DNA from: Desulfovibrio sp. JC010
GTDB lineage: Bacteria; Desulfobacterota; Desulfovibrionia; Desulfovibrionales; Desulfovibrionaceae
Direction of reading: 5' to 3'
Assembly: GCF_010470675.1 (NCBI RefSeq)
Contig: NZ_VOIQ01000004.1
Coordinates: 62,001-126,000, forward strand
DNA: 64,000 bases
Part shown: one piece after another, positions 1 through 64,000 of the stretch
Layout of the letters: each line of letters starts with the position of its first letter
How positions within the stretch are numbered: the first letter of the stretch is position 1
Translations under genes and position numbers: made by a program
The notes under the pieces: generated by a model
Seen by the model: the letters and a program-made list of their open reading frames with translations, nothing else
Database searches by the model: none
What the model was told of the DNA's origin: nothing

Positions 1-251
1 AGAAATGTACAGGCAAAAGCAAAGCCGATCTGGCTTCGGAATCCGGAATCTGGAATATCTACATTGAAAAAGACGGCTATGCCCGCACCCAGACCCTTGA
101 CCGCTATATGAGCATAGACACCCTGCCGGAACGACCGCGCTGGAAAAACATATACGCCACTGCGGAATTCGTAATCAGCAACTGTTCCGGCAAAACCGAA
201 GCTTCCGCCAAACTGGAACAAAATCTCAATCAGTTGAAAAAAATGTCGTGA
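1..251 (+). CDS. Partial CDS, C-terminal end of an unknown protein
   Basis: An open frame enters from the left edge and stops with TGA at 249-251; about 82 residues are visible. The visible part is hydrophilic, starts KCTGKSKADLASESGIW and ends QNLNQLKKMS, with no membrane segment or motif that I recognise. Codon use looks like the neighbouring genes, so it is probably the real end of a gene whose start lies outside the window. An imperfect inverted repeat overlaps the stop codon (247-271) and may end its transcript. No function can be assigned. Confidence 0.55.
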   Translation, partial: KCTGKSKADLASESGIWNIYIEKDGYARTQTLDRYMSIDTLPERPRWKNIYATAEFVISNCSGKTEASAKLEQNLNQLKKMS

Positions 252-271
252 CCGAAATAATTTCGATCACG
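247..271. other. Inverted repeat overlapping a stop codon
   Basis: CGTGACCGAAA and TTTCGATCACG are separated by TAA and pair at 10 of 11 positions. There is no T-run after either arm, so it is at best a non-canonical terminator or an mRNA 3' stabilising hairpin between the partial gene and the convergent gene ending at 304. Confidence 0.4.
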
Positions 272-303
272 ACACCTGCATAGCGATACTGATTCAATCT
301 TAA

Positions 304-2250
304 TCAGCGTCTTGCCCTGCGCGCACAAATCCCCAGCAAGCCGACCACAAACAATCCGCAAAGCTCCACAGACATACCCGCCTGCGGATTCAGCACACAC
401 CCGGTACCGCCCGATCCACCGGAAGTGCCCGGAACAACAGGGTCGTTAATCACGCCGGGGGTGTCATCCAAATCATAATCACCGTTATCTTTTACAGAGT
501 AGTTGACCGTATAGGTCCGCGCACCTTCAAGAATCATCTTCGGGTCAATATACTGCCCGCTGTTGCCTTCATCGGTAATCCAGAAATAGCCTTCTTCAGA
601 AGGATTTTTACCGGAGCTGTAGGTAAAGCTCTTGGATTCCTTATCCGGGAAGAGCTTGAAAAGGGCCACATCCTCAGCAGCACGTTCACCGAGACTTGAG
701 CTGTTGAAACAGAAATAGGCAACTTTTCCAGCTGTAACCGAGGCGGTAAATTCGTAGACATTTGCACCGAGCATGGAATCCATGCCCGGGCTCTGGTGCT
801 CTTTTTTTACTTCCGCTGTAGTCTTCACCTTCTTGGTGACCGAAGTCACAATCGCGCTGGTGCCTGTGGGCTGTGTTGCTGTAGGACTGACGGTTTTATC
901 AGCGCAACCTTCGGGGCTGACTATGTTGGGGATTTTAAAATAGTATGCGGCACCGGAGTTGGGTAGAGGGGGATTGCCAAAAAAATTATTTTTCTTTTCC
1001 TCTCTTTTTGATGAACCGATCAGGCTGTAATCACCACAAATAAAAACACTGCTACCTATCTTGGAGTCTGGCTCTGCTTCAAAATCGCCAATTGTCTTGG
1101 CTATACCCCAAGAGCCTATATCAGACTGGCTTTTTGAAAATAGGTAAGCTCCATAATGTGAAGCTATAAGTGCTAAATCACCTGAAATGGAAACATCACA
1201 TCCAAAATAGGCTAAATCCAAATTACGCGGTGTTCCACTCTCAAGCACGGCAGTTAATTTTTTAACGCCCCCCCACTGATCAGCCCCACCTTTATCCTTA
1301 GAATATATGTAAGCAGCTCCGAACCTTTTCTTCCTATTTCTTTCGGGAGCTCCAACAATAAGCAAGTCACCGGAAAGATCTACTGCGGACCCGAACCTCA
1401 TCTCCAGATCAAGATCAGAAGTTCCATCATCATTTTGAGCACGTACCTTTTTCGTAAACCTCCACTCTCCGGACGAGTCCTTGTCATAAAGATAAACAGC
1501 CCCATACGCATTAGCACCTATCTTCTCTCCCCTGGCACCAACAGCAAGAACAGCTTCAGTGAGAGAGACTGAACATCCGAAATGTGTATAGGCGGGGTCT
1601 CCTTCATTTTGAGGAAAGAGTTTCTGCACCAGCTTCCATTGACCGGGATTGTCCGGATCAGGATCAAAAACACAAACACTCCCTACTGCATCGTTGAAAC
1701 CAGCGCTCTGCTCCGATTGACCCACTACAATAGTTCCACCACTTATAGCCACACTCATCCCGAAACGATAAGACGAGGCAAGCGGCTCATCATGAAGAAC
1801 TTGTATCAGACCCCAGTCGTTTTTTCTGTCAAGGACATATACTGTACCGGCATTGTTCTCTCCCTCATAACGTTCACGAGAATTGGAAATAACCAGATAA
1901 TCCTCACTAAGGTCAATTACGCTTCCAAAAAATCCATAAGCAATGGCAGCACCGGCACTTAAATCATTCGCAGTTATTCTCTTTACAAGCCCCCAATTGT
2001 CAGGCCCACCTTCATCCTTGGAATAAATATATACAGCCCCGGCACTTACAAGCCCGTCGAAAGATTCCCCGTCAGCCCCAATAACTATCGTATCGCCATT
2101 AAAAACGACCTCTCCCCCAAATCGAGCTCCTTCCTGAATGCTATCGACAGCGTTTAGTTTTTTAATCAATTCAACAGGGAGAGCAGCAGAACAAACGACA
2201 GGGCTTAAAATCACCCCCAAAACAATCAGGGAAAGGATCAGCTTTTTCAC
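304..2250 (-). CDS. FG-GAP beta-propeller surface protein with C-terminal sorting-type tail
   Basis: 648 aa. A signal peptide (residues 1-22, ending VVCSA) is followed by about seven blades, each with an FG-G-V-[GD]-[ILV]-G core (for example RFGGEVVFNGDTIVIGAD near residue 44), typical of FG-GAP/integrin-alpha-like beta-propellers. After residue 470 comes a separate module whose end (VKDNGDYDLDDTPGVINDP) resembles the choice-of-anchor U domain. The C-terminus is a short Gly/Ser linker, GGTGC, a hydrophobic helix and RRARR, the tripartite plan of CTERM protein-sorting signals that carry a cysteine. It should therefore be exported and anchored at the cell surface; its ligand is unknown. An AGGAG ribosome site precedes the ATG. 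It is transcribed alone and is convergent with the partial gene at the left edge. Confidence 0.8.
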   Translation of the reverse strand: MKKLILSLIVLGVILSPVVCSAALPVELIKKLNAVDSIQEGARFGGEVVFNGDTIVIGADGESFDGLVSAGAVYIYSKDEGGPDNWGLVKRITANDLSAGAAIAYGFFGSVIDLSEDYLVISNSRERYEGENNAGTVYVLDRKNDWGLIQVLHDEPLASSYRFGMSVAISGGTIVVGQSEQSAGFNDAVGSVCVFDPDPDNPGQWKLVQKLFPQNEGDPAYTHFGCSVSLTEAVLAVGARGEKIGANAYGAVYLYDKDSSGEWRFTKKVRAQNDDGTSDLDLEMRFGSAVDLSGDLLIVGAPERNRKKRFGAAYIYSKDKGGADQWGGVKKLTAVLESGTPRNLDLAYFGCDVSISGDLALIASHYGAYLFSKSQSDIGSWGIAKTIGDFEAEPDSKIGSSVFICGDYSLIGSSKREEKKNNFFGNPPLPNSGAAYYFKIPNIVSPEGCADKTVSPTATQPTGTSAIVTSVTKKVKTTAEVKKEHQSPGMDSMLGANVYEFTASVTAGKVAYFCFNSSSLGERAAEDVALFKLFPDKESKSFTYSSGKNPSEEGYFWITDEGNSGQYIDPKMILEGARTYTVNYSVKDNGDYDLDDTPGVINDPVVPGTSGGSGGTGCVLNPQAGMSVELCGLFVVGLLGICARRARR

Positions 2251-2424
2251 AACGGGACTCCTGAAAGAGAAATTTTAACTTTGGTAAACAGACCTGTTCG
2301 GAAACAGCCTCCGAGCTTAAAACTACAATTTTACCAATTCCTTCAGGTTTATAATTTGTCAAAGAATTTGCACGTGAATTCCCGTGAAAAACACATAAAC
2401 GATTTATTTATCAGCACCTTACCT

Positions 2425-2468
2425 AAAAACGCACAAAGTCCCTGAAGCAGAGCTTCAGGGACTTTGTG
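2425..2468 (-). terminator. Rho-independent terminator of the EF-hand gene
   Basis: A perfect 17-bp stem (2432-2448 with 2452-2468) and a 3-nt loop are followed on the minus strand by GCGTTTTTAGG. It lies just past the stop codon of the EF-hand gene. Confidence 0.85.
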
Positions 2469-2497
2469 AATCAGACCATTAAAAAGTATTAATCAGC

Positions 2498-3268
2498 TTA
2501 ATATTGGAATTTCACCGAAGATTGAGAGGCGGCAGCGAAAAATTCAGAAGCCTGATTCTGGTAGGCACGAATTCCCGCCATGTGTCTTGCGGAAGGACCT
2601 TGCTGCTGTTCTTTCTGTTCTGATTCATCAGTTTTTTCAGCGTTGATCCCGGCCACCTTTTCGGCCTGCAGTTCTTCTTCCTCAGAAACAACACCGTCTT
2701 TATTCAGATCTTTTTCTTCTTCGTCTTCTTCCTTGCGGAAGAAATTCTTTTCAAACTCAGACAAAGCCTCGGAGAATAAACTTCCGTCCCCCTGCTCCTC
2801 TGGCTGTTGCTCTTCACCTACTACAGAGTCTATGTCAGCCTGCGAGACTTTCCCGTCCCCGTCTGAATCAAGCATGTTGAATGTATCTTCATCCAGACCG
2901 CTATCTTCAAAGCCGACCATCTGCTGCGCGGCAGGATTAGGAGCCTTGGCGGCAACTTCTTCCGCCTGCTGCATCTGGACATCAAGCTTGCCCAGCTCGC
3001 CCTTTTCCTTCTGCAGCTTTTCAAGAACGGCCTGCACTTCAGTGGGAGTGACACTGCCATTCCCATCAGTATCGAGCTTGGAGAATTCTTCCTTGCTTAA
3101 ACCTGACTCATCAAGAGTAAGGATGCCGTTACTATCCTTATCCTTCGATATCATTAATGAATCAAGAAAATCACCCTGCTGCCTTTGCTCTGAAATCCTT
3201 GATTCATCGGGAGCATAATTCGCACTCAGCTGCGAATTTTCAGGTCCGTCAATTCCTGAAATACTCAT
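2498..3268 (-). CDS. EF-hand calcium-binding protein
   Basis: 256 aa, very acidic, with no clear signal peptide. Four canonical 12-residue EF-hand loops can be read: D43-KDSNGILTLD-E54, D66-TDGNGSVTPT-E77, D134-SDGDGKVSQA-D145 and D187-LNKDGVVSEE-E198. The first two form a close pair; the last two are separated by Gln/Glu-rich linkers. Residues 83-107 and 200-225 are likely helical. Proteins of this kind buffer or sense calcium; where this one acts is not evident. The start is supported by an AGGAG site, and a strong terminator follows the gene. Function beyond calcium binding is unknown. Confidence 0.8.
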   Translation of the reverse strand: MSISGIDGPENSQLSANYAPDESRISEQRQQGDFLDSLMISKDKDSNGILTLDESGLSKEEFSKLDTDGNGSVTPTEVQAVLEKLQKEKGELGKLDVQMQQAEEVAAKAPNPAAQQMVGFEDSGLDEDTFNMLDSDGDGKVSQADIDSVVGEEQQPEEQGDGSLFSEALSEFEKNFFRKEEDEEEKDLNKDGVVSEEEELQAEKVAGINAEKTDESEQKEQQQGPSARHMAGIRAYQNQASEFFAAASQSSVKFQY

Positions 3269-3520
3269 TATAACTACTCCTGATTTATCCCCATTTGACC
3301 GGGGGAAATAATTACCTGACAGAAAACATTAAGAAACATAAAACAATTATCATTCCAATACTCAGATGCAGAAACACAAATTAATCCATTGTTTATAGCT
3401 GTCTGGCATCTAAAAAAGACACCTCGCTCAATTAGAAATCTGTAGTACTGAGCTGTTACCACTGCCACTCCGTCCTTTGCTAATCTGCTTGGATCAACAC
3501 AACAAAACAGGAGACAGACA

Positions 3521-4078
3521 ATGGCTAAGAAAATTCTGATGATCGTCGGTGACTTTGTGGAAGATTATGAAGTAATGGTTCCCTTTCAGGCCCTGCAGGC
3601 CATGGGCTTTGAAGTGGATGCAATCTGCCCGGACAAAAAAGCCGGGGAACAGGTAGCTACTGCTGTTCATGATTTTGAAAGCCAGCAGACCTATCTTGAA
3701 CGGCCCGGCCACAATTTCACCCTCAATGCCGACTTTGACAGCGTTAAAACCGGGGATTATGCTGCTTTGGTGGTTCCCGGCGGCAGGGCCCCCGAATACC
3801 TGCGCCTGAATGAAAAGGTTCTCGACATGGTCCGTGATTTTTCCGACCGCCCCGTTGCCGCCATCTGCCACGGACCGCAGCTTCTTGCAGCAGCAGGAAC
3901 ACTTGAAGGTAAAAAAGTTTCCGCCTACCCGGCCTGCGCACCTGAAGTTAAACTGGCCGGAGGGGAATATGTTGAAATCGACCTTGATGATGCCGTTTGC
4001 GACGGTAATCTCATAACCGCTCCCGCATGGCCCGCCCATCCCAAATGGCTGCGATTGCTGGTGGACCAAATCGGATAA
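3521..4078 (+). CDS. DJ-1/PfpI family protein
   Basis: 185 aa, the full length of a single-domain DJ-1/PfpI protein. It starts with the family's beta-strand [15 protein letters not shown], in which E14 is the conserved acidic residue, and carries the nucleophile elbow AICHGPQ (C116, H117). Members act as deglycases/glyoxalases, chaperones or peptidases; the substrate here cannot be told. An AGGAG site lies 7 nt before the ATG. The RHH gene 54 bp downstream on the same strand may share its transcript and the terminator at 4427-4455. Confidence 0.88.
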
Positions 4079-4132
4079 CCGGGTTTACCGGATAACCAGA
4101 CAGGCGGGAGATAAGTTCACGAGGATATCCCA

Positions 4133-4399
4133 ATGTGTGAAATATACGCCTCCACCCCGCCGCCAGAATATGAACAGCTGACCCGCTCCATCAGGATAAA
4201 CGGAGCTGTAACCAGTATCCGTCTGGAACAACGATTCTGGAAAATTCTTGATGAGCTGGCTGAGGAAGAACAAACCAGCACAGGCAAGTTTATCTCAACC
4301 CTGCATAATGAGGCATACAGCCTCAATGGGGAAATCTCGAATTTTGCTTCCCTGCTGCGTGTTGTATGCACCACCTATCTGGTGAATAAGGCCGCCTGA
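4133..4399 (+). CDS. Ribbon-helix-helix domain protein (RHH_4 type)
   Basis: 88 aa. The sequence from TRSIRINGAVTSIRLEQRF through the two helices (WKILDELAEEE, TGKFISTLHNEAY) and NFASLLRVVCTTYL matches the family of small ribbon-helix-helix proteins annotated as RHH_4. The fold suggests a dimeric DNA-binding protein, but members of this group have no well-defined targets. It follows the DJ-1 gene by 54 bp and is closed by a strong terminator. Confidence 0.8.
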   Translation: MCEIYASTPPPEYEQLTRSIRINGAVTSIRLEQRFWKILDELAEEEQTSTGKFISTLHNEAYSLNGEISNFASLLRVVCTTYLVNKAA

Positions 4400-4426
4400 A
4401 GCTGCTGTAATTCATAAGACTTAACA

Positions 4427-4455
4427 AAGCCCGCCATACTGATGGCGGGCTTTTT
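4427..4455 (+). terminator. Rho-independent terminator
   Basis: GCCCGCCAT (4429-4437) pairs with ATGGCGGGC (4442-4450) around an ACTG loop, followed by TTTTTATTT. It ends the DJ-1/RHH transcript. Confidence 0.9.
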
Positions 4456-4467
4456 ATTTAATGCTCG

Positions 4468-4494
4468 TTGACACGATTTTATGATACGTATACA
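4468..4494 (+). promoter_or_regulatory. Candidate promoter of the ABC importer operon
   Basis: TTGACA (4468-4473) lies 15 bp before TATACA (4489-4494), or 17 bp before TACATC. The -10 region sits in a weak dyad (TGATACGTATACATCA, 4482-4497) that could bind a metal-responsive repressor. Spacing is short and no known box fits well. Confidence 0.35.
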
Positions 4495-4559
4495 TCAAAT
4501 ACATATTGATTTTAAATAACATCCTTACAACCGCTGACCAAATCATATCTGAGGTGCTC

Positions 4560-5669
4560 ATGAATAAATTTTTTACCGCTCTCCTGTCTCTGCTCATTAC
4601 CCTGTGCATCTCCATTCCGGCCCTTGCCGGTACACGCACCATCACCGATATGGCCGGGCGTACGGTTGGAATTCCGGAAAAAGTGGAGCGGGTCATCTGT
4701 TCCGGTCCGGGCTGTTTGCGTTACCTGACTTACATTCAGGGGCAGGATATGATTGTGGGTGTGGATTCCATTGAGCACCGCAAGACCAGATTCGATGCCC
4801 GGCCATACGCAATCGCCAATCCGCAATTCAAGAAGATGCCGCTCATCGGTGAATTCCGGGGGCATGACAACCCGGAACTGATCCTCGGCCTTGAACCGCA
4901 GCCGCAGGTTATCTTCAAGACATACAAGGACATGGGCTACGACCCGGACGAACTGCAGGCCAAGACCGGAATTCCGGTAATCTGTGTTTCATACGCCAGT
5001 CTTGCTGCCAAACGAGACGTTATCTACAAGTCCCTGCAACTCATGGGCGAAGTCATCGGCAAACAGGAACGGGCCAAGGCTGTCTGTGACTTCATGGAAA
5101 GTGAAATCAGCGACCTGAAAAAAAGAACCGCAGGCATCCCCAAAGAAAAACGCATTGCCTGTTACGTGGGCGGCATTGCCAAAAAAGGTCCGCACGGATT
5201 TCAATCCACTGAACCGGCCTATCCGCCGTTCCGTTTTGTAAATGCCATCAATGTGGCCTGTCCGCCCAAGGGCAAAGGCAAGCCCCTGCAGCATGCCAAT
5301 GTTTCCAAAGAGCAGATCGTTGCCTGGAACCCGGAAATCCTTTTTGTGGATATTTCCACTTCCCAACTGGGCGAAAACGCCGGGGCCATCCATGAAATCA
5401 AGACCGACCCGGCCTACCAGTCCCTTGACGCCGTAGCATCCGGCAAGGTCTACACCGTACTGCCTTACAACTGGTATTCACGTAACTACGGCTCCATCAT
5501 TGCCGATGCCTATTACGTGGGCAAAGTGCTCTACCCTGAGAAATTCAAGGACATTGATCCTGCCGCCAAAGCTGATTCCATTTATTCATTCATGGTAGGC
5601 AGCCCGGTTCTGGATACAATGACAAAAGCCTTCAGCGTAAAAGGCTTTGAAAAGCTGGAGCTGAACTAG
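4560..5669 (+). CDS. Periplasmic substrate-binding protein of a type II (iron/metal-type) ABC importer
   Basis: 369 aa from the ATG at 4560, chosen because it gives a clean signal peptide (residues 1-22, ending IPALA) and follows GAGGTG; an in-frame start at 4506 has no such support. The mature part begins TRTITDMAGRTVGIPEKVERVI, the signature opening of the FepB/BtuF/MolA-like helical-backbone binding proteins (COG0614). The family binds ferric siderophores, cobalamin, haem or molybdate/tungstate. The next two genes encode the matching permease and ATPase. The FmdE-like protein downstream makes a metal oxyanion or metal complex a reasonable guess for the substrate. Confidence 0.88.
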   Translation: MNKFFTALLSLLITLCISIPALAGTRTITDMAGRTVGIPEKVERVICSGPGCLRYLTYIQGQDMIVGVDSIEHRKTRFDARPYAIANPQFKKMPLIGEFRGHDNPELILGLEPQPQVIFKTYKDMGYDPDELQAKTGIPVICVSYASLAAKRDVIYKSLQLMGEVIGKQERAKAVCDFMESEISDLKKRTAGIPKEKRIACYVGGIAKKGPHGFQSTEPAYPPFRFVNAINVACPPKGKGKPLQHANVSKEQIVAWNPEILFVDISTSQLGENAGAIHEIKTDPAYQSLDAVASGKVYTVLPYNWYSRNYGSIIADAYYVGKVLYPEKFKDIDPAAKADSIYSFMVGSPVLDTMTKAFSVKGFEKLELN

Positions 5670-5672
5670 ATT

Positions 5673-6740
5673 ATGCACTTTGATGACGGACAAATACCTG
5701 CAGAGTATTCACATCATATCAGGCAGAAATCTTTATTTATCGCTGTGGGAATACCGCTGGCCGGAATCATGCTGATCACCTCCATCGGCATGGGTCCTGT
5801 CTCCATCTCCGGTCTTGAAACCCTGCTGACCCTGCTTGGGGATACGGTCTCCAAAAGATTTGACCTGATCATATGGAACATCAGGCTTCCGCAGGCCCTG
5901 ACCGCTCTGGCCGCAGGGGCTGGTCTCTCTGTGGCCGGGGCGGTCATGCAGGCCATCCTGCGCAACCCTCTGGGCTCGCCGTTCACTCTGGGAATTTCCC
6001 ACGCCGCCGCCTTCGGGGCCGCTGTGTCGGTCATGCTGCTGGACCTCGGCACCATGACCAGCTCCAACGTGGGAGCAGTGACCATCAACTCCCCCTACCT
6101 GACCACCATGGTCGCTTTCGGGTTCAGTCTAGTCGCCACCTTTGCCATCATCGCCATTTCCCGCACCCGCAGGGCCACACCGGAAGTCATGGTCCTCACC
6201 GGAGTGGCCCTTGGCGCACTTTTCACCGCCGGAACCATGTTTCTGCAATATTTCGCCGATGATGTGCAGCTGGCGGCCATGGTCTTCTGGACCTTCGGGG
6301 ATGTGGCCCGGGCCACATGGACTGAGCTGGGCATAATCAGCGCGGTAACCGTCATCGCCTACATCTGGTTCACGGCCAACCGCTGGAATTTCAATGCCAT
6401 CGAAGCCGGAGACGAAACAGCCAAAGGGTTGGGCGTAAAAGTGGAACAGGTACGCATGACCGGGATGCTGCTGGCCTCGCTGGTCACTGCGGTCATTGTT
6501 TCGTTTCTAGGCATAATCGGATTTGTGGGGCTGGTCTGTCCGCATATGGTCCGGCGGTTGATCGGTGATGACTACCGGTTTCTGCTTCCGGCATCCTGTA
6601 TTGTGGGAGCGGTATTGCTGCTGGCTGCGGACACTGCGGCCCGGCTCATGCTGGCCCCCAATGTGCTCCCGGTATCGGTACTGACCGCCTTCCTCGGTGC
6701 TCCGGTTTTCATCTGGCTGATCATCAGGGGGAGCAAATGA
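5673..6740 (+). CDS. FecCD/BtuC-type ABC permease
   Basis: 355 aa with about ten hydrophobic segments, starting after a short cytoplasmic N-terminus. It carries family stretches such as LPQALTALAAGAGLSVAGAV and a C-terminal GFVGLVCPHMVRRLIG, which forms the coupling helix contacting the ATPase. It begins 4 nt after the binding-protein stop codon, and its own stop overlaps the ATPase start (ATGA), so the three genes are translationally coupled. It should form the homodimeric inner-membrane channel of a type II importer. Confidence 0.92.
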   Translation: MHFDDGQIPAEYSHHIRQKSLFIAVGIPLAGIMLITSIGMGPVSISGLETLLTLLGDTVSKRFDLIIWNIRLPQALTALAAGAGLSVAGAVMQAILRNPLGSPFTLGISHAAAFGAAVSVMLLDLGTMTSSNVGAVTINSPYLTTMVAFGFSLVATFAIIAISRTRRATPEVMVLTGVALGALFTAGTMFLQYFADDVQLAAMVFWTFGDVARATWTELGIISAVTVIAYIWFTANRWNFNAIEAGDETAKGLGVKVEQVRMTGMLLASLVTAVIVSFLGIIGFVGLVCPHMVRRLIGDDYRFLLPASCIVGAVLLLAADTAARLMLAPNVLPVSVLTAFLGAPVFIWLIIRGSK

Positions 6741-7555
6741 ACATCAGGGTAAACGGTATAAATTTCAGCTACAACGGCACCCCGGTACTTGAAGGGGTCG
6801 ACTTCAAAGTGGACCGCGGCGAGCTGCTGGCCATCCTCGGCCCCAACGGAGCGGGCAAGACAACCCTGCTCAAATGCATGAACGCAATCCACAGGCCGGA
6901 AAACGGATCGGTACTGGTCAAGGACAAGGATGTGTTCAAACTTGCTTCCGACGACATTGCCCGTTTGATCGGCTATGTTCCGCAACGGGTGGAGCCAGCC
7001 CGCTTAACCGTCTTTGATGCCGTGCTCATGGGCCGCAAGCCGCATATCAAATGGCGGGTCCGCGACCACGATATCTGTATTGTGGATGCAGCCCTGAAGC
7101 GACTTTCCCTGAACCATCTTTCCCTGCGCTATATCGACCTGCTCAGCGGCGGGGAGTTGCAGAAAGTCAGCATTGCCCGCGCCCTCGTGCAGGAACCGGA
7201 AGTGCTTTTGCTGGACGAACCGACAAGTTCCCTCGACCTTAAGAACCAGCTGGAAATCCTGCGTACGGTGCGCGCTGTAGTCAAAGGGCACAAGGTCTCG
7301 GCCATCATGACCATGCATGACCTGAACACAGCCCTGCGCTATGCGGACAAATTCATTTTCCTCAAGGACGGCAAGGTCTGCGGGTGCGGCGGCAAGGATT
7401 CAATCTGTCCGGGGATAATAGAAGACGTTTATGGAGTGGAAGTGGAAATCGAAATGCGCAAAGGTTATCCGGTCATCCATCCCGTGGAAGATTTAGAGGC
7501 ACTGGATTACGAGCACGAATTAGCCCACGGACATATTCATGAGGTAAGACAGTAA
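6737..7555 (+). CDS. ABC importer ATPase (FepC/BtuD type)
   Basis: 272 aa with all nucleotide-binding motifs: Walker A GPNGAGKTT (35-43), Q-loop Q83, signature LSGGE (136-140), Walker B VLLLDE (156-161) and H-loop H194. The last 40 residues beyond the core are His/Glu-rich (ALDYEHELAHGHIHE), unusual for the family and possibly metal-binding. The gene overlaps the permease by 4 nt. A repeat element begins 3 nt after the stop codon. Confidence 0.93.
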   Translation: MNIRVNGINFSYNGTPVLEGVDFKVDRGELLAILGPNGAGKTTLLKCMNAIHRPENGSVLVKDKDVFKLASDDIARLIGYVPQRVEPARLTVFDAVLMGRKPHIKWRVRDHDICIVDAALKRLSLNHLSLRYIDLLSGGELQKVSIARALVQEPEVLLLDEPTSSLDLKNQLEILRTVRAVVKGHKVSAIMTMHDLNTALRYADKFIFLKDGKVCGCGGKDSICPGIIEDVYGVEVEIEMRKGYPVIHPVEDLEALDYEHELAHGHIHEVRQ

Positions 7556-7557
7556 TT

Positions 7558-7642
7558 TGCCTCCGGCGGCCCTTCGGGGACCCTGCCGGGGGCCTTAAAC
7601 CCTTTTGCAAAAGGGTTTAAGAATCCCAAAACCTTTTATTAG
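7558..7642 (+). repeat. Intergenic repeat copy R1 (forward)
   Basis: Starts TGCCTCCGGCGGCCC three bases after the ATPase stop codon. The first part can fold as GCCTCCGG pairing with CCGGGGGC, enclosing CCC-TTCG-GGG, a UUCG tetraloop hairpin. It is followed by a perfect 26-bp palindrome (7595-7620, half TTAAACCCTTTTG) and the tail GAATCCCAAAACCTTTTATT. Confidence 0.85.
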
Positions 7643-7663
7643 TTTTAATTGTAATAATTAAAA

Positions 7664-7747
7664 CGGCGAAGCCCTACTAAAAGTTTAGGAGAGTCCAGAG
7701 AACCCTTTCCAAAGGGTTCTTTGGCCCTCGGAGAGCCGCCGGAGGCA
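7664..7747 (-). repeat. Intergenic repeat copy R2 (reverse), head-to-head with R1
   Basis: On the minus strand it reads GCCTCCGGCGGCTCTCCGAG, then a hairpin with arms AGAACCCTTT (7699-7720), then CTCTGGACTCTCCTAAAC. The palindrome differs from R1 but keeps its pairing. It lies only 6 bp before the fmdE-like ATG. With R1 it makes a composite of about 190 bp joined by a small AT hairpin (7643-7663). Confidence 0.8.
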
Positions 7748-7752
7748 TTCTT

Positions 7753-8364
7753 ATGACTAGCTATTTTTCTGATGATACAATCAAACGCACCATTGAATTT
7801 CACGGACATCAGTGTCCCGGACTTGCTATCGGCATCCGGGCGGCAGAACTTTGCCTGCGTGAACTTGGGCATCATGACGACTCACCCATTGTTGCTATCT
7901 GTGAAACCGACATGTGCGGAGTGGACGCAATTCAGTTCCTGACCGGATGTTCCGTGGGCAAGGGAAACCTGATTCTCAAGGACCATGGCAAGATGGCTTT
8001 TACTTTTTACCGCCGCAAAGACGGCAAGGGATTCCGGGCCATGCTCAACCCTGATTTCATCGGCGGATTACGCGCGGAAATGGGCCGTCTCATGGGAGTT
8101 GTTTTTGAAGGCAACCCGACCCCGGAAGAGGAAGAAAAATGCAAAGAAGTCCGCGCTGAATGCGAAAAAGAGTACTACGCAGCTGACCTTGCGGACATGT
8201 TCCTCAAACAGGAACCGCAAATACGCATGCCCCGGCCTGCATCCATCCTGCAATCCCTTGTATGCGAGGATTGCGGGGAAGCGCACATGGAGTCACGTTC
8301 CAGAAGATTTGCAGGACAAACCCTGTGTTTGACCTGCTTCGAAAAAGTAGAACAGAAAATTTAA
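7753..8364 (+). CDS. FmdE-like protein (formylmethanofuran dehydrogenase subunit E family) with C-terminal zinc ribbon
   Basis: 203 aa. The N-terminal domain carries the FmdE signature FHGHQCPGLAIG (H17, H19, C21) followed by CETDMCGVDAIQ and a GKGN motif. The C-terminus is a separate four-cysteine ribbon (CEDC ... CLTC, about residues 170-193). In methanogens the family is tied to Mo/W formylmethanofuran dehydrogenase; in sulfate reducers such stand-alone copies occur without that enzyme and their role is unclear. Its position after a metal-type ABC importer suggests metal or metal-cofactor handling (inference). No good ribosome site is visible because repeat R2 abuts the start codon. Confidence 0.85.
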   Translation: MTSYFSDDTIKRTIEFHGHQCPGLAIGIRAAELCLRELGHHDDSPIVAICETDMCGVDAIQFLTGCSVGKGNLILKDHGKMAFTFYRRKDGKGFRAMLNPDFIGGLRAEMGRLMGVVFEGNPTPEEEEKCKEVRAECEKEYYAADLADMFLKQEPQIRMPRPASILQSLVCEDCGEAHMESRSRRFAGQTLCLTCFEKVEQKI

Positions 8365-8380
8365 AAAATTTTCCGCAAAA

Positions 8381-8426
8381 TAAAATTAAGCCCGCCTGTT
8401 GGAAAAACAGGCGGGCTTTAATTTTA
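8381..8426. terminator. Bidirectional terminator between convergent genes
   Basis: A 20-bp arm (8381-8400, ending AAGCCCGCCTGTT) pairs with 8406-8426 around a GGAAA loop, with A-rich and T-rich flanks. It works on paper for both fmdE and the RND operon. Confidence 0.88.
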
Positions 8427-8445
8427 TGCAAGTTACTTAAACAAA

Positions 8446-8540
8446 GCAGCGAAGCTTAATAAAAGGTTTTGGGATTTTTAAACCCTTTTGCAAAAGGGTT
8501 TAAAGCCCCCGGCAGGGTCCCCGAAGAGCCGCCGGAGGCA
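8446..8540 (-). repeat. Intergenic repeat copy R3 (reverse)
   Basis: On the minus strand it begins a few bases after the RND permease stop codon with GCCTCCGGCGGCTCTTCGG. The tetraloop stem contains a G-U pair where R1 has G-C. A perfect 28-bp palindrome lies at 8477-8504 (half TTTAAACCCTTTTG). The tail runs to AAGCTTCGCTGC. Confidence 0.85.
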
Positions 8541-8545
8541 TCTCT

Positions 8546-11500
8546 TTAAACCGGATTCTTCACTTTGTAGAACATGCAGTAGAGTACCGGAACCACAAGC
8601 AGGGTAAGCACGGTGGCAAAGGCCAGCCCGGCCATGATGGTTACTGCCATGGCTGAGAAGAAGGCATCGGTAACCAGAGGAAGCATACCGAGAATGGTTG
8701 TTCCGGCGGCCATGGCCACCGGGCGGATACGACTAAGGGCCGAATCCACAACCGCGCGGTACGGCTCCTTGCCTTCCGCAAGCTCCAGATTAATCTGATC
8801 CAGCAGAACAATGGCATTTTTGATCAGCATACCTGAGAGAGAAAGGAAGCCGAGCAGGGCCATGAATCCGAAAGGTTCCCCGGTTGCCAGCAATCCGCAG
8901 GATACCCCGATGATGGACAGGGGCACGGTCAGCCAGATGATAGCCGGGACTCGCAGATTGTTGAAGAGCATTACAGTAGCAATGATCATAATCAGGAACG
9001 GACCGCCGAGGCTGGCCGCCAGACTGGTCTGGGCATCCCTTGAATCCTCGAATTCGCCGCCCCATTCCATGGTGTAGCCTGCGGGCAGTTTCATTCCCTC
9101 GATCAATGGACGGAGCTCCTTGAAGAGTACGGACGGCAAGCCCACAATGGGCTCACAGGATGTGGTGATGGTCAGCATGCGGTTACGGGTTTGCAGCTTG
9201 CCGGGTTCAATGTTGCTTTCAAAGCCTGAAACAACCTCTTCCACCGGAATCATACGGTTTGCTACCGGGCTGAATATCTGCACGTCCCCGATCTGGTTCA
9301 CGTCCAGACGCTCCCTTGCCGGAGGGCGGGCCACGATGGGCAGAAGTTTATCACCCTCGCGGTAAACACCGATATTGGTTCCGGTAAAGAAAAGATTCAT
9401 GGCCTTGGCCAGATCGGGACGGGTGATGCCCGCAATTTTAGCCTGCGCTTCCATAATTACCGGACTGAGCACTTTTACATCCTGCCGCCAGTTATCGCGG
9501 ATGGATTCGGCATGTCCGGTTGCAAGCATTATGTCCTGTGCTTCAAGAGAAAGCTGACGCAGGACTTTTGTATCCGGCCCGCTGAAACGGACTTCAATGG
9601 AAGCCGAGCGTCCGGGACCGAGCTTGAATTTTTTAACCTTGGCTTCAGCCTGCGGGTAGTTCTCATTCACATATTTTTTGTAGCGGGCCATGACTTCCCC
9701 GGTGGTCTCGTAATCCTTCACTTCCACCAGCAGCAAGCCGTAGGATGAAGCTGTTTTCTCCGGGGAATAGGTCAGAATAAAACGCGGCGCGCCCTGCCCG
9801 GTAAAGGTGGAGACATTCTTGACCTGCTCATCTTCGAGGATCACCCCGGCCAGTTCATTTACATCTTCCGCTGTGGCCCGGATATCGGTGCCCTGCGGCA
9901 ACCAGTAATGGAGATAAAAACGGGGCTGGGTGGAATCCGGGAAAAAGCTCTGCTTGACGAATCCGAATCCGTAAATGGAAGCGGCGAGCATAACCACAAG
10001 GGTCGCCATGGTCAGCACCCGGCGGTGCAGGCAGAATTCAAGAATCCCGCGGTAGACGCGGAAAAGGATGCCGCCATAAGGATCTCTATCTTCGCTGACC
10101 TTGGGACGCAGAAACATCTCGCAAAGCAGCGGGGTCACGGTCACAGCGGTAATCCAGCTCATCATCAAAGAGATAAAAAGAACAATGAACAGGGAGCGGC
10201 AGAATTCACCTACCTTATCCGGGCTGAGGCCGATTCCGGCAAAAGCCATGATGGCGATAATGGTGCCGCCGAGCAGGGGCCACTTGCTCTGTTCCACAAC
10301 ATCCACAGCGGCCTGAATACGGTCCATACCTTTCTGGTAACGGATCAGCACCCCTTCAATGACCACAATGGCATTATCCACCAGCATACCAAGGGCGATA
10401 ATCAAAGCTCCGAGAGAGATGCGCTCCAAGGCCACTCCGGCCATCTGGATAAATATGAACGATCCGCAGATGGTGATCAGCAGGATTGCCCCGATAAGCA
10501 GACCGGACTGCATGCCCATGAAAAGCAGCAGTACGATGATAACGATAGCCACGGCTTCGGCAAGGTTGATGACAAAGGAGTTGACCGCGTTGTCGACACG
10601 GCTGGGCTGGAAGTATACTTCTTCCACATTGATGCCCACCGGGGTCTGCCCCTGCAACTGCTGCAATTTGGCATTGATGGCATGGCCCAGTTCAACCACG
10701 TTGGCCGCCGGGTTCCCGGCAATGCCGATGCCTACAGCATTATTGCCGTTGAAGGACATTATCTGAGAAGGCGGACTCTGGTAACCTCTGTGGATTTCCG
10801 CCACATCGCGCAAAGGAACAAGCCTGCCGGAACCATCACGGATAAACAGGTCCCCAAGATCCTCAACAGATTCCACCCCGCCAGAAGGAGCTATTTCAAT
10901 ATATTCCCGTCCAACCCGGACGTTACCGGATTTGACCACAAGGTTGCGGTTGGAGAGGGTATTGTAGACAGAGTCGAGGGAAACACCCAGCTGTGCCATT
11001 CTGGCCCGTGAGATTTCCACGAAGACGGTCTCCTGCTGTTCCCCCCAGACCGTAATCTTGGCAACGTTATCCACCAGCAGCAGCTGTTTGCGCAGGAAGG
11101 TCACATAGTCCTGCAAATCCTGCTGGGAATAACCGTCCCCTGTTACCGAAAGCAGGATGCCGTAAACATCACTAAAGTCATCAATAACAAGGGAAGGCCC
11201 TGCCCCGGGGGGAAGGGAGGACTGGGCGTCACTTACCTTGCGGCGGAGTTCATCCCAGACCTGGGGCAGGGTTTCCTTATCATATTGGTCCTGCACCTCC
11301 ACGGTGACAATGGATTGTCCCCGGTTGGATATAGCAGTTACCTTCTTGAGTTGTTTAAGCTGCTGGGCCGCCCCTTCGATTACGTCAGTGACTTCATCCG
11401 CCACTTCTGAAGGGGTTGCACCGGGGTAGTTGGTAACCACCAGTGCTTCCTTAATGGTAAACTCAGGGTCCTCAAGGCGGGGCATATCCAGAAAAGCCTT

Positions 11501-11578
11501 TACCCCGCCGAGGAAAAAAACAATTGTAAGAACCAGTGAAACGGTTTTCTTTTCAATGGTCAGCCGTGCAAGACTCAT
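8546..11578 (-). CDS. RND-family efflux permease (AcrB/HAE1-like)
   Basis: 1010 aa, the usual length for a trimeric RND pump. One N-terminal helix (about 11-30) is followed by a large periplasmic loop, helices around 340-480, a second loop and a C-terminal bundle ending VLTLLVVPVLYCMFYKV. The TM4 motif reads GMLVDNAIVVIEG: D401 of the proton relay is present, and the usual second Asp is Asn. It probably exports drugs, detergents or metabolites; specificity cannot be read. The start overlaps the adaptor stop by 4 nt. No outer-membrane channel gene is in the window, so a TolC-like protein must come from elsewhere. Confidence 0.93.
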   Translation of the reverse strand: MSLARLTIEKKTVSLVLTIVFFLGGVKAFLDMPRLEDPEFTIKEALVVTNYPGATPSEVADEVTDVIEGAAQQLKQLKKVTAISNRGQSIVTVEVQDQYDKETLPQVWDELRRKVSDAQSSLPPGAGPSLVIDDFSDVYGILLSVTGDGYSQQDLQDYVTFLRKQLLLVDNVAKITVWGEQQETVFVEISRARMAQLGVSLDSVYNTLSNRNLVVKSGNVRVGREYIEIAPSGGVESVEDLGDLFIRDGSGRLVPLRDVAEIHRGYQSPPSQIMSFNGNNAVGIGIAGNPAANVVELGHAINAKLQQLQGQTPVGINVEEVYFQPSRVDNAVNSFVINLAEAVAIVIIVLLLFMGMQSGLLIGAILLITICGSFIFIQMAGVALERISLGALIIALGMLVDNAIVVIEGVLIRYQKGMDRIQAAVDVVEQSKWPLLGGTIIAIMAFAGIGLSPDKVGEFCRSLFIVLFISLMMSWITAVTVTPLLCEMFLRPKVSEDRDPYGGILFRVYRGILEFCLHRRVLTMATLVVMLAASIYGFGFVKQSFFPDSTQPRFYLHYWLPQGTDIRATAEDVNELAGVILEDEQVKNVSTFTGQGAPRFILTYSPEKTASSYGLLLVEVKDYETTGEVMARYKKYVNENYPQAEAKVKKFKLGPGRSASIEVRFSGPDTKVLRQLSLEAQDIMLATGHAESIRDNWRQDVKVLSPVIMEAQAKIAGITRPDLAKAMNLFFTGTNIGVYREGDKLLPIVARPPARERLDVNQIGDVQIFSPVANRMIPVEEVVSGFESNIEPGKLQTRNRMLTITTSCEPIVGLPSVLFKELRPLIEGMKLPAGYTMEWGGEFEDSRDAQTSLAASLGGPFLIMIIATVMLFNNLRVPAIIWLTVPLSIIGVSCGLLATGEPFGFMALLGFLSLSGMLIKNAIVLLDQINLELAEGKEPYRAVVDSALSRIRPVAMAAGTTILGMLPLVTDAFFSAMAVTIMAGLAFATVLTLLVVPVLYCMFYKVKNPV

Positions 11579-12681
11579 CCGCGGCCCCCGATTCTACCCT
11601 TGAGGATTTTCACTTCCTGCCCGTCACGTAGGTAATGGGCACCGGAGACAACAACCTGTTCACCGGGGTTGATACCCTCATAAACTTCAAAGCTCTTGTT
11701 GACGATCCTGCCGACCTTGACGATACGCTTTTTCACCGCGCCATTATCATAAACCCAGACAAATTTATCCTGATCCGGATAGCCCACTACGGCAGAAATA
11801 GGCACTGATACGGTCTGAACGCCCTTGATCTCCGGCATACTGGCCACAACCTCAGCGGTCATGCCCGGATGAATGGACAGCCCGTCAGGGTTTTTCATTT
11901 TCAGGGTTACCTCATAGGTCTGGGTTTCAGCATTAGCCTTGGTCTGGTATTCTTTGATATCCAACTTGAATTCCCGGCCGGGATAAGTTTCAAATTTCGC
12001 ACGGGCCTTAAAATCATAGCTGTCTTTCTTAATAATTCCACGGACCCAGATGTTTTCAGGAACATCTACAACAACATCAAGGGAAGAAGTATCCTCAAGC
12101 TGGACGATGGACTCCTTGGCCTGCACAAATTCATGGTTATCAACGGATTTTACAGCGATAGTCCCGCTGAAAGGCGCAACAAGGCGGGTGTACTGCAGGT
12201 TGAGCTTGGCCCGGCGCAAATCCTGAATAAGTGAATTAACCGTGGCCCGACTGCTTTCAAAGCTGGACTGGGCCGAATCAAAGGCGGACTGGGCCACTGT
12301 GTCTGATTCCAGCAGCTTGGCGTTGCGGTCATAGGTGAGTTTTGCTTCCTTCATTACCGATCTGGCTCCGATGAGCTTGGCCTCAAGGTTGGCGATGGCA
12401 GCCTGAAAATCACGCTGATCCAGTTCGGCTATAATCTGGCCCTTTTTAACGTAATCCCCTTCCTTGACCACAAAACGTTCAATCTGCCCGGAGACACGGA
12501 AGGCCAGTGTTGCTTCGCGTGTAGCCTTGACCTTACCGGGAAATTTACGCAACTCCGGCGCATTGGCGTCAGTTATTTTCAGGACCCTTACCGGACGCAC
12601 AGGCTGTTCCACATGAACTTCCTCTTTGCATCCCGGCAGAAGCATCATTGCCAATATCAAAAAAATCAGTTTGTTTCGCAT
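11575..12681 (-). CDS. RND efflux periplasmic adaptor lipoprotein
   Basis: 368 aa. A lipoprotein signal ends in LLPGC (C18). The following order is typical of MexA/AcrA-type membrane fusion proteins: beta-strand VRPVRVLKI, lipoyl half-motif (GQIERFVVKEGDYVKKGQII), an alpha-hairpin rich in Ala/Ser/Lys, the second lipoyl half (LVAPFSGTIAVK) and the membrane-proximal domain. It is the first gene of the efflux operon. Its start lies about 30 bp from a palindromic operator (12714-12735) that shares its motif with the tetR-type promoter, so repression by the neighbouring regulator is likely. Confidence 0.92.
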   Translation of the reverse strand: MRNKLIFLILAMMLLPGCKEEVHVEQPVRPVRVLKITDANAPELRKFPGKVKATREATLAFRVSGQIERFVVKEGDYVKKGQIIAELDQRDFQAAIANLEAKLIGARSVMKEAKLTYDRNAKLLESDTVAQSAFDSAQSSFESSRATVNSLIQDLRRAKLNLQYTRLVAPFSGTIAVKSVDNHEFVQAKESIVQLEDTSSLDVVVDVPENIWVRGIIKKDSYDFKARAKFETYPGREFKLDIKEYQTKANAETQTYEVTLKMKNPDGLSIHPGMTAEVVASMPEIKGVQTVSVPISAVVGYPDQDKFVWVYDNGAVKKRIVKVGRIVNKSFEVYEGINPGEQVVVSGAHYLRDGQEVKILKGRIGGRG

Positions 12682-12713
12682 GGTTCTCCCCCCACTGCTT
12701 TTGTTTAAAAAAT

Positions 12714-12735
12714 ATTAATCAATCAGTTGATTAAT
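12714..12735. promoter_or_regulatory. TetR-type operator of the efflux operon
   Basis: ATTAATCAA (12714-12722) and TTGATTAAT (12727-12735) form a perfect inverted repeat around TCAG. The inner AATCAGTTGATT (12721-12732) has the AATCA-N2-TGATT form found twice at the regulator's own promoter. It overlaps the likely -10 region (TAATAT on the minus strand). Confidence 0.7.
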
Positions 12736-12751
12736 TGCTGGTTAAAAAAAA

Positions 12752-13333
12752 TTATCCCCAAAGGGCCGGGCTGCCTGACTTCAGCAAAGCAGTTACAATT
12801 TCCTTGTAAGCCCCGACTTTGTCATCATCGTCTATGTAATTTCCTCCGCCCAGCAGGTAATCGGAAAAAATAGTCCCGATGACCGCAGTGAATGTAATAT
12901 CTCTGACATCTTCAGGATGTTTTATGTTGCCGCCGGTACGGGCAAGAAACTCTTCAAAAAGCTCCCAGCCGCTATTATATAAACCATCCCGCAGGTCCTG
13001 CAGTTCAGGGCTGTCATGATTAAGTTCCCGCAATCCGATCAGATAGACATCCCGATTCTGGCGGGCATCATCCAAAAACATTGCAACATTCAGTTCCACC
13101 AGTTCGTCATGGTCCTTGGCCCCGGTCATGGATTTCCTGATGACCTCGATCATGCGCTCTTTGAATGAAGTAAAAATTTCACGCAACAGCCCGGCCTTAC
13201 CACCGAAATAGTAAGAGATCATAGCACTGTTCACATCAGCTTCGCGGGCGATATCCCTGATTCCTACTGAGTTGAAAGAGCGTTCGGCAAAGAGCTTGGC
13301 CCCGGCATGGAAGATTTTTTCGCGTTTTGTCAT
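12752..13333 (-). CDS. TetR/AcrR-family repressor of the efflux operon
   Basis: 193 aa. The N-terminal helix-turn-helix (about residues 22-45, VGIRDIAREADVNSAMISYYFGG) is classical TetR; the C-terminal ligand domain resembles the CecR/DUF1956 group. It lies upstream of the adaptor/pump operon and is transcribed in the same direction, but each has its own operator-bearing promoter. There is no Shine-Dalgarno sequence before the ATG, and the predicted transcription start coincides with the start codon, so the mRNA may be leaderless. The inducer is unknown, presumably a pump substrate. Confidence 0.9.
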   Translation of the reverse strand: MTKREKIFHAGAKLFAERSFNSVGIRDIAREADVNSAMISYYFGGKAGLLREIFTSFKERMIEVIRKSMTGAKDHDELVELNVAMFLDDARQNRDVYLIGLRELNHDSPELQDLRDGLYNSGWELFEEFLARTGGNIKHPEDVRDITFTAVIGTIFSDYLLGGGNYIDDDDKVGAYKEIVTALLKSGSPALWG

Positions 13334-13339
13334 AGGGCG

Positions 13340-13368
13340 TATCTAATCAAGTGATTAACCTTTGTCAA
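13340..13368 (-). promoter_or_regulatory. Promoter of the tetR-type gene
   Basis: On the minus strand TTGACA (13368-13363) lies 17 bp before TAGATA (13345-13340). The expected start point falls at about 13333, the A of the start codon. One operator half-site set covers the spacer/-10 and the other overlaps the -35. Confidence 0.7.
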
Positions 13369-13378
13369 TCACTTGATT
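13345..13378. promoter_or_regulatory. Double TetR-type operator (autoregulation)
   Basis: AATCAAGTGATT (13345-13356) and AATCACTTGATT (13367-13378) are exact inverted copies 10 bp apart. Each is itself an AATCA-N2-TGATT palindrome, so two dimers could bind over the promoter. The same motif stands before the efflux operon. Confidence 0.75.
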
Positions 13379-13399
13379 AATTTTTGCGAAAACAAATTA

Positions 13400-13948
13400 C
13401 TACCAGAGATTCTTGGTATCCAATGGCTTGGGTTCAAGATTATTAGGGTCTAACTCCTTAAGAATCTTTGGTGCATCAGCTTTTTTGCTGATATTGACGA
13501 CTTCCACCCTGCGGTTCCGGGCGCGACCTTTCTTGCTCTCATTGGAAGCGATGGGCTGTTCTTCGCCCATGCCGGCAATCTCAATGCGGTCGGGGTCGAT
13601 ATTGAAATGAACTGCAAGATAATTTTTGACTGCCTCGGCTCGTTTGAGGCTCAATGTTTTGTTATACGCACTGTCCCCGGCGGAGTCCGTATGCCCCACC
13701 AAGCGCACCTGCATGGAAGATCCGGGACCGGAAGTAAGTGCATCGCCAAGAGAATTCACCACCGGGTATGTCTTTTTACTGATCTTGGATGAATTGACCT
13801 TGAATTCGATCTTTAAAAATGCCCGTCCGCCCGGATCGGTAATCATACGCAGAATATCATCGGAATTGGCGGCAAAGCCGTCCTGCCCGGCATAAGCAAA
13901 AGGCACACAGCTAAAAATAAATATGATCAGGAAAACCAGTTTCTTCAT
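13400..13948 (-). CDS. OmpA-family peptidoglycan-binding protein
   Basis: 182 aa. Signal peptide 1-20 (ending FAYA), then one OmpA C-terminal domain (about 45-152) with the hallmark VGHTDSAGDSAYNKTLSLKR and NRRVEVV segments that bind meso-diaminopimelate. There is no beta-barrel and no lipobox, so it is probably a soluble periplasmic protein that tethers to peptidoglycan. The last 30 residues are Pro/Lys/Leu-rich and unassigned. It is transcribed alone. Confidence 0.85.
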   Translation of the reverse strand: MKKLVFLIIFIFSCVPFAYAGQDGFAANSDDILRMITDPGGRAFLKIEFKVNSSKISKKTYPVVNSLGDALTSGPGSSMQVRLVGHTDSAGDSAYNKTLSLKRAEAVKNYLAVHFNIDPDRIEIAGMGEEQPIASNESKKGRARNRRVEVVNISKKADAPKILKELDPNNLEPKPLDTKNLW

Positions 13949-14038
13949 GGAGACCTCCGGGCAAAGTATTCAGTAATACCCTTAAAATACCCTGCCTAAG
14001 TTCTTTGGGCAAGGCTTTCCAACCAGACAGCAGTACCT

Positions 14039-14455
14039 TTAATAATCCGGCCTTGAACGGCCTTTTTTAAGATCGGAACGTTTCTTCTTGTTATCCAAAC
14101 GTTTGCGCTTGGCTGAATAAGGGACTTTGGTTTTGCGCCGCTTACGGACCGGCTTCAGGGCATCGGCCAGCAATCTGGTAAAACGGGTAACGGCTTCCTC
14201 TTTATTGCGGAACTGGCTGCGGTGTTCTTCGCAGGATATCTGCAGTTCCCCTTTAGTATTGATTCTTGCGCCCAGCTTACTGATGATCAACAGCTTCTGA
14301 TGTTCGCTAAGGCTGGAAGATTCCTGCACATTGAAGACAAGGGTAACCTTTGAAGATGTCTTATTAACATGCTGCCCGCCGGGCCCGGAGCTGCGGCTGG
14401 TCAGAAAACTAATTTCATTATCGGGTATGGACAATGTTGAAGTGATACTTATCAT
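14039..14455 (-). CDS. arfB: Alternative ribosome-rescue factor ArfB-like (class I release-factor domain)
   Basis: 138 aa from the ATG at 14455. A longer open frame exists upstream, but only this start gives the family N-terminus (MISITSTLSIPDNEI). It contains the catalytic GGQ loop (SGPGGQHVNKTSS), the conserved EHRSQFRNKEEA segment and a long Lys/Arg-rich tail that in ArfB enters the empty mRNA channel. The protein hydrolyses peptidyl-tRNA on stalled ribosomes. The first 29 bases overlap, antisense, a possible small membrane-protein gene (14427-14570). No strong ribosome site is visible. Confidence 0.87.
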   Translation of the reverse strand: MISITSTLSIPDNEISFLTSRSSGPGGQHVNKTSSKVTLVFNVQESSSLSEHQKLLIISKLGARINTKGELQISCEEHRSQFRNKEEAVTRFTRLLADALKPVRKRRKTKVPYSAKRKRLDNKKKRSDLKKGRSRPDY

Positions 14456-14570
14456 AGCTATCGGCTGGATATTCTGTCTTTTGTATGCGTATGTGGCGTA
14501 CGCAGTCTTTAAGTTCGGTGCTTCGGGTCTTGCATCGTTCTTACTTTTTTTCAAGGAGAATTTATTATGA
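14427..14570 (+). CDS. Candidate 47-aa membrane protein
   Basis: Begins MDNVEVILIIAIGW and is hydrophobic over most of its length, with aromatic residues and a final KENLL, like a single-span or hairpin microprotein. Its stop overlaps the start of the NifX-like gene (ATGA), which would couple translation. Against it: there is no ribosome site before the ATG, and the start overlaps arfB on the other strand. I do not recognise it; it may be a chance frame. Confidence 0.35.
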   Translation: MDNVEVILIIAIGWIFCLLYAYVAYAVFKFGASGLASFLLFFKENLL

Positions 14571-14926
14571 AAATCGCACTTCCCTCCAGAGATGGAATGG
14601 TTGACGGTCACTTCGGACATTGTGAAGCTTTCACCATCTACACTCTGGATGAAGCCAAAAATATCATCGAAGAAGAAAAACTCACCCCTCCCCCGGGCTG
14701 CGGATGCAAATCCAACATCGTGCCCACCCTCGCTGAAAAAGGTGTAACCGTACTGCTGGCCGGCAACATGGGTCAGGGAGCGGTGAATCTCTTGCAGAAC
14801 AGCGGCATTCAGGTTATCCGCGGATGTGGTGGCGAACTCAAAGAAGCGGTTGCCCAGTGGGCGGCAGGAAACATCACCGATTCCGCAACCGTCTGCGACG
14901 ACCACGAATCCTGCGGCAACCACTAG
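14567..14926 (+). CDS. NifX/NifB-type Fe-Mo cofactor-binding domain protein
   Basis: 119 aa. Starts MKIALPSRDGMVDGHFGHCEAF, the standard opening of the dinitrogenase iron-molybdenum cofactor biosynthesis domain (PF02579 family). It adds cysteines in PPPGCGCKS, GCGGEL and a C-terminal CDDHESCGNH. Stand-alone members in sulfate reducers bind metal clusters (for example in the Orp proteins), but no nif gene is near. An AAGGAG site precedes the ATG. It may share a transcript with ychJ 44 bp downstream. Confidence 0.85.
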   Translation: MKIALPSRDGMVDGHFGHCEAFTIYTLDEAKNIIEEEKLTPPPGCGCKSNIVPTLAEKGVTVLLAGNMGQGAVNLLQNSGIQVIRGCGGELKEAVAQWAAGNITDSATVCDDHESCGNH

Positions 14927-14970
14927 AATCAGATCCAAAGACCGCAAATTAATCACTTGGAGATAGAAAC

Positions 14971-15453
<483 letters not shown>

Positions 15454-15487
15454 GCGCAAGCTTCTACAAGTCCTGATTGTTGATAAG

Positions 15488-15530
15488 CAAAACCCCCGCT
15501 TCGGTGTGCCGGAGCGGGGGTTTTGTTTTG
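15488..15530 (+). terminator. Rho-independent terminator after ychJ
   Basis: A 17-bp stem, CAAAACCCCCGCTTCGG with CCGGAGCGGGGGTTTTG, around TGTG. The A-rich and T-rich flanks also allow use from the other side. Confidence 0.9.
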
Positions 15531-15534
15531 GATT

Positions 15535-15558
15535 AGCCCCGGTGAACACACCGGGGCT
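15535..15558 (-). terminator. Hairpin after the second Rhs-linked membrane gene (copy 2)
   Basis: AGCCCCGGTG-AACA-CACCGGGGCT. It is a copy of the hairpin at 16091-16120 and lies 7 bp after a stop codon in the same place relative to its gene. There is no strong T-run, so termination is likely but not certain. Confidence 0.6.
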
Positions 15559-15564
15559 GCCATA

Positions 15565-16032
15565 TTACTTCAAATCATCCATCAGATCTTCAGGGAACTC
15601 GTTGTCTTTGTCTTTTAAGACAGGATGACGGTCATAGAAACCGTCAATGGGCTCAAGCTCAACATTACAATCCGGGCATTTGCCGTTTTCAGGCGTTTTA
15701 ACACGTTCAACTCCAAATGGAGTCTGGCATTTGGGGCAGATTGTGCCTTCTTCGGGATACTTTTTAGGAAGCTTATATAGTAGCCCTCCTAATATTACAC
15801 ACAGGCCAAAGCCTGCCCCCAACCACCTACCTGACAAACTTACCCGCATTCCCCTCGAATAAACATCTGCATGTGGGTCCCAAGGCCTGTCATAGAGAAT
15901 CATGCAAAGACCTACCACTAGGAATATCAGCCTCTCCGGCCTAATGTATTTATTGTCAAAAATCACAGACAACACACTATCAACAAAACGATCAAATTTT
16001 GTTTTATTTTCTGAAGTGCTCTTTCGTTCCAC
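15565..16032 (-). CDS. Putative Rhs immunity protein, paralogue 2 (two-TM, zinc ribbon)
   Basis: About 155 aa from the GTG at 16032, preceded by AAGGA; an earlier GTG at 16083 is open but has no ribosome site. Layout: a charged N-terminus, two hydrophobic helices separated by a short loop (PERLIFLVVGLCMILY; GAGFGLCVILGGLLY), a CPKC...CPDC zinc ribbon and the conserved end GFYDRHPVLKDKDNEFPEDL. It is a clear paralogue of the gene at 16124-16573, including the 3' DNA and the hairpin after the stop codon. Such tandem small genes after an Rhs gene are typically immunity genes; that role is inferred. Confidence 0.65.
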   Translation of the reverse strand: MERKSTSENKTKFDRFVDSVLSVIFDNKYIRPERLIFLVVGLCMILYDRPWDPHADVYSRGMRVSLSGRWLGAGFGLCVILGGLLYKLPKKYPEEGTICPKCQTPFGVERVKTPENGKCPDCNVELEPIDGFYDRHPVLKDKDNEFPEDLMDDLK

Positions 16033-16090
16033 TCTATATGTCCTTCGCCTAAACTTTACTAAGCACAAAAAACGGCTTCCCACTTAAGTA

Positions 16091-16120
16091 GGCAGCCCCG
16101 GTGAACACACCGGGGCTGCC
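16091..16120 (-). terminator. Hairpin after the first Rhs-linked membrane gene (copy 1)
   Basis: A perfect 13-bp stem, GGCAGCCCCGGTG with CACCGGGGCTGCC, around AACA, just after the stop codon. It is duplicated at 15535-15558. Confidence 0.6.
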
Positions 16121-16123
16121 ATA

Positions 16124-16573
16124 TTACTTCAAGTCATCCATCAAATCTTCAGGGAACTCATTGTCTTTGTCTTTTAACTCAGGATGACGATCATAAAAAC
16201 CCTTGAGAGGCTCTAACAATAATCCACATTTTGCACATGCTTTATTCGCCGGAATACGTACAGCGGTAAATGTTGTCTCACATTTAGGACAAATCATATC
16301 AACCGAAGATACCTTTTGATACTTTCTACGAACTGCACAAACGATAAGCACTAGCCCAGCAATGGTCATCAACCATCGTCCCCAAAGACTAACTGGTTGC
16401 CCTTCAATACTAGTCGTTGCCGAGTCAAGGAAAGGCATACTCCAACCAATTAGATATAATCCTAAAAAGATGGATATGACTTTGCTGAAAACAAATCTCC
16501 ACCATTCTGCATCTTTTATTTTATCTTTTAGTTCCATTTGAATTTCCACCAAATCTTGATTTCGCAGCTCCAT
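16124..16573 (-). CDS. Putative Rhs immunity protein, paralogue 1 (two-TM, zinc ribbon)
   Basis: About 149 aa from the ATG at 16573. A TTG near 16597 with GGAGG before it and an ATG at 16537 are alternatives, and the frame is open to 16618. It has the same layout as its paralogue: two hydrophobic helices (FVFSKVISIFLGLYLIGW; WLMTIAGLVLIVCAV), a CPKC...CAKC ribbon and GFYDRHPELKDKDNEFPEDL. Its 5' end lies inside the last 50-100 bases of the rhs gene in another frame, which points to coupled expression. A membrane immunity protein would suit a membrane-active toxin (inference). Confidence 0.7.
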   Translation of the reverse strand: MELRNQDLVEIQMELKDKIKDAEWWRFVFSKVISIFLGLYLIGWSMPFLDSATTSIEGQPVSLWGRWLMTIAGLVLIVCAVRRKYQKVSSVDMICPKCETTFTAVRIPANKACAKCGLLLEPLKGFYDRHPELKDKDNEFPEDLMDDLK

Positions 16574-19055
16574 ATAACTTTCCAACGTTACCAACAAAAT
16601 CCTTTCCTCCAGAAGCAAGTCCCCCTAACTGCCCTCCTATGCTTTGGGCCGGTAATGAAGTTGGATCTTGGGCTGTAGCAAAATCATACCCTTCTTTTAA
16701 CCCTCTTTCGACTATAGGCATTGTCGAAGCCTTAGCCGCCCCCCGCTGCATCAAAGAGCGGTAAGCGTTCGCCATGGCCGGACCGCCCCCGGCGGCATAA
16801 GCCGCAGCAGCCTTCGGAGCCATGCCCGCTGCAATAGCAGTGTTAAAAGCGTTTCGAAAAGCTTCATTATTTTTATACTGATCCACTACTTCCTTGGAAG
16901 CCTTGCCTGCTGCTTCCAAACCATCCTTGAAGGCTTTTCCGGCTGCTTCGGAACCTTTTGCTATAGCCTTCTTAGTTCCCTCGGCACTCTTTTTACCGAG
17001 TCCGTCCATCCCTTTTGAAATTTTGCCCGCTGAATTTTTCAAACCGTCAGCAATTTTTCCAAAAGTACCTTTATCCTTTTTAGAGCCATCGCTTTTGTCA
17101 GGCGCCTGAGGCTGGGCAGACTTGCTTGGAGTGCCGGATTTTGCGGGTTTATCAGGGGTTCCACTATTGGAGTTTTCATGTGGATTGGGACTGGGGGCTT
17201 GTCTGTCGTGCCTTTGGGCTAAACTTCCAGTCCCACCCTCAGTCTTTTTGTTCTCAGCGGCATTCCCGCTTGGTTCTTTTGAAGAACCAGAAGCAGCAGG
17301 CTCTCTTAATGGACTTTTAGACCCTGAACGTTCACTAGATGCGTCACCGCCAGAGTCTTCCTCTGATTCTTTCCCTTCTGAGCTTCCTGACTCTTCACCC
17401 CCCGAATTTTCAGAATCTTCTCCTTCTTCTCCAGAGGACTCTTCACCATCGTCTTCAGAACCACCGGAGCCCTTGCGTCTTCTGAACTCTTCATCAATCT
17501 CCTCTTCATCCATAGGCGGCCCCGGCATCAATTGGGGTTTACTACCTCCGTCACGCTCCTCATCGTATTCAAGGGTTCGGTATTCACCCTTGTCCTTCTC
17601 GCGGTCGTACCTGAGGGTGTAAGAGTCCTCACTCTCCTTCTTAAGCCCCATCCGATCCAAAAAATTAACAGGATCATCATGGCAATACCCATAAACATCC
17701 ACATCGCCGCCTTCAAACCCGATGGGATCGGGAGTAATGAAGCGTCCGATGGAAGGGTCATATTCGCGATGGCCGAAGTGGACCAGCCCGGTGTCCTTAT
17801 CGTGCAGGCCGGATGCGAAGCCGAGCGGCATATTCATGCGCTCATTGGTATCGACAATCATATTTCCGAACGAATCACGGATAATTCGTCTTAGCTCATT
17901 TCCGCCATCATCAGCAACCATATAAACAGTGCCGACCTGATCGGAAGCGAGGAAATAGACCGTATCATTAACCCGCATGGCAATGGGACTGCCTGCGTCG
18001 TTGTAAGCGAAGTCGGTGCGGTTGCCGAACTCCTCGGTGAGGGCTTTAAGCGTGGTGAAGTCATGCCAGAGGTAAGTTTCCACAACCTTACCGTTGACGG
18101 ACTTGGAAGTGCGCTTGCCTTCAGGGTCAATGGTGTAGGAAATGCGGCGGCCATCCGGGAGTTTGACCTGCTGCAACTGTCCGGCGTGGTTGTATTCGTA
18201 GCTGGTCACAACACAGCCGTCCTGTTTCCTGATCAAGCGGCCTTCAGCATCATAGGAGTATTTTACATTCCCGGCCTTGATCAGCCGCAAGCCGGAACCG
18301 TATGTGAAACGGCGTTGCCCGGTCTGGGGAGTGGCCCCGAAATAACGTTCACCGTACTTGCCGTACAGGTATTCCTCGACGAGCTGCTTTCCTTTCCAGA
18401 CCTTGTGAAGCCTGCCGCCGGCATCATATTCGTAATGAAGGTGATGATTCAGGGGTTCAAGGGTTTGCAGTTTTTCAAAGATGCGCCCGTCCTCGTTCCT
18501 TGCGGTTGCCAGTACGGAGAACGGTTCTTCCGTATCGGGGGCTGCAAATGGAATAATGCGCACACCGTCTTCGGGATCGAATTCCACGCCGTCACGCTCG
18601 AATTCATCGTGTAAATCTTCGCCTGTGCCTGCTTGCGGTTGTTGCGGTTCAGGTTGTTGTCTGGGTGCAAATTCCTCAATTAACGCTTGACCGTATTCTG
18701 TCCGGGCCAGATCCTGCGCCAGCTTCATATCCTGATTCGCGAACATGAACCGGGCATGGGCCGCGCGCTTGATCCAGTTGTAGCGTTCCATGGCCTCTTC
18801 CCACTCCCGCTCCATGAGGGACCAGCGGGCCTGCACTTCGGGTTTACGCATGGACGGATACATGATCTCGCCGTCCTCGAAACCGGAAAGATCCCGTTTC
18901 GGCTCCACCAGCTTAGCCCCGGTGTAAATGTCTACAACTTCCCACATGTGTTCGAGCTGCATTTCCGGTGCTTCTTTCTCACCGTACAAACAGAGCCCGA
19001 CGCTCAAGTCTTTGCGGTTTTTTCTCCTCAGTTCAAATTGTCTTGCTGCATGCAT
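16521..19055 (-). CDS. Short Rhs/YD-repeat protein with long low-complexity C-terminal tail
   Basis: 844 aa from the ATG at 19055, chosen for its AAAGGAT site; the frame is open to 19094. The N-terminal 200 residues are unassigned, helical and without a signal peptide. YD repeats (YEYDAGGRLHKV, YSYDAEGRLIRK, YEYNHAGQLQQV) span about 208-420. The Rhs core then runs GLHDKDTGLVHFGHREYD ... GRFITPDPIGF ... PVNFLDRMGL to about residue 470. Instead of a compact toxin there follows an acidic Ser/Gly/Glu tract (about 490-590), a Pro/Ser/Lys linker and a Lys/Ala/Gly-rich helical end (660-844). Probably a reduced polymorphic-toxin carrier; export route and toxic activity are unknown. No VgrG or PAAR gene is present. 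Confidence 0.8.
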   Translation of the reverse strand: MHAARQFELRRKNRKDLSVGLCLYGEKEAPEMQLEHMWEVVDIYTGAKLVEPKRDLSGFEDGEIMYPSMRKPEVQARWSLMEREWEEAMERYNWIKRAAHARFMFANQDMKLAQDLARTEYGQALIEEFAPRQQPEPQQPQAGTGEDLHDEFERDGVEFDPEDGVRIIPFAAPDTEEPFSVLATARNEDGRIFEKLQTLEPLNHHLHYEYDAGGRLHKVWKGKQLVEEYLYGKYGERYFGATPQTGQRRFTYGSGLRLIKAGNVKYSYDAEGRLIRKQDGCVVTSYEYNHAGQLQQVKLPDGRRISYTIDPEGKRTSKSVNGKVVETYLWHDFTTLKALTEEFGNRTDFAYNDAGSPIAMRVNDTVYFLASDQVGTVYMVADDGGNELRRIIRDSFGNMIVDTNERMNMPLGFASGLHDKDTGLVHFGHREYDPSIGRFITPDPIGFEGGDVDVYGYCHDDPVNFLDRMGLKKESEDSYTLRYDREKDKGEYRTLEYDEERDGGSKPQLMPGPPMDEEEIDEEFRRRKGSGGSEDDGEESSGEEGEDSENSGGEESGSSEGKESEEDSGGDASSERSGSKSPLREPAASGSSKEPSGNAAENKKTEGGTGSLAQRHDRQAPSPNPHENSNSGTPDKPAKSGTPSKSAQPQAPDKSDGSKKDKGTFGKIADGLKNSAGKISKGMDGLGKKSAEGTKKAIAKGSEAAGKAFKDGLEAAGKASKEVVDQYKNNEAFRNAFNTAIAAGMAPKAAAAYAAGGGPAMANAYRSLMQRGAAKASTMPIVERGLKEGYDFATAQDPTSLPAQSIGGQLGGLASGGKDFVGNVGKLYGAAKSRFGGNSNGTKR

Positions 19056-19150
19056 AGCAAATATCCTTTGTTTCAGTTTGCGGCAAAAACACATAACAAC
19101 CTGTTCATTATGATTTTTTCACCCTTAACAGAACAAAGGATAGCGTCAGG

Positions 19151-19182
19151 GGCGGACCTGAATCAGGTGGTTCAGGTCCGCC
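19151..19182. other. Hairpin upstream of the Rhs gene
   Basis: GGCGGACCTGAA (19151-19162) and TTCAGGTCCGCC (19171-19182) form a perfect 12-bp stem with an 8-nt loop. It lies between the CBS gene and the rhs start. On the plus strand it is followed by CTGAAAAAAA, on the minus strand by no T-run. Role unclear. Confidence 0.5.
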
Positions 19183-19185
19183 CTG

Positions 19186-19222
19186 AAAAAAACAAAGCCC
19201 CCGGCACATACGCACCGGGGGC
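19186..19222 (-). terminator. Terminator of the CBS-ACT gene
   Basis: On the minus strand GCCCCCGG...CCGGGGGC (19222-19197) is followed by TTTGTTTTTTTC. It lies 29 bp after the stop codon. Confidence 0.88.
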
Positions 19223-19250
19223 AGCAAGCAAAACAAATCCTATAATAAAT

Positions 19251-19928
19251 CTATGAAGTAAGCCCGTGAACGGAATCGCGGACCCAGAAAAGCAGATTGA
19301 ATTTCTCGGTGAGACCTTCCCTGATCTTGTTCAGGGTGGCTTTATCCATGTCGTGGATACGGATGAAAACGTGACGCATATTTTCCTGCTCCGGTTCGTA
19401 GGAGGTCAGGATGGACATTACCCGACCGCCGTTGTCCTTGAGGTAGTCAAGTACGCCGTTAAGGGACCCCGGCTCATTGGAAAGGGCCAGACCGACCTGC
19501 ACGCCGCCGTCCAGCACACCGGTTATGGAGATCAGCACCTTGAAAACATCGGTGTTGGTGATGATGCCTACGGGTTTGTTTTCCGCATCAACAACCGGGA
19601 TACCGCCGATCTTATTTTCTTCCATGACCACTGCGGCTTTTTCCACGGTATCTTCAACAGAAACGGTGATCACCTTGCGGGACATGATGTCCTTGATCTT
19701 GATTTCCGAGAGCAGGTAGTAAAGCTCATGCATATCAAGGGTAGTGGCCTTGGAGGGGGATGCTTCCTTGATGTCGCGGTCTGATACTATGCCCACCAGC
19801 ACGCCGTCTTCGTCCACAATGGGCAGCCTGCTGATGTCGTTATCCTTGAGCAGCTTGGCGGCTTTCATCATGGAACGGTCGTGGGTGACAGTGATTACGT
19901 CCTTGGACATCCAGTTTTTAACCAGCAT
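19251..19928 (-). CDS. CBS-pair and ACT domain protein (AcuB-like)
   Basis: 225 aa. Two CBS domains (about 7-60 and 78-132; repeated M-S-K/R-x-V-I-T-V and G-I-V/I-S/T-x-x-D motifs) bind adenine nucleotides. They are followed by an ACT-like domain (about 140-215, VGLALSNEPGSLNGVLDYL), which usually senses small ligands. The layout is that of AcuB-like regulators. No enzyme partner is adjacent, so its target is unknown. It is monocistronic with its own terminator. Confidence 0.87.
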   Translation of the reverse strand: MLVKNWMSKDVITVTHDRSMMKAAKLLKDNDISRLPIVDEDGVLVGIVSDRDIKEASPSKATTLDMHELYYLLSEIKIKDIMSRKVITVSVEDTVEKAAVVMEENKIGGIPVVDAENKPVGIITNTDVFKVLISITGVLDGGVQVGLALSNEPGSLNGVLDYLKDNGGRVMSILTSYEPEQENMRHVFIRIHDMDKATLNKIREGLTEKFNLLFWVRDSVHGLTS

Positions 19929-20076
19929 ATGGAACCTCCTTGGGGCCGACGGCCTGTGCTATGTCTATAAGATGCTAAACTTCTCCATTTTCCTACTATA
20001 TGATTATATAAACAAAGGACTGCGGTCAATCTTCGCTTACTAAAAAAGCAGTGATCCTACATTTTTGCAGCAGAAT

Positions 20077-21378
20077 TTAATTCTTGCACCCTTCCTTGCG
20101 CCCTGCCTTACGAAAGAACAGCCCCGGCTTGATGGCCTGATGGTCACAGCGCAGTACCGCCTGCGTGCCGGAATGGATAACATCTTTGGGTTCACCGTTG
20201 GTGGCTTCAAAAGAGTAGCTGCCCGCTGTGATGAGCGGCCTTTCCAGACCGGGGACGATCAGCTGCACGTCGCAATCTTCTTCCCAGCGGGCTTTGACTG
20301 AAAGGAGCCAGCTGCCGTCTTCGCGCTGTTCCAGAACACGTCCCACCACGGGCTTGCGTTCCTCCTTGCTTGGTGGCTGGGCAATGGTGCTGGGGCCGGA
20401 TTTCTTGAAGAACGCGGTGGTCAGCGGACGGGTGGCGGCGTTGGTCAATTCATCCATGGCGTTTCCGGGCAGCGGTCCGCCCTCCTTGGCCTTGTCGATG
20501 ACTGTACGGTACACATCCACCACCTGTGCAAGATAAGAAGAACTCTTGGTTCGGCCCTCGATTTTAAGGGAAGCAATGCCCAGTCTGGCCAGCATGCGCA
20601 CGTAATGAACCAGGCAAAGATCCTCGGCTGCGAAAAATTCTGTATAACCGTCATGCTCCACCGCTTCCCAGACATCCTGACCGGGCCGGGTCTTTTCTTC
20701 CACGCGCAACCCGGTGGCCTTGTATTCAAAACGGCAGGGATGGGTGCAGCGGCCCATGTTTGCGGAACGGTCATTGAGCCATGCACTGAGAAAACACCTT
20801 CCGGAAATAGCCATGCACATGGCCCCGTGCACGAACATCTCCAGCTCCATATCCGGGCATTTTCCGGCAATGTCGGTCACGTCGGCTGCGGAGAGTTCAC
20901 GGGCGAGGTTGACCCTTGCGGCCCCGAATTTCTGCCAGAATTTTGCGGCCTCGCTGTTTCCGGTATTGGCCTGCGTGCTGATATGCACCGGGATATCGGG
21001 CAGGATTTCCGAAGCAAGCATGAGCACACCGGGATCGGCAATGATCATCCCGTCCGGCGGGCACTGGGCCAGCTTTTCCAGATCGGCGCGGACCTTGGCG
21101 AGATCCTTTTCCTTGGGATAGGCATTGACGCAGAAATAAGCCTGAACATTATTCTTGCGGCAGAGTTCAAAGGCTGCGGGCAGTTCTTCCCATTTGAACC
21201 CGGCCCCGGCGGAACGCAGGTTCAAATCCCCTGCTCCGAGATATACGGCATCCGCGCCGTAGGTGACGGCGGTTTCAAGCTTTTCCATGTTCCCGGCCGG
21301 GCAGAGCAGTTCCGGCATAGCATCAAGGATCGGGCGGGCAATATCAGGGTTATCGGATTTTTCTTCTGTGTAGGTCAT
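20077..21378 (-). CDS. Peptidase U32-family protein (TrhP/YegQ-like)
   Basis: 433 aa. It opens PELLCPAGNMEKLETAVTYGADAVYLG, the U32 signature, with later FVHGAMCMAISGRCFLS and RCTHPCR cysteine motifs and a C-terminal beta-rich domain. E. coli members (TrhP, RlhA) act in prephenate-dependent hydroxylation of tRNA uridine 34 or 23S rRNA rather than as peptidases; a tRNA-hydroxylation role is likely here but not proven. The frame starts 20 residues before the family core, without an obvious ribosome site. It is 24 bp downstream of the PHP gene on the same strand, probably one operon. Confidence 0.88.
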   Translation of the reverse strand: MTYTEEKSDNPDIARPILDAMPELLCPAGNMEKLETAVTYGADAVYLGAGDLNLRSAGAGFKWEELPAAFELCRKNNVQAYFCVNAYPKEKDLAKVRADLEKLAQCPPDGMIIADPGVLMLASEILPDIPVHISTQANTGNSEAAKFWQKFGAARVNLARELSAADVTDIAGKCPDMELEMFVHGAMCMAISGRCFLSAWLNDRSANMGRCTHPCRFEYKATGLRVEEKTRPGQDVWEAVEHDGYTEFFAAEDLCLVHYVRMLARLGIASLKIEGRTKSSSYLAQVVDVYRTVIDKAKEGGPLPGNAMDELTNAATRPLTTAFFKKSGPSTIAQPPSKEERKPVVGRVLEQREDGSWLLSVKARWEEDCDVQLIVPGLERPLITAGSYSFEATNGEPKDVIHSGTQAVLRCDHQAIKPGLFFRKAGRKEGCKN

Positions 21379-21402
21379 ATCGGTTGATTCGAATAATGAT
21401 TG

Positions 21403-22260
21403 TTAAATTTTAAGTCCTCTGGACTGCCTGAAGGCTTTAAGTCCGTCAAGCACGCTGTGGTGCACAAACAGGCCCCCGGCCCCCTTGCCGAGCTGGATAT
21501 CCGGCTTCACATAGCCGTGGAAATCCGAACCGCCGCTGGGCAGCAAATCATATTTGCGGGCCAGACGCTTGACGCGGTCAGTCATATCAATGGTGTGGGA
21601 GCTGTAATAGACTTCAATCCCCTGCAAACCCATTTCCTTTAAACGGGCCACTTCCCGGTCCAGCACATCGTCATCGGTGCTCAGCAAGTATGGGTGGGCA
21701 AGTATGGGGGTCGCATCGGTTGAGCGCAACAGCTCGAATGCATCCTCGGCCACCAAATTGTCTTTGGGAAAATATGCCTTGCCGTTCTTGCCCAGATAGT
21801 CATTGAAAGCCTCATCAAAACTCTTCACATATCCCTTCTGCATCATAATCCGGGCCATATGCGGTCTGCCGATGGTTCCGGCGGCCTGACCCTGCACTTC
21901 TTCCATGGTTATGTCAAAGCCGAGTTTCTGCAGGTTGGAGACCACTGTTTCATTACGAATTATGCGTCTGTTGCGCACCTCATCAAATACGCGCTTGAGC
22001 CGCTCCGAATAGGGGTCCACCCACAGGCCGACAATATGCAGTACCCCGACCTTGCTTTCCACGCCAAGCTCGCAGCCGGGAACGACTTCAATTCCGGCTT
22101 TTACCCCGGTCTCAAGGGCTTCGGGCAGACCTTCCATGGTATCGTGGTCGGTGAGGGCTATGGCGGTAAGTCCGGCCTGTTTTGCAGCGCGGACAAGCTC
22201 AGCTGGGGTAAATGTTCCGTCTGAGGCGGTAGAATGGGTATGCAGGTCGATGGCAGACAT
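21403..22260 (-). CDS. PHP-domain phosphoesterase (YciV/RNase AM-like)
   Basis: 285 aa. Metal-binding motifs of the PHP superfamily are visible: DLHTHSTASDGT (H7, H9), LTDHD near residue 40 and a C-terminal GGSDFHG. The single-domain length fits the YciV/TrpH group, which includes 5'-3' exonuclease RNase AM and 3',5'-nucleoside-bisphosphate phosphatases. It would need three divalent metals and acts in the cytoplasm. It is first in an operon with the U32 gene. Confidence 0.88.
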   Translation of the reverse strand: MSAIDLHTHSTASDGTFTPAELVRAAKQAGLTAIALTDHDTMEGLPEALETGVKAGIEVVPGCELGVESKVGVLHIVGLWVDPYSERLKRVFDEVRNRRIIRNETVVSNLQKLGFDITMEEVQGQAAGTIGRPHMARIMMQKGYVKSFDEAFNDYLGKNGKAYFPKDNLVAEDAFELLRSTDATPILAHPYLLSTDDDVLDREVARLKEMGLQGIEVYYSSHTIDMTDRVKRLARKYDLLPSGGSDFHGYVKPDIQLGKGAGGLFVHHSVLDGLKAFRQSRGLKI

Positions 22261-22357
22261 AAAAATCTCCGATAACAGCTCTTAGAAATGCGGGGTTGAG
22301 GAATTTGTTTTCTATAGTTATAGGGTAGTGATCAAACAATGCGCAAGGAGTACCTTC

Positions 22358-22543
22358 ATGACTCTTAATAAAGAATTGATCGATATTCTCGTCTGCCCCA
22401 AGTGCAAAGGCGAGCTTGAACTTCTTTCCGGTGAAAAAGGGCTTGGATGCGAAAGCTGCAAAGTCGTCTACCCGGTAAAGGATGAAATCCCGATCATGCT
22501 TGTTGACGAAGCCGTTCCCGCTGATAAGTGGGAAAACAAATAA
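22358..22543 (+). CDS. Trm112-family zinc protein
   Basis: 61 aa from the ATG at 22358 with AAGGAG 8 nt before it; the open frame extends to 22328 without support. Four cysteines (C13, C16, C31, C34) and CPKCKGELEL...YPVKDEIPIML match the Trm112/YcaR family. In eukaryotes and archaea these activate methyltransferases; in bacteria the role is poorly known. Confidence 0.88.
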   Translation: MTLNKELIDILVCPKCKGELELLSGEKGLGCESCKVVYPVKDEIPIMLVDEAVPADKWENK

Positions 22544-22608
22544 TCAAAAATACAAACAGTGCGGAGCCCGGCCTCTTTCGGCTGCCCGCAAACAAAACAG
22601 GAGTTTCC

Positions 22609-23040
22609 ATGTCCCAAGCCAAAGACGGCGACAAAATCCGCGTCCACTATGCCGGTTCCCTCGAAGACGGAACCGAATTTGATTCCTCTTACAAAAGAGG
22701 CGAGCCTCTTGAGATCGTTCTCGGTCAGGGCATGCTGATCAAGGGTTTTGAAGACGCCGTCAAAGGTCTCTCCGCCGGCGAAAAAGTAAAAGCTACCATC
22801 AGCCCCGAAGAAGGCTACGGCCCCTACCACGAAGAGCACACCTTTGAAGTGGACCGCAACCAGATTCCGCCGGAGATCAACCCCGAAGTGGGCATGATGC
22901 TTCAGGTCAACACCGATCAGGGTGTTACCAACGTAACCATCAAATCTGTATCCGATGAAAAAGTTGTCCTCGACGGCAACCACCCCCTCGCAGGGCAGAC
23001 CATGATCTTCGAGATCGAACTGCTTGAAATCCTGTCCTAA
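22609..23040 (+). CDS. FKBP-type peptidyl-prolyl isomerase (SlyD-like)
   Basis: 143 aa from the ATG at 22609, supported by CAGGAG; the frame is open to 22528. FKBP core residues (VHYAGSLEDGTEFDSSY, GQGMLIKGFEDAV, EEGYG) flank an insert-in-flap domain as in SlyD, but the His-rich metal tail of E. coli SlyD is absent. It is a cytoplasmic folding helper. It follows the Trm112 gene by 65 bp. Confidence 0.9.
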   Translation: MSQAKDGDKIRVHYAGSLEDGTEFDSSYKRGEPLEIVLGQGMLIKGFEDAVKGLSAGEKVKATISPEEGYGPYHEEHTFEVDRNQIPPEINPEVGMMLQVNTDQGVTNVTIKSVSDEKVVLDGNHPLAGQTMIFEIELLEILS

Positions 23041-23074
23041 TTCTCACGGGCCTTGCGCCCTGCTTAGGAAGATC

Positions 23075-23109
23075 AATCCCCCGCATGATTATTCATGTGG
23101 GGGATTTTT
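23075..23109 (+). terminator. Terminator after the FKBP gene
   Basis: AATCCCCCGCATGA pairs with TCATGTGGGGGATT (one G-T pair) and is followed by TTTATTTAT. Confidence 0.88.
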
Positions 23110-23231
23110 ATTTATATCAGCATCTTAAGACATTAAATCTAAATTTTTCTGTAAAATTTTATTTTTCCAATGTTGACAACCTAAACTGGATGCATATTTC
23201 TACTGCAGACGAATAGAACAGGAGGTTATTT

Positions 23232-23645
23232 ATGGTTATCGACTTTGGTTCATTCTATAACTTTCCGTATGAGTTTGATAAAATATTCAGTGACGTCTTT
23301 AATCCTCACCACCACAACAGGAGAAAAGCATCATATCCTCCGCTGAACATCAGCGAAGATGGAAGAAACATATATATTCGTGCGGAAGTTCCGGGAATTT
23401 CCATTGAAGACATGGAAATCACCATTACTGCTAAAAATCTTACACTTAAGGGAGAACGCAAACTTCCAGAAGGAAGATATTTCAGACAGGAAAGACCTTC
23501 CGGTGCATTTCAAAGAATCATTTCTATCAACACTACTGTTGACGTGGACAATGTCTCTGCTTCAGCAAAAGACGGAATATTAAGTATTGTTCTTCCCAAA
23601 ACAGAAGCTTCAACACCCAGAAAAGTTGACATTGCTGTAGAATAA
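23232..23645 (+). CDS. Small heat-shock protein Hsp20 (first of a pair)
   Basis: 137 aa. An alpha-crystallin domain covers about residues 38-130, with the family's GERKLPEGRYFRQERPSGAFQR stretch and the C-terminal GILSIVLPK. It is an ATP-independent holdase in the cytoplasm. An AGGAGG site precedes the ATG. A possible promoter, TTGACA (23173) with an AT-rich -10 about 16 bp later, lies upstream; no CIRCE element is seen. The second hsp20 gene follows by 12 bp. Confidence 0.92.
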   Translation: MVIDFGSFYNFPYEFDKIFSDVFNPHHHNRRKASYPPLNISEDGRNIYIRAEVPGISIEDMEITITAKNLTLKGERKLPEGRYFRQERPSGAFQRIISINTTVDVDNVSASAKDGILSIVLPKTEASTPRKVDIAVE

Positions 23646-23657
23646 AGGAGGTTCAAT

Positions 23658-24008
23658 ATGAGTGAAGAAAGAAAGATGGAACAATTCAGCCCCGCAACCG
23701 ATATCGTTGAAAGTGAACAGGGCTTTTACATGTATGTGGACCTTCCCGGCGTAAGCAAAGAAGAGCTTGGTATCGACCTTGACGAAAACACTCTCATTGT
23801 TTCAGGCAAGGCAGCTGCCGCCCTCGGCGAAGGCGAAAAGTTCATCGATCAGGAATTCTGCGAAGGCCAGTACGCCCGCAGATTCACCATTGCCGATATT
23901 GTGGACCGGGAAAACATCAAAGCCAATTTGAAAAACGGCGTGCTGGAACTCTTCCTGCCTAAAATGCCGGAAGTCCAGCCCCGAAAAATTAATATTACCA
24001 GCGAATAA
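23658..24008 (+). CDS. Small heat-shock protein Hsp20 (second of a pair)
   Basis: 116 aa. The alpha-crystallin domain begins almost at the N-terminus (PATDIVESEQGFYMYVDLPGV) and ends NGVLELFLPKM, so it has a shorter N-terminal arm than its partner. The two proteins differ enough to form mixed or specialised oligomers. AAGGAGG lies before the ATG, 12 bp after the first gene: a two-gene operon closed by the hairpin at 24043. Confidence 0.92.
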   Translation: MSEERKMEQFSPATDIVESEQGFYMYVDLPGVSKEELGIDLDENTLIVSGKAAAALGEGEKFIDQEFCEGQYARRFTIADIVDRENIKANLKNGVLELFLPKMPEVQPRKINITSE

Positions 24009-24042
24009 AATTCCTCACTCCTTCACACCATACACCCCTCAC

Positions 24043-24077
24043 GAGAAAGGCTCCCTTTACCACGGGGAGCCTTTCTC
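24043..24077 (+). terminator. Terminator-like hairpin after the hsp20 pair
   Basis: GAGAAAGGCTCCC pairs perfectly with GGGAGCCTTTCTC around a 9-nt loop. The following T-run is weak (ATTCTG). Confidence 0.6.
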
Positions 24078-24135
24078 ATTCTGTCTATAAAATACCATCT
24101 GCGGCGCAAAATGAATTGCTGGGGTGCTGCGAAGC

Positions 24136-24543
24136 CTACCTGACGCCCTGTTCGTTTAAAAACTTTCCAAAATCCTTATCTGTCTTCAAAATATGATCCC
24201 GCAGCCAGTCGGCAAGAAACTTGAAAACCTTGACCGGTTCAATCTCATTTTCCGAACGGACAAAATTATGCAGGGTCTTAGCTTTGATGGCAAACTCGTC
24301 ATGCATTTTCAAGTGTCCCTCAGAAGCAGGATACCCGTGCTCCTTCATCAGTTTTTCTTCCGTTCCAAAATGGGCCGCTGCGTAGGCATTCATATCCTTC
24401 ACCAACTCAACAAGAACTTTTTCTTCTTCCATATTCTTTATAGAGTCATAAGCCTTATTGATCATGCCGATAAGCTGCTTGTGCTCGCTGTCAATCAACT
24501 CAACTCCGACAGAATAACTGTCATCCCATTCCAGAATAGGCAT
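24136..24543 (-). CDS. Bacteriohemerythrin
   Basis: 135 aa, the usual length. The diiron ligands are recognisable in DSEHKQL, HFGTEEKLM, GHLKMHDEF and the C-terminal WLRDHILKTDKDF. It binds O2 reversibly in the cytoplasm and in anaerobes probably delivers or scavenges oxygen. It is monocistronic and convergent with the hsp20 pair. Confidence 0.93.
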   Translation of the reverse strand: MPILEWDDSYSVGVELIDSEHKQLIGMINKAYDSIKNMEEEKVLVELVKDMNAYAAAHFGTEEKLMKEHGYPASEGHLKMHDEFAIKAKTLHNFVRSENEIEPVKVFKFLADWLRDHILKTDKDFGKFLNEQGVR

Positions 24544-24709
24544 AACTGCTCCTTTACCTTCAAAATTTGTTTTCGCAACCAGACTTCAAAACAATACTTT
24601 CCCATATCACGTTTGGACTAGAAAAACACTATTTCCTGACGACTTTGGTTTGCCCGCAAAGGACGTTTCTGGTAAACCGCAATAAACCCTTCCAAGGAGG
24701 AAACAAAAC

Positions 24710-25294
24710 ATGAAAATCTTCAAAATATTACTTGCCAGCGCACTTTTATGCGCAACCATTTTTGCCGCAACCGCCAATGCTGCCGGAAACACAGTTTTCG
24801 TAAAACTGCAGACCAGCATGGGCAACATCGTACTCGAACTCGATAAGGAAAAAGCTCCCGGCACCGTGGAAAACTTCCTGCGCTATGTGAATGAAGGCCA
24901 CTACAGCGGAACCATTTTTCACCGCGTCATCGACGGTTTTATGATTCAGGGCGGGAACTTCGATAAAAACATGAAAAAAAAGCCCACCCACGCACCCATC
25001 AAAAACGAAGCCCGCAACGGCCTGTATAACGACAAATATACAATTGCCATGGCCCGCACCAATGCTCCCCACTCCGCCACCGACCAGTTCTTCATCAACG
25101 TGAAGGACAACGCCTTCCTGAACTTCAAGTCCGAATCCGGTTCCGGATGGGGCTACGCTGTTTTCGGCAAGGTCATCGGCGGTAAGAAAGTGGTAGATAA
25201 AATCGCCAAGACCGTGACCTTCCGCAAAGGCCACTTCAATGACGTTCCGGTTAAGCCCATCACCATTATCAAGGCTGAAGTGCTTAAGCAGTAA
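24710..25294 (+). CDS. Periplasmic cyclophilin-type peptidyl-prolyl isomerase (PpiA-like)
   Basis: 194 aa. Signal peptide 1-24 (ending ATANA), then a complete cyclophilin domain: FHRVIDGFMIQGG (catalytic Arg), MARTNAPHSATDQFFIN and WGYAVFGKV. It catalyses proline isomerisation during folding of exported proteins. AAGGAGG precedes the ATG and a terminator follows. Confidence 0.92.
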   Translation: MKIFKILLASALLCATIFAATANAAGNTVFVKLQTSMGNIVLELDKEKAPGTVENFLRYVNEGHYSGTIFHRVIDGFMIQGGNFDKNMKKKPTHAPIKNEARNGLYNDKYTIAMARTNAPHSATDQFFINVKDNAFLNFKSESGSGWGYAVFGKVIGGKKVVDKIAKTVTFRKGHFNDVPVKPITIIKAEVLKQ

Positions 25295-25316
25295 ACGCAA
25301 CACACCCTGATTTTAC

Positions 25317-25346
25317 AATACCCTGCCGCAATGCGGCGGGGTATTT
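25317..25346 (+). terminator. Terminator after the cyclophilin gene
   Basis: AATACCCTGCCGCA with TGCGGCGGGGTATT (one wobble pair), then TTAG. It lies just before the FkbM gene. Confidence 0.8.
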
Positions 25347-25365
25347 TAGCATTTAGGAGGTTCAT

Positions 25366-26493
25366 GTGCGAAATTATTCCAACGTGTCCTATTTCACCAC
25401 AGCTCTCATCCGTAGATTGCTCATAGCCGCGCAAAGCCAATACACTGACAACAGCAGGCTCTTCTATCAGTTCGGCAACGCAGAAGCGCAACTCAAAGAT
25501 TTAGAGCAGCTCAAGGAAAGACCGGAATTATCCCTTGAACAGGTACTTGAAGACAAGCAGGAACAGTTTGCCCAGGAACTCAATAATAAAACTTTTCTCT
25601 ACTCCCTACTAAAGGAAAAAGACAAAAAAGACTTACTGCTCGACCTTTCCGCCTACGCCCTTTTAGGCAGGCGGCGCGTCAAACTTCCGTATTACGGTGA
25701 AAACAACATCAGGCTACGCAACGATCTTGTAGCCAGGCACGAGCAGGCTGCACTTGCCGATCCGGAATTATTAGAGGCCGTCAGAAAAAAATGGTTTACC
25801 GACCTCTTTTCACTCTTCCAATACACACACAACGGCTTCGACTTTAAACTGTACACAATATCTGAAGAATTATTCAGGCACAAACACAATCCATCATACA
25901 CAGTCACCGGCGAGAGCCTGAATGTCGCTGTAAGCGAAGGTGATATAGTTCTGGACTGCGGTGCAGCCTTTGGAGATGTTTCCCTGCAGTTCGCGGAAAA
26001 AATCGGTGAATCCGGCCATGTGTACTGCTATGAACCGTACCATCTGTTTCTCAAAGTGTACGAACAGAACATGCTGATGAATCCGGAACTGGCCGCCAGA
26101 ACAACCCTCATAGACAAAGGTGTCTGGCATGTTGACGGAGAAACATTATCCTTTACGGAAGAAGCAGGAAATTCCCGCATAGACGAGGGCAGCCATTCAT
26201 CATTCAAAATAACAACAACCACCATTGATGAAACTGCCTCCAAACTCAACTTATCCCGTGTTGATTTCATAAAAATGGATATCGAAGGTGCCGAACTGAA
26301 TGCCTTGAGAGGGGCTGTAAACACTCTGAAAGAATTCAGGCCCAAACTTGCCATATCCCTCTACCACAACCCCGAAGACTTTTACACGATTCCATTTTTC
26401 CTTAATTCATTATACTTGGGCTATGAATTTTCAATCAATCATCACGACACGAATGAATGGGAAACTGTTCTATACGCTAAAGTTAAAAACTAA
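25366..26493 (+). CDS. FkbM-family SAM methyltransferase
   Basis: 375 aa from a GTG at 25366; AGGAGG five bases earlier decides this start, and the ATG two bases before it is out of frame. The C-terminal half carries the FkbM fold: DIVLDCGAAFGDVSLQF (SAM-binding loop), YCYEPYH and DFIKMDIEGAELNALRGA. The N-terminal 150 residues are a charged, helical, unassigned extension. Members O-methylate sugars or other small molecules; no biosynthetic cluster surrounds it, so the substrate is unknown. Confidence 0.85.
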   Translation: MRNYSNVSYFTTALIRRLLIAAQSQYTDNSRLFYQFGNAEAQLKDLEQLKERPELSLEQVLEDKQEQFAQELNNKTFLYSLLKEKDKKDLLLDLSAYALLGRRRVKLPYYGENNIRLRNDLVARHEQAALADPELLEAVRKKWFTDLFSLFQYTHNGFDFKLYTISEELFRHKHNPSYTVTGESLNVAVSEGDIVLDCGAAFGDVSLQFAEKIGESGHVYCYEPYHLFLKVYEQNMLMNPELAARTTLIDKGVWHVDGETLSFTEEAGNSRIDEGSHSSFKITTTTIDETASKLNLSRVDFIKMDIEGAELNALRGAVNTLKEFRPKLAISLYHNPEDFYTIPFFLNSLYLGYEFSINHHDTNEWETVLYAKVKN

Positions 26494-26508
26494 ACCGGAG
26501 GAAATGCC

Positions 26509-27165
26509 ATGCGTCATAAAAATACAATCGTTCTCGCTTTCGTACTCGCCGCAGCTTTTACCATGAGCGGATGCCAGTCCGCATACTACAAGACCATGGA
26601 AAGCTTCGGCTACCATAAGCGCGACATCCTCGTTTCCAACGTGGAAAAGGCCCGGGAGTCACAGGAAGAAGCCAGCGAGCAGTTTAAGAGCGCACTGGAT
26701 AAATTCAGTGCCCTGACAGGATTCCACGGCGGCGACCTTCAGGAGACATACGAACGCCTCAACGATGAATACGAGGCCAGCGAAGCCGCAGCAGCGGATG
26801 TGCGTAAAAGAATAGATGCTGTTGAGCAGGTCGGGGAAGACCTTTTCGATGAATGGAATACGGAACTTGACCAGTACACCAGCAGAAAACTGCGTAACGA
26901 AAGCCGGGTCAAGCTCTCCAAAACCAAAAGCAAGTTCAAAAGGCTGCTCTCAGCCATGCGCAAGGCAGAAAAGAAAATCGATCCTGTACTCAATGTCTTC
27001 CGCGATCAGGTCCTCTACCTGAAACATAACCTCAATGCGCAGGCCATTGCTTCCCTCAAGTCCGAGCTGACCACCCTTGAAGCCGACATCGGACGCCTGA
27101 TCAAGGAAATGCAGCGTTCCATTGATGAAGCTGACGCTTTTATCAAGGAATTGAAGAAAAATTAA
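26509..27165 (+). CDS. DUF2959-type lipoprotein, coiled coil
   Basis: 218 aa. A lipoprotein signal ends in MSGC. The rest is almost entirely charged helix with heptad character (residues 45-215), beginning YYKTMESFGYHKRDILVSNV, which is the DUF2959 opening. Function is unknown; it is expected at the periplasmic face of a membrane. It follows fkbM by 15 bp with a good GGAGG site, and repeat R4 starts 2-3 bases after its stop codon. Confidence 0.82.
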   Translation: MRHKNTIVLAFVLAAAFTMSGCQSAYYKTMESFGYHKRDILVSNVEKARESQEEASEQFKSALDKFSALTGFHGGDLQETYERLNDEYEASEAAAADVRKRIDAVEQVGEDLFDEWNTELDQYTSRKLRNESRVKLSKTKSKFKRLLSAMRKAEKKIDPVLNVFRDQVLYLKHNLNAQAIASLKSELTTLEADIGRLIKEMQRSIDEADAFIKELKKN

Positions 27166-27167
27166 GA

Positions 27168-27256
27168 ATGCCTCCGGCGGCCCTTCGGGGACCAAAGAAC
27201 CCTTTTGAAAAAGGGTTCTCTGGACTCTCCTAAAACTTTTATTAGGCTTCGCCGCT
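27168..27256 (+). repeat. Intergenic repeat copy R4 (forward)
   Basis: Starts ATGCCTCCGGCGGCCCTTCGG just after a stop codon. It lacks the inner CTGCCGGGGGCC segment. The palindrome is AGAACCCTTTT-GA-AAAAGGGTTCT (27196-27219), then TGGACTCTCCTAAAAC and a TTAGGCTTCGCCGC end. Confidence 0.85.
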
Positions 27257-27281
27257 TTGCTTGGCAGATCATCATTAAACG

Positions 27282-27319
27282 AAAAAATCCCCGGCACTTA
27301 AAGTACCGGGGATTTTTTT
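27282..27319. terminator. Bidirectional terminator
   Basis: AAAAAATCCCCGG pairs with CCGGGGATTTTTT around an 11-nt loop, between convergent genes. Confidence 0.88.
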
Positions 27320-27352
27320 CGCGCTTGTTAAGTCTTTTGCAGCGAAAAACGG

Positions 27353-27736
27353 CTAACCGTTAACCACCTGCAGCTGTTTTTTTACAAATTCCAGTTCGTC
27401 TTCAGATTTACTTCCGGCCATTTCAGCCAGTGCCTGAGCACAGAATGTAAGCATTACATCCGTATCCAGCCCCAGAAGGATGGAACCGTTAGATACGATG
27501 CAGGTCTCGCCCTGATCTTCCATCAGGTAAGCCCTTCTGTCGCGCTCCTCACCATTTCTGGTTGCAATGGAATAACCTGTGCGCCCCTTCTCGGTACTGT
27601 AAATCTTTTCAGATACCAGCTCCCCGCTGTCCTCGTTGTAATTGAGGGATTCACTTTCAAGCTTTCCGATAAAGGAAATCTGGCCGCCGAAATCATTTTC
27701 CAGAGTCACCCTTTTCAGGGCAGCTGACTTTTTCAT
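27353..27736 (-). CDS. Hypothetical protein, 127 aa
   Basis: Not recognised. Soluble and mixed alpha/beta in look, with a beta-rich middle (GGQISFIGKLESESLNY; TGYSIATRNGEERDRRAYL) and a helical C-terminus. There is no signal peptide, cysteine cluster or catalytic motif. It lies 21 bp downstream of the HTH gene on the same strand, so they are probably one operon. Codon use is like the neighbours. Confidence 0.65.
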   Translation of the reverse strand: MKKSAALKRVTLENDFGGQISFIGKLESESLNYNEDSGELVSEKIYSTEKGRTGYSIATRNGEERDRRAYLMEDQGETCIVSNGSILLGLDTDVMLTFCAQALAEMAGSKSEDELEFVKKQLQVVNG

Positions 27737-27757
27737 GATCCTTGTCCACCACTTTTT

Positions 27758-28015
27758 TCAAATGGGCAGTTTCAGTTGCTCAGGACCGTCCTTATCTCCC
27801 TTTTCCTTCTTCGGAGCCGTCTGCAGGCCGGATTCAATATATTCCAGCAGGGAACTTTCCGGCACACGCCACTGGCTGCCGACCTTAATTCCTCGAATCT
27901 TCCCCTCCTGAACCAGCCTGTAGGCCGTTCTGGGATGGATTCTCAGCGTGTCGGCAATCTCTCGAACCGTGTATAGCGTAGGCGAGGGAGTCAAAGCCTT
28001 GTCCTGATTTTTCAA
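27758..28015 (-). CDS. Small helix-turn-helix protein (excisionase/MerR-like, HTH_17)
   Basis: 85 aa. The helix-turn-helix and wing read YTVREIADTLRIHPRTAYRL then GKIRGIKVGSQWRVPESSL, typical of excisionase-family/HTH_17 DNA-binding domains. The Lys/Pro-rich tail is unassigned. No integrase or mobile element is nearby, so it is more likely a regulator than an excisionase. Inverted repeats before its start (28023-28033 and 28040-28054) may be its operators. Confidence 0.8.
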   Translation of the reverse strand: MKNQDKALTPSPTLYTVREIADTLRIHPRTAYRLVQEGKIRGIKVGSQWRVPESSLLEYIESGLQTAPKKEKGDKDGPEQLKLPI

Positions 28016-28022
28016 AATTACA

Positions 28023-28054
28023 CTACGATGTAGCCCTTATGACACTATTTGTCA
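28023..28054. promoter_or_regulatory. Inverted repeats upstream of the HTH gene, possible operators
   Basis: CTAC-GAT-GTAG (28023-28033) and TGACA-CTATT-TGTCA (28040-28054) lie 8-40 bp before the start codon; another TGTCA follows at 28060. A location suited to autoregulation is all that supports this. Confidence 0.3.
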
Positions 28055-28222
28055 AAAAATGTCAAAGAAATGCATTCATGTCTCTTTATTTCTGCCACAA
28101 TACTCCAACAAGCATCAAATCAACCGAAATTACAGCAAAAATAACCCCGCCCCCCCTTGCAAATGAAAACCGTCTGCAAAGATTCGTTGAAAATATTTTC
28201 CATTTTTTTCTTAAAAGAACGG

Positions 28223-28259
28223 AAAAAAGCCCCTCCGGAACGTATCCGGAAGGGCTTTT
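28223..28259 (-). terminator. Terminator of the GT39 gene
   Basis: On the minus strand AAAAGCCCTTCCGGA...TCCGGAGGGGCTTTTTTCC, 24 bp after the stop codon. Confidence 0.88.
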
Positions 28260-28282
28260 GACAGGTCTCTATACGGCTGCTT

Positions 28283-29875
28283 CTAGAATCTCAGCCGCTC
28301 ATCGCGAGGCCAGTAGCCGTTATAATCGTAGCAAAGATACACGGTGAACTTCCGGGCCTTTTTGCCGCGAAAGGTCGTCTGAATATGAATGGGGGAGCTG
28401 ACCCGTTTGAACATCTTCACCATTTCCGGGTCCGGTTCTTTCTTGAACTTCTTCATCACATAGATGCAGTCCCAGCCGATTTTATCCTCAGGACCGGGCC
28501 AGAGGTCATACTGGTTCATGCGCCGGTCGATCCACGCACAATAGGTGCGCGGCTGTCCGGGCACATAAAAAGCCAGAGCGGCGGTCATATCGTACAGCTC
28601 ACTCATGATGAAGACCTTAGAGGGATCTTTGAACTGGGTCTTTTCCAGCTCCACTACCTGCTGACCGAGATCAGTCCAGCCCTTTAAGCGGTGGGTGGGA
28701 TTGAGATGGTCCGGCAGGGGAACAAGGTTCTGGAAATGAAGGACCACAAAAATCACAAGGCTCAAGGTAGCCCACAGGGAACGGAAACGTCCTCTGCGCG
28801 CCCAGAAGCTCTCAAATGCGAATCCGGCAATCATCACCCCGGCAACGTATGAAATAACCGCCCAGTTGCCGAGAACCTTGGTGTGAAAACTCCACAGGAA
28901 AAAGAAAATCCAGACCGGAAGGAAGAACACGGAAAGCAGCGCGCTCTGCCTGTGGTTCAGGTTCATCCGGTTGCGTCCTTTGCCTTTGAGAACAAAGAAC
29001 AAAGCGGCAAAACCGCCGATAAACATGAAGGCCAGCCACCACGGAGTGGCCATGCCCACCTGCTCCCCGGCAAAGGGCAGGAAACGGTCAAAACGCAAAA
29101 ACTGCGTAGCCTCTTTACCTGAAGCACCGATCAGATGGAGAACATGTTTGTAGCCCACAAAATCGTTCTGCATGTTCCAGATCAGGGTGGGCAGGAAACC
29201 GATAAAAATACCGCCGGACAGAGAAAGGAGCAGCTTGCGCCAGAATCCGCGCGGCAGCCTTTCCCGACGCATGAGCAGCAGACCGTACATGACCGAAAGA
29301 CCGGCAAAACCGAGCATGGTGTACTTGGCCAGAATGCCCAGTCCGAAAAAGAAAGTCAGGGCCACAAAAGGCTTGGTCCGGGATTCATTGGAATCGCGCT
29401 CCAGCCCCGGAGGATGCGGAAGCGATGCCTTGTACAAGGCAAAAAGCGCGCAGCTCCAGCAGAGAATGAAAGGATTGTCCGTGGTCATCAGGATTCCTAG
29501 GGCCAGAAAAACCGGCATGGAATTGTAGATGATCAGGGTCCAGACAGCGGCGATGGGCCTCTGCCACATCCTCGCCATACCCCAAAAAAGCACGATCTGG
29601 GTCAGAAATGAACCAACCACCGACCCGAAACGGACCCCGAATTCGGTATTGCCGAAAACAGAGGTCCACAGCCCGATAATCCAGGCGATCAGAGGCCCTT
29701 TGGAATAATAGGTAAGCTGCATGTGCCGGGTCCAGTCCCAGTACTGGGCCTCGTCCTGCACAAGGTTGAGCTGTCCGGTTCCGAGAAACCAGATCCGGGC
29801 AAAGGTGCTCAGTAAAATTATGGCAACAGCCCAGATTACGGGCTTGCTTTTAAACGAATCATTTAACGATGACAC
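28283..29875 (-). CDS. GT39-family membrane glycosyltransferase (ArnT/FlmK-like)
   Basis: 530 aa. An N-terminal helix is followed by the acidic catalytic loop DEAQYWDW (D41, E42), then about ten membrane helices and a soluble C-terminal domain from about residue 400. This is the plan of ArnT/PMT-type transferases that move a sugar from a polyprenyl phosphate to lipid A or protein on the periplasmic side. It is monocistronic. The window also codes for a polyprenyl-P glycosyltransferase and a YdjC deacetylase (50.9-52.7 kb), which could supply its donor. Confidence 0.85.
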   Translation of the reverse strand: MSSLNDSFKSKPVIWAVAIILLSTFARIWFLGTGQLNLVQDEAQYWDWTRHMQLTYYSKGPLIAWIIGLWTSVFGNTEFGVRFGSVVGSFLTQIVLFWGMARMWQRPIAAVWTLIIYNSMPVFLALGILMTTDNPFILCWSCALFALYKASLPHPPGLERDSNESRTKPFVALTFFFGLGILAKYTMLGFAGLSVMYGLLLMRRERLPRGFWRKLLLSLSGGIFIGFLPTLIWNMQNDFVGYKHVLHLIGASGKEATQFLRFDRFLPFAGEQVGMATPWWLAFMFIGGFAALFFVLKGKGRNRMNLNHRQSALLSVFFLPVWIFFFLWSFHTKVLGNWAVISYVAGVMIAGFAFESFWARRGRFRSLWATLSLVIFVVLHFQNLVPLPDHLNPTHRLKGWTDLGQQVVELEKTQFKDPSKVFIMSELYDMTAALAFYVPGQPRTYCAWIDRRMNQYDLWPGPEDKIGWDCIYVMKKFKKEPDPEMVKMFKRVSSPIHIQTTFRGKKARKFTVYLCYDYNGYWPRDERLRF

Positions 29876-29950
29876 TTAATGTGACCTCCTTGCGAGGAAA
29901 CTCATATCCGAGGCTGCATAAGAAGACAACAGCCCGTTTAACGGCAGATA

Positions 29951-29982
29951 ACGCCAAAACAAAGCCCCCGTAAACAGGGGGC
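29951..29982 (-). terminator. Terminator of fliN
   Basis: On the minus strand GCCCCC-TGTTTAC-GGGGGC is followed by TTTGTTTTGG, about 45 bp after the stop codon. Confidence 0.75.
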
Positions 29983-30026
29983 GGAAAATTCAGGAAAATT
30001 TGTCTCAGGATTCCGGCCGACACTCA

Positions 30027-30296
30027 TTACAGGCCCAGCTTCTTGATCCTGTCTTCGGGTTTAATGATCTCAGTAACCCTGAAGCCGAAATTTTCATTAA
30101 TCACAACCAGTTCTCCACGCGCTACCAGCCGCCCTTCCACGTACATGTCCAGCGGTTCCCCGGCCAGCTTGTGCAGCTCGATAACAGTACCCTGACCGAA
30201 CTGAATAATTTCATTAACCAGAAGCTTGGTCCGGCCCATCTCAACTTTTACTTCAAGAGGAATGTCCAGAATGCGTTTCAAACTTTGCTCAGCCAT
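30027..30296 (-). CDS. fliN: FliN-type flagellar motor switch protein
   Basis: 89 aa: essentially one SpoA/FliN C-terminal domain (LDIPLEVKVEMGRTKLLVNEI ... GQGTVIELHKLAGEPLDMYVEG ... NFGFRVTEI). The longer N-terminal arm of E. coli FliN is missing. It would form part of the C-ring at the base of the flagellum. No other switch gene is adjacent, but mot genes and flgM lie elsewhere in the window. Confidence 0.88.
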   Translation of the reverse strand: MAEQSLKRILDIPLEVKVEMGRTKLLVNEIIQFGQGTVIELHKLAGEPLDMYVEGRLVARGELVVINENFGFRVTEIIKPEDRIKKLGL

Positions 30297-30320
30297 TTAT
30301 ATAAATCTCCAATGAAAAGA

Positions 30321-30396
30321 TCCCTGCCGGGGGCCTTAAACCCTTTTCCAAAAGGGTTTAAGAATCCCAAAACGTTTTATTAGGCTTCGCCGCTTC
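30321..30396 (+). repeat. Intergenic repeat copy R5 (forward, 5' end truncated)
   Basis: Begins at TCCCTGCCGGGGGCC, so the GCCTCCGGCGG part is lost. The palindrome TTAAACCCTTTT-CC-AAAAGGGTTTAA (30336-30361) is intact, followed by GAATCCCAAAACGTTTTATT and GGCTTCGCCGC. Confidence 0.8.
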
Positions 30397-30512
30397 GTAT
30401 AACAAATCGGCATTAAAATCGTCTCAATATTCAAATATCGCTTAACTGGATGCAGGATACAGCAAAAAACTACAAACAACCAGCAAAAGACCTGTCCTTT
30501 AATTTCAAGGCC

Positions 30513-31163
30513 TTACTTGACCTGCTCCACAATTGGTCCGCCATCTTTTTGCGGTTGCAAGGCCTGAATGGCGTCTGCGCTTTCGGAAAACAAATCCAGA
30601 GGATGATGACTGATGACCAGCACCTGAAAACCAAGCCGCTCGGCAATGGTCCTGATCAGCTCCATAAATCCGGGAACCAGATCGGGCCGCAGCCAGCAGT
30701 CCTGCTCATCCAGCACCAGAAAAGGTCTGTGAGCATCAGGATTAAGCCGCGACAAGGCAATGAGCCGCAGTCCCACAGAAAGAATATTACAGACCGAGCC
30801 GCCCTGCCCGACCATGATATCTTCTTCGCCGCCCTGATTCAGGATCTGGAAATCCACCTGCAATTTCTTATCGCGGATGGATGCAACAGCCTTAACTTCG
30901 CGATCCTGCCCCAGAATCTCCCGGATGGCATGGGTCAGGTTGGTTTCCAGCTCGCTCAAAAGTTCCCCGAACAAAGCGGTGGAAAGCTCCTCCAGCCGCT
31001 CGGCAGCACCCGGAGCTATCTCCAAAAATTCCTCAACTTTGCACCCTTCTTCGCGCAAAGAATCCCAATCGTCCATACGTGACGAAGCCTTCGCACTTAA
31101 GCGGTCTGCTCTGCGTTCTAAAGATTCCAGCGATGGAATTATTTCATTCGCACAATCTTCCAT
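30513..31163 (-). CDS. Rad50/SMC-like ATPase, C-terminal half as a separate protein
   Basis: 216 aa. An N-terminal helical part (1-85) leads to a C-lobe ATPase half: a signature-like GQGGSVCNILSVGLRLIAL (119-137), Walker B FLVLDE (148-153) and a switch His in VISHH (184-187). It has no Walker A of its own. The protein at 32503-33840 has Walker A and a zinc hook but no Walker B, so the two should combine into one ATPase. The gene is last in the operon, separated from the coiled-coil gene by about 98 bp that hold repeat R6. ATP-driven handling of DNA ends is inferred. Confidence 0.82.
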   Translation of the reverse strand: MEDCANEIIPSLESLERRADRLSAKASSRMDDWDSLREEGCKVEEFLEIAPGAAERLEELSTALFGELLSELETNLTHAIREILGQDREVKAVASIRDKKLQVDFQILNQGGEEDIMVGQGGSVCNILSVGLRLIALSRLNPDAHRPFLVLDEQDCWLRPDLVPGFMELIRTIAERLGFQVLVISHHPLDLFSESADAIQALQPQKDGGPIVEQVK

Positions 31164-31180
31164 AATAAAAACAATCCAAA

Positions 31181-31259
31181 ACTATTAAAAGTTTTTGAAG
31201 AGTCCAGAGAAACTTTTTCCAAAAAGTTTCTTTGGCCCCCGGAGAGCCGCCGGAGGCAT
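31181..31259 (-). repeat. Intergenic repeat copy R6 (reverse), inside an operon
   Basis: On the minus strand it starts 2-3 bases after the coiled-coil gene's stop codon with GCCTCCGGCGGCTCTCCGG. The palindrome AGAAACTTTTT-CC-AAAAAGTTTCT (31208-31231) has diverged from other copies with both arms changed together. It lies between two genes that probably belong to one functional unit. Confidence 0.82.
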
Positions 31260-31261
31260 TC

Positions 31262-31573
31262 TTACCCCTGCTCCAGATTATCCAGGCCTTCTTTAATTGA
31301 CATGATGTGCGCGCGGTACTCGGTGACCAGCCGTGCGTTTTCGGCCTTTTTCTCTTCCAGCAGTCTGGCAAGCTCCTGCGGGTCACTGGTTCCGTACTGC
31401 GCTTTGGCTTCTTCTTCCAGCGCGGCCAACTGGCTGGTGGTGCTGGCCAACTCCTGCTCGGTGCGGATTTTCTTATCATGCAGCCATTTATGCTGTTCTT
31501 TAAGCAGATTAAGTTCCTGCTCAAGGCCGTTTGCGGGCTGACCGCCGTTCTTCATTCCATTACCCATTGCCAT
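31262..31573 (-). CDS. Small coiled-coil protein of the split Rad50/Mre11 operon
   Basis: About 103 aa. After a Gly/Asn-rich start, residues 18-100 are a continuous charged heptad helix (LEQELNLLKEQHKWLHDKKI ... LEEKKAENARLVTEYRAH). The start at 31573 overlaps the end of the Mre11-like gene by 14 nt; downstream in-frame ATGs at 31567 and 31555 are alternatives. It might supply the missing return strand of the Rad50 coiled coil or bridge the two ATPase halves. There is no known family assignment. Confidence 0.75.
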   Translation of the reverse strand: MAMGNGMKNGGQPANGLEQELNLLKEQHKWLHDKKIRTEQELASTTSQLAALEEEAKAQYGTSDPQELARLLEEKKAENARLVTEYRAHIMSIKEGLDNLEQG

Positions 31574-32513
31574 CGGTAACCTCCGTATAGAGTTCCCAGA
31601 TGAGCGTGCTTTCCGGCTCTTCCGGGTCGATATTGTCTGTTAAAAACTGCTTCAGCCCCTCGCCTTCATGGGTCCGTTTCCATGCCAGACGTTCAAGGCC
31701 CTGTAAAAATTTTGATTCCGCTGCTGCGGCATCTTCGGCTTCAGGCAAAAATTCCTGATCAGGAAAAACCTCATAAAAATCACGATGCGGGATTTCCCAT
31801 TTCTCAAGATCCTCGCAATCAGGGGTCCAAATGGAAGCCAGCATCTTGCGCTCAAGGGCGTAACGGGAAAAGGTCAGCCGGGTGATATTTCCGGGATTGG
31901 CCCAAGTGGTCATGCCTGCGACGATGGAATCACGCGGGCCGTGAATATGCCCGTTAATAATCCAGTCGATGCCCGGCTTCTCCTTAATGGCATGCTGTTT
32001 TTTTTCGCACTCAGGAAAAGAAATATTGTGATGGGTCACCCAGACTACTTTGATATATTTCCCGTCCTCACGATCAAATTCCTTGGGAATCGGCGTTGCG
32101 TCCGGCGACGCACCTACCAGCACCAGACCTTGCGGGGTCTCAAGTTCAAAGGCCGGCCCCTGCTCGCTCATGAGCCTTATGGCCCCGGCGGCATCAAGCA
32201 CGGCCATGGAAACATCGGGGGTGAAACGGGCCTGATATTTATCGTGGTTACCCACCAGCACAAACGGCTTATGCTTCCCGAACAGCCCGATCATATCCAC
32301 CAGCAGGGAATTGCCGTTATCGCGCGGCCAATGGAAAAGATCACCGAGAATAAGGGGGACCATACCCAACTCTTCCGCCCGCTTGAAACAGGCTTCAAGC
32401 TTGGCCAGCACATCCCCGGCAAAGTCTCCCAAACGCTGCCCCGGAGGGGTGGAAGCAATGTGCGGATCACCGATGAGGAACAGCCCTTTGGCTTTGACTC
32501 TCTCAAGACTCAT
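31560..32513 (-). CDS. Mre11/SbcD-like metallophosphoesterase
   Basis: 317 aa. All calcineurin-like phosphoesterase motifs are present: GDPHIAS (D16, H18), ILGDLFHW (D58), VGNHDK (N89, H90), VTHHN (H161/H162) and NGHIHG (H189, H191). The C-terminal 90 residues are acidic and may dock onto the ATPase. It overlaps the Rad50-N gene by 11 nt and the coiled-coil gene by 14 nt, so the three are tightly coupled. A Mn-dependent nuclease acting with the split ATPase is the likely role. Confidence 0.87.
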   Translation of the reverse strand: MSLERVKAKGLFLIGDPHIASTPPGQRLGDFAGDVLAKLEACFKRAEELGMVPLILGDLFHWPRDNGNSLLVDMIGLFGKHKPFVLVGNHDKYQARFTPDVSMAVLDAAGAIRLMSEQGPAFELETPQGLVLVGASPDATPIPKEFDREDGKYIKVVWVTHHNISFPECEKKQHAIKEKPGIDWIINGHIHGPRDSIVAGMTTWANPGNITRLTFSRYALERKMLASIWTPDCEDLEKWEIPHRDFYEVFPDQEFLPEAEDAAAAESKFLQGLERLAWKRTHEGEGLKQFLTDNIDPEEPESTLIWELYTEVTDGNG

Positions 32514-33840
32514 GGCTGTCCCCGATCATTTTCTGCGCATCCAGATCACCGCCGCAGAGCGGACAATTGCCGATCTCGGCCAGACGTTTTTCAATACGCT
32601 CATTAAGTTCAGCTTCATCCTGTTCCAGCTGAGTCAGATTGGCCCGGGCTTCCGACTCTGTTTTTCGCAACGCGGAAAGATTGTTCATAACCTGCATAAG
32701 TAGCGAGAAATCATGAAGTTCCGGAGGCTCGGCCAATGGTCCTAAAATTGCCGCCCGCCGTGAAATACTTCCCTGCAAAACGTAGTTACGCTCCAGATTG
32801 CTGATGGTTGCGGAAAGGGCCGCAACATCTTCCAGCTGCGGTGTAGATTCAAGCGATTCCAAGACCTTACAATATGCGGATTGTTTTTTTTCCGCAAAAG
32901 AAAGTTGATTATGCCGTGCAAGGTCCGCTTCCATCCGCTGTGTCGGGAAGAGCTCCGGCGGTGTTTGCAGGCCGTTCAGAGATTCAGCTCTTGATTTCAG
33001 ACTTTCCCCGTGGGCACGTAGATTCTGCATGCCCGTGACAACCCGTTCCAGCGGTGCTGAAGGAAAAAGGTGCGGCACATCCTGCAACCGGGACAATTCC
33101 TTTTCCCGCGCTGCGAAATTTGTTTTTAGCTTCTCAAGCTCACCCTTACGCCGCAAAAAGCCTTCAACCGCCGGGATTTCCCTATCCAGCACATCCATGC
33201 AGCCTTTCAATTCGCGGGCGGTTTCCAGTTCCAGATTCACATCGGGAAGGTTTTGCAGTTCGTCCAACTCAGCCCGGATTTCATCCATTTTCTGCTGCTG
33301 AAATTTCTTTTCCCGCTTGGCCGCCCGGACGCGATTCTTCAATTCCGTCTGCATGGCCAGCAGGTGCGAAGCCTCGGACGAAGACGCAAAAAACTGGGCC
33401 GCAACCGACGAAGGCTGGTCGAGCAGAAAAATAGGATTGCGCTGGTTGCCGATATGAACATCCAGCGACTTACCCCCTTCCAGCGGGACCTGATTGAGCC
33501 TTAAAATATTCAGAATATCTTCCGGGGTGTTGCGTCCGAACTTGGCATAGACTTCCCATTCCTCATCGCCGGGGCGCAGCACTTCGTACCATGCTGTGGC
33601 CTTCTTGCGAATCCACGCAACACGCACACCGTCGTCCATTTCCAGCTCCACACGGGCCTTTTTAGCCCCGTGACGAATGAAATGCTTGGGCAGGGGGTTG
33701 GTGGCAATGCAGCGCAAAGCCTCAACAATGGAGGATTTACCGCTATTATTTGGCCCGGTAAGTACGGTCAGACCTGAACCGAGTTCAATCTCGGTTTCTT
33801 TGTGGGCTAAAAAATTTTTAAGTAGGATTTTTTTGATCAT
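32503..33840 (-). CDS. Rad50/SbcC-like ATPase, N-terminal half ending in a zinc hook
   Basis: 445 aa. It starts MIKKILLKNFLAHKETEIEL with Walker A GPNNSGKS (29-36). Following strands read HGAKKARVELEMDDG, with a probable Q-loop-containing region near residue 133 (NQRNPIFLLDQP). A long coiled coil (about 160-420) ends in CPLC (426-429), the zinc-hook motif; only 16 residues follow. In normal Rad50 a returning coil and the Walker B lobe would come next; here they are absent and a C-lobe is coded three genes later. The start is 6 nt after the methyltransferase gene. Confidence 0.85.
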   Translation of the reverse strand: MIKKILLKNFLAHKETEIELGSGLTVLTGPNNSGKSSIVEALRCIATNPLPKHFIRHGAKKARVELEMDDGVRVAWIRKKATAWYEVLRPGDEEWEVYAKFGRNTPEDILNILRLNQVPLEGGKSLDVHIGNQRNPIFLLDQPSSVAAQFFASSSEASHLLAMQTELKNRVRAAKREKKFQQQKMDEIRAELDELQNLPDVNLELETARELKGCMDVLDREIPAVEGFLRRKGELEKLKTNFAAREKELSRLQDVPHLFPSAPLERVVTGMQNLRAHGESLKSRAESLNGLQTPPELFPTQRMEADLARHNQLSFAEKKQSAYCKVLESLESTPQLEDVAALSATISNLERNYVLQGSISRRAAILGPLAEPPELHDFSLLMQVMNNLSALRKTESEARANLTQLEQDEAELNERIEKRLAEIGNCPLCGGDLDAQKMIGDSHES

Positions 33841-33846
33841 GAAATT

Positions 33847-34572
33847 TTATTTTTTAATAAAAGGACAATACTCAACAGCACTGGAAGTGAGCTTAGTACC
33901 TTCTTCAAACAAAACCAAGGGTGATTCCAAAATAAGCCCCGGCTTACCCCCCTTCACGGCTTCGATCATCACCACTTTAGACGGTGAATCCACCCGGCCA
34001 TGAATAAACTTCATGCGCTTGGGTTCCAGCTTGTGGCGGGTAAAAGAATTGACCAGCTCGGTCAGCCGTTCGGCAAGGAAGACAAAGCAGACCCGGCCCC
34101 GGTTACGGACCATGCGTGAGGCCGTGGCCGCAAATGCATCAAGATCACAATCAACCTCGAAACGGGCCTTGTTGCGGTCTTCATCCGGGCAGGCCTTCCC
34201 CCTCCCCTCGCTACGGTAGGGCGGGTTGGAAACCACCAGATCGTAACTCCCGGCGGGCGCGAAATCCGGAGTACAGACATCGGACTGCGCGATATTTATT
34301 TCCTCGGCAAAACCTAACTTCTGCACATTTTCCTGCGCAGCTCCAACCATTTCCGGGTTGATTTCCAGCCCGGTAACGGTCAGCCCCTTATCCGGGTGGT
34401 TGAGCATGATGCCCAGCGGAATTACCCCGCTCCCGGTACCGAGATCGAGGATTCTGGCGTTCTTGGACACGGAGACAAAACTGCTGATCAAAAGGGAATC
34501 AGTAGAAAATCTAAAGCCGGACTCAGGTTGAACAAGTCCACGGGGAAAATATTTGCGCACATCTTCAAGCAT
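33847..34572 (-). CDS. tRNA1(Val) A37 N6-methyltransferase-like protein (TrmN6/YfiC family)
   Basis: About 241 aa from the ATG at 34572; the frame is open to a TTG at 34590. SAM-binding motif ILDLGTGSGVIPLGIML, acidic LEINPEM and catalytic NPPY (SNPPYRSEGRG) mark an N6-adenine methyltransferase of the TrmN6/YfiC type; the family's FRFSTDSLLISSF opening is present. It may be co-transcribed with the split Rad50 operon 6 bp downstream. Substrate assignment rests on family resemblance. Confidence 0.83.
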   Translation of the reverse strand: MLEDVRKYFPRGLVQPESGFRFSTDSLLISSFVSVSKNARILDLGTGSGVIPLGIMLNHPDKGLTVTGLEINPEMVGAAQENVQKLGFAEEINIAQSDVCTPDFAPAGSYDLVVSNPPYRSEGRGKACPDEDRNKARFEVDCDLDAFAATASRMVRNRGRVCFVFLAERLTELVNSFTRHKLEPKRMKFIHGRVDSPSKVVMIEAVKGGKPGLILESPLVLFEEGTKLTSSAVEYCPFIKK

Positions 34573-34590
34573 AAGAACAAACCAAAACAA

Positions 34591-34660
34591 CTAAAAGGTT
34601 TTGGGATTCTTAAACCCTTTTGCAAAAGGGTTTAAGGCCCCCGGCAGGGCCGTCGGAGAC
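34591..34660 (-). repeat. Intergenic repeat copy R7 (reverse)
   Basis: The perfect 26-bp palindrome (34610-34635, half TTAAACCCTTTTG) is followed on the plus strand by AGGCCCCCGGCAGGGCCG. The outer GCCTCCGGCGG end is degenerate. It lies between murJ and the trmN6-like gene. Confidence 0.8.
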
Positions 34661-34688
34661 ATACTTTCCATCAAAAGCGCGAAGCGCA

Positions 34689-36209
34689 TCAAATCTTTCT
34701 TCGCAAAGCACCAACTAGCATACGTGCATCGTCTGACTTCAACAATAAAGACCCGACCCCGTACACCGCCATCCAGACCGGAATAAGTGCGAACCATAAA
34801 ATATCGTAACGTGCCGAATACCACGCCCCCGCGCCGATTAATGCACTCAATAATACGCTCTTCATCACACTGACAAAAGGCAAAGGAAATAAACCAACTC
34901 TGCGGCCCATGATGATTGCCAGCAGCAGGCAATTAAGCATGGACGAAATGGATACCGCCAAGGCCAGACCAACATGGGCAATATGCTGCATAAGCAGATA
35001 ACCGACACCCACGTTTACGAACAAACAGAGAATGGCAACCTTGACCGGGGTGCGGGTATCCTCCTGCGCGTAGAAGGCGGAAACCAGCGGGCGGGACATG
35101 GCAATGAACGGTAAGCCGATGCCGTAAGCCATGAGTGCCTGCGCTGTGGCTGTTACGGCCTGTGAGTCAAAGGCACCGCGCTCGAAAAGCAGGCCGATAA
35201 GCGGTTCGGCAAGGGAAACCAGTCCCGCCATTGCAGGCAGAGAGATAAACAGGATCAGCCCCACACTCTGCTTGAGGGTCCGGGCGAAATCATCATGCTG
35301 TCCTTCCACGTACAGCTTTGCCAGACTGGGCAGGGCCGCCGTGCCCACGGCTATTCCGAACACGCCCAACGGAAACTGCACCAGACGGTCGGCGTAATAA
35401 AGATAGGAAACCGATCCCACGGGCAGGAAGGAAGCCAGCAGCGTACCCAGAACCACATTGATCTGGTAGACCGCCGCGCCCAGCACCGTGGGCAGCATGA
35501 GTTTTCCCATGCGCTTTACGCCGGGGTTATCCAGTTCTGCCTTGCCGCGCCAATTAAGCCCCATACGCTTGAGGTAGGGCTGTTGCAGCATCCATTGCAG
35601 CAGACCACCGATGAGCACCCCCCAAGCCATGAACAGGGCCACGCTGTTTCCGGTGAAATAACCGATAAGTGCCGATCCGATCAGGGCAACATTGAGCATG
35701 CACGGGGCCAGTGCCGGGGCCAGAAAATGGCCCATGCTGTTCAGGATGCCCATGCAGAGCGCAACACCGCAGATAAAAATAACATAAGGGAAACAAACCC
35801 TTACCAGATCAACCGTAAGGGACATCAACTCAGGATTGTCGCCGAATCCCGGAGCAATGAGCAGGACAATGTATTTCGCGCCCACAACCGCCAGTACGGT
35901 CAGCGCGCCGAGGATAAGCAGCAGCCAGAGCATGGCCGAGCGGGCCATTTCAAAGGCCGCGCCTTCGCCCTGCTCTTTACGCACCCGGCTGAAGACCGGG
36001 ACAAAGGCCATGGTCAGGGAACCTTCCCCGAACAGCCTGCGCAGCAGGTTCGGAATACGGAAGGCCACAAAGAAGGCATCCGCAGGCAATCCCGCGCCAA
36101 GGGCGAACGCAACAATAAGGTCCCTGACAAAGCCAAGGACCCTTGAAAGCAATGTTGCTCCTGCGACAACAGAAGCATTGCGGACAATTTTATTAGATTC
36201 GACTGTCAT
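34689..36209 (-). CDS. murJ: Lipid II flippase MurJ (MviN)
   Basis: About 506 aa from the ATG at 36209 (MTVESNKIVRNASVVAGATL); the open frame extends eight codons further into the repeat-bearing spacer without support. Fourteen hydrophobic segments and MOP-superfamily motifs (LLSRVLGFVRDLIVA, FVAFRIPNLLRRLFGEGSL, YYADRLVQFPLGVFGIAVGT) identify MurJ, which flips the peptidoglycan precursor across the inner membrane. Arg and Glu residues of the central cavity region are present. Repeat elements flank it on both sides. Confidence 0.94.
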   Translation of the reverse strand: MTVESNKIVRNASVVAGATLLSRVLGFVRDLIVAFALGAGLPADAFFVAFRIPNLLRRLFGEGSLTMAFVPVFSRVRKEQGEGAAFEMARSAMLWLLLILGALTVLAVVGAKYIVLLIAPGFGDNPELMSLTVDLVRVCFPYVIFICGVALCMGILNSMGHFLAPALAPCMLNVALIGSALIGYFTGNSVALFMAWGVLIGGLLQWMLQQPYLKRMGLNWRGKAELDNPGVKRMGKLMLPTVLGAAVYQINVVLGTLLASFLPVGSVSYLYYADRLVQFPLGVFGIAVGTAALPSLAKLYVEGQHDDFARTLKQSVGLILFISLPAMAGLVSLAEPLIGLLFERGAFDSQAVTATAQALMAYGIGLPFIAMSRPLVSAFYAQEDTRTPVKVAILCLFVNVGVGYLLMQHIAHVGLALAVSISSMLNCLLLAIIMGRRVGLFPLPFVSVMKSVLLSALIGAGAWYSARYDILWFALIPVWMAVYGVGSLLLKSDDARMLVGALRRKI

Positions 36210-36216
36210 AACCAAA

Positions 36217-36299
36217 CGGCGAAGCCTTAACAAAAGGTTTTGGGATTCTTAAACCCTTTTGCAAAAGGGTTTAAGGCCCCCGGCAGGGTCGCCGAAGGC
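36217..36299 (-). repeat. Intergenic repeat copy R8 (reverse)
   Basis: On the minus strand it starts at the mutM stop codon with AGCCTTCGGCGACCCTGCCG, then the perfect palindrome at 36249-36274 and AAGAATCCCAAAACCTTTTG, ending GGCTTCGCCG. Confidence 0.83.
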
Positions 36300-36302
36300 T
36301 TA

Positions 36303-37127
36303 CTAGTCACTCATCTTTTGGCAATCAGAACAAAAAGTGGAACTACGCCCCGCTACTGTCGCACCTTCAAAAACTTTGCCGCAATCGGGGCAGGGTTCGC
36401 CTTTCTTGCCGTAAGCTTTGAAACTGTTCTGGAATCCCCCGGCATCTCCTCCTGCATCCACGTAATCGCGGATGGAACTGCCGTTCTCCTGAATGGCCTG
36501 CTTGAGCACGGCTTGCAGCTCGCTGAACAGTTTTACCAGAGACTCCTGCGAAAGATCGGAAGCCTTGGCCTTGGGATGAATGCCGGAACGAAACAGGGCT
36601 TCATCGGCGTAGATGTTTCCGCACCCGGCTACCACGGACTGGTTGAGCAGCAGCCCTTTGATCTGGGCCTTGCGACCGACAATGCGCTCGGCAAGCTCTT
36701 CGGCGGTTACTTCCAGCGGCTCGGGACCAAGAGTCTTGTAAAAATCCCATTCCTGCAACTCATCGTTGTTCAAGGCGCGTACTTCACCGAATTTGCGGGT
36801 ATCGTGAAATTCGATGGAGCCGCCGTCGGTGAGGCCGAAAACTATGCGGGTGTGCGGCTCAGGGGTGGTCGGTCCTTCGTGGGCCAGAACACGCCCGGTC
36901 ATCTTGAGATGAAAAGTGACGTGCAGGTCTTCACCGAGATCCATGATCAAAAGCTTGGCCCGGCGATGGATACGGGTGATCTTCTCCCCGGCAACGCGGG
37001 AAGAAAAAAGATACCACGGCATCTTCACGGAACTGTGGTTGAGGATTTTTACGGATTCAATTGTCTTGCCCTCAAGGGACTGGGCAAGACCACGGGATAT
37101 TACTTCTACTTCCGGTAATTCTGGCAT
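36303..37127 (-). CDS. mutM: Formamidopyrimidine-DNA glycosylase
   Basis: 274 aa. Begins [15 protein letters not shown]2 is the catalytic amine and E3 the conserved acid. A Lys of the active site is in [10 protein letters not shown], and the C-terminal zinc finger reads CPDCGKVF...CSDCQ. It removes 8-oxoguanine and other oxidised bases and nicks the DNA. It follows the ChaN-like gene by 21 bp and probably belongs to the same transcript. Confidence 0.94.
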
Positions 37128-37148
37128 TTTATACTTCCTGAAATATCT

Positions 37149-38327
37149 TTATTTATCTTTTTTCATGCGGGGCAGCCGACCCATATCAAGGTCAAACAGT
37201 TTACCTCGGCGATCCATGGTGAATATCAGCGGCTTGTCTTCCTTATGGGCCTTGGACCCGGCCATATGCATGGCTGTGAGGCCGGTTACGGGAATCCCCT
37301 GCGCCTTGGCAAGGATATCGCCGGGGCGGATGCCTTTTTTATAGGCTTTGCGGTCCCGCTTCACAGCAGTGATCACCGCGCGGCCCTGACGTATTTCAAC
37401 GGTCATGCCCATACGGCTTTCATAGGACGGCGGGCAGTAAAAAAATGAATCCGCCGCTGTGGGATAAAATTCATCCCCCCGCCAGGGCATGATGGTCATA
37501 ATTTTGGCCTGCGGGTCAAGGAGCTTCAGCCTACGGGGAATGCCCCAGCCGTGTTCCACGTGCCCGCCCCCGGCCAGAATGACCACCGGATGGCCGGAGC
37601 TTTGGCGCAACTCCACAGCCTTCTCAGCCATGCCCGTATCCCAGAGGGACTGGACCAGAAAAAAACGCTCAATCTGCTTGGAATCGGTGGCATCGCGATC
37701 CTGATGCATGGCGAGGACTTCTTTCAACCCCTCCTCCTGCTCCGGCGCGGGAGGAATGACTTCCTGCGGCAGCATGGCCCGGTCTTCGGCGGAAAGTCCA
37801 TCAAGCCCTTTTTCACGGACTTCCTTGACCAGACGGAAAGGAAAATTCAGCCCGGCCACAGTCAGCCTGCGCTTTTCCGCCAGTTCGAAGATGGGCTTGA
37901 ACATGCCGAAGTCGTAACGCCAGCCATTTTTCCAATCAAGTTCCCTGGGCAATTCCGAAACAGGAATCTGCCCAAGATTGAAACGGTTGAGAATGTCCTG
38001 TTTACCGGCAGTAACCATTTCAAGACCGATGGCAACCCTGCCCTGCCCACGGGTCAACCCTTCTATAATTTCAAACTGGGCTTTGTGGTCACAGATGCTG
38101 GTATGCCCTTCCCCCACAAGCACATAATCAGCCTTGGACGCTTCAATCATGAGCTTGTCAAAAGGCAGGGGATCGCCCACCGGGTCGAGATAATCCCCGG
38201 CACAGGGCAGGAAGAATACGGCCATTTCGGGTGGTACAGTTTTCTTCACACAACCGCCGAGCATAAAAAAAAGTGCGCAAAGGACCAGAACGGTCCTTGC
38301 GCACTTACTAATGGTATTGTGAGTCAT
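37149..38327 (-). CDS. ChaN-like (haem-binding uptake) lipoprotein with PDZ domain
   Basis: About 392 aa from the ATG at 38327, which gives a proper lipoprotein signal ending in MLGGC; an in-frame TTG at 38360 overlaps the preceding gene. The core (VLVGEGHTSICDHKAQFEII ... GLEMVTAGKQDIL ... VILAGGGHVEHGWGIPRRL) is the ChaN/DUF399 fold, thought to bind haem at the outer membrane. The C-terminal 90 residues form a PDZ domain (TAVKRDRKAYKKGIRPGDIL). The fusion suggests a regulated periplasmic complex; iron or haem uptake is inferred. Confidence 0.85.
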   Translation of the reverse strand: MTHNTISKCARTVLVLCALFFMLGGCVKKTVPPEMAVFFLPCAGDYLDPVGDPLPFDKLMIEASKADYVLVGEGHTSICDHKAQFEIIEGLTRGQGRVAIGLEMVTAGKQDILNRFNLGQIPVSELPRELDWKNGWRYDFGMFKPIFELAEKRRLTVAGLNFPFRLVKEVREKGLDGLSAEDRAMLPQEVIPPAPEQEEGLKEVLAMHQDRDATDSKQIERFFLVQSLWDTGMAEKAVELRQSSGHPVVILAGGGHVEHGWGIPRRLKLLDPQAKIMTIMPWRGDEFYPTAADSFFYCPPSYESRMGMTVEIRQGRAVITAVKRDRKAYKKGIRPGDILAKAQGIPVTGLTAMHMAGSKAHKEDKPLIFTMDRRGKLFDLDMGRLPRMKKDK

Positions 38328-38334
38328 ACCGGGA

Positions 38335-39600
38335 TTAATCCCAGTTACGCTTATCTTCAATGGGTCTGATCTGCGGGGGCAGTGAGCCGGGAGTCAGAAC
38401 CTTGAGGATGGGGCGCAGCTTGATCTTCTCGCGGAACATATGCAGCAGTTCTTCTTCGCGCTTGAAGTTGGAGACCTCAATGTTAAGGATCATTTCATCA
38501 ATGCCGCCGGGGTTGGTAACTTCGATCTGCCAGCGTTTGACTTCTTCGAAGTGGGCCATGACCTGCTCCACCTGATGGGGGTACACGAACATACCCTTGA
38601 TGCGTGCGGTGGTGTCCACGCGACCTACGATGTTGCCGAGGCGCGGTGTGGAACGTCCGCAGGGACAGGGGGTGCGGTCGATGTAGCTCAGGTCACCGGT
38701 GGCGAGCCTGATCAGCGGGTAGGTCTTGTTGAAAGCGGTGATGACGATTTCGCCCACTTCGCCGTCCTTGAGCGGGATACCGGTATCAGGATGGCAGATT
38801 TCAACAAAGGCACGGTTGGTGATGTGCAGACCGTTCTTGTGGTAGCATTCGTAACCGATGCACCCGACATCTGCGGTTCCGTAACCCTGACGCATGATCA
38901 GGTCGAATTTCTTCTCCAGATCGTTACGCATTTTTTCGGAGAATTTTTCCCCGGTAACAAATGCAACTTCAAGGTAAAGATCCTTGCGCAGGTTCAGGCC
39001 GGCTTCTTCCGCCTTCTGGGCAAGGTGCATGAGATAGCTGGGGGTACCGACATAACCGGTAACGCGCAGCTTCTGCATGATTTCCAGCTGACTGTTGGTG
39101 GAACCGGGGCCAGCGGGTACAACCGCGCAGTTCAGATTGCGCAGGGGCTCTTCAAACATGAGTCCGGCAGGAGCCAGATGGTAGTTGAAGGTAACCTGTG
39201 CAACATCGCCGGAACGGAAACCCGCGGCGTAAAAACCTTCGGTCCATCCCCAGTAGTCATCAGAACGGTCTTCCGGATCGAAGATAGGACCGGGAGACAG
39301 AAAGATGCGGCGCAGTTCGCCGAGGTCTTTGGTCAGCAACCCGCCGAGACGGGGTCCCATGGACTGCAGGAAGATCAGTTCTTTCTTCTTTAAAATAGGT
39401 ATATGTTTAAGATCGGAAAGCTCTTTAAACTTATCGACCTGAAACTGTGCTCTGTCGAAACGTTTTTTTACGTCTTCAGAATAACGGTAGGCATAGGTCA
39501 GAAGTTCCTTAAGCTGTAAGGCGCAATATTGACGTCTTTCGCCTTCATCAAGAACTTCACGACGGCTGTAGATGCCTTCGGTACGGTCTTTACGAGTCAT
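38335..39600 (-). CDS. Phenylacetate-CoA ligase-family AMP-forming ligase
   Basis: 421 aa, the usual PaaK length. Adenylate-forming motifs: MRQGYGTADVGCIGYEC (A5 region), RLATGDLSYID and the C-terminal GRVDTTARIKGMFVYPHQVEQV. It also has CPCGRSTPR, seen in PaaK-like ligases of anaerobes. It would activate an aryl or other carboxylic acid to its CoA ester; the substrate is unknown because no degradation genes are near. It has a promoter of its own (39661-39689) and a GGAGG-type site. Confidence 0.9.
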   Translation of the reverse strand: MTRKDRTEGIYSRREVLDEGERRQYCALQLKELLTYAYRYSEDVKKRFDRAQFQVDKFKELSDLKHIPILKKKELIFLQSMGPRLGGLLTKDLGELRRIFLSPGPIFDPEDRSDDYWGWTEGFYAAGFRSGDVAQVTFNYHLAPAGLMFEEPLRNLNCAVVPAGPGSTNSQLEIMQKLRVTGYVGTPSYLMHLAQKAEEAGLNLRKDLYLEVAFVTGEKFSEKMRNDLEKKFDLIMRQGYGTADVGCIGYECYHKNGLHITNRAFVEICHPDTGIPLKDGEVGEIVITAFNKTYPLIRLATGDLSYIDRTPCPCGRSTPRLGNIVGRVDTTARIKGMFVYPHQVEQVMAHFEEVKRWQIEVTNPGGIDEMILNIEVSNFKREEELLHMFREKIKLRPILKVLTPGSLPPQIRPIEDKRNWD

Positions 39601-39660
39601 TTATAGGATTCCTCCATAATTTATTGCCAAATGGGTGTCGGCACTCCACTTAGCCTAGAC

Positions 39661-39689
39661 AACATATGAAAACAAAACTAATTTGTCAA
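39661..39689 (-). promoter_or_regulatory. Promoter of the PaaK-like gene
   Basis: On the minus strand TTGACA (39689-39684), 17 bp, TATGTT (39666-39661), about 60 bp before the start codon, in an AT-rich spacer. Confidence 0.6.
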
Positions 39690-39823
39690 CTTTTTTAAGT
39701 TTTGTCACATTATTTCAGATAGATAGCTAAAAACAAACATAAAAGAGACTTGCGCCGAGGTATATTGCGAAGACGTAATTCTAACTCCAAACAAAGAAAA
39801 AATAAACTTTTTCATTTTTTTGG

Positions 39824-39852
39824 TTGACAGGGAAGTGCTGTCTGGATAAAAG
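39824..39852 (+). promoter_or_regulatory. Promoter of the first tRNA-Lys gene
   Basis: TTGACA (39824-39829), 17 bp, TAAAAG (39847-39852); the tRNA starts 21 bp later. An AT-rich upstream stretch could serve as an UP element. Confidence 0.6.
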
Positions 39853-39872
39853 CTTCTTCGTTCGCACGGAGA

Positions 39873-39948
39873 GGGTCGTTAACTCAGTTGGTAGAGTATC
39901 TGCCTTTTAAGCAGAGAGTCGCTGGTTCGAGCCCAGCACGACCCACCA
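39873..39948 (+). tRNA. tRNA-Lys (anticodon UUU), copy 1
   Basis: 76 nt with encoded CCA. Acceptor GGGTCGT pairs with ACGACCC, the D-arm contains CTCAGTTGGTAGAG, the anticodon loop is CTTTTAA with TTT, and the T-arm is GCTGG-TTCGAGC-CCAGC. All stems pair. Identical to copy 2. Confidence 0.97.
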
Positions 39949-40030
39949 TCCGAACACTGCGAAAAAATCCCGCAAAATTCAGCGGACGTTCTTTTTCAAA
40001 ATGGCGGTCTATCCACTCATTACAAACTGC

Positions 40031-40059
40031 TTGACTTACTTCAGGCAAACAGCTAATCA
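40031..40059 (+). promoter_or_regulatory. Promoter of the second tRNA-Lys gene
   Basis: TTGACT (40031-40036), 17 bp, TAATCA (40054-40059), 25 bp before the tRNA. It suggests separate expression of copy 2. Confidence 0.5.
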
Positions 40060-40083
40060 TGGTAGACGCGCTTTAAAATATAC

Positions 40084-40159
40084 GGGTCGTTAACTCAGTT
40101 GGTAGAGTATCTGCCTTTTAAGCAGAGAGTCGCTGGTTCGAGCCCAGCACGACCCACCA
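40084..40159 (+). tRNA. tRNA-Lys (anticodon UUU), copy 2
   Basis: Identical over all 76 nt to copy 1, with encoded CCA, 135 bp downstream. The flanking sequence is not duplicated apart from a few bases. A strong terminator follows at 40172. Confidence 0.97.
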
Positions 40160-40171
40160 TTTTAAAAGATT

Positions 40172-40205
40172 AGGGCATTTCATCTCAGGATGAAATGCCC
40201 TTTTT
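40172..40205 (+). terminator. Terminator of the tRNA-Lys unit
   Basis: AGGGCATTTCATC-TCAG-GATGAAATGCCCT followed by TTTT. Confidence 0.9.
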
Positions 40206-40227
40206 CTGTTTATACAATAGCCGCAAT

Positions 40228-40262
40228 AAAAAAGGCGCAACCGAGACTCCGGTTGCGCCTTT
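40228..40262 (-). terminator. Terminator of the chemoreceptor gene
   Basis: On the minus strand AAAGGCGCAACCG-GAGTCT-CGGTTGCGCCTTT followed by TTTATTG, about 22 bp after the stop codon. Confidence 0.88.
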
Positions 40263-40283
40263 CAATTAACTACGTACTTCTAT

Positions 40284-42230
40284 CTAAAACCGATCAAACC
40301 CATCATCTTCAGGAGATGAGCTGCCTGCGGGCAACATGGGAGCTGGGCCAGTGCTCAGCTTGAAGAAGGACATGGCCTGCTGCAAAAGCTGCCCCTGACG
40401 GGAAAGCTCTTCGGAAGTAGAAGCCATTTCCTCAGAAGCGGAAGCGTTCTGCTGAATAACGGTATCGAGTTGCTGGATAGCCTTGTTGATCTGGCCCACT
40501 CCGGTATTCTGCTCGTTACTTGCAGCTGCAATCTCCTGCACCAGCTCGGCAGTCCTGCTGATGCTGGGCACCAATTCCTGAAGCATGTCGCCTGCTTTTT
40601 CCGCTACAACAACAGAAGAAGAGGAAAGCTCGCTGATCTCGGCAGCAGCGATTCCACTGCGCTCAGCCAGCTTGCGGACCTCGGCGGCCACAACGGCAAA
40701 ACCCTTGCCGTGCTCCCCTGCCCTTGCTGCTTCGATTGCGGCATTCAGGGCCAACAGGTTGGTCTGGCGGGCAATCTCTTCGATGATCATGATCTTCTCG
40801 GCAATACTCTTCATGGCCTGCACAGCCTCACCGACAGCATCGGCACTCTGGGAAGCCTGAGACTGAGACTTTTCAGCCACACCTTCAGTCTGGACAGCAT
40901 TTTCAGCATTCTGCTTGATGTTGGCAGCCATCTCTTCCATGGAAGATGAAACCTCTTCAATGGAAGCAGCCTGCTCGGTTGCGCCTTGAGAAAGACTCTC
41001 TGCGGATGCGGAAAGCTCCTCACTGCCGCTGGCTACACTGTCGGATGCGTTATTAACATCACCAACAACGTTGCGCAGCCTGTGAACCATGTTGCGCATG
41101 CCGTTGGCAAGATGACCAAGCTCATCCTTGCGGTCCAGATCCACATCTGCGGAAAGATCACCTTCGCTGACCTCAGCCACGAAATCCAAACCCTTGTTAA
41201 GGGGACCGAGAATTCCTCTGGCGATAATCCATGCCATGAGCAACCCGATAATTACAGCAACGATACTTACAACAATAACGACCTGTCTGGTTGCAGATGC
41301 AGCGTCAAGCATCTCCTGATCGGTCATAATGTTGTCGGCTACGGTCTGACGCACTTCAGTCAGGATACCCTGTACAGCTTTTAATGCGGGGACAGTCTGT
41401 GTTGCATAAATATTGGTCGCCTCGGCAAGAATCTTCAGTTCGCCTTCATGCCATTCAATCAGGGCGTCAATTCTGGCAAGGGTTTCTTCGGCATACTTTT
41501 CTACATTCTTGGTGAAGTATTCCTGCGCACCAACACGGTCTCCACGGGCCAGATATGAGTTAAGCACTTTAACAGTCTCGTGCAACTCGGTGTGAGGTTC
41601 ATAGACCTTTTCCAGAAGAACCCCGAATTCAGGGTGCTGCTTAGCCAAATCTTTAACTTTTGCTGAATAAAGCCATTTACCCAGTCCGCACTTATGAGGA
41701 TCAGCCTGCACAGTTATGGATCTGCTCCGGGGATCCATAAGCTGCTTCAACACGGTTACCATCCAATTAAGATGGTCGACTTTCTTTTCTCTTAAAAAGC
41801 CACCCATATCGGGATCAACATCTTCATATTTTTCCTCAATCTCAATAGCGGACTTATGAAGCTTATTATGGTGGGATTCTATCTTCGCCAGCAGAGGTTT
41901 AATTTCAGGAACCAGACGCTCGGCTTCTTTACGCTCTTCGCTGTAGTACCATTTACCGAATCCACACTTGCGCGGATCTGTCTGTACATCAATTTCATGA
42001 ACATTTTTATCGGTCAGCAGCCTGTTGACTTCATTTGCCCAGTTGAGATGATCCACGATCTTCTGAACAAAATCACCGCGCAATTTATTACCGGCGATAA
42101 CTTCTTCAGCATCCTGAACAATTGTCCCGATTCCGGATATGGACCAGCCACCAAGCAGGACCAGCAACAATAATACAGACCCGAAACCTACTGCAAATTT
42201 ATAGGCCAGTCTCAAATCCTTCCAACTCAT
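40284..42230 (-). CDS. Methyl-accepting chemotaxis protein with two periplasmic CZB domains
   Basis: 648 aa. TM1 about 11-33, periplasmic sensor 34-316, TM2 about 317-337, HAMP about 338-390 and a signalling domain with the hairpin tip [26 protein letters not shown] written across two segments. The sensor holds two tandem chemoreceptor zinc-binding (CZB) modules: H61-LNW64, C89GFGKW94, H121xxxH125; and H153-LNW156, C181GLGKW186, H213xxxH217. CZB domains are usually cytoplasmic and C-terminal; a duplicated one outside the membrane is unusual. It probably senses zinc or an oxidant acting on the zinc-cysteine. Monocistronic. Confidence 0.9.
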
Positions 42231-42382
42231 AACCAGTCTCCTACTAAATATTTAACGCACCAATCACACCACAAAAGCAATGAAATTTACAATACGATGC
42301 TACCAACATAACACATTGAATAGACCAAAGAAACTATTTTAATTTTTATCTTCTATTTCCTCCCAATGAACTCCGACTTTGC

Positions 42383-42409
42383 TTGACTATTTTCCCTCTC
42401 AGTTATACT
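42383..42409 (+). promoter_or_regulatory. Promoter of the FadR-family regulator
   Basis: TTGACT (42383-42388) and TATACT (42404-42409), 15 bp apart. The start point would fall inside the operator at 42407-42421. Confidence 0.5.
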
Positions 42410-42421
42410 GGTAGGACCAGT
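42407..42421. promoter_or_regulatory. FadR-type operator
   Basis: ACTGGTAGGACCAGT is a perfect inverted repeat (ACTGGT-AGG-ACCAGT). It fits the TGGT-N3-ACCA core known for FadR-subfamily GntR regulators (FadR, PdhR, LldR). It overlaps the transcription start of the FadR-like gene, so autorepression is likely. Confidence 0.7.
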
Positions 42422-42493
42422 AGACAGTAAGACGTCATACCAGACTTAAAAGGAGTCCCGCCCCTGTAATGCATAAGGGTCCAGAATTATTAT

Positions 42494-43207
42494 ATGTGCG
42501 CAAAAATGTTTAAACCCATCAAGAAAGTCAGGGTTTCTGAAACAGCTGCCAAACAATTGGAAGAGCTGATCCAGAACAAGACTTTTGTTGAAGGCGAACC
42601 GCTTCCTTCCGAACGACAGCTCATGAAGGAATTGCAGGTGGGCCGGGGGTCGATCCGTGAAGCACTGCGTATTCTGGAGATAAAGGGATTCATTGAAACC
42701 CAGCCCGGTATCGGTGCTTTTGTAAAAAGCTACGAAGGGGATATTTTCAGCCCCCTCTCCACCTGGCTGACTGACAATTACGAGGCTCTACGACATTTTT
42801 TCGAAGTGCGCTCCCTGCTGGAACCCAGCACCGCGCGCATGGCTTCAGAACGGATTTCCGATGCCGACTTTGAGGAACTTTTAAAGACCCACGAAGAGTT
42901 CAGGAAAACCGTAGAAGATGGGGACCTGCCCCGGGCTATCATGGTGGATGCCGATTTCCACCGTTTGATCGGCAAGGCAACCGGGAACAAGGTTCTCGCA
43001 TCCATAATGGATGCGCTGTACAAATCCATGATCGAAGGCTGGAAGGCCCCCCTGAAAATTCCGGGGCAGCCCAGCAAAAGCCTGAAAGAGCACGAAGAAA
43101 TTCTGGCCGCGATCAAGAACAGAGATGGCGAACTGGCCGCACAGCTGATGACCTCCCATTTGAGTGAGGCCCTGAAAGCTCTGGGCGATGCCGGTTTGAA
43201 TAAATAG
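42494..43207 (+). CDS. FadR/FCD-family GntR regulator
   Basis: 237 aa. The N-terminal winged helix (LEELIQNKTFVEGEPLPSER ... GRGSIREALRILEIKGFI) is GntR; the C-terminal helical FCD domain has the metal-ligand pattern D-A-D-F-H ... H. It controls small organic acid metabolism in known relatives (lactate, pyruvate, glycolate). The next gene is a glycerate kinase, so glycerate or a hydroxy acid is the likely effector (inference). There is no clear ribosome site before the ATG at 42494; the ATG at 42506 is an alternative. Confidence 0.88.
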   Translation: MCAKMFKPIKKVRVSETAAKQLEELIQNKTFVEGEPLPSERQLMKELQVGRGSIREALRILEIKGFIETQPGIGAFVKSYEGDIFSPLSTWLTDNYEALRHFFEVRSLLEPSTARMASERISDADFEELLKTHEEFRKTVEDGDLPRAIMVDADFHRLIGKATGNKVLASIMDALYKSMIEGWKAPLKIPGQPSKSLKEHEEILAAIKNRDGELAAQLMTSHLSEALKALGDAGLNK

Positions 43208-43327
43208 GCAATGCGCGCTTAGCGGGCATTCTCTGCCGGAAGGTGTTGCAACCGTGCATGCGGCAGGGTTGTATAATTGGCGGGGACACGCATTGCCTTT
43301 TCGCAAAACGAACCTGAGGATAACATT

Positions 43328-44701
43328 ATGATGACCAACGAACAGGAACATCTCCGGCAGATTTTTGCCGAAGCTCTGGACCGCGTTGATCCATATAAAA
43401 TCATCACCAACAGGGTCTCCCTTGAGGGCGACACCCTGACCGTTGTCATGGACGAAGGCGATGTGGTGGTTGATCTTCAGGAATTCGAGCGCATCGTGGT
43501 TATCGGTGCGGGCAAGGCCACCGCTAAAATGGCTCTGGCCATTGAAGAAATTTTAGACACTCGCATTGAGTCCGGACTGATCTCCGTTAAATATGGGCAC
43601 ACCGAAGAACTCAAGTATATCCGGACCATTGAAGCTGCCCACCCGGTACCGGACGGAAACAGCGAACGTGCTGCCCGTGAAATTGAAGAGCTGGCCTGCT
43701 CCACCACCGACAAGACTCTGGTCATCAACCTGATATCCGGTGGCGGTTCCGCCCTGCTCTCCAGTCCCATGCATGCCGAAGTGGACGGGGAAAAAATCGA
43801 AGTAACCCTTGAGGACAAGCAGAACACCACCAAGGCCCTGCTGGCCTGCGGTGCAGACATCAGCGAGATCAACTGCATCCGCAAACATCTTTCATCTCTC
43901 AAGGGCGGCCGTCTGCTGCGCTGCCTGCGCCCGGCAAGAAGCCTGAACTTCATTCTTTCCGATGTTGTCGGTGACAACCTCGACACCATAGCCTCCGGGC
44001 TGACCAGCTACGATCGCAGTACCTATTGTGATGCCATGTCCATCATTGATAATTATGAGCTGCGTGATAAAATCCCGGCCAATGTGATCCGCGCCCTTGA
44101 ACTGGGCAACACAGGAAAACTTCTGGAAACGCTGAAAAAAGACGAGTTCAGTGAAATACGGGCCGAAAACATTCTCATCGGCACCAACCGCATTGCCCTG
44201 CTCGGCGCACGCGACAAAGCCGAGGAGCTGGGGTACAATGTGCGGATGCTGACTTCCCGCTTGCAGGGAGAGGCAGCGGATGCAGCTGACATGCTCTGGG
44301 CTGTGGCTCACGATGAGCGCGAATGGGAACTGCTGGAAAAGAAACCGGCCTGCATCATAGTAGGCGGCGAAACAGTGGTAACCCTGAAAGGTAACGGCAA
44401 GGGCGGCCGTAATCAGGAAATGGCCCTGCAATTTCTCATGCGGCTGGGACAGGATGAGCGAAACGGCGAATCCATCCACTTCCTTGCTGCATCAACTGAC
44501 GGCAATGACGGCCCCACTGATGCGGCCGGAGGATTTGCCGACACCGCGGTTCTGGAAAAATCCCGCGAAATGGGTATTTCCATTGCCGAATATTTAAAAA
44601 ACAACGACTCCTACCACTTCCTTAAAACGGTAGGAGCCTTGTTTAAAACAGGCCCCACCAACACTAACGTCTGCGACGTCCAATTGCTGATCGTTAAGTA
44701 G
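43328..44701 (+). CDS. Glycerate 2-kinase (MOFRL family)
   Basis: About 457 aa from the ATG at 43328, supported by TGAGGA; an in-frame start at 43277 lacks a site. It contains VIGAGKATAKMALAIEE, LISGGGSALLSSPMH and the MOFRL-domain motif GGETVVTLKGNGKGGRNQE. This is the type-2 (GckA-like) enzyme that makes 2-phosphoglycerate from D-glycerate; older annotations call it hydroxypyruvate reductase. It lies 120 bp after the FadR-type gene and is probably in its regulon. Confidence 0.9.
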   Translation: MMTNEQEHLRQIFAEALDRVDPYKIITNRVSLEGDTLTVVMDEGDVVVDLQEFERIVVIGAGKATAKMALAIEEILDTRIESGLISVKYGHTEELKYIRTIEAAHPVPDGNSERAAREIEELACSTTDKTLVINLISGGGSALLSSPMHAEVDGEKIEVTLEDKQNTTKALLACGADISEINCIRKHLSSLKGGRLLRCLRPARSLNFILSDVVGDNLDTIASGLTSYDRSTYCDAMSIIDNYELRDKIPANVIRALELGNTGKLLETLKKDEFSEIRAENILIGTNRIALLGARDKAEELGYNVRMLTSRLQGEAADAADMLWAVAHDEREWELLEKKPACIIVGGETVVTLKGNGKGGRNQEMALQFLMRLGQDERNGESIHFLAASTDGNDGPTDAAGGFADTAVLEKSREMGISIAEYLKNNDSYHFLKTVGALFKTGPTNTNVCDVQLLIVK

Positions 44702-44719
44702 TTGGCGGGATTCCGCTGA

Positions 44720-44768
44720 AAAAAAGACCGCTTCCATTCTTCCACTTCCCCAGGGAGCGGTCTTTTTT
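44720..44768. terminator. Terminator after glycerate kinase
   Basis: AAAAAGACCGCT and AGCGGTCTTTTTT pair around a loop of about 22 nt. Confidence 0.85.
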
Positions 44769-44864
44769 CCAACGCATAGGAGCAAGCACTTCCTTTAGCT
44801 TCCATTTAACACGAGTGCAACCTATTCTATTTATTATAATCAGTACTCACTTCGATATTTTAAA

Positions 44865-44906
44865 ATATAAAGAGCACGAAACCAGATGGTTTTGTGCTCT
44901 TTATAT
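44865..44906. terminator. Strong bidirectional hairpin
   Basis: A 20-bp arm at 44865-44884 (start ATATAAAGAGCACG) pairs with 44887-44906 around a 2-nt gap and one G-T pair; AT-rich on both sides. A second terminator between the convergent genes. Confidence 0.75.
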
Positions 44907-44930
44907 TTATACAACCAACTTAATTTAAAT

Positions 44931-45007
44931 AACTTAATAAAACTTTTTGGGATTCTTAAACCCTTTTGGAAAAGGGTTTAAGGCCCCCGGCAGGGTCGCC
45001 GAAGGCA
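44931..45007 (-). repeat. Intergenic repeat copy R9 (reverse)
   Basis: On the minus strand it starts a few bases after the glycine-zipper gene's stop codon: TGCCTTCGGCGACCCTGCCG, then TTAAACCCTTTT-CC-AAAAGGGTTTAA (44956-44981), then GAATCCCAAAAAGTTTTATT. Confidence 0.83.
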
Positions 45008-45011
45008 TCTT

Positions 45012-45443
45012 CTATTGCTGCAAACGCCAGACACCGTCCCCGTCGCGGCAGGCTTTGGCCATGATTTTTTCCCCGCCGTCCTCGGTGATGGTCACATCAC
45101 GGCAGACCTGCCCCTGATTCACATAAGCCGGGGAAGGTGTTGCGCTGTACGACTTTCCGGTATCGGGGTTGGTCCAGTTGGAAGTCTCACCGGAATGGTT
45201 TTTCTCCAATGTCTGTGAAACCTGCTGCTCGTCATGTTTGTCCCATTCATTACCGACCACGTAACCCATGAGCGCACCGATTCCGGCACCGATTGCCGCT
45301 CCAGAAGCCTTGTTCTTAAAGGTCAGCGCGCCGATGGTCGCACCGGCCAGAGCACCTATCCCGGCACCGGACTGAGCTTTATTGGCACAACCTGATGCAG
45401 CAAAAAGAAAACAAACAATAAGCAGCGGAACCAATCTCTTCAT
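45012..45443 (-). CDS. Glycine-zipper lipoprotein (17-kDa antigen/SlyB-like)
   Basis: 143 aa. The lipoprotein signal ends in AASGC. Residues 24-65 carry two glycine-zipper segments (GAGIGALAGATIGAL; GAAIGAGIGALMGYVVG) that can form a membrane-inserted hairpin. The C-terminal 65 residues hold two Cys (GQVCRDVTI; AKACRDG) in a small beta domain like the rickettsial 17-kDa antigen family. Probably an outer-membrane lipoprotein of envelope maintenance. Confidence 0.85.
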   Translation of the reverse strand: MKRLVPLLIVCFLFAASGCANKAQSGAGIGALAGATIGALTFKNKASGAAIGAGIGALMGYVVGNEWDKHDEQQVSQTLEKNHSGETSNWTNPDTGKSYSATPSPAYVNQGQVCRDVTITEDGGEKIMAKACRDGDGVWRLQQ

Positions 45444-45462
45444 CTTAAAATCTCCTTAAAAT

Positions 45463-46251
45463 TTACTCTGAATCCCGGAAACATTCCGGCTTCAGGGATT
45501 TCCTTTTGGTTGATGTAACAGCCGAGGGCATATTCTTCCATGCATGCAGCGGATTCAGGGGCTTGCGGTTGCTGAAATCAATACGGCTTGCGGTAAAAGC
45601 CCCGAAATACGGGGGATAAATGATCCCGTTAAGCTGCTTAAGGGGAGTTTTATTCTTCCAGCTCCACATGGGGCCGGGCAACACGGAACGGGTCATGGAC
45701 GGACCATAGCCGCTGGTTTTCTTTACCACCCTGCGCATTTCCGAAGGAGAAAACCAGTGTGCCTGACGCAGGGTGGACGGAGAAGCCCATGGCCACATCC
45801 TGCCATGAGTAAAAAAATAGATTGAATGACGGTTGAGAAAACCGACCAGAATCCCCCCGGCGGAAACCCTTGCGGCCTCGCGCAGCATTTCCTCGGGCTC
45901 GGAGCAGAACTCAAGCACGGTCCAGAGTACGGTAAAATCAAATTCATTATCCGTAAAAGGAAGGTGTTCACCATTGCAAAGATAGAGGGAAGCACGGTTG
46001 CCCAGCCGCTTATGGGCTGCATCAAGCATGACCGGGGAATGGTCCACCCCGCTGATATCAAACCCGCAACGGTAGAGATGATCGAGGAACAGCCCGGTAC
46101 CGCAGCCCACTTCCAGCAGCTTCCTTTTACGCCGGGGCCAGCCGGAAATAAGATGGTCCATAAGACCGACTTCCTGCTCAAGGGCAAACTTGCCGGCAGG
46201 TGTTTTGAACCATGTCTCAAATTTTTCCGCGTCAAAGCCGTCCCAGATCAT
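45463..46251 (-). CDS. Class I SAM-dependent methyltransferase
   Basis: 262 aa. Motif I LLEVGCGTGLFLDHL, acidic GVDHSPVML, and the methyltransf_11 pattern LPFTDNEFDFTVLWTVLEF. The C-terminal third is basic and unassigned. The substrate is unknown. It is separated from the glycine-zipper gene by 19 bp and may be co-transcribed with it. Confidence 0.87.
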   Translation of the reverse strand: MIWDGFDAEKFETWFKTPAGKFALEQEVGLMDHLISGWPRRKRKLLEVGCGTGLFLDHLYRCGFDISGVDHSPVMLDAAHKRLGNRASLYLCNGEHLPFTDNEFDFTVLWTVLEFCSEPEEMLREAARVSAGGILVGFLNRHSIYFFTHGRMWPWASPSTLRQAHWFSPSEMRRVVKKTSGYGPSMTRSVLPGPMWSWKNKTPLKQLNGIIYPPYFGAFTASRIDFSNRKPLNPLHAWKNMPSAVTSTKRKSLKPECFRDSE

Positions 46252-46348
46252 ACTTACCTCAAATTTAATCGAACAATTCCATTCTGCCTTTCAGGATAAA
46301 CGGCAAGTGGGGTGCGGTAAAGCAAAAAACAAGCAGCCCAGCCGCAGC

Positions 46349-46368
46349 AAACTTATCACTATAAGTTT
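46349..46368. promoter_or_regulatory. Palindrome upstream of the methyltransferase gene
   Basis: AAACTTA-TCACTA-TAAGTTT is a perfect 7-bp inverted repeat about 100 bp before the methyltransferase start. It could be an operator; no family is assigned. Confidence 0.3.
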
Positions 46369-46396
46369 GATAAAAAATTATTCGATCACAAAAACA

Positions 46397-46431
46397 AGCA
46401 GACCCGGATCATGGGGAAATCCGGGTCTGCT
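46397..46431 (-). terminator. Terminator of the peroxiredoxin transcript
   Basis: AGCAGACCCGGAT pairs perfectly with ATCCGGGTCTGCT; on the minus strand it is followed by TGTTTTTG. It lies 130 bp after the peroxiredoxin stop codon. Confidence 0.7.
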
Positions 46432-46509
46432 GCTTTGGTTTAGAGGAGACGAGGTGTGATTACTAAGCGAGGTTAACCGGTGGTAGACTGTAATTGGCTA
46501 ACTTTGCTT

Positions 46510-46541
46510 AACGGAGAACTGAGGGGGAATCTCCGTTTTTT
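46510..46541 (+). terminator. Plus-strand terminator with no gene before it
   Basis: AACGGAGA and TCTCCGTT enclose a 12-nt loop and are followed by TTTT on the plus strand. No plus-strand coding region ends here, so a small RNA from about 46430 onward is possible. Confidence 0.5.
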
Positions 46542-46561
46542 AAAACATATTTTTACGGAGA

Positions 46562-47194
46562 CTATTCTCCATTCAATTCTTCGTAGACCTTGCCAACCAG
46601 CTTCTCACTGGGAGTCAGAGTCTTTTCACCGGGTGTCCAGCGTGCGGGGCAGGCTTCTGCCGGATGGTCCTTGAGGTAGACATTGGCTTCGATCTTGCGC
46701 AGCAGTTCTTCAGCATTGCGGCCCACGTTGTAAAAGTTGATTTCAGATGAAACCAGCATGCCGTCGGGGTTGATGACGAAAGTTCCGCGCAGGGCCAGAC
46801 CGGTATTGTGGTCATAGACGCCGAAGAAATCGGATACTTCCCCGGTGGGGTCGGCAGCCATTTTGAACTTTACGTTCTGGAGCATTCTTTCGTCGGTTCT
46901 CCATGCCAGATGGGTAAACTTGGTATCAGTGGATACGGAAACCACTTCGCAACCGAGTTTTTCCAGCTCAGCATGTTTTTCGGCGAGGTCGGCAAGCTCT
47001 GTAGGGCAGACAAAGGTAAAGTCTGCCGGGTAGAAAAACAGGATCAGCCACTTGCCTGCTTCACGTACTTCTTCAAATTTTACTTCGGTGAATCCGCAAT
47101 CTTCGGGATCATATGCTTCCATGGTAAAGTCAGGAACGGTTTCCCCGATGGACGCTGTGGAAAGGACTTCTTCGTAAATTTCGGTGCAGCTCAT
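46562..47194 (-). CDS. 2-Cys peroxiredoxin (AhpC/Prx1 type)
   Basis: 210 aa. Peroxidatic C63 in FTFVCPTE and resolving C182 in EACPARW identify a typical 2-Cys enzyme reducing H2O2 and organic peroxides in the cytoplasm. A promoter at 47267-47295 and a PerR-like box next to it suggest peroxide control. No dedicated reductase gene is adjacent; thioredoxin or a rubredoxin system would have to serve it. Confidence 0.93.
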   Translation of the reverse strand: MSCTEIYEEVLSTASIGETVPDFTMEAYDPEDCGFTEVKFEEVREAGKWLILFFYPADFTFVCPTELADLAEKHAELEKLGCEVVSVSTDTKFTHLAWRTDERMLQNVKFKMAADPTGEVSDFFGVYDHNTGLALRGTFVINPDGMLVSSEINFYNVGRNAEELLRKIEANVYLKDHPAEACPARWTPGEKTLTPSEKLVGKVYEELNGE

Positions 47195-47266
47195 TTTCTA
47201 TCTCCTGTATGGATTTAAATTCAAAATCAATATTTCAATAACATTTTTTTCCTGTTCGTTGAAAGC

Positions 47267-47295
47267 AGAGTATGAAAATCTTTTTCAACTGTCAA
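47267..47295 (-). promoter_or_regulatory. Promoter of the peroxiredoxin gene
   Basis: On the minus strand TTGACA (47295-47290), 17 bp, TACTCT (47272-47267), about 70 bp before the start codon. Confidence 0.6.
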
Positions 47296-47310
47296 CAATA
47301 ATCATAATCT
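47296..47310. promoter_or_regulatory. PerR/Fur-like box at the peroxiredoxin promoter
   Basis: On the minus strand AGATTATGATTATTG, directly upstream of the -35. It matches 10 of 14 fixed positions of the PerR consensus TTATAAT-N-ATTATAA. PerR control of peroxidases is known in Desulfovibrio. Confidence 0.4.
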
Positions 47311-47436
47311 TTACTATTTATTTTGTAAGCAGCTGATTTTACGAAGACTAGACTTCCTAAAAATAGTGTTTAGTTCATTGCCAAGGAAAATTATTTTAGG
47401 TAATTTCCGGTGATCATCAACCCTATGGAGATATAA

Positions 47437-50322
47437 ATGACCAACTTACATGGCTTCAAAGAAATATCACGCGAATATCTTAGCGAACTTAACGGCGAGG
47501 CCGTTATCTACGAACATGAAAAAACCGGCGGACGGGTTCTGTCCGTAATTAATAATGATGAAAACAAAACTTTCGGCATCAGCTTCCGCACTCCCCCGGA
47601 AAACAGCACCGGGCTGCCGCACATCCTCGAACATTCCGTGCTTTGCGGATCAAAAAAGTATCCGGTCAAAGAACCTTTTGTAGAGCTGCTCAAATGCTCT
47701 TTGCAGACTTTCCTCAATGCCATGACCTACCCGGATAAGACTGTCTACCCGGTAGCCAGCCCCAATGAGCAGGATTTCCGAAATCTCGTCGGCGTATACC
47801 TTGATGCGGTTTTCTTCCCCAATCTGACCCCCAACACCCTTATGCAGGAAGGCTGGCATTACGTACCTGAAGAAGACGGCAGTCTGAGCTACAAAGGAGT
47901 AGTCTTCAATGAAATGAAGGGAGCATACTCCTCCCCGGACAGCCTGCTTTACGAAGCCACCCAGAATTCACTGTTCCCGGACACCACCTACGGCCTTGAT
48001 TCCGGCGGTGACCCGGAAATTATTCCGGAACTCACCTTTGACGAATTCATGGATTTTCACGCTAAATACTACCACCCCTCCAATGCATACGCATTTTTTT
48101 ACGGAGATGATGATCCGCAGCACCGTCTGGCCATGCTCGACGAATATTTTTCCCAGTTTGAAAAGATCGACCCCAAATCCGGGATCGGTGTTCAAGCTCC
48201 TTTTGAAAAACCCGTGGCTGTGGAGAAAAAGTACGCCGCTTCCGATGACGGCAACCAGAAGGCCATGTTCACCGTCAACTTCGGCATCAGCCGGGGCCGC
48301 GATTCCATGGCCGACCTTGAACTGAGTGTACTGGAGCAGATTCTTATCGGACTGCCCTCCTCCCCCCTGCGCAAGGCCCTCAATGATTCCGGCTTAGGCG
48401 AAGACATGGCCGGGGTCGGGCTGGAAAACGAACTGCGCCAGCTCTACTTCTCCACCGGACTCAAAGGCATTAACGCCGAAGACGCGCCCAAAGTGGAAGA
48501 ACTGGTCTTTTCCACCCTCAAAGAGCTTGCCGCTAAAGGTATTGCCCGTGAAGACATTGATGCGGCCCTGAACACCATTGAATTCCAGCTGCGCGAGAAC
48601 AACACCGGGGCCTACCCACGCGGACTCTCGGTGATGATTACCGCCATGACCTCATGGCTCTACGATGAACATCCCCTTGAATACGTGCGCTACGAACAGC
48701 CGCTGGAAGAACTCAAGGTCCGCATTGAAAAAGGTGAAAAAATTTTCGAGCTGCTCATTGATGAAATTTTCCTGAACAACAACTACCGCTCCACCGTGCT
48801 GCTCACTCCCGACAGTAAAGTCGGCCCCCAGCGTGAAGAGCGGGAGAAAGCGAAGCTGGCCGCTGCCCGCGAAGCCATGGATGAGACAGAATACAAGGGA
48901 GTGGTTGCCAAAGCAGAAGAGCTTCAGAAAGAACAGGAAGCCCACGACGATCCCGCAGCACTGGCCTCCATCCCCAGACTCAAGGTTTCCGACCTCGACA
49001 AGGAAGGCAAGGAAATCGTCTGCAAAGAAAAAGGAGAAATGCTTTTCCACGATCTGGACACCAACGGCATCGTTTATCTCGACCTTGCTTTCGACTTCGC
49101 AGGACTTGAGGACCGTTTGCTGCCCTATCTGCCCCTGTTCGGGCGGGCACTGGTTCAGACCGGGACAAAATCCACCGATTTCGTGACCATGACCAGACGC
49201 ATGGCTGCCAAGACCGGCGGAATCTCCCCCACTTCCATCGTAAACTCCAAGCATGGTGTGGACGAAAGCTACACCCGCTTTGTATTGCGCGGCAAAGCCA
49301 CTGCCGAACGCAGTTCCGACCTGCTTTCCATCATGGGAGAACTGCTCCGCGAAGCGTCCCTCGACAACAAGGACCGCATCCGCCAGCTGGTTCTGGAATC
49401 CAAGGCCCGCAAGGAGCAGGCCCTTGTGCCCTCCGGTCACATCATGGCTGCCACACGCATGAAAGCCCGTTTCAATGAAGCCGGGTACATTAACGAACTC
49501 ATGAACGGTATTTCCGGCCTTGAATTCCTGCGTGAACTGGCAGACCGTGTAGATAACGATTTTGATTCCGTGGTCGGTGATCTTGAGGAGATCCGCGCAA
49601 CTATCCTCAATCAGGCCAACCTGCTCACCAACCTGACCTTGAATGGCAAAAGCTTCGGTTCTGTTGAAAACATCATTACTGACATGATCGGCAGCCTGCC
49701 TGCCGGAAGCCGATCCGTTGCCACCCGCAAGCGTACTTCATTTTCCAAGGCTGAAGGTCTGTGCATTCCCGCACAGGTCAGCTACGTTGCCAAAGGTGCC
49801 AACGTCTACGAACATGGTTATGAGTATTCCGGCGCGGCGCACGTCATCAGCCGCTACCTGCGTACCGGGTATCTCTGGGATAAAGTCCGCGTACAGGGCG
49901 GTGCCTACGGTTCCTTCTCCATGTTCGACCGTTCTTCCGGCAGCCTGAGCTTCGTTTCCTACCGCGACCCCAACCTGACCCGCACCCTCGACACCTACGA
50001 CGGAGTTGCCGATTACCTGAACAATCTCGAAGTAAACACCGATGAGCTGGAAAAGGCTGTTCTCGGCGGAATCGGGGAGATCGACAATTACATGCTGCCT
50101 GATGCCAAGGGCTACACCTCCATGGTCCGTCACCTCAGCGGAGAGGACGCAGCTTTCAGGCAGAATATCCGCGAGCAGGTGCTCGGATGCAGCGAGCAGG
50201 ATTTCCGCAATTTCGCAGCAGCAGCCAAGTCCGTAGCCGAGCACGGTGACATCGTGGTGCTCGGAAGCAAGAAAGCCATGGAAGAATCCGGACTTGATCT
50301 GGATCTGGTGGATGTATTGTAA
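47437..50322 (+). CDS. M16C metalloprotease (presequence protease/PreP-like)
   Basis: 961 aa, full length for the four-domain PreP family. The inverted zinc motif is H62-ILE65-H66 (PHILEHSVLCG) and the distal Glu lies in FNEMKGAYSS (E159). The C-terminal half repeats the M16 fold and ends ...AMEESGLDLDLVDVL. These enzymes close around and degrade short unfolded peptides, such as cleaved signal or transit peptides. There is no signal peptide, so it is cytoplasmic. A GGAG site precedes the ATG. Monocistronic. Confidence 0.93.
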   Translation: MTNLHGFKEISREYLSELNGEAVIYEHEKTGGRVLSVINNDENKTFGISFRTPPENSTGLPHILEHSVLCGSKKYPVKEPFVELLKCSLQTFLNAMTYPDKTVYPVASPNEQDFRNLVGVYLDAVFFPNLTPNTLMQEGWHYVPEEDGSLSYKGVVFNEMKGAYSSPDSLLYEATQNSLFPDTTYGLDSGGDPEIIPELTFDEFMDFHAKYYHPSNAYAFFYGDDDPQHRLAMLDEYFSQFEKIDPKSGIGVQAPFEKPVAVEKKYAASDDGNQKAMFTVNFGISRGRDSMADLELSVLEQILIGLPSSPLRKALNDSGLGEDMAGVGLENELRQLYFSTGLKGINAEDAPKVEELVFSTLKELAAKGIAREDIDAALNTIEFQLRENNTGAYPRGLSVMITAMTSWLYDEHPLEYVRYEQPLEELKVRIEKGEKIFELLIDEIFLNNNYRSTVLLTPDSKVGPQREEREKAKLAAAREAMDETEYKGVVAKAEELQKEQEAHDDPAALASIPRLKVSDLDKEGKEIVCKEKGEMLFHDLDTNGIVYLDLAFDFAGLEDRLLPYLPLFGRALVQTGTKSTDFVTMTRRMAAKTGGISPTSIVNSKHGVDESYTRFVLRGKATAERSSDLLSIMGELLREASLDNKDRIRQLVLESKARKEQALVPSGHIMAATRMKARFNEAGYINELMNGISGLEFLRELADRVDNDFDSVVGDLEEIRATILNQANLLTNLTLNGKSFGSVENIITDMIGSLPAGSRSVATRKRTSFSKAEGLCIPAQVSYVAKGANVYEHGYEYSGAAHVISRYLRTGYLWDKVRVQGGAYGSFSMFDRSSGSLSFVSYRDPNLTRTLDTYDGVADYLNNLEVNTDELEKAVLGGIGEIDNYMLPDAKGYTSMVRHLSGEDAAFRQNIREQVLGCSEQDFRNFAAAAKSVAEHGDIVVLGSKKAMEESGLDLDLVDVL

Positions 50323-50365
50323 GAGTGATTTGATGCGCTATCGCGCTTTTTGATGAATTGATTTC

Positions 50366-50420
50366 GCCTCCGGCGGCCAAAGGGGATAATCCCCTTTGGA
50401 ATCCTTAGTTGTTTAAGGCT
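50366..50420 (+). repeat. Intergenic repeat copy R10 (forward, divergent)
   Basis: GCCTCCGGCGG is followed directly by CCAAAGGGGAT-A-ATCCCCTTTGG (50377-50399), an 11-bp perfect stem quite different from other copies, then AATCCTTAGTTG. It starts 43 bp after the protease stop codon. Confidence 0.75.
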
Positions 50421-50458
50421 CTTACATAATAAAGCAGATCTCCTCTCAAACAAAAACC

Positions 50459-50494
50459 AAGCGAAACCGTACACTTACGGTTTCGCTTTTTTTC
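50459..50494 (+). terminator. Terminator downstream of the M16C gene
   Basis: AGCGAAACCGTA-CACT-TACGGTTTCGCT followed by TTTTTT. Confidence 0.9.
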
Positions 50495-50595
50495 TTTCCA
50501 TCAGCACTAAATATCCCCGGCAAACGGACGATAGGATTACTAACCACACACAAAACCATAGACAGTAAAGTTGAAAAACCACTCCGGGAGGGGAG

Positions 50596-50814
50596 ATGAC
50601 TTTCGACAAGACTGATATAGACAGCATCATGCTGTCCTGCACGCTTTCGTCCGATGAGCAGGCGACCTCTTTCAGTGAGGAAGATTCTGCTGAACGGCAT
50701 GAAAAACTCGCCAAGCTACGCGACCAGATCCGGGCAGGGACCTATCGTCCTGCCATCGGGGAAATCGCCATTAATCTGGTTCGCTCCGAAGCCAAAATCA
50801 GCGGTTTTGGTTGA
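50596..50814 (+). CDS. flgM: FlgM-like anti-sigma-28 factor
   Basis: 72 aa, somewhat short for FlgM (usually 90-100). The C-terminal half RHEKLAKLRDQIRAGTYRPAIGEIAINLV matches the FlgM segment that binds FliA (pattern K-i-x-x-L-k-x-x-I-x-x-G-x-Y). The N-terminus is acidic and disordered, as in FlgM. A GGAGGGGAG site precedes the ATG. It stands alone, away from flagellar structural genes. Resemblance is short, so the name is tentative. Confidence 0.68.
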   Translation: MTFDKTDIDSIMLSCTLSSDEQATSFSEEDSAERHEKLAKLRDQIRAGTYRPAIGEIAINLVRSEAKISGFG

Positions 50815-50893
50815 TCTCGCGCATTGCCGCACCATTTTACTTTACCTTCACGCCACATGCATTTAAACTGCCGGGTCTGAAACCGGAGGTATG

Positions 50894-51760
50894 ATGCTAG
50901 TTGTAATAAATGTGGATGATCTTGGGCTGCATCCGGCTGTGCGCCGGGCTGTGGACCGGCTCGCTGCTGCCGGGGTTGTGACCTCAACCACCGCCCTTGC
51001 CAACGGTCCGGATTTATCCGAGTCCGTGCTTCTGCAGGAAAAGCATGCAGGGCTGGGAATTGGCGCTCACCTTAACCTGCTGCGCGGCAAACCCATCTCC
51101 AACCCGGACCACATCCCCAGCCTTGTGGATGATGACGGACTGCTTTTCGGCAACTACACATCCCTGCTGCTGCGCTACATGACCGGACGTATCAAGCTTT
51201 CCGAAGTGGAAAAAGAATGGTCCGCACAGGTGGAATACCTGCTTGACCACAAGGTCCGCCTGACCCATTTTGACAGCGAAAAGCATATCCACGCCTGGCC
51301 GGGGCTCTACAATCTGGCAGGCCGGATTGCCAATAAGTACGGGATTAAATGGATACGCCGTCCATGGGAACATACGCCCATATCCCGCACAGACAAAGGC
51401 ATGTTGCGTACCCGGTTTTTACAGCTCTGCCTCGGGGCAAGCTTTCCCGGCAAAAAGCCGCACACGGCTGATTGCGTCTGGGGAATCGGCGACCAGAAAG
51501 AAAATCTGGAGCCGCATCTTTTTAAGAAATACGTCGAAACCTATCGACCTGAAATAGTTGAAATTGTCTGCCATCCCGGTCTCCCGCAGGCAGGAGACGG
51601 CCCGCTGCCGTCCGAATTCGGTCCGATGCGGGTAGAAGCACAGTGGAAAGAAGAATCGCAGTCCCTGCTGCACAAGGAATGGCTGAAAATATTTAAAGAT
51701 CTGGGGGCCACCCCTGTAAACTACGGGCAGATCGACCCCTGTAGCGGAGAGAAGAAATGA
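50894..51760 (+). CDS. YdjC/ChbG/HpnK-family carbohydrate deacetylase (NaxD-like)
   Basis: About 288 aa. GGAGG lies one base before an ATG at 50891 and four before the ATG at 50894; the second is preferred. Metal and catalytic motifs: VINVDDLGLHPAV (D-D), GIGAHLNLLRG (H), HFDSEKHIHAWPG (H-x-H) and VEIVCHPG. Family members deacetylate N-acetylated sugars; NaxD of Francisella acts on polyprenyl-P-GalNAc. It overlaps the next gene, a polyprenyl-P glycosyltransferase, by 4 nt, which favours the NaxD-like role. Confidence 0.87.
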   Translation: MLVVINVDDLGLHPAVRRAVDRLAAAGVVTSTTALANGPDLSESVLLQEKHAGLGIGAHLNLLRGKPISNPDHIPSLVDDDGLLFGNYTSLLLRYMTGRIKLSEVEKEWSAQVEYLLDHKVRLTHFDSEKHIHAWPGLYNLAGRIANKYGIKWIRRPWEHTPISRTDKGMLRTRFLQLCLGASFPGKKPHTADCVWGIGDQKENLEPHLFKKYVETYRPEIVEIVCHPGLPQAGDGPLPSEFGPMRVEAQWKEESQSLLHKEWLKIFKDLGATPVNYGQIDPCSGEKK

Positions 51761-52731
51761 TGCCGAAAGCTGAAAAATGTACAAAAGAGATTGAAATCAG
51801 CATTGTCACTCCCATGCACAACGAAGAAGGCTGTGTACGTGAATTCCACAAACGGATCAGCGCAGCCCTGCAGGGAATGAATACTACCTACGAAGTCCTG
51901 CTGGTCAACGACGGCTCCACCGACAGCACCGAATCCATCATCCGCGAACTTGCCGCAGACGACCCCAACCTCAAGGGAATCATGCTGGCCCGCAACCGTG
52001 GACAATGTACCGCAATCTACGCCGGAATCCAGGAAAGTAAAGGATGCTACGTAGTTATCATGGACGGCGACCTGCAGCACAAGCCGGAAGAAGTGCCGTC
52101 TCTAATCGAAGAAATCCGCAAGGGCTACGACCTTGTTTCCGGATGCCGCACCAACCGCGGCGAGTCCATGATCAAACGCAAGCTGCCCAGCAAAATCGCC
52201 AACTACCTCATGCGCGCTACCAGCGGCTGTCAGGTCCGCGACATGGGCGGACTTTCCGTACTCAAGGGCAAACTGGCCCGCTCCATGACCCTGCGCGAAG
52301 GCCAGCACAGGCTCATCCCCGCGCTGGTTTACGGCATGGGCGGCTCCACTTCCGAAGTGCCCATTTCCGCGCCCCCGCGTTTTGCCGGGGAAAGCCATTA
52401 CGGCCTCTCCCGCTCTATCGACGTCCTTTTCGACATCGTCATGCTCTGGTTCCAGTCTTCATTCAAGCAGCGTCCCATCTATCTTTTCGGACGCATCAGC
52501 CTTGTAATGTTCATGCTCGCCTCACTGGTCATGGTCTGGCTGCTCTACGAAAAAGTTTTCTTCGGCGTCCACATGGGAACCCGCCCGCCTTTCATGGGCT
52601 GCATCCTGCTCTACCTGAGTTCGCTGGGTTTCATGTCCACCGGACTTATTCTAGAATCGCTGACTAACACCTATGACGCTGTCATGGGCAATAAGCCTTA
52701 TCAGGTTCGGGAGATTGTGGAGAAGGAATAA
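51757..52731 (+). CDS. GT2 polyprenyl-phosphate glycosyltransferase (ArnC/DPM1/FlmF2-like)
   Basis: 324 aa. The GT-A domain (SIVTPMHNEEGCVREF, VLLVNDGSTDSTE, nucleotide-binding VIMDGDLQHKPEEV) is followed by two C-terminal membrane helices (about 238-260 and 270-300). This is the plan of ArnC/DPM1/GtrB enzymes that load a sugar onto undecaprenyl phosphate at the inner face. It is coupled to the YdjC gene through an ATGA overlap. With the ArnT-like protein at 28.3 kb it could form a lipid A or glycan modification route. Confidence 0.9.
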   Translation: MMPKAEKCTKEIEISIVTPMHNEEGCVREFHKRISAALQGMNTTYEVLLVNDGSTDSTESIIRELAADDPNLKGIMLARNRGQCTAIYAGIQESKGCYVVIMDGDLQHKPEEVPSLIEEIRKGYDLVSGCRTNRGESMIKRKLPSKIANYLMRATSGCQVRDMGGLSVLKGKLARSMTLREGQHRLIPALVYGMGGSTSEVPISAPPRFAGESHYGLSRSIDVLFDIVMLWFQSSFKQRPIYLFGRISLVMFMLASLVMVWLLYEKVFFGVHMGTRPPFMGCILLYLSSLGFMSTGLILESLTNTYDAVMGNKPYQVREIVEKE

Positions 52732-52733
52732 GA

Positions 52734-52792
52734 TGCCTCCGGCGGCTTAAACCCTTTTGCAAAAGGGGTTAAGAATCCCAAAACCTTTCAAT
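52734..52792 (+). repeat. Intergenic repeat copy R11 (forward)
   Basis: TGCCTCCGGCGGC begins 3 bases after the GT2 stop codon. The palindrome at 52747-52772 has one mismatch (GGGGTT where other copies have GGGTTT). The tail AAGAATCCCAAAACC is kept. The UUCG segment is missing. Confidence 0.82.
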
Positions 52793-52832
52793 AATTAAAT
52801 GCCCAGTTGAATTCTCAACTGGGCATTTAATT
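52793..52832. terminator. Bidirectional terminator overlapping the fic stop codon
   Basis: A perfect 18-bp stem (52793-52810 with 52815-52832; AATTAAATGCCCAGTTGA on the left) around ATTC. The fic stop codon lies within the right arm. Confidence 0.88.
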
Positions 52833-53825
52833 TAAAGAAAACAATTTCCCCTTCTCCGTAAGCCGATATCGCTGATTCTTACTCTTGGGCTTGTCAGGGA
52901 TGGTCATTTCAACAAATCCCGCTTCCAACGCGGGCTTAAGATAGAGCTCTCGAAAGGACTTACGGTCTTTAAGGTTCAAAACAGACAACAATTCATCACG
53001 ATGCATTTCACCTGAAACCGCTTCAACCAAGGCTTTAACATGGGGGGTGTCATGGGGGGTGTCATGGGGGGTAGCAGACAAAACCGCATCCAGAATCATC
53101 CTGAGCATGAACTCTATGAACGGTGCAGAGTCAGCTTTGTTGGTGCTTTCCTGCAAAGCAGCATAGTATTCTTCCTGATGTTCGAAGACCAGACTTTCCA
53201 CTGGAATATCAGCAAAAATTGGATTCCAGCTCTTAAGAATCAAAGTCTGCCATAAACGGCCCATACGCCCGTTGCCGTCCGCAAATGGGTGTATGAATTC
53301 AAATTCGTAATGAAATACCGAACTGGCAATTAAGGGATGGTCATCTGTTGCTGCCAGCCATGCAAATAAATCCTGCATAAGTGCCGGAACCCTATCCGCA
53401 GGCGGAGCCATGTGGATCACCCGTTCCCCGGCAATTACCCCCACACCGGAGCGGCGATAAATGCCGAACTCATCAATGAGTCCGGCCATGAGCACACCGT
53501 GCGCTTCTTTTAAATCAGCTTCCCTGTCCACCGACCAATCATCAAATCTATCATAGGCCGCAATGGCGTTACGTACCTCCTGAATCTCACGGGGCGGGGC
53601 AATTACCCTTTTGCCGTCCAGAATGGCTGTGATCTGTTCTTTGCTCAGATTGTTACCTTCAATAGCAAGCGATCCGTGAATGGTGCGCACCCGATTGATA
53701 CGTCTCAAACGCAACTCTCTGGAGTCATCTGCAAGGACAGTCAAACGCCCTACTTCCTCGCTGATCCGGGCAATCAGATTTACGATGGCAGGGGTTATTA
53801 TATGTGGGGGACTGTAGGCAACCAT
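52827..53825 (-). CDS. Fic-domain protein with C-terminal winged helix
   Basis: 332 aa. Catalytic loop HPFADGNGRMGR in the Fic domain, flap region upstream, and an N-terminal inhibitory motif of class II Fic proteins (SLAIEGNN, S/T-x-x-x-E-G-N). The C-terminus (about 265-332) looks like a winged helix. Between them is TPHDTPHDTPH, coded by three 12-bp repeats. Fic enzymes transfer AMP or other groups to hydroxyl side chains. The gene starts 3 bp after motB, so it is likely the last gene of the motor operon; its target is unknown. Confidence 0.9.
   Translation of the reverse strand: MVAYSPPHIITPAIVNLIARISEEVGRLTVLADDSRELRLRRINRVRTIHGSLAIEGNNLSKEQITAILDGKRVIAPPREIQEVRNAIAAYDRFDDWSVDREADLKEAHGVLMAGLIDEFGIYRRSGVGVIAGERVIHMAPPADRVPALMQDLFAWLAATDDHPLIASSVFHYEFEFIHPFADGNGRMGRLWQTLILKSWNPIFADIPVESLVFEHQEEYYAALQESTNKADSAPFIEFMLRMILDAVLSATPHDTPHDTPHVKALVEAVSGEMHRDELLSVLNLKDRKSFRELYLKPALEAGFVEMTIPDKPKSKNQRYRLTEKGKLFSLN
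53038..53076. repeat. Short tandem repeat inside fic
   Basis: Three near-exact 12-bp units of form CATGGGGGGTGT, each with six consecutive G. In frame they code for repeated TPHD. Unit gain or loss keeps the frame; slippage within a G-run would break it. Confidence 0.85.
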
Positions 53826-53828
53826 GAC

Positions 53829-54554
53829 CTACTTCTTTTTCTGCGGATAAACCAACAGCACCACGCGGCGGTTGCGCTTCTGATTTGCGGGAATGGCTTT
53901 ACCGTTCTCATCCACGTTGGGGTATGCGGGTGCGGTATCGGCCATGCCCAGAACTTTGATTCTGGACTTGCTGAACCCGTTATTAAGCAGGTAGCGGGCC
54001 ACTGCACTGGCGCGGGCGGAAGACAATTCCCAGTTGGAGGGGAACTGTCTTGAACGCATGGGGATATTGTCTGAATGCCCCTCAATCACGACATCGTATG
54101 GAGACTTGGCGAGGGTGGGAGCGATCTTGGCCAGCACCCTTCTGGCACCCTTGGTCAGATCCGCCTTACCGCTGGGAAAAAAGAAGCCGCCCTTAAGAAT
54201 AATAGCCACGGAATCAGGACGCATCTTGATTTTCAGGGCCTTGGATTCACGGCCCACCAGACGGGCCATCTCAAGCTGCATTTCAAAAATATTACGCTGC
54301 TTCTCACTGATCACCCTGCGGGCAACGGGTGCGCCTTCGTAAGTATCGTTGGCACCCTTGGGCGGCACATCCACTCCCATGGCCGAAGCAAGGGAATCGG
54401 AAACATCCTTGTATTTATTCTGATCAACGTCGGCGATTGCCAGCAAAAGCACAAAGAAACAGAGCAGCAGAGTCATCATATCTGCAAGAGTAAGGGCCCA
54501 GCCGCCCTCTTCTCCGCCCTGTGCAGGCTTTTTCAGGCTGAATTCATCCGACAT
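53829..54554 (-). CDS. motB: MotB-type flagellar stator protein
   Basis: 241 aa. Cytoplasmic start, one membrane helix (about 20-42) containing the proton/sodium-binding Asp (D25 in LTLADMMTLLLCFF), a plug/linker region, and a C-terminal OmpA-like peptidoglycan-binding domain (VIEGHSDNIPMRSRQFPSNWELSSARA, NRRVVLLVY). It pairs with MotA. A 78-bp spacer separates it from motA; fic follows after 3 bp. Confidence 0.93.
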   Translation of the reverse strand: MSDEFSLKKPAQGGEEGGWALTLADMMTLLLCFFVLLLAIADVDQNKYKDVSDSLASAMGVDVPPKGANDTYEGAPVARRVISEKQRNIFEMQLEMARLVGRESKALKIKMRPDSVAIILKGGFFFPSGKADLTKGARRVLAKIAPTLAKSPYDVVIEGHSDNIPMRSRQFPSNWELSSARASAVARYLLNNGFSKSRIKVLGMADTAPAYPNVDENGKAIPANQKRNRRVVLLVYPQKKK

Positions 54555-54632
54555 AGTTCAATCCGTCCAGTGTTACATGCATAATCTTTTTTTCTTAAAA
54601 ATAAATTTGCATTTATTTTTAAGTGCTTCACA

Positions 54633-55409
54633 CTATTTTTTAGCTTTAACGGTAGCCCACTTACGCGGGGGCAGGTAACCCTTCAGCTTGTCCATAACGA
54701 TGGCCGACGGGGTCTTATCCTTGATGAACAGAATACCGTCGCGGATAACCCGCATGAGCAGGGTAATCTCGTCGATCCGTTTTTCCACTTTAATGGCGAT
54801 GGGCATGAAAAGCATGTTGGCGAAAAGCGCGCCGTAGAGAGTGGTGGTCAAGGCGGTCGCCATGGCCGGACCGATAGCGGCGATATCCGCCCCCATTCCC
54901 TGCATCATGGCGATGAGACCGATCAGGGTCCCGATAATACCGAAAGCAGGAGACAGGGTAGACATGGTCCGGTAAATCCCGGCAGCACTGTATTCCTGCT
55001 CATGATACTGCTGGATACGGTTATCAAGAATCTCCTTGATCTCTTCCTTGGAATAACCGTCCACAAGCATCTGCAAACCTTCACGCAAAAATTCGTTTTC
55101 AATATTTTTAAGGCTGCCCTCAAGGTGCTCCTCGCCCTTGGAGGCCACATCCTTGGAAAGTCCGACAATTACTTTGATGTAGTTCTCAAGGGGAAGCTCA
55201 TCCGCACCCATGGCCATCATAAACACACCGAGCACGCGCATTACTTCGCGCAGCGGATAACAAATAAAGGTGGAGGCAATGGTTCCCCCGCCGACGATGG
55301 CTATGCCCGGAAGGTTGATGAACACGCCCACTGAATCAGTGGATGTGTAGGTAGCGACCATGAGAATAGCGATACCGCAGAATATACCGATTATGGTGGC
55401 TATATTCAC
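54633..55409 (-). CDS. motA: MotA-type flagellar stator protein
   Basis: 258 aa with four membrane helices: two at the N-terminus (5-25, 32-52) and two after the cytoplasmic domain (about 150-205). The conserved PAFGIIGTLIGLIAMM and charged cytoplasmic loop (residues 80-140) that contacts FliG are present. It overlaps the upstream CNB-FliG_C gene by 4 nt (ATGA), so both are translated together. Confidence 0.94.
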   Translation of the reverse strand: MNIATIIGIFCGIAILMVATYTSTDSVGVFINLPGIAIVGGGTIASTFICYPLREVMRVLGVFMMAMGADELPLENYIKVIVGLSKDVASKGEEHLEGSLKNIENEFLREGLQMLVDGYSKEEIKEILDNRIQQYHEQEYSAAGIYRTMSTLSPAFGIIGTLIGLIAMMQGMGADIAAIGPAMATALTTTLYGALFANMLFMPIAIKVEKRIDEITLLMRVIRDGILFIKDKTPSAIVMDKLKGYLPPRKWATVKAKK

Positions 55410-56575
55410 TTCTTATCTCCCCCTCCTTTTATATCCCGGACCATTTCGAAAAGCTCGGTGAGCACATCTTCGGCCTCGGTCTCATCCACATTGTCGCGCA
55501 CTTCGTCCTGCACGATCTTGGCGATCTTCTTGGCAAGGTTGGCCAGAATCTTCTTGCGGGCATCATCTTCCGCAATGGACATCAGCACACCGAGCTTATG
55601 GTAACCCAGCTTGGTAAAGACTTCCTTGAGAGTTCCGTTGTCCACGTAGACGATGTCTTCAATATCTTCCAGCTCATCAATGGACTTCTTCTTTTTCTTA
55701 ACCTTGCTGAAGTAGTCCGACTCTTTTTCAGAAGCCCAGTCACTGACCTTGTTGCGGTCGAACATGAACATGGTTTCCGGAAAATCCTCCTGTGCGATCT
55801 TCTTGTAGATGATCTTGGGATCACTCTCCAGCATCTTGGAAATTTCGTAAATATCCACAATCTGCAGTTCAGATGTGGGAGTATAGGCATTCTGCTGCAA
55901 TTCCCTGAACAGGTTGTTGGCAACCTCAAGAAAATTATCCGGGTCGGAAATCTGAATAAAACGGTCCGGGAAAGCCTTGCCCGTGCGCAGGTCAATGGCA
56001 TCGATGATCTTCAAGCTCTTGAGCTTGTTGATAACCGCGTCAATATCGCTCTGGGAAATGAGGATAATACTGCGGATAGTCTTGCAGAGTTTGGTGTAAT
56101 CAAGGCCGAGGTCGTGGTTGCGTTCCTTGCGGGCCTGCTCGCGGTCCATGCTGATGTGGGTGCGGTAGGCCAGATCCAGAATATTGCAGATGCTGATAAA
56201 ATTGCTGCGGTGTCCCTTGGAGGAAATCATTTCCCCGGTACGGGCCAGCCGTTTGACCAGCAGCCGGGTCATATACTGGATGGTCCGCGGACACTGGTCC
56301 AGCAGCTTGAGGATGATCTGGTCGGTGAGGATGACGAGGTCGCAGTATTCCGCTGCTTCGGCATTGGCGGACCGGGAACCTTTGGAAATGATCCCCATTT
56401 CGCCGAAAATTTCGCCCTCGCCAAGGCGGGCAAGGATGATCTTTTCATTATTCTGGACTTTGTAGATATTAACCGCACCCTTCTTGATCATATAGGCTAC
56501 GGAACTCTCCTGTCCTTCCTTGAAAATTTCCTGCCCCTTGTAAAAGGACTTGATGTTAGGACTGCTGGACCCCAT
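55406..56575 (-). CDS. Cyclic-nucleotide-binding domain/FliG C-terminal domain fusion protein
   Basis: 389 aa. Residues about 8-125 are a cNMP-binding domain (IKKGAVNIYKVQNNEKIILA, GEGEIFGEMGIISKGSRSAN). Residues 126-300 are an unassigned helical region with a Lys-rich stretch near 292. Residues 304-383 align with the FliG motor domain: DIVYVDNGTLKEVFTKLG matches E. coli FliG DIVRVDDRSIQRLLQEV, and D288/D289 correspond to D-E, R281 to K, while K264 becomes S. The domain call is by eye but the match is continuous. Coded directly upstream of motA with a 4-nt overlap, it may be a ligand-controlled stator or rotor modulator. Confidence 0.8.
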   Translation of the reverse strand: MGSSSPNIKSFYKGQEIFKEGQESSVAYMIKKGAVNIYKVQNNEKIILARLGEGEIFGEMGIISKGSRSANAEAAEYCDLVILTDQIILKLLDQCPRTIQYMTRLLVKRLARTGEMISSKGHRSNFISICNILDLAYRTHISMDREQARKERNHDLGLDYTKLCKTIRSIILISQSDIDAVINKLKSLKIIDAIDLRTGKAFPDRFIQISDPDNFLEVANNLFRELQQNAYTPTSELQIVDIYEISKMLESDPKIIYKKIAQEDFPETMFMFDRNKVSDWASEKESDYFSKVKKKKKSIDELEDIEDIVYVDNGTLKEVFTKLGYHKLGVLMSIAEDDARKKILANLAKKIAKIVQDEVRDNVDETEAEDVLTELFEMVRDIKGGGDKK

Positions 56576-56766
56576 TAAAAATCCCCCAATAATAATTTAT
56601 ATCTCTCATTAACATATATCACTTCCCTATAAAGGACAACACACTAATAATTTACGGCAAATTCATCGCGAACAAAGAGCTTACACCGTAGCACAAATAC
56701 TGCTAAACTCGGCTCAACGCGAAGAACAGCACCCAAAATGATTTAACCGCACCTCAGGAACCAGAC

Positions 56767-58152
56767 ATGGAATGGAATCTCTTATTCGGACACCTCGCCA
56801 TTGTGGGCGGCTTTTTACTGGCCGCAATTCTGGTCATGTCCATCCTGCGCAAACAGCGCACCTCTTCGGCGGCCTTCGCCTGGCTGCTGGCAATTTTCTT
56901 TGTCCCTTATATGGGAGTACCTCTCTACCTTATATTCGGGGGCCGCAAACTTAAACGTGACGCGCATACCAAAGCGGACATCCACCTGGAAGTTCAGGAG
57001 ACAGTGCCCACCGAAGAAGCCGACCCCATAGACACCATGCTCCGTGAGTACGGCATTCCCGGTGCCACATCCGGCAACAAGGTACGGCTCTGCCCCACGG
57101 GTATCGATATCTACAATGAACTGGTCAAGCTCATTGAAAACGCCGAACACCAGATCCTGATCACCACCTTCATCCTCTCGCGGGACGATGTGGGCAGGGA
57201 TATTGTGGAAAGACTGGCCCGCAAGGCTGCTTCCGGGGTGACTGTCCGTCTACTTCTGGACGACATAGGCTCCCTGTTTACCTCCCGGCGGTTTCTTAAA
57301 AAACTGCTCGATAACGGCGGCAAGGTGGCCTATTTCATGCCCCTGTTCCGGGCACCTTTCCACGGCAACAGCAACCTGCGCAACCACCGTAAAATAGCCA
57401 TTGCCGACCAGACCTATGTACTGGCCGGAGGCACCAACATCGCCAATGAATACATCGGCCCCGAGCCGTGCGCGGAACGCTGGACCGACCTTTCCTTTGT
57501 GCTGCAGGGACCTGCGGTACGCCACTACATTGAGGTCTTTCAGTCGGACTGGCTTTTTGCCTCCGGGGAAAAAGTCAACATCATCCCGCCCTGCACCAAA
57601 GGTTCCGCTGTCAGCGGAGACGGGATCATGCAGGTTGTGCCGTCCGGGCCGGACGTACCCCGCGACCCGGTACATGACGCCCTGCTCACCGCAGCCTTCA
57701 CCGCTGAGAAACGACTCTGGATCGTGACCCCCTACTACGTGCCGGATGAGGCCCTTGCGCAGGCCCTACGCCTGGCCGCCCTGCGCGGGGTGGACCTGCG
57801 GGTGGTGGTCCCGGAAAAATCAAACCACGCACTGGCCGATCTTGCCCGGGGCACGCATCTGCGCGATCTGGAAGAGTGCGGCGGGCGGGTGGTCAAATAT
57901 CCGCACATGGTCCATGCTAAAGTTATTGTAGTTGACGATCGGCTGGCAGTTGTGGGTTCGGCAAACATGGATATGCGCAGCCTGTTCCTGAACTATGAAA
58001 TCGTACTCTTCTCCTACTCCGAAGCGGATGTGAAACCGGTTAATGACTGGGTACAAGGGTTGATCGACGAAAGCAGCGAAGGAACAACCCCGGTGGGACT
58101 GGTCCGCGACACCGTGGAAGGAGCGGCGCGGCTTGTGGCCCCTCTGCTTTAA
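56767..58152 (+). CDS. cls: Cardiolipin synthase-like phospholipase D protein
   Basis: 461 aa. Two N-terminal membrane helices (5-27, 37-57), then two HKD motifs: HRKIAIADQTYVLAGGTN and HAKVIVVDDRLAVVGSANMD. This is the ClsA layout; it condenses two phosphatidylglycerols to cardiolipin at the inner membrane. The next gene, 44 bp on, resembles a zinc-dependent phospholipase C. Confidence 0.9.
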   Translation: MEWNLLFGHLAIVGGFLLAAILVMSILRKQRTSSAAFAWLLAIFFVPYMGVPLYLIFGGRKLKRDAHTKADIHLEVQETVPTEEADPIDTMLREYGIPGATSGNKVRLCPTGIDIYNELVKLIENAEHQILITTFILSRDDVGRDIVERLARKAASGVTVRLLLDDIGSLFTSRRFLKKLLDNGGKVAYFMPLFRAPFHGNSNLRNHRKIAIADQTYVLAGGTNIANEYIGPEPCAERWTDLSFVLQGPAVRHYIEVFQSDWLFASGEKVNIIPPCTKGSAVSGDGIMQVVPSGPDVPRDPVHDALLTAAFTAEKRLWIVTPYYVPDEALAQALRLAALRGVDLRVVVPEKSNHALADLARGTHLRDLEECGGRVVKYPHMVHAKVIVVDDRLAVVGSANMDMRSLFLNYEIVLFSYSEADVKPVNDWVQGLIDESSEGTTPVGLVRDTVEGAARLVAPLL

Positions 58153-58196
58153 GAGAACTCATTGACCTCACCGGAAGCGGGGCTTATTTTATAGAT

Positions 58197-59087
58197 ATGG
58201 GAAAACTGACTCTGATTTTATTCTTCAGCACGCTGATGGTCCTCGGCTTCAGCGCGACCTGTTTTGCGTGGGGACCGGGAGTACACATGGCCATCGGCAA
58301 TGCAGTGCTTTCCAACACAATGCTGCTTTCCGATCAGGTGGCTAAACTGCTGCTCTCCAACTCAGCCATTTTTTTATACGGCTGTTTGAGCGCGGACATT
58401 TTTATCGGCAAGGGCAGCAAGGCCAAGCGGCTGCACAGCCACAACTGGCAGACCGGATTCAACCTGCTCGAAGATTCCGATGATGAACACCTCAAAGCCT
58501 ACTCGCTGGGATACATGTCCCATCTGGCGGCGGACATCATCGCCCACAACTATTATGTACCGAACTTAATGAAGCAGGCCCGCTCCGGGGGCAGGCTCAG
58601 CCATGTCTATATTGAAATGCTGGCCGATGATCAGGTCAACTGGTCCGCACAGGAAGCGGCCCGGCTTTTTCGCAAGGCCAATCAGGACGCTGATTTCAAC
58701 CTGCGCAAACATATGGACGCCAAAAAATACAGCTTCCTGTTCAAGAAAAAAGTATTCCACCAGACCATCGGACTGCTGGAATACAAGGCGGTGAGCAAAT
58801 CACTGAATGTATCCAAGAAAGTGATCCCGGCCTACCACCAGGCCTACCTGCGTTCCATCATCGACTACTCCTACCGGGTGGTGGTGGATATGCTGAATTC
58901 CCCGCAGCAGGCCATAGCTCTTAACTTCGACCCCATCGGGGCGGACAACATTGCCTCGGCCAAAAAAGAAAACAACTGGAAAAACGCCCTCAAAAAAAGC
59001 TGTCCCTTCTCGCCCCGCTTTGAAATTGATGAACGGATTACCGACCTGCCCAAGCTCGCCGGAGTCGGGGAGATGTTCAAGGGCTAG
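58197..59087 (+). CDS. Zinc-dependent phospholipase C-like protein
   Basis: 296 aa. Signal peptide 1-23 (ending CFA), then W24 at the mature N-terminus followed by GPGVHMAIG: in this family the amino-terminal Trp and early His bind zinc. Further ligands lie in LSADIFIG, HSHNW and YMSHLAADIIAHNYYVP. It matches the Zn_dep_PLPC family of exported hydrolases; the substrate in this organism is unknown. It follows cls by 44 bp and may share its transcript. Confidence 0.83.
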   Translation: MGKLTLILFFSTLMVLGFSATCFAWGPGVHMAIGNAVLSNTMLLSDQVAKLLLSNSAIFLYGCLSADIFIGKGSKAKRLHSHNWQTGFNLLEDSDDEHLKAYSLGYMSHLAADIIAHNYYVPNLMKQARSGGRLSHVYIEMLADDQVNWSAQEAARLFRKANQDADFNLRKHMDAKKYSFLFKKKVFHQTIGLLEYKAVSKSLNVSKKVIPAYHQAYLRSIIDYSYRVVVDMLNSPQQAIALNFDPIGADNIASAKKENNWKNALKKSCPFSPRFEIDERITDLPKLAGVGEMFKG

Positions 59088-59793
59088 GCAACTGAAAAAC
59101 AGATCAGCTTTAACTTTTTTACTTTCAGACAATCCCATTCATCAAAACAGCCTGAATTTTATTCAGCATAAATGAAAAACACACCTCTAAAAATCGGGTT
59201 TTTCTTTAAAAACACGAATTCTGTTCGCCTTAATTCCTCTCATATTCTAATCAAAGCAGCATTCATGTATATTTAATGCAACTTTTTTATAATCAATGTT
59301 GTACACATCAATACAACACAAATCACACATCAGTACTGCATCAACACCTGCATCTTTACATAAAAACAAACAGAATAGGATAATCGATTTACCCTTTTCC
59401 CGGCCATTCGCCAGCGTGTCCGAGTTTTTACAAAATTGATATTTTTTTGCTTATTTTAAAAATTACTTTTTATATTACAACTATATATCGATTCAATTCT
59501 TGTTCCAATATTGTAAAAGCGTGCACCCACAGGACATGCTTGGGAAATTTTTCACCAACGCATTGATTTTAAAATCAACGCTGTCTGAATCCCGACACTG
59601 ACGGGTCATGAGCTTGTTTAGACAAACATAAGACGCTGATTTTATACAGATTCAACAACGAAAACAGCTGTGAATATTATTTGCCATGTATTTTTAACTT
59701 TTACATTGCCAGCTGTTGACTTGCATTGGACTCAGGCATAGGTGGAAATTGTGAACAACGCAAATTGAACCAAATTTTTTGGAGGAATATATT
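59088..59793. other. Long AT-rich non-coding stretch
   Basis: About 700 bp without a credible gene. It contains a perfect 16-bp palindrome TTGATTTTAAAATCAA (59563-59578) and, near its right end, TTGACT (59716-59721) followed by a poor -10. It lies before the small membrane-protein gene at 59794. Composition is more AT-rich than the flanks. A long 5' leader, small RNA or remnant of a lost gene are possible; nothing definite is visible. Confidence 0.5.
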
Positions 59794-60045
59794 ATGTACG
59801 CAATCGGAACCATCAAGGCTTGGGCAGCTACCCGCGCAGCACGCAACGGCGGCGAAGTAAACCACAGCATGCACGCCGTGCTGACCATCGCATCCCTCGG
59901 TCTCTGGCTTCCCGTCTGGACCGTGGCTGCAATCCGCGAGACCAACAGTGCAAAAATGAGAAGCTCCCTCGTGGACCTGCGCCACATCGAGCGTCTTGAA
60001 ATCTCCCCCGAGTACCGCAGACAGCTTGCACGCATGTCCCGCTAG
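59794..60045 (+). CDS. Small membrane protein with H-x2-LT-x4-GLWLPVW motif
   Basis: 83 aa from the ATG at 59794 (GGAGG 8 nt before). A polar start rich in Ala/Arg, then one hydrophobic segment (about 26-47, MHAVLTIASLGLWLPVWTVAAI) and a basic C-terminus. The H...LT...GLWLPVW pattern recurs in many unrelated small bacterial and phage membrane proteins, including superinfection-immunity-like ones; no function follows from it. It is alone, after a long AT-rich region. Confidence 0.75.
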   Translation: MYAIGTIKAWAATRAARNGGEVNHSMHAVLTIASLGLWLPVWTVAAIRETNSAKMRSSLVDLRHIERLEISPEYRRQLARMSR

Positions 60046-60393
60046 GACTGCACGCACCAGATTCATAAAATGAATCCGGGTTGCAAAATATTTTTGCAAC
60101 GCTGACTTTCGGGTAATACATCTTTTGCAGCTCCATTTATTTGAAGCTGCAGCATATTCAAGCCCGGTCCCCTTGCGAGCAATTGCGAGTGGGCCGGGCT
60201 TTTCACTTAATTGAAAATCACTTTCAACTTCCTTGCCTTTTGCAAACGGTTGAGATAATCTCAGTCCATCTTGCCGCTGTTTCACCCGAAACAGCCTCTC
60301 TGTTTCCCGCGCCAAAAACAGAACCTTGATTATTGCTGCACGTCACATCCTGTGCCGTGCTTTCATGCATTTTCAACTTAACGAGGTTCAATC
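60046..60393. other. Spacer with two hairpins before the LysE gene
   Basis: Holds an inverted repeat GTTGCAAAA...TTTTGCAAC (60080-60100) just after the small membrane gene, and a terminator at 60160-60204. The remainder has no recognisable gene; an AACGAGGTTC stretch serves the LysE start. Confidence 0.5.
60160..60204 (+). terminator. Terminator of the small membrane-protein transcript
   Basis: AAGCCCGGTCC pairs with GGGCCGGGCTT (one G-T pair) around a 20-nt loop, followed by TTC. Confidence 0.7.
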
Positions 60394-61029
60394 ATGTTTG
60401 AATACGATCTTGCCCACTGGTCAACATTCTTTTTAGCCGCCCTGCTGCTCAACATTTCACCGGGTCCGGACATGGCCTACATACTCAGCCATACCGTCAC
60501 CGGAGGCAAAAAAGCCGGATTTTCCGCCATGTTCGGAATCTGGTCCGGGGCTTTTCTCTATGTAATCCTGACCGCTCTCGGTCTTGCCGCCGTTGTGGCA
60601 GCATCGGCAACCGCTTTCGCCATCGTAAAATGGGCCGGGGTGGGCTATCTTTTCTGGCTGGCCATCGATGCTTTTCGTTCCAAGGGAAGCGTTCTGGATA
60701 TCAACAAAAGATCCAATCAACTGGATTCAGCCGCCATCTTCAAGCAGGGTATGTTCATCCACCTACTCAATCCCAAGGTGGCGACATTCTTCATAGCCTT
60801 CCTGCCGCAATTCGTAGTGGAAGGAGCCGGCCCGGTCTGGGCCCAGCTCATGCTGCACGGCACGCTCATCATCGTCACCGCCGCCTTTGTGGAACCGCCG
60901 CTGATCTATGCCGGAGACCGCATCACCGGAAAACTTCGCGAAAGCCAGAGGCTGCAAAGATGGCTGGACCGCGCTCTGGGATCACTATTTGTGGCGTTTG
61001 GGGTTAAGCTGGCTATGTATGAGCGGTAA
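60394..61029 (+). CDS. LysE/RhtB-family amino-acid exporter
   Basis: 211 aa with six hydrophobic segments. Family motif NISPGPDMAYILSHTVTGGKKAGFSA lies near the N-terminus (written here in part as ISPGPDMAY), with FIHLLNPKVATFFIAFLPQF in the middle. It exports amino acids or homoserine-lactone-like compounds across the inner membrane; the substrate is not predictable. Monocistronic. Confidence 0.92.
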   Translation: MFEYDLAHWSTFFLAALLLNISPGPDMAYILSHTVTGGKKAGFSAMFGIWSGAFLYVILTALGLAAVVAASATAFAIVKWAGVGYLFWLAIDAFRSKGSVLDINKRSNQLDSAAIFKQGMFIHLLNPKVATFFIAFLPQFVVEGAGPVWAQLMLHGTLIIVTAAFVEPPLIYAGDRITGKLRESQRLQRWLDRALGSLFVAFGVKLAMYER

Positions 61030-61049
61030 TTATTCATTCGAAAAATCAA

Positions 61050-61259
61050 CTAGTCTTCCGGCGGTTCAAACCGTCGGAGTGCTTCTTCGAAATCCTCAAT
61101 TGCTGGGGGATCGCCGTCAATATCAATACCAAACTCTTCTTTGAGCTTACGGCCCAATTCCTCATGAGAAATTACCCGTCCAGCTTCTACGTCATCTATG
61201 CCTTTCTGAATTTCAGCAGAATACCAGCGCAAATATTCTTCTTTGGTTTTGAACTCCAT
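61050..61259 (-). CDS. Small antitoxin-like protein, orphan
   Basis: 69 aa, acidic. The segment EIQKGIDDVEAGRVISHEELGRKLKEEF has the I-x-x-G-x-x-D-x-E-A-G-R-v-i-x-x-E-E pattern frequent in small antitoxin-type and ParD-like proteins. No toxin gene stands beside it: 61030-61049 is too short and the other flank is the sppA promoter region. Either an orphan antitoxin or a false resemblance. It is divergent from sppA. Confidence 0.6.
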   Translation of the reverse strand: MEFKTKEEYLRWYSAEIQKGIDDVEAGRVISHEELGRKLKEEFGIDIDGDPPAIEDFEEALRRFEPPED

Positions 61260-61374
61260 ATTTCCTCCGGGGCCAGTTTACTTAATAAATATTAAGAATG
61301 CCAGTTGTACGGCCTTGCCTTTGCCATCCCCACCCCCATCTGCTACTTACCGGGTAACCAAAGGAGCTTACCCC

Positions 61375-62343
61375 ATGAAAAAAATATTACTGACCATATT
61401 TATCCTCACCACAATCGGACTTTGCGGCTGCCAGCCACGGGTTAATCTCTTCCCGGACGGCACTGATCCCCTGCTTGAAAAAGTGCAGCAGGGTGAAGGC
61501 GAACACAAGGTGCTGCTTGTTTCCATTGACGGAACCATTTCCGCTGAAGGCAAACGCGGACTGCTGGGCAATTCCCCAAGTCTGGTGCAGGAGGTTTCCT
61601 CGCGCCTGAAAAAAGCTGCGGACGATGAAGATATCAAAGCACTGGTGCTCAAGGTCAACTCTCCCGGCGGCGGAGTAACTGCCAGCGATATCCTCTACAA
61701 TGAGATACTGCGCTTCAAGGAAAAGACCGGAGCAAAAGTTGTTGTAAACATGATGGATGTGGCTGCTTCCGGCGGTTATTACGTCAGCCTTCCTGCGGAC
61801 CGCATCATGGCCCACCCCACCACTCTGACCGGGTCTATAGGGGTAATTTTCATCCGCCCCAAGGTGGACGGACTCATGGATAAAATCGGCGTATCCGTTG
61901 AGGTCTCCAAATCGGGACGTAACAAGGACATGGGCTTTCCCTTCAAGCCGGACACCCCGGAACAGAAGAAAATCATCGATGACATCATCAAAGATTACGC
62001 GGACCGCTTTCAGGGACTGGTCAAAAAACACCGTTCCATCTCGGATGAAAATTTGAAAACCATCTTCAGCGCACAGGTATTCAGTGCACAGGGCGCAAAA
62101 CAGGCCGGACTGGTGGACAGCCTCGGCTACCTGCCCGATGCGATAAAAGAAGCCTGCAAGCTGGCCGGAATTGATGAAAACTCACGGGTGATCACCTACA
62201 AGCGCAAGAGCTATCCCAACGACACTCTCTACAACTCCGCATCATCGCAGGCTTTATCCCCGGCACTGATCAATATCGATGCCGGGAACCTTATGCCGCC
62301 CAAGGCCGGATTCCATTATCTCTGGCTGCCGGCTGCAAAATGA
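61375..62343 (+). CDS. Signal peptide peptidase SppA-like lipoprotein (S49 family)
   Basis: 322 aa from the ATG at 61375, preceded by AAGGAG; the open frame reaches back to 61243 without support. The lipobox is LCGC (C19), instead of the usual membrane helix. Catalytic Ser S132 is in DVAASGGYYVSLPA and Lys K184 in SGRNKDMG. Single-domain SppA proteins degrade cleaved signal peptides. A lipid anchor would place this one on the periplasmic face of a membrane. A lipoprotein gene follows by 90 bp. Confidence 0.9.
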   Translation: MKKILLTIFILTTIGLCGCQPRVNLFPDGTDPLLEKVQQGEGEHKVLLVSIDGTISAEGKRGLLGNSPSLVQEVSSRLKKAADDEDIKALVLKVNSPGGGVTASDILYNEILRFKEKTGAKVVVNMMDVAASGGYYVSLPADRIMAHPTTLTGSIGVIFIRPKVDGLMDKIGVSVEVSKSGRNKDMGFPFKPDTPEQKKIIDDIIKDYADRFQGLVKKHRSISDENLKTIFSAQVFSAQGAKQAGLVDSLGYLPDAIKEACKLAGIDENSRVITYKRKSYPNDTLYNSASSQALSPALINIDAGNLMPPKAGFHYLWLPAAK

Positions 62344-62433
62344 TTATAGCTTCACTGCTTTGCTTTCCATGAAAAAAGATGTATGAACTGCCCGTTTGAC
62401 CTGATGACAGCAACCTCTTATACGGAGAACCAA

Positions 62434-62793
62434 ATGAAAAAGAACAGCCTGATCCTTACACTCATCCTGCTTTTTTCTCTCGCTGTTTTCAGCGCATGCA
62501 CACAGGAAACCCAGAACCGCATCGGCCGTTCTCTCCAGAACTGGACCGGGGTGGACGGGGTTCTTGAAATATATTCCGGCGGCAAGCTGATTAAACGATT
62601 CATTAAAATCGACAAGCTTTCCACTGCATCCGGCACCAAGGAACGCGTACAGCGTCCCTACCGATTCGGTTACGGCATCCTTGATGCCAACCTGAACGGC
62701 AAAGCAGACCCCGGTGAAAAGAAGGTCTACTTTGAATTCAGCGACTACTCTACCAATTACGTCTTCTTTGAAGACCCTAAAGCTAAAAAATAA
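62434..62793 (+). CDS. Small lipoprotein of unknown function
   Basis: 119 aa from the ATG at 62434 (GGAG site). The lipoprotein signal ends FSAC. The mature part NWTGVDGVLEIYSGGKLIKRF and GYGILDANLNGKADPGEKKVYFEF looks like a small beta-rich domain. I do not recognise the family. It is probably co-transcribed with sppA and ended by the terminator at 62801. Confidence 0.78.
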   Translation: MKKNSLILTLILLFSLAVFSACTQETQNRIGRSLQNWTGVDGVLEIYSGGKLIKRFIKIDKLSTASGTKERVQRPYRFGYGILDANLNGKADPGEKKVYFEFSDYSTNYVFFEDPKAKK

Positions 62794-62800
62794 CTATTCC

Positions 62801-62830
62801 TGCCGGGCCTTGATGGTCCGGCATTTTTTT
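62801..62830 (+). terminator. Terminator directly before the amidohydrolase start
   Basis: TGCCGGGCC-TTGA-TGGTCCGGCA with one G-T pair, then TTTTTTT. The next start codon follows 5 bases later. Confidence 0.88.
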
Positions 62831-62834
62831 GATC

Positions 62835-63977
62835 ATGAGAAAATGCATAAGAGCGGCGAGAGCCGTAACAATGGTCCATGGGAAAAATTCACGCTGTGAG
62901 GATTTTGCCCTTATTCACGACGGGGACCGTATCCTTGAAACCGGAACGTGGTCCGAACTGAAGGACGGCTTCTCCGGCGAAGTGGAAGACCTCGGCAATG
63001 TGACCATGGTCCCCGGGCTGATCAACGCGCATGTCCACCTTGAACTCTCGCACCTGAAAGGCAAGACCGTGCAGGAACAGGGGTTCATAAACTGGGTCAA
63101 ATCCCTGCTTGCCAACCCCCTTTACGATCTCGACACTGAAGCGGTCCGCAAGGCGGTTAAGGAAATGCGCGGCAGCGGCACAGCCTTCTGCGTTGACATC
63201 TCCACCCGCAACTGTGCACAGGTTGCCGGGATCATGGATGAGCTTGGCATGGGCTTTTACGGTTGCTGCGAAGCCATCGGGGTGCAGGTCCCCAAGGAAG
63301 GGGCAAAATTCTTTCCACAAAAGGAATTCAAGCACGGACGCGCAGCCGGGTCCGGGCATTCCCTCTATTCCACCGGGGCCGAGCTTTTGCAGGCTGTAAA
63401 GAAAGCCAACAATGAAGCGGGACTGCCCTACCCCATCCACATGGCCGAGAACACGGAAGAGGATGAAATTGTGGCCCACGGCACAGGTGAATTCGCCGGG
63501 ATGCTCAAAGGAGCCGGACTGCTGGCTGATTGCGGCAGCAAGGGACTGCGCCCTGTTGAATACGCGGATTCACTTGGACTGCTTGATGAATCCACCCTTG
63601 CGGTCCATTGTGTTCGGGTTGCGGATGAGGACATCAAGACCCTTGCCGAGCGTAAGGTGAATGTCTGCCTCTGCCCCCGCTCCAATACATACATCGGCGA
63701 AGGTCGCGCACCATGGGAAAAGATTCTGAAATCTGGTATAAACACTTGCCTTGGTACGGACAGCATCGCTTCCAACTATGATTTATCCATGTGGAACGAG
63801 CTGGAATACCTGCTTAGAAACCTAGAAATTTCCTTGTCCACGGCTGAAGCGCTTGCACTTGTGACCATCAACAGCGCAAAAGCCTTGAAAATAGACGACT
63901 CATACGGATCTCTGGAAAAGGGTAAACGGGCTGTTTTCGCAACTATTCCCGCCCATCTTGAAGATCTTTTGTTTTAA
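62835..63977 (+). CDS. Amidohydrolase-family deaminase/hydrolase (TrzN/SsnA-like)
   Basis: About 380 aa from the ATG at 62835. Start: MRKCIRAARAVTMVHG, the small beta-sandwich of the fold. Metal ligands: VPGLINAHVHLELSHL (H-x-H), a middle His in YPIHMAENTEED, AVHCVRVADED and a late Asp in CLGTDSIASN. The layout is like cytosine/guanine deaminase and TRZ/ATZ hydrolases; the substrate is unknown. No ribosome site precedes this ATG because a terminator ends at 62830; a start at the ATG near 62871 is possible. Confidence 0.85.
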   Translation: MRKCIRAARAVTMVHGKNSRCEDFALIHDGDRILETGTWSELKDGFSGEVEDLGNVTMVPGLINAHVHLELSHLKGKTVQEQGFINWVKSLLANPLYDLDTEAVRKAVKEMRGSGTAFCVDISTRNCAQVAGIMDELGMGFYGCCEAIGVQVPKEGAKFFPQKEFKHGRAAGSGHSLYSTGAELLQAVKKANNEAGLPYPIHMAENTEEDEIVAHGTGEFAGMLKGAGLLADCGSKGLRPVEYADSLGLLDESTLAVHCVRVADEDIKTLAERKVNVCLCPRSNTYIGEGRAPWEKILKSGINTCLGTDSIASNYDLSMWNELEYLLRNLEISLSTAEALALVTINSAKALKIDDSYGSLEKGKRAVFATIPAHLEDLLF

Positions 63978-64000
63978 TACTTTTTCGCACCGCAACTTAA

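Follow-up and report, generated by a model that had tools for sequence, protein, structure and literature searches.

How does a cell make a Rad50-type ATPase when the two lobes of the enzyme are encoded by separate genes, and what would such an enzyme do? The standard account of Rad50 and its SMC relatives is of a chain that has to fold back on itself, at a hinge or hook, to bring both lobes together. Most organisms have one long ATPase of this type together with a nuclease; in the locus described here, the ATPase is divided at its tip between separate genes. The locus occupies positions 30513-33840, on the minus strand, of a 64,000-nucleotide stretch of the Desulfovibrio sp. JC010 genome (the window). 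We read its four genes, with a probability of about 0.8, as a naturally split Mre11-Rad50 complex which, in the clade that carries it, does the work that SbcCD does elsewhere.

The four genes and their domains

The first gene encodes a Rad50-type N half and the last a Rad50-type C half; between them are the genes for an Mre11-type nuclease and then a 103-aa protein. Open reading frames and motifs confirm this order, which had been proposed in an earlier note on this DNA, as well as the overlap of the first three genes (11 nt between genes 1 and 2, 14 nt between genes 2 and 3). A 98-nt spacer (31164..31261) precedes gene 4 and contains a dispersed palindromic element, the 16-base palindrome of which has 39 copies in the genome (at most one mismatch) versus 2 for the reversed control. 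All features below are on the minus strand.

The N half (32503..33840, 445 aa) consists of an N lobe, an arm and a zinc-hook motif near the C terminus, and matches AAA_23 of Pfam (E 5.9e-16). Its matches are the N lobes of Rad50, SMC and RecF proteins, and the N-lobe chains of 1f2u and 1f2t are among its structural matches. The lobe is of the Rad50 type, with similar scores from the N lobes of the SMC family: a 55-row profile matches the N lobes of SMC6 (E 7.1e-10) and Rad50 (E 6.4e-9), and in NCBIfam the top match is an archaea-specific SMC-related family (E 2.1e-18, far under the cut-off), followed by Rad50 (E 5.3e-17). The same profile matches the Rad50 zinc-hook structures 6zff (E 1.4e-6) and 1l8d (E 2.5e-5), and the protein itself matches Rad50_zn_hook of Pfam at E 0.0064, under the cut-off of that model. 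The 55 rows are the window's N half and 54 of the 57 complete N halves of relatives, from which L158, L108 and L128 were excluded.

Walker A (GPNNSGKS, residues 29-36, 33733..33756) is kept in all 57 complete relatives. The hook motif CPLC, of the CxxC form found in Mre11-Rad50 and SbcCD, lies at residues 426-429 of 445 (32554..32565), near the end of the chain. In 56 of the 57 complete N halves a CxxC is likewise near the end (at most 45 residues away in 55, slightly farther in one) and it is absent in L158; both cysteines are invariant in the 55-row alignment, which omits L158. The tally for viral N halves has the motif in 27 of 27, yet that of phage Magritte is given as lacking CxxC. The arm (32572..33372) was delimited by AlphaFold secondary structure and by a 39-residue period, and its predicted helices comprise residues 157-249, three helices of 27-28 residues with proline-bearing linkers between them, and a last helix at 379-423. 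In 56 relatives the distances from Walker A to hook are grouped in steps of about 40 residues. The AlphaFold model has a mean pLDDT of 82.5 and a pTM of 0.39, so the overall shape of the arm is not fixed by it.

The nuclease (31560..32513, 317 aa) is an Mre11-type calcineurin-like protein (Metallophos of Pfam, E 1.3e-8) with a complete set of motifs, DxH/GD/GNHD/H/GHxH; the Mre11-type metal-ligand pattern is also present in 65 of 65 complete relatives. Motif tallies exclude N-half and nuclease reading frames truncated by locus ends. With phmmer, the single nuclease gave no matches as a query, and the single C half gave weak matches only, with ABC transporters on top. The conserved small protein (31262..31573, 103 aa) has seven invariant residues in a 26-row alignment (L24, L52, L68, L72, N79, Y86 and L97, in alignment numbering) and may, from its sequence, form two helices with a YGTSD turn between them. 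Neither it nor the C half has a match above a Pfam cut-off.

The C half (30513..31163, 216 aa) is matched to the Rad50/SMC C lobe by profile, Foldseek and VIA, and the Rad50 C lobe is the best match both by profile and by structural alignment, where 1f2u_B is the best VIA match. It contains a Walker B (FLVLDE, residues 148-153, 30705..30722) and an H-loop or switch histidine (within SHH, residues 185-187, 30603..30611). D152, E153 and H186 are invariant in a 65-row alignment of 59 of the 80 genome relatives described below, 5 of the 27 viral ones and the window's own sequence, and the LDE of Walker B is present in 80 of 80 relatives. The signature is another matter. Where Rad50 has LSGGE, the C half has GQGGS (residues 119-123, 30795..30809) and not an LSGG[E/Q] with its serine. 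The motif that the earlier note called "signature-like" is indeed atypical: the serine position is Q in 77 and T in 3 of the 80 relatives; these counts come from a dedicated signature tally, the other tally of D-loop and signature having mis-indexed rows in which an earlier GG or LDE was picked. In addition, R takes the place of the D-loop aspartate in the alignment with Rad50. With both positions replaced, the complex might hydrolyse ATP weakly or in an altered manner.

It is therefore conceivable, if unlikely, that the complex binds ATP and hydrolyses little of it, serving as a DNA-end tether or sensor and not as a processive nuclease of the SbcCD type. The loss of the signature serine in all 80 relatives and the R at the D-loop point in this direction, as does the title of PDB entry 1us8, according to which the Rad50 signature motif is essential to ATP binding and biological function; the intact Walker A of the N halves, the invariant Walker B acidic residues and H-loop histidine, and the nuclease motifs in 65 of 65 proteins argue against it.

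Conservation, gene order and rearranged forms

Relatives of the C half were sought in one genome per species, which gave 178, of which 80 were kept. All four genes are present in the window's order on one strand in 67 of these 80 loci; the other 13 comprise 4 cut by contig ends and 9 with the C half only (3 at contig ends). An arrangement so repeated is more than chance. Among same-family loci around strong C-half matches, which overlap in part with the genomes of the 80 relatives, 32 of 35 have all four genes in the same order, five of the original 40 stretches (L083 and L085-L088, around weak or second matches) having been excluded. The order is conserved across phyla. A search of the phylum covered 297 genomes, a draw overlapping the order set used below; 16 had a match at E<=1e-10, and 14 remain once G379 and G419 are set aside, whose reading frames of about 1200 aa (E about 1e-11) were taken for SMC-like proteins.

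The idea that the split stems from a sequencing error or a frameshift, or marks a gene in decay, has nothing beyond the split itself to recommend it, and we assign it a negligible probability. The nuclease and small-protein genes sit between the halves, from which a simple frameshift had already been excluded, and the gene order conserved in 67 loci and across phyla refutes an assembly artefact as well. Nor do the relatives examined carry an N-to-C fused Rad50 in this place, an outcome that would have counted against the split: in the 80 loci there was no N-to-C fused Rad50, no single polypeptide running from N lobe through arm, hook and arm to C lobe, and no reading frame matching two components.

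Fused forms exist elsewhere, and in another order. On proteobacterial megaplasmids the halves are joined in a permuted manner, the C half followed by the N half with the hook last, in 7 of 7 proteins examined, and 21 proteobacterial plasmid records match one such fusion across its junction. In Aneurinibacillus the nuclease is fused to the N half, with small-protein and C-half genes separate. All 27 viral loci found with a phage C half as query (the query phage included) carry the four components as separate genes on one strand, in the order N half, small protein, C half, nuclease, which differs from that of the window. Further viral scans, with P0004, the C half of L049 and the permuted alignment A3, gave no confirmed relative; in tblastn against phages, the permuted L044 protein gave a single weak partial match, in Microcystis phage Mvi-JY20, and the L039 protein none. 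The tree includes 32 of the 80 genome relatives and 9 of the 27 viral ones. Other bacteria, phages and giant plasmids all preserve this cut, which makes it look like a genuine alternative design and not a broken gene.

The permuted fusions also bear on the identity of the partners. Since both halves are found there in one polypeptide, the partner of the C half is the N half, and we regard this as strong natural evidence for their association. That the C half pairs with some other Walker A protein, its linkage to these genes being incidental, had been named as a possible refutation. Six of the 80 C halves do lie inside contigs at a distance from the remaining genes, and 2 of these six genomes gave no N half; however, an intact N half is found elsewhere in 3 of the six, a fourth keeps a fragment of one at the end of a contig, and it is exactly these two halves that are fused. 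An unrelated partner is thus very unlikely and was rejected on the permuted fusions.

Relation to SbcCD and to defence systems

The family models find no normal sbcC or sbcD copies elsewhere in the window's genome. The SbcD model (TIGR00619) has no match at E<=1e-3 anywhere in it, and the SbcC model (TIGR00618) has nothing over its cut-off of 478.5, a threshold passed by only 1 of 14 control genomes, and one 19-bit match away from the locus. An SbcCD-like system can therefore escape family models, as it does here. Across the order, the split system is present in 81 of 247 genomes. An SbcD over cut-off occurs in 1 of these 81 versus 42 of the 166 others, and any SbcD-model match at E<=1e-3 in 10 of 81 versus 149 of 166; one genome (G115) has both the split system and an SbcD-type nuclease, and 17 of the 166 have neither the split system nor an SbcD-model match. 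The two are nearly mutually exclusive across the 247 genomes, by clade, and because the exclusion tracks clades, p-values from such tables overstate independence. In 20 of the 35 same-family loci the genes are in the same place, adjoining the same methyltransferase-like gene; searches with the window's neighbours did not recover this neighbourhood outside Desulfovibrionaceae, where it is shared.

The earlier note had offered a replacement of SbcCD, a DNA-end nuclease or a defence nuclease. The near exclusion of SbcD-type nucleases and the shared neighbourhood favour the first over defence, which survives as a rival only. Defence genes are usually patchier in their distribution than a cassette found in a third of an order (81/247) and in one syntenic place in most same-family loci, and both the near exclusion of SbcD and the encoding of the cassette by phages themselves speak against an anti-phage or anti-plasmid role. 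Such a nuclease could be related to Lamassu, of which LmuB is, according to PMC10586767, a Rad50-like ATPase of small size that in many cases has a zinc hook, and the N half, alone of the four proteins, matches LmuB models. The C half has no such match, the nuclease and the 103-aa protein have no PADLOC match at E<=0.1, and no LmuA is among the best 25 of the 111 N-half matches listed. In Lamassu, LmuB is one chain and is accompanied by the effector LmuA and, in most cases, LmuC; in the window the chain is split, and among the matches listed there was neither a single-chain LmuB nor an LmuA or LmuC. We consider defence improbable. The best reading is a housekeeping, SbcCD-like DNA-end nuclease, the ATPase of which would assemble in trans.

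Proposed mechanism and comparison with known systems

We infer the assembly, stoichiometry, hook dimerisation and substrate of this nuclease as follows. The lobe with Walker A, the zinc hook and most of the arm would come from the N half; the C half would add a helix of about 70 residues, Walker B, the H-loop and the atypical signature. The halves would join in trans into a single ABC ATPase head, probably through pairing of the C-half helix (residues 12-84) with the base of the N-half helix at 157-249. Beyond this base, the arm would be a single chain with helical repeats of about 39 residues, probably braced by the 103-aa protein as a third structural subunit. Two heads, linked through their CPLC hooks, would close on ATP and DNA ends and so regulate the nuclease dimer.

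More tentatively, and at slightly less than even odds, these proteins may form a distinct class of Mre11-Rad50. Its ATPase would be divided permanently at the hook, with N-C heterodimer heads; its outer arm would be a single-chain stack of a variable number of ~39-residue helical repeats and not a two-stranded coiled coil, with a dedicated small protein in place of the missing return strand; and its non-canonical signature would alter the ATP cycle. Such a class would have replaced SbcCD in whole clades and spread via phages and megaplasmids, there being re-fused in permuted form. A natural, conserved form that lacks a continuous chain offers a test of what in the arm matters when hook and head signal to each other, and the split system offers small, separable material for structural work.

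The earlier note knew of no such four-part system, and no description of a split or permuted Rad50 was found in the titles and abstract openings of open-licence literature; a 2020 classification of ABC ATPases could cover part of the system. Fusions of nuclease and ATPase in Mre11-Rad50 of Mimivirus, plasmids and phages have been reported (Yoshida 2011, PMC3175470). These differ from the forms described here: the word "split" is absent from that paper, and the excerpted text describes no split or permuted Rad50. For the Anaerostipes and Bacillus phage cases it does report one P-loop segment as not observed, and these possibly represent a similar split. Among phage protein families, phrog_16465 ("exonuclease") matches the N half (E 4.4e-33) and phrog_15167 ("ATPase") the C half (E 5.1e-4), as separate PHROG families whose tables do not state the pairing.

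Like bacterial SbcCD and archaeal and eukaryotic Mre11-Rad50, the locus has a Walker A N lobe, a C lobe with Walker B and H-loop, a CxxC hook and an adjoining Mre11-type nuclease. Unlike them, its Rad50 is encoded by separate genes cut at the hook, with a repeat-bearing arm, GQGGS for LSGGE and an extra conserved 103-aa protein, in a genome without a match to the SbcD model. In crystals of the P. furiosus Rad50 head, a division into two chains was reportedly made by the experimenters. There (1f2t/1f2u), each ATPase head is made of one N-lobe chain and one C-lobe chain, as we propose for the two halves described here; the difference is that in the window the split is in the genome.

Composition of the cassette and its conservation

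The cassette runs on the minus strand from 33840 to 30513 and encodes, in this order, an N half of 445 aa, in which Walker A is followed by a long helical region and by CPLC at residues 426-429; a calcineurin-like nuclease of 317 aa; a small protein of 103 aa; and a C half of 216 aa bearing GQGGS, FLVLDE and SHH. Genes 1 and 2 share 11 nt and genes 2 and 3 share 14 nt, and a 98-nt gap precedes gene 4. Pfam identified AAA_23 in the N half (E 5.9e-16), Metallophos in the nuclease (E 1.3e-8) and a Rad50 hook under its cut-off (E 0.0064); the 103-aa protein and the C half had no Pfam match above a cut-off. In NCBIfam, the top match of the N half was an archaea-specific SMC-related family (E 2.1e-18) and the second was Rad50 (5.3e-17), both far under cut-off. 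The four-gene split described in the earlier note, with Rad50-N, nuclease, 103-aa protein and Rad50-C and the first three genes overlapping, is borne out by the ORFs, motifs and Pfam matches. A palindromic element with the core TTTTTGGAAAAAGTTT is located in the gap that separates the small gene from the C half (31164-31261), and again at 30342-30355 and 44962-44975. It has 39 copies in the genome at up to one mismatch versus 2 for the reversed control, and could be a terminator or a REP-like element of dispersed type.

The four-gene cassette is a conserved family. A profile search of genome contigs with a C-half alignment matched 184 stretches, 178 of them coding for relatives; the 80 best were retained and their genes called using HMMs of the four proteins. 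The order N half, nuclease, small protein, C half on one strand is present in 67 of these best 80 loci, four more are interrupted by contig ends, and nine have the C half alone, three of them at contig ends. For the six detached C halves inside contigs, an intact N half was located elsewhere in three genomes and an N-half fragment at a contig end in one; it was not found in the other two. Named hosts of the 80 loci include Desulfovibrionaceae, Desulfacinum, Desulfobacca, Syntrophobacteraceae, Desulfobacteraceae, many Planctomycetota and two Bacillota MAGs. Within Desulfovibrionales, 86 of 247 genomes have a C-half match (E<=1e-3), 81 of them strong (E 2.9e-60 or better); all four genes are in order in 32 of the 35 same-family loci retrieved at strong matches, and a strong C half occurs in 14 of 297 genomes drawn from the phylum, these sets and the best 80 being overlapping rather than independent samples. 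The other three same-family loci (L059, L063 and L082) carry the C half alone.

Two same-family loci have about 2 kb between the small gene and the C-half gene (L055, 5956-9575; L078, 3390-6675). A decayed second C-half copy with two TGA stops (L083, G086:C3:305745-305975) occurs alongside an intact system in one genome.

Walker A is present in 57/57 complete N halves and the nuclease motifs in 65/65, and the Walker B Asp/Glu and H-loop His do not vary in 65 C-half rows. One complete N half (L158) is without the hook. The family departs from Rad50 in its signature, which is GQGGS where Rad50 has LSGGE, the serine position being Q in 77 and T in three of the best 80 of 178 C halves, and in the profile alignment the D-loop aspartate of Rad50 aligns with R.

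BLOSUM autocorrelation along the arm of the window's N half has maxima at 39, 78 and 117 residues; averaged over 57 relatives, the maxima are at 39 and 78. Spacings from Walker A to hook in 56 relatives fall in clusters of 350-365, 387-400, 430-441 and 471-480, with singles at 507 and 519; their circular concentration is 0.80 at a 40.5-residue step, a value matched by 0 of 2000 uniform draws, the 56 N halves being related sequences. Because the spacings cluster in steps of about 40 residues, whole arm repeats seem to have been gained and lost.

Fused and rearranged forms on megaplasmids and phages

No ORF in the best 80 of 178 loci matched more than one component, so the single fused Rad50 that the earlier note had weighed for this place in relatives was not found, nor was a canonical N-to-C chain seen among the relatives examined. 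Proteobacterial megaplasmids do join both halves in one protein, in permuted order, with the C half first, the N half second and CxxC near the end; all seven proteins checked have this arrangement and the two invariant hook cysteines. One such protein is matched by 21 proteobacterial plasmid records, of which 16 cover at least 80% of it and five cover 49-61%. A nuclease homologue lies 3' of the fusion in 4/7 and a small-protein homologue 5' in 2/7 (E<=0.01), an ORF without a match at that threshold occupying the corresponding place in the remaining loci. Since permuted fusions join the two halves, it is close to certain that they are partners. Megaplasmids of Aneurinibacillus and Jeotgalibacillus carry a nuclease-N-half fusion plus a small gene, followed in Aneurinibacillus by a separate C half, which was not detected in the Jeotgalibacillus stretch examined.

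Used as a query, the C half encoded by Bacillus phage vB_BboS-125 yielded 27 viral-contig loci, that phage included, and in all 27 the order on one strand is N half, small protein, C half, nuclease, with an N half ending in CxxC. Microcystis phage Mvi-JY20 has the gene order of the window, its small protein matching weakly (E 8e-3). In an uncultured 485-kb phage the N half, nuclease and C half are scattered across 8 kb; in Microbacterium phage Magritte the halves are in distant genes and the N half lacks CxxC. In vB_BboS-125 (L048, 6410-6982), the AP2-domain gene gp33 sits between the N half and the small gene; our guess is a homing-type insertion.

When 54 C halves are placed on a midpoint-rooted tree, the 33 host split forms make up one group (support 100/100), the seven megaplasmid fusions adjoin them, and phage C halves, with Aneurinibacillus, lie across the drawn root; several branches are long and the deeper joins unsure. 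As split forms stand on both sides of that root, the tree suggests an old split and a later permuted fusion but does not prove this.

Relation to SbcCD and proposed mechanism

The earlier note had raised the question of whether normal sbcC and sbcD exist elsewhere in this genome. At a completeness of 99.96%, it has no match to the SbcD model and none to SbcC over the cut-off; its eight metallophosphatase matches include the split-system nuclease. Among the 247 genomes of the order, SbcD exceeds the family cut-off in 1/81 with the split system (G115) versus 42/166 others, and any SbcD-model match (E<=1e-3) occurs in 10/81 versus 149/166, a pattern that follows clades, so that Fisher values computed from it do not count as independent tests. 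One of the 10 is an SbcD-like fragment with a TAG stop (G125:C14:137270-137512), which may be what is left of an sbcD that was replaced.

The genes next to the cassette in the window were used to query the 35 same-family loci. The cassette is adjoined by a methyltransferase-like gene in 20 of them, by one resembling MurJ in 12 and by one resembling Fpg in 8, some of the stretches stopping short of the neighbour place; these labels were read from the sequence. None of the three was found in contig-search loci outside Desulfovibrionales-type records. In Desulfovibrionaceae the split system looks like vertical housekeeping.

By analogy with Mre11-Rad50, the N and C halves would assemble in trans into one ATPase head, with their base helices paired. 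With ATP, two heads would close around DNA ends; they would also regulate the nuclease dimer, and the hooks would join two arms. The small protein is probably part of the arm, because its gene directly precedes the C half in both the window and phage orders.

The four-gene cassette is a genuine variant form of the Mre11-Rad50 machine and is conserved; no description of a split variant was found in the open-licence literature searched. By all indirect evidence it works like SbcCD. It is not classed as SbcC/SbcD, however, because it lacks the single chain and the signature of that system and falls outside its family models.
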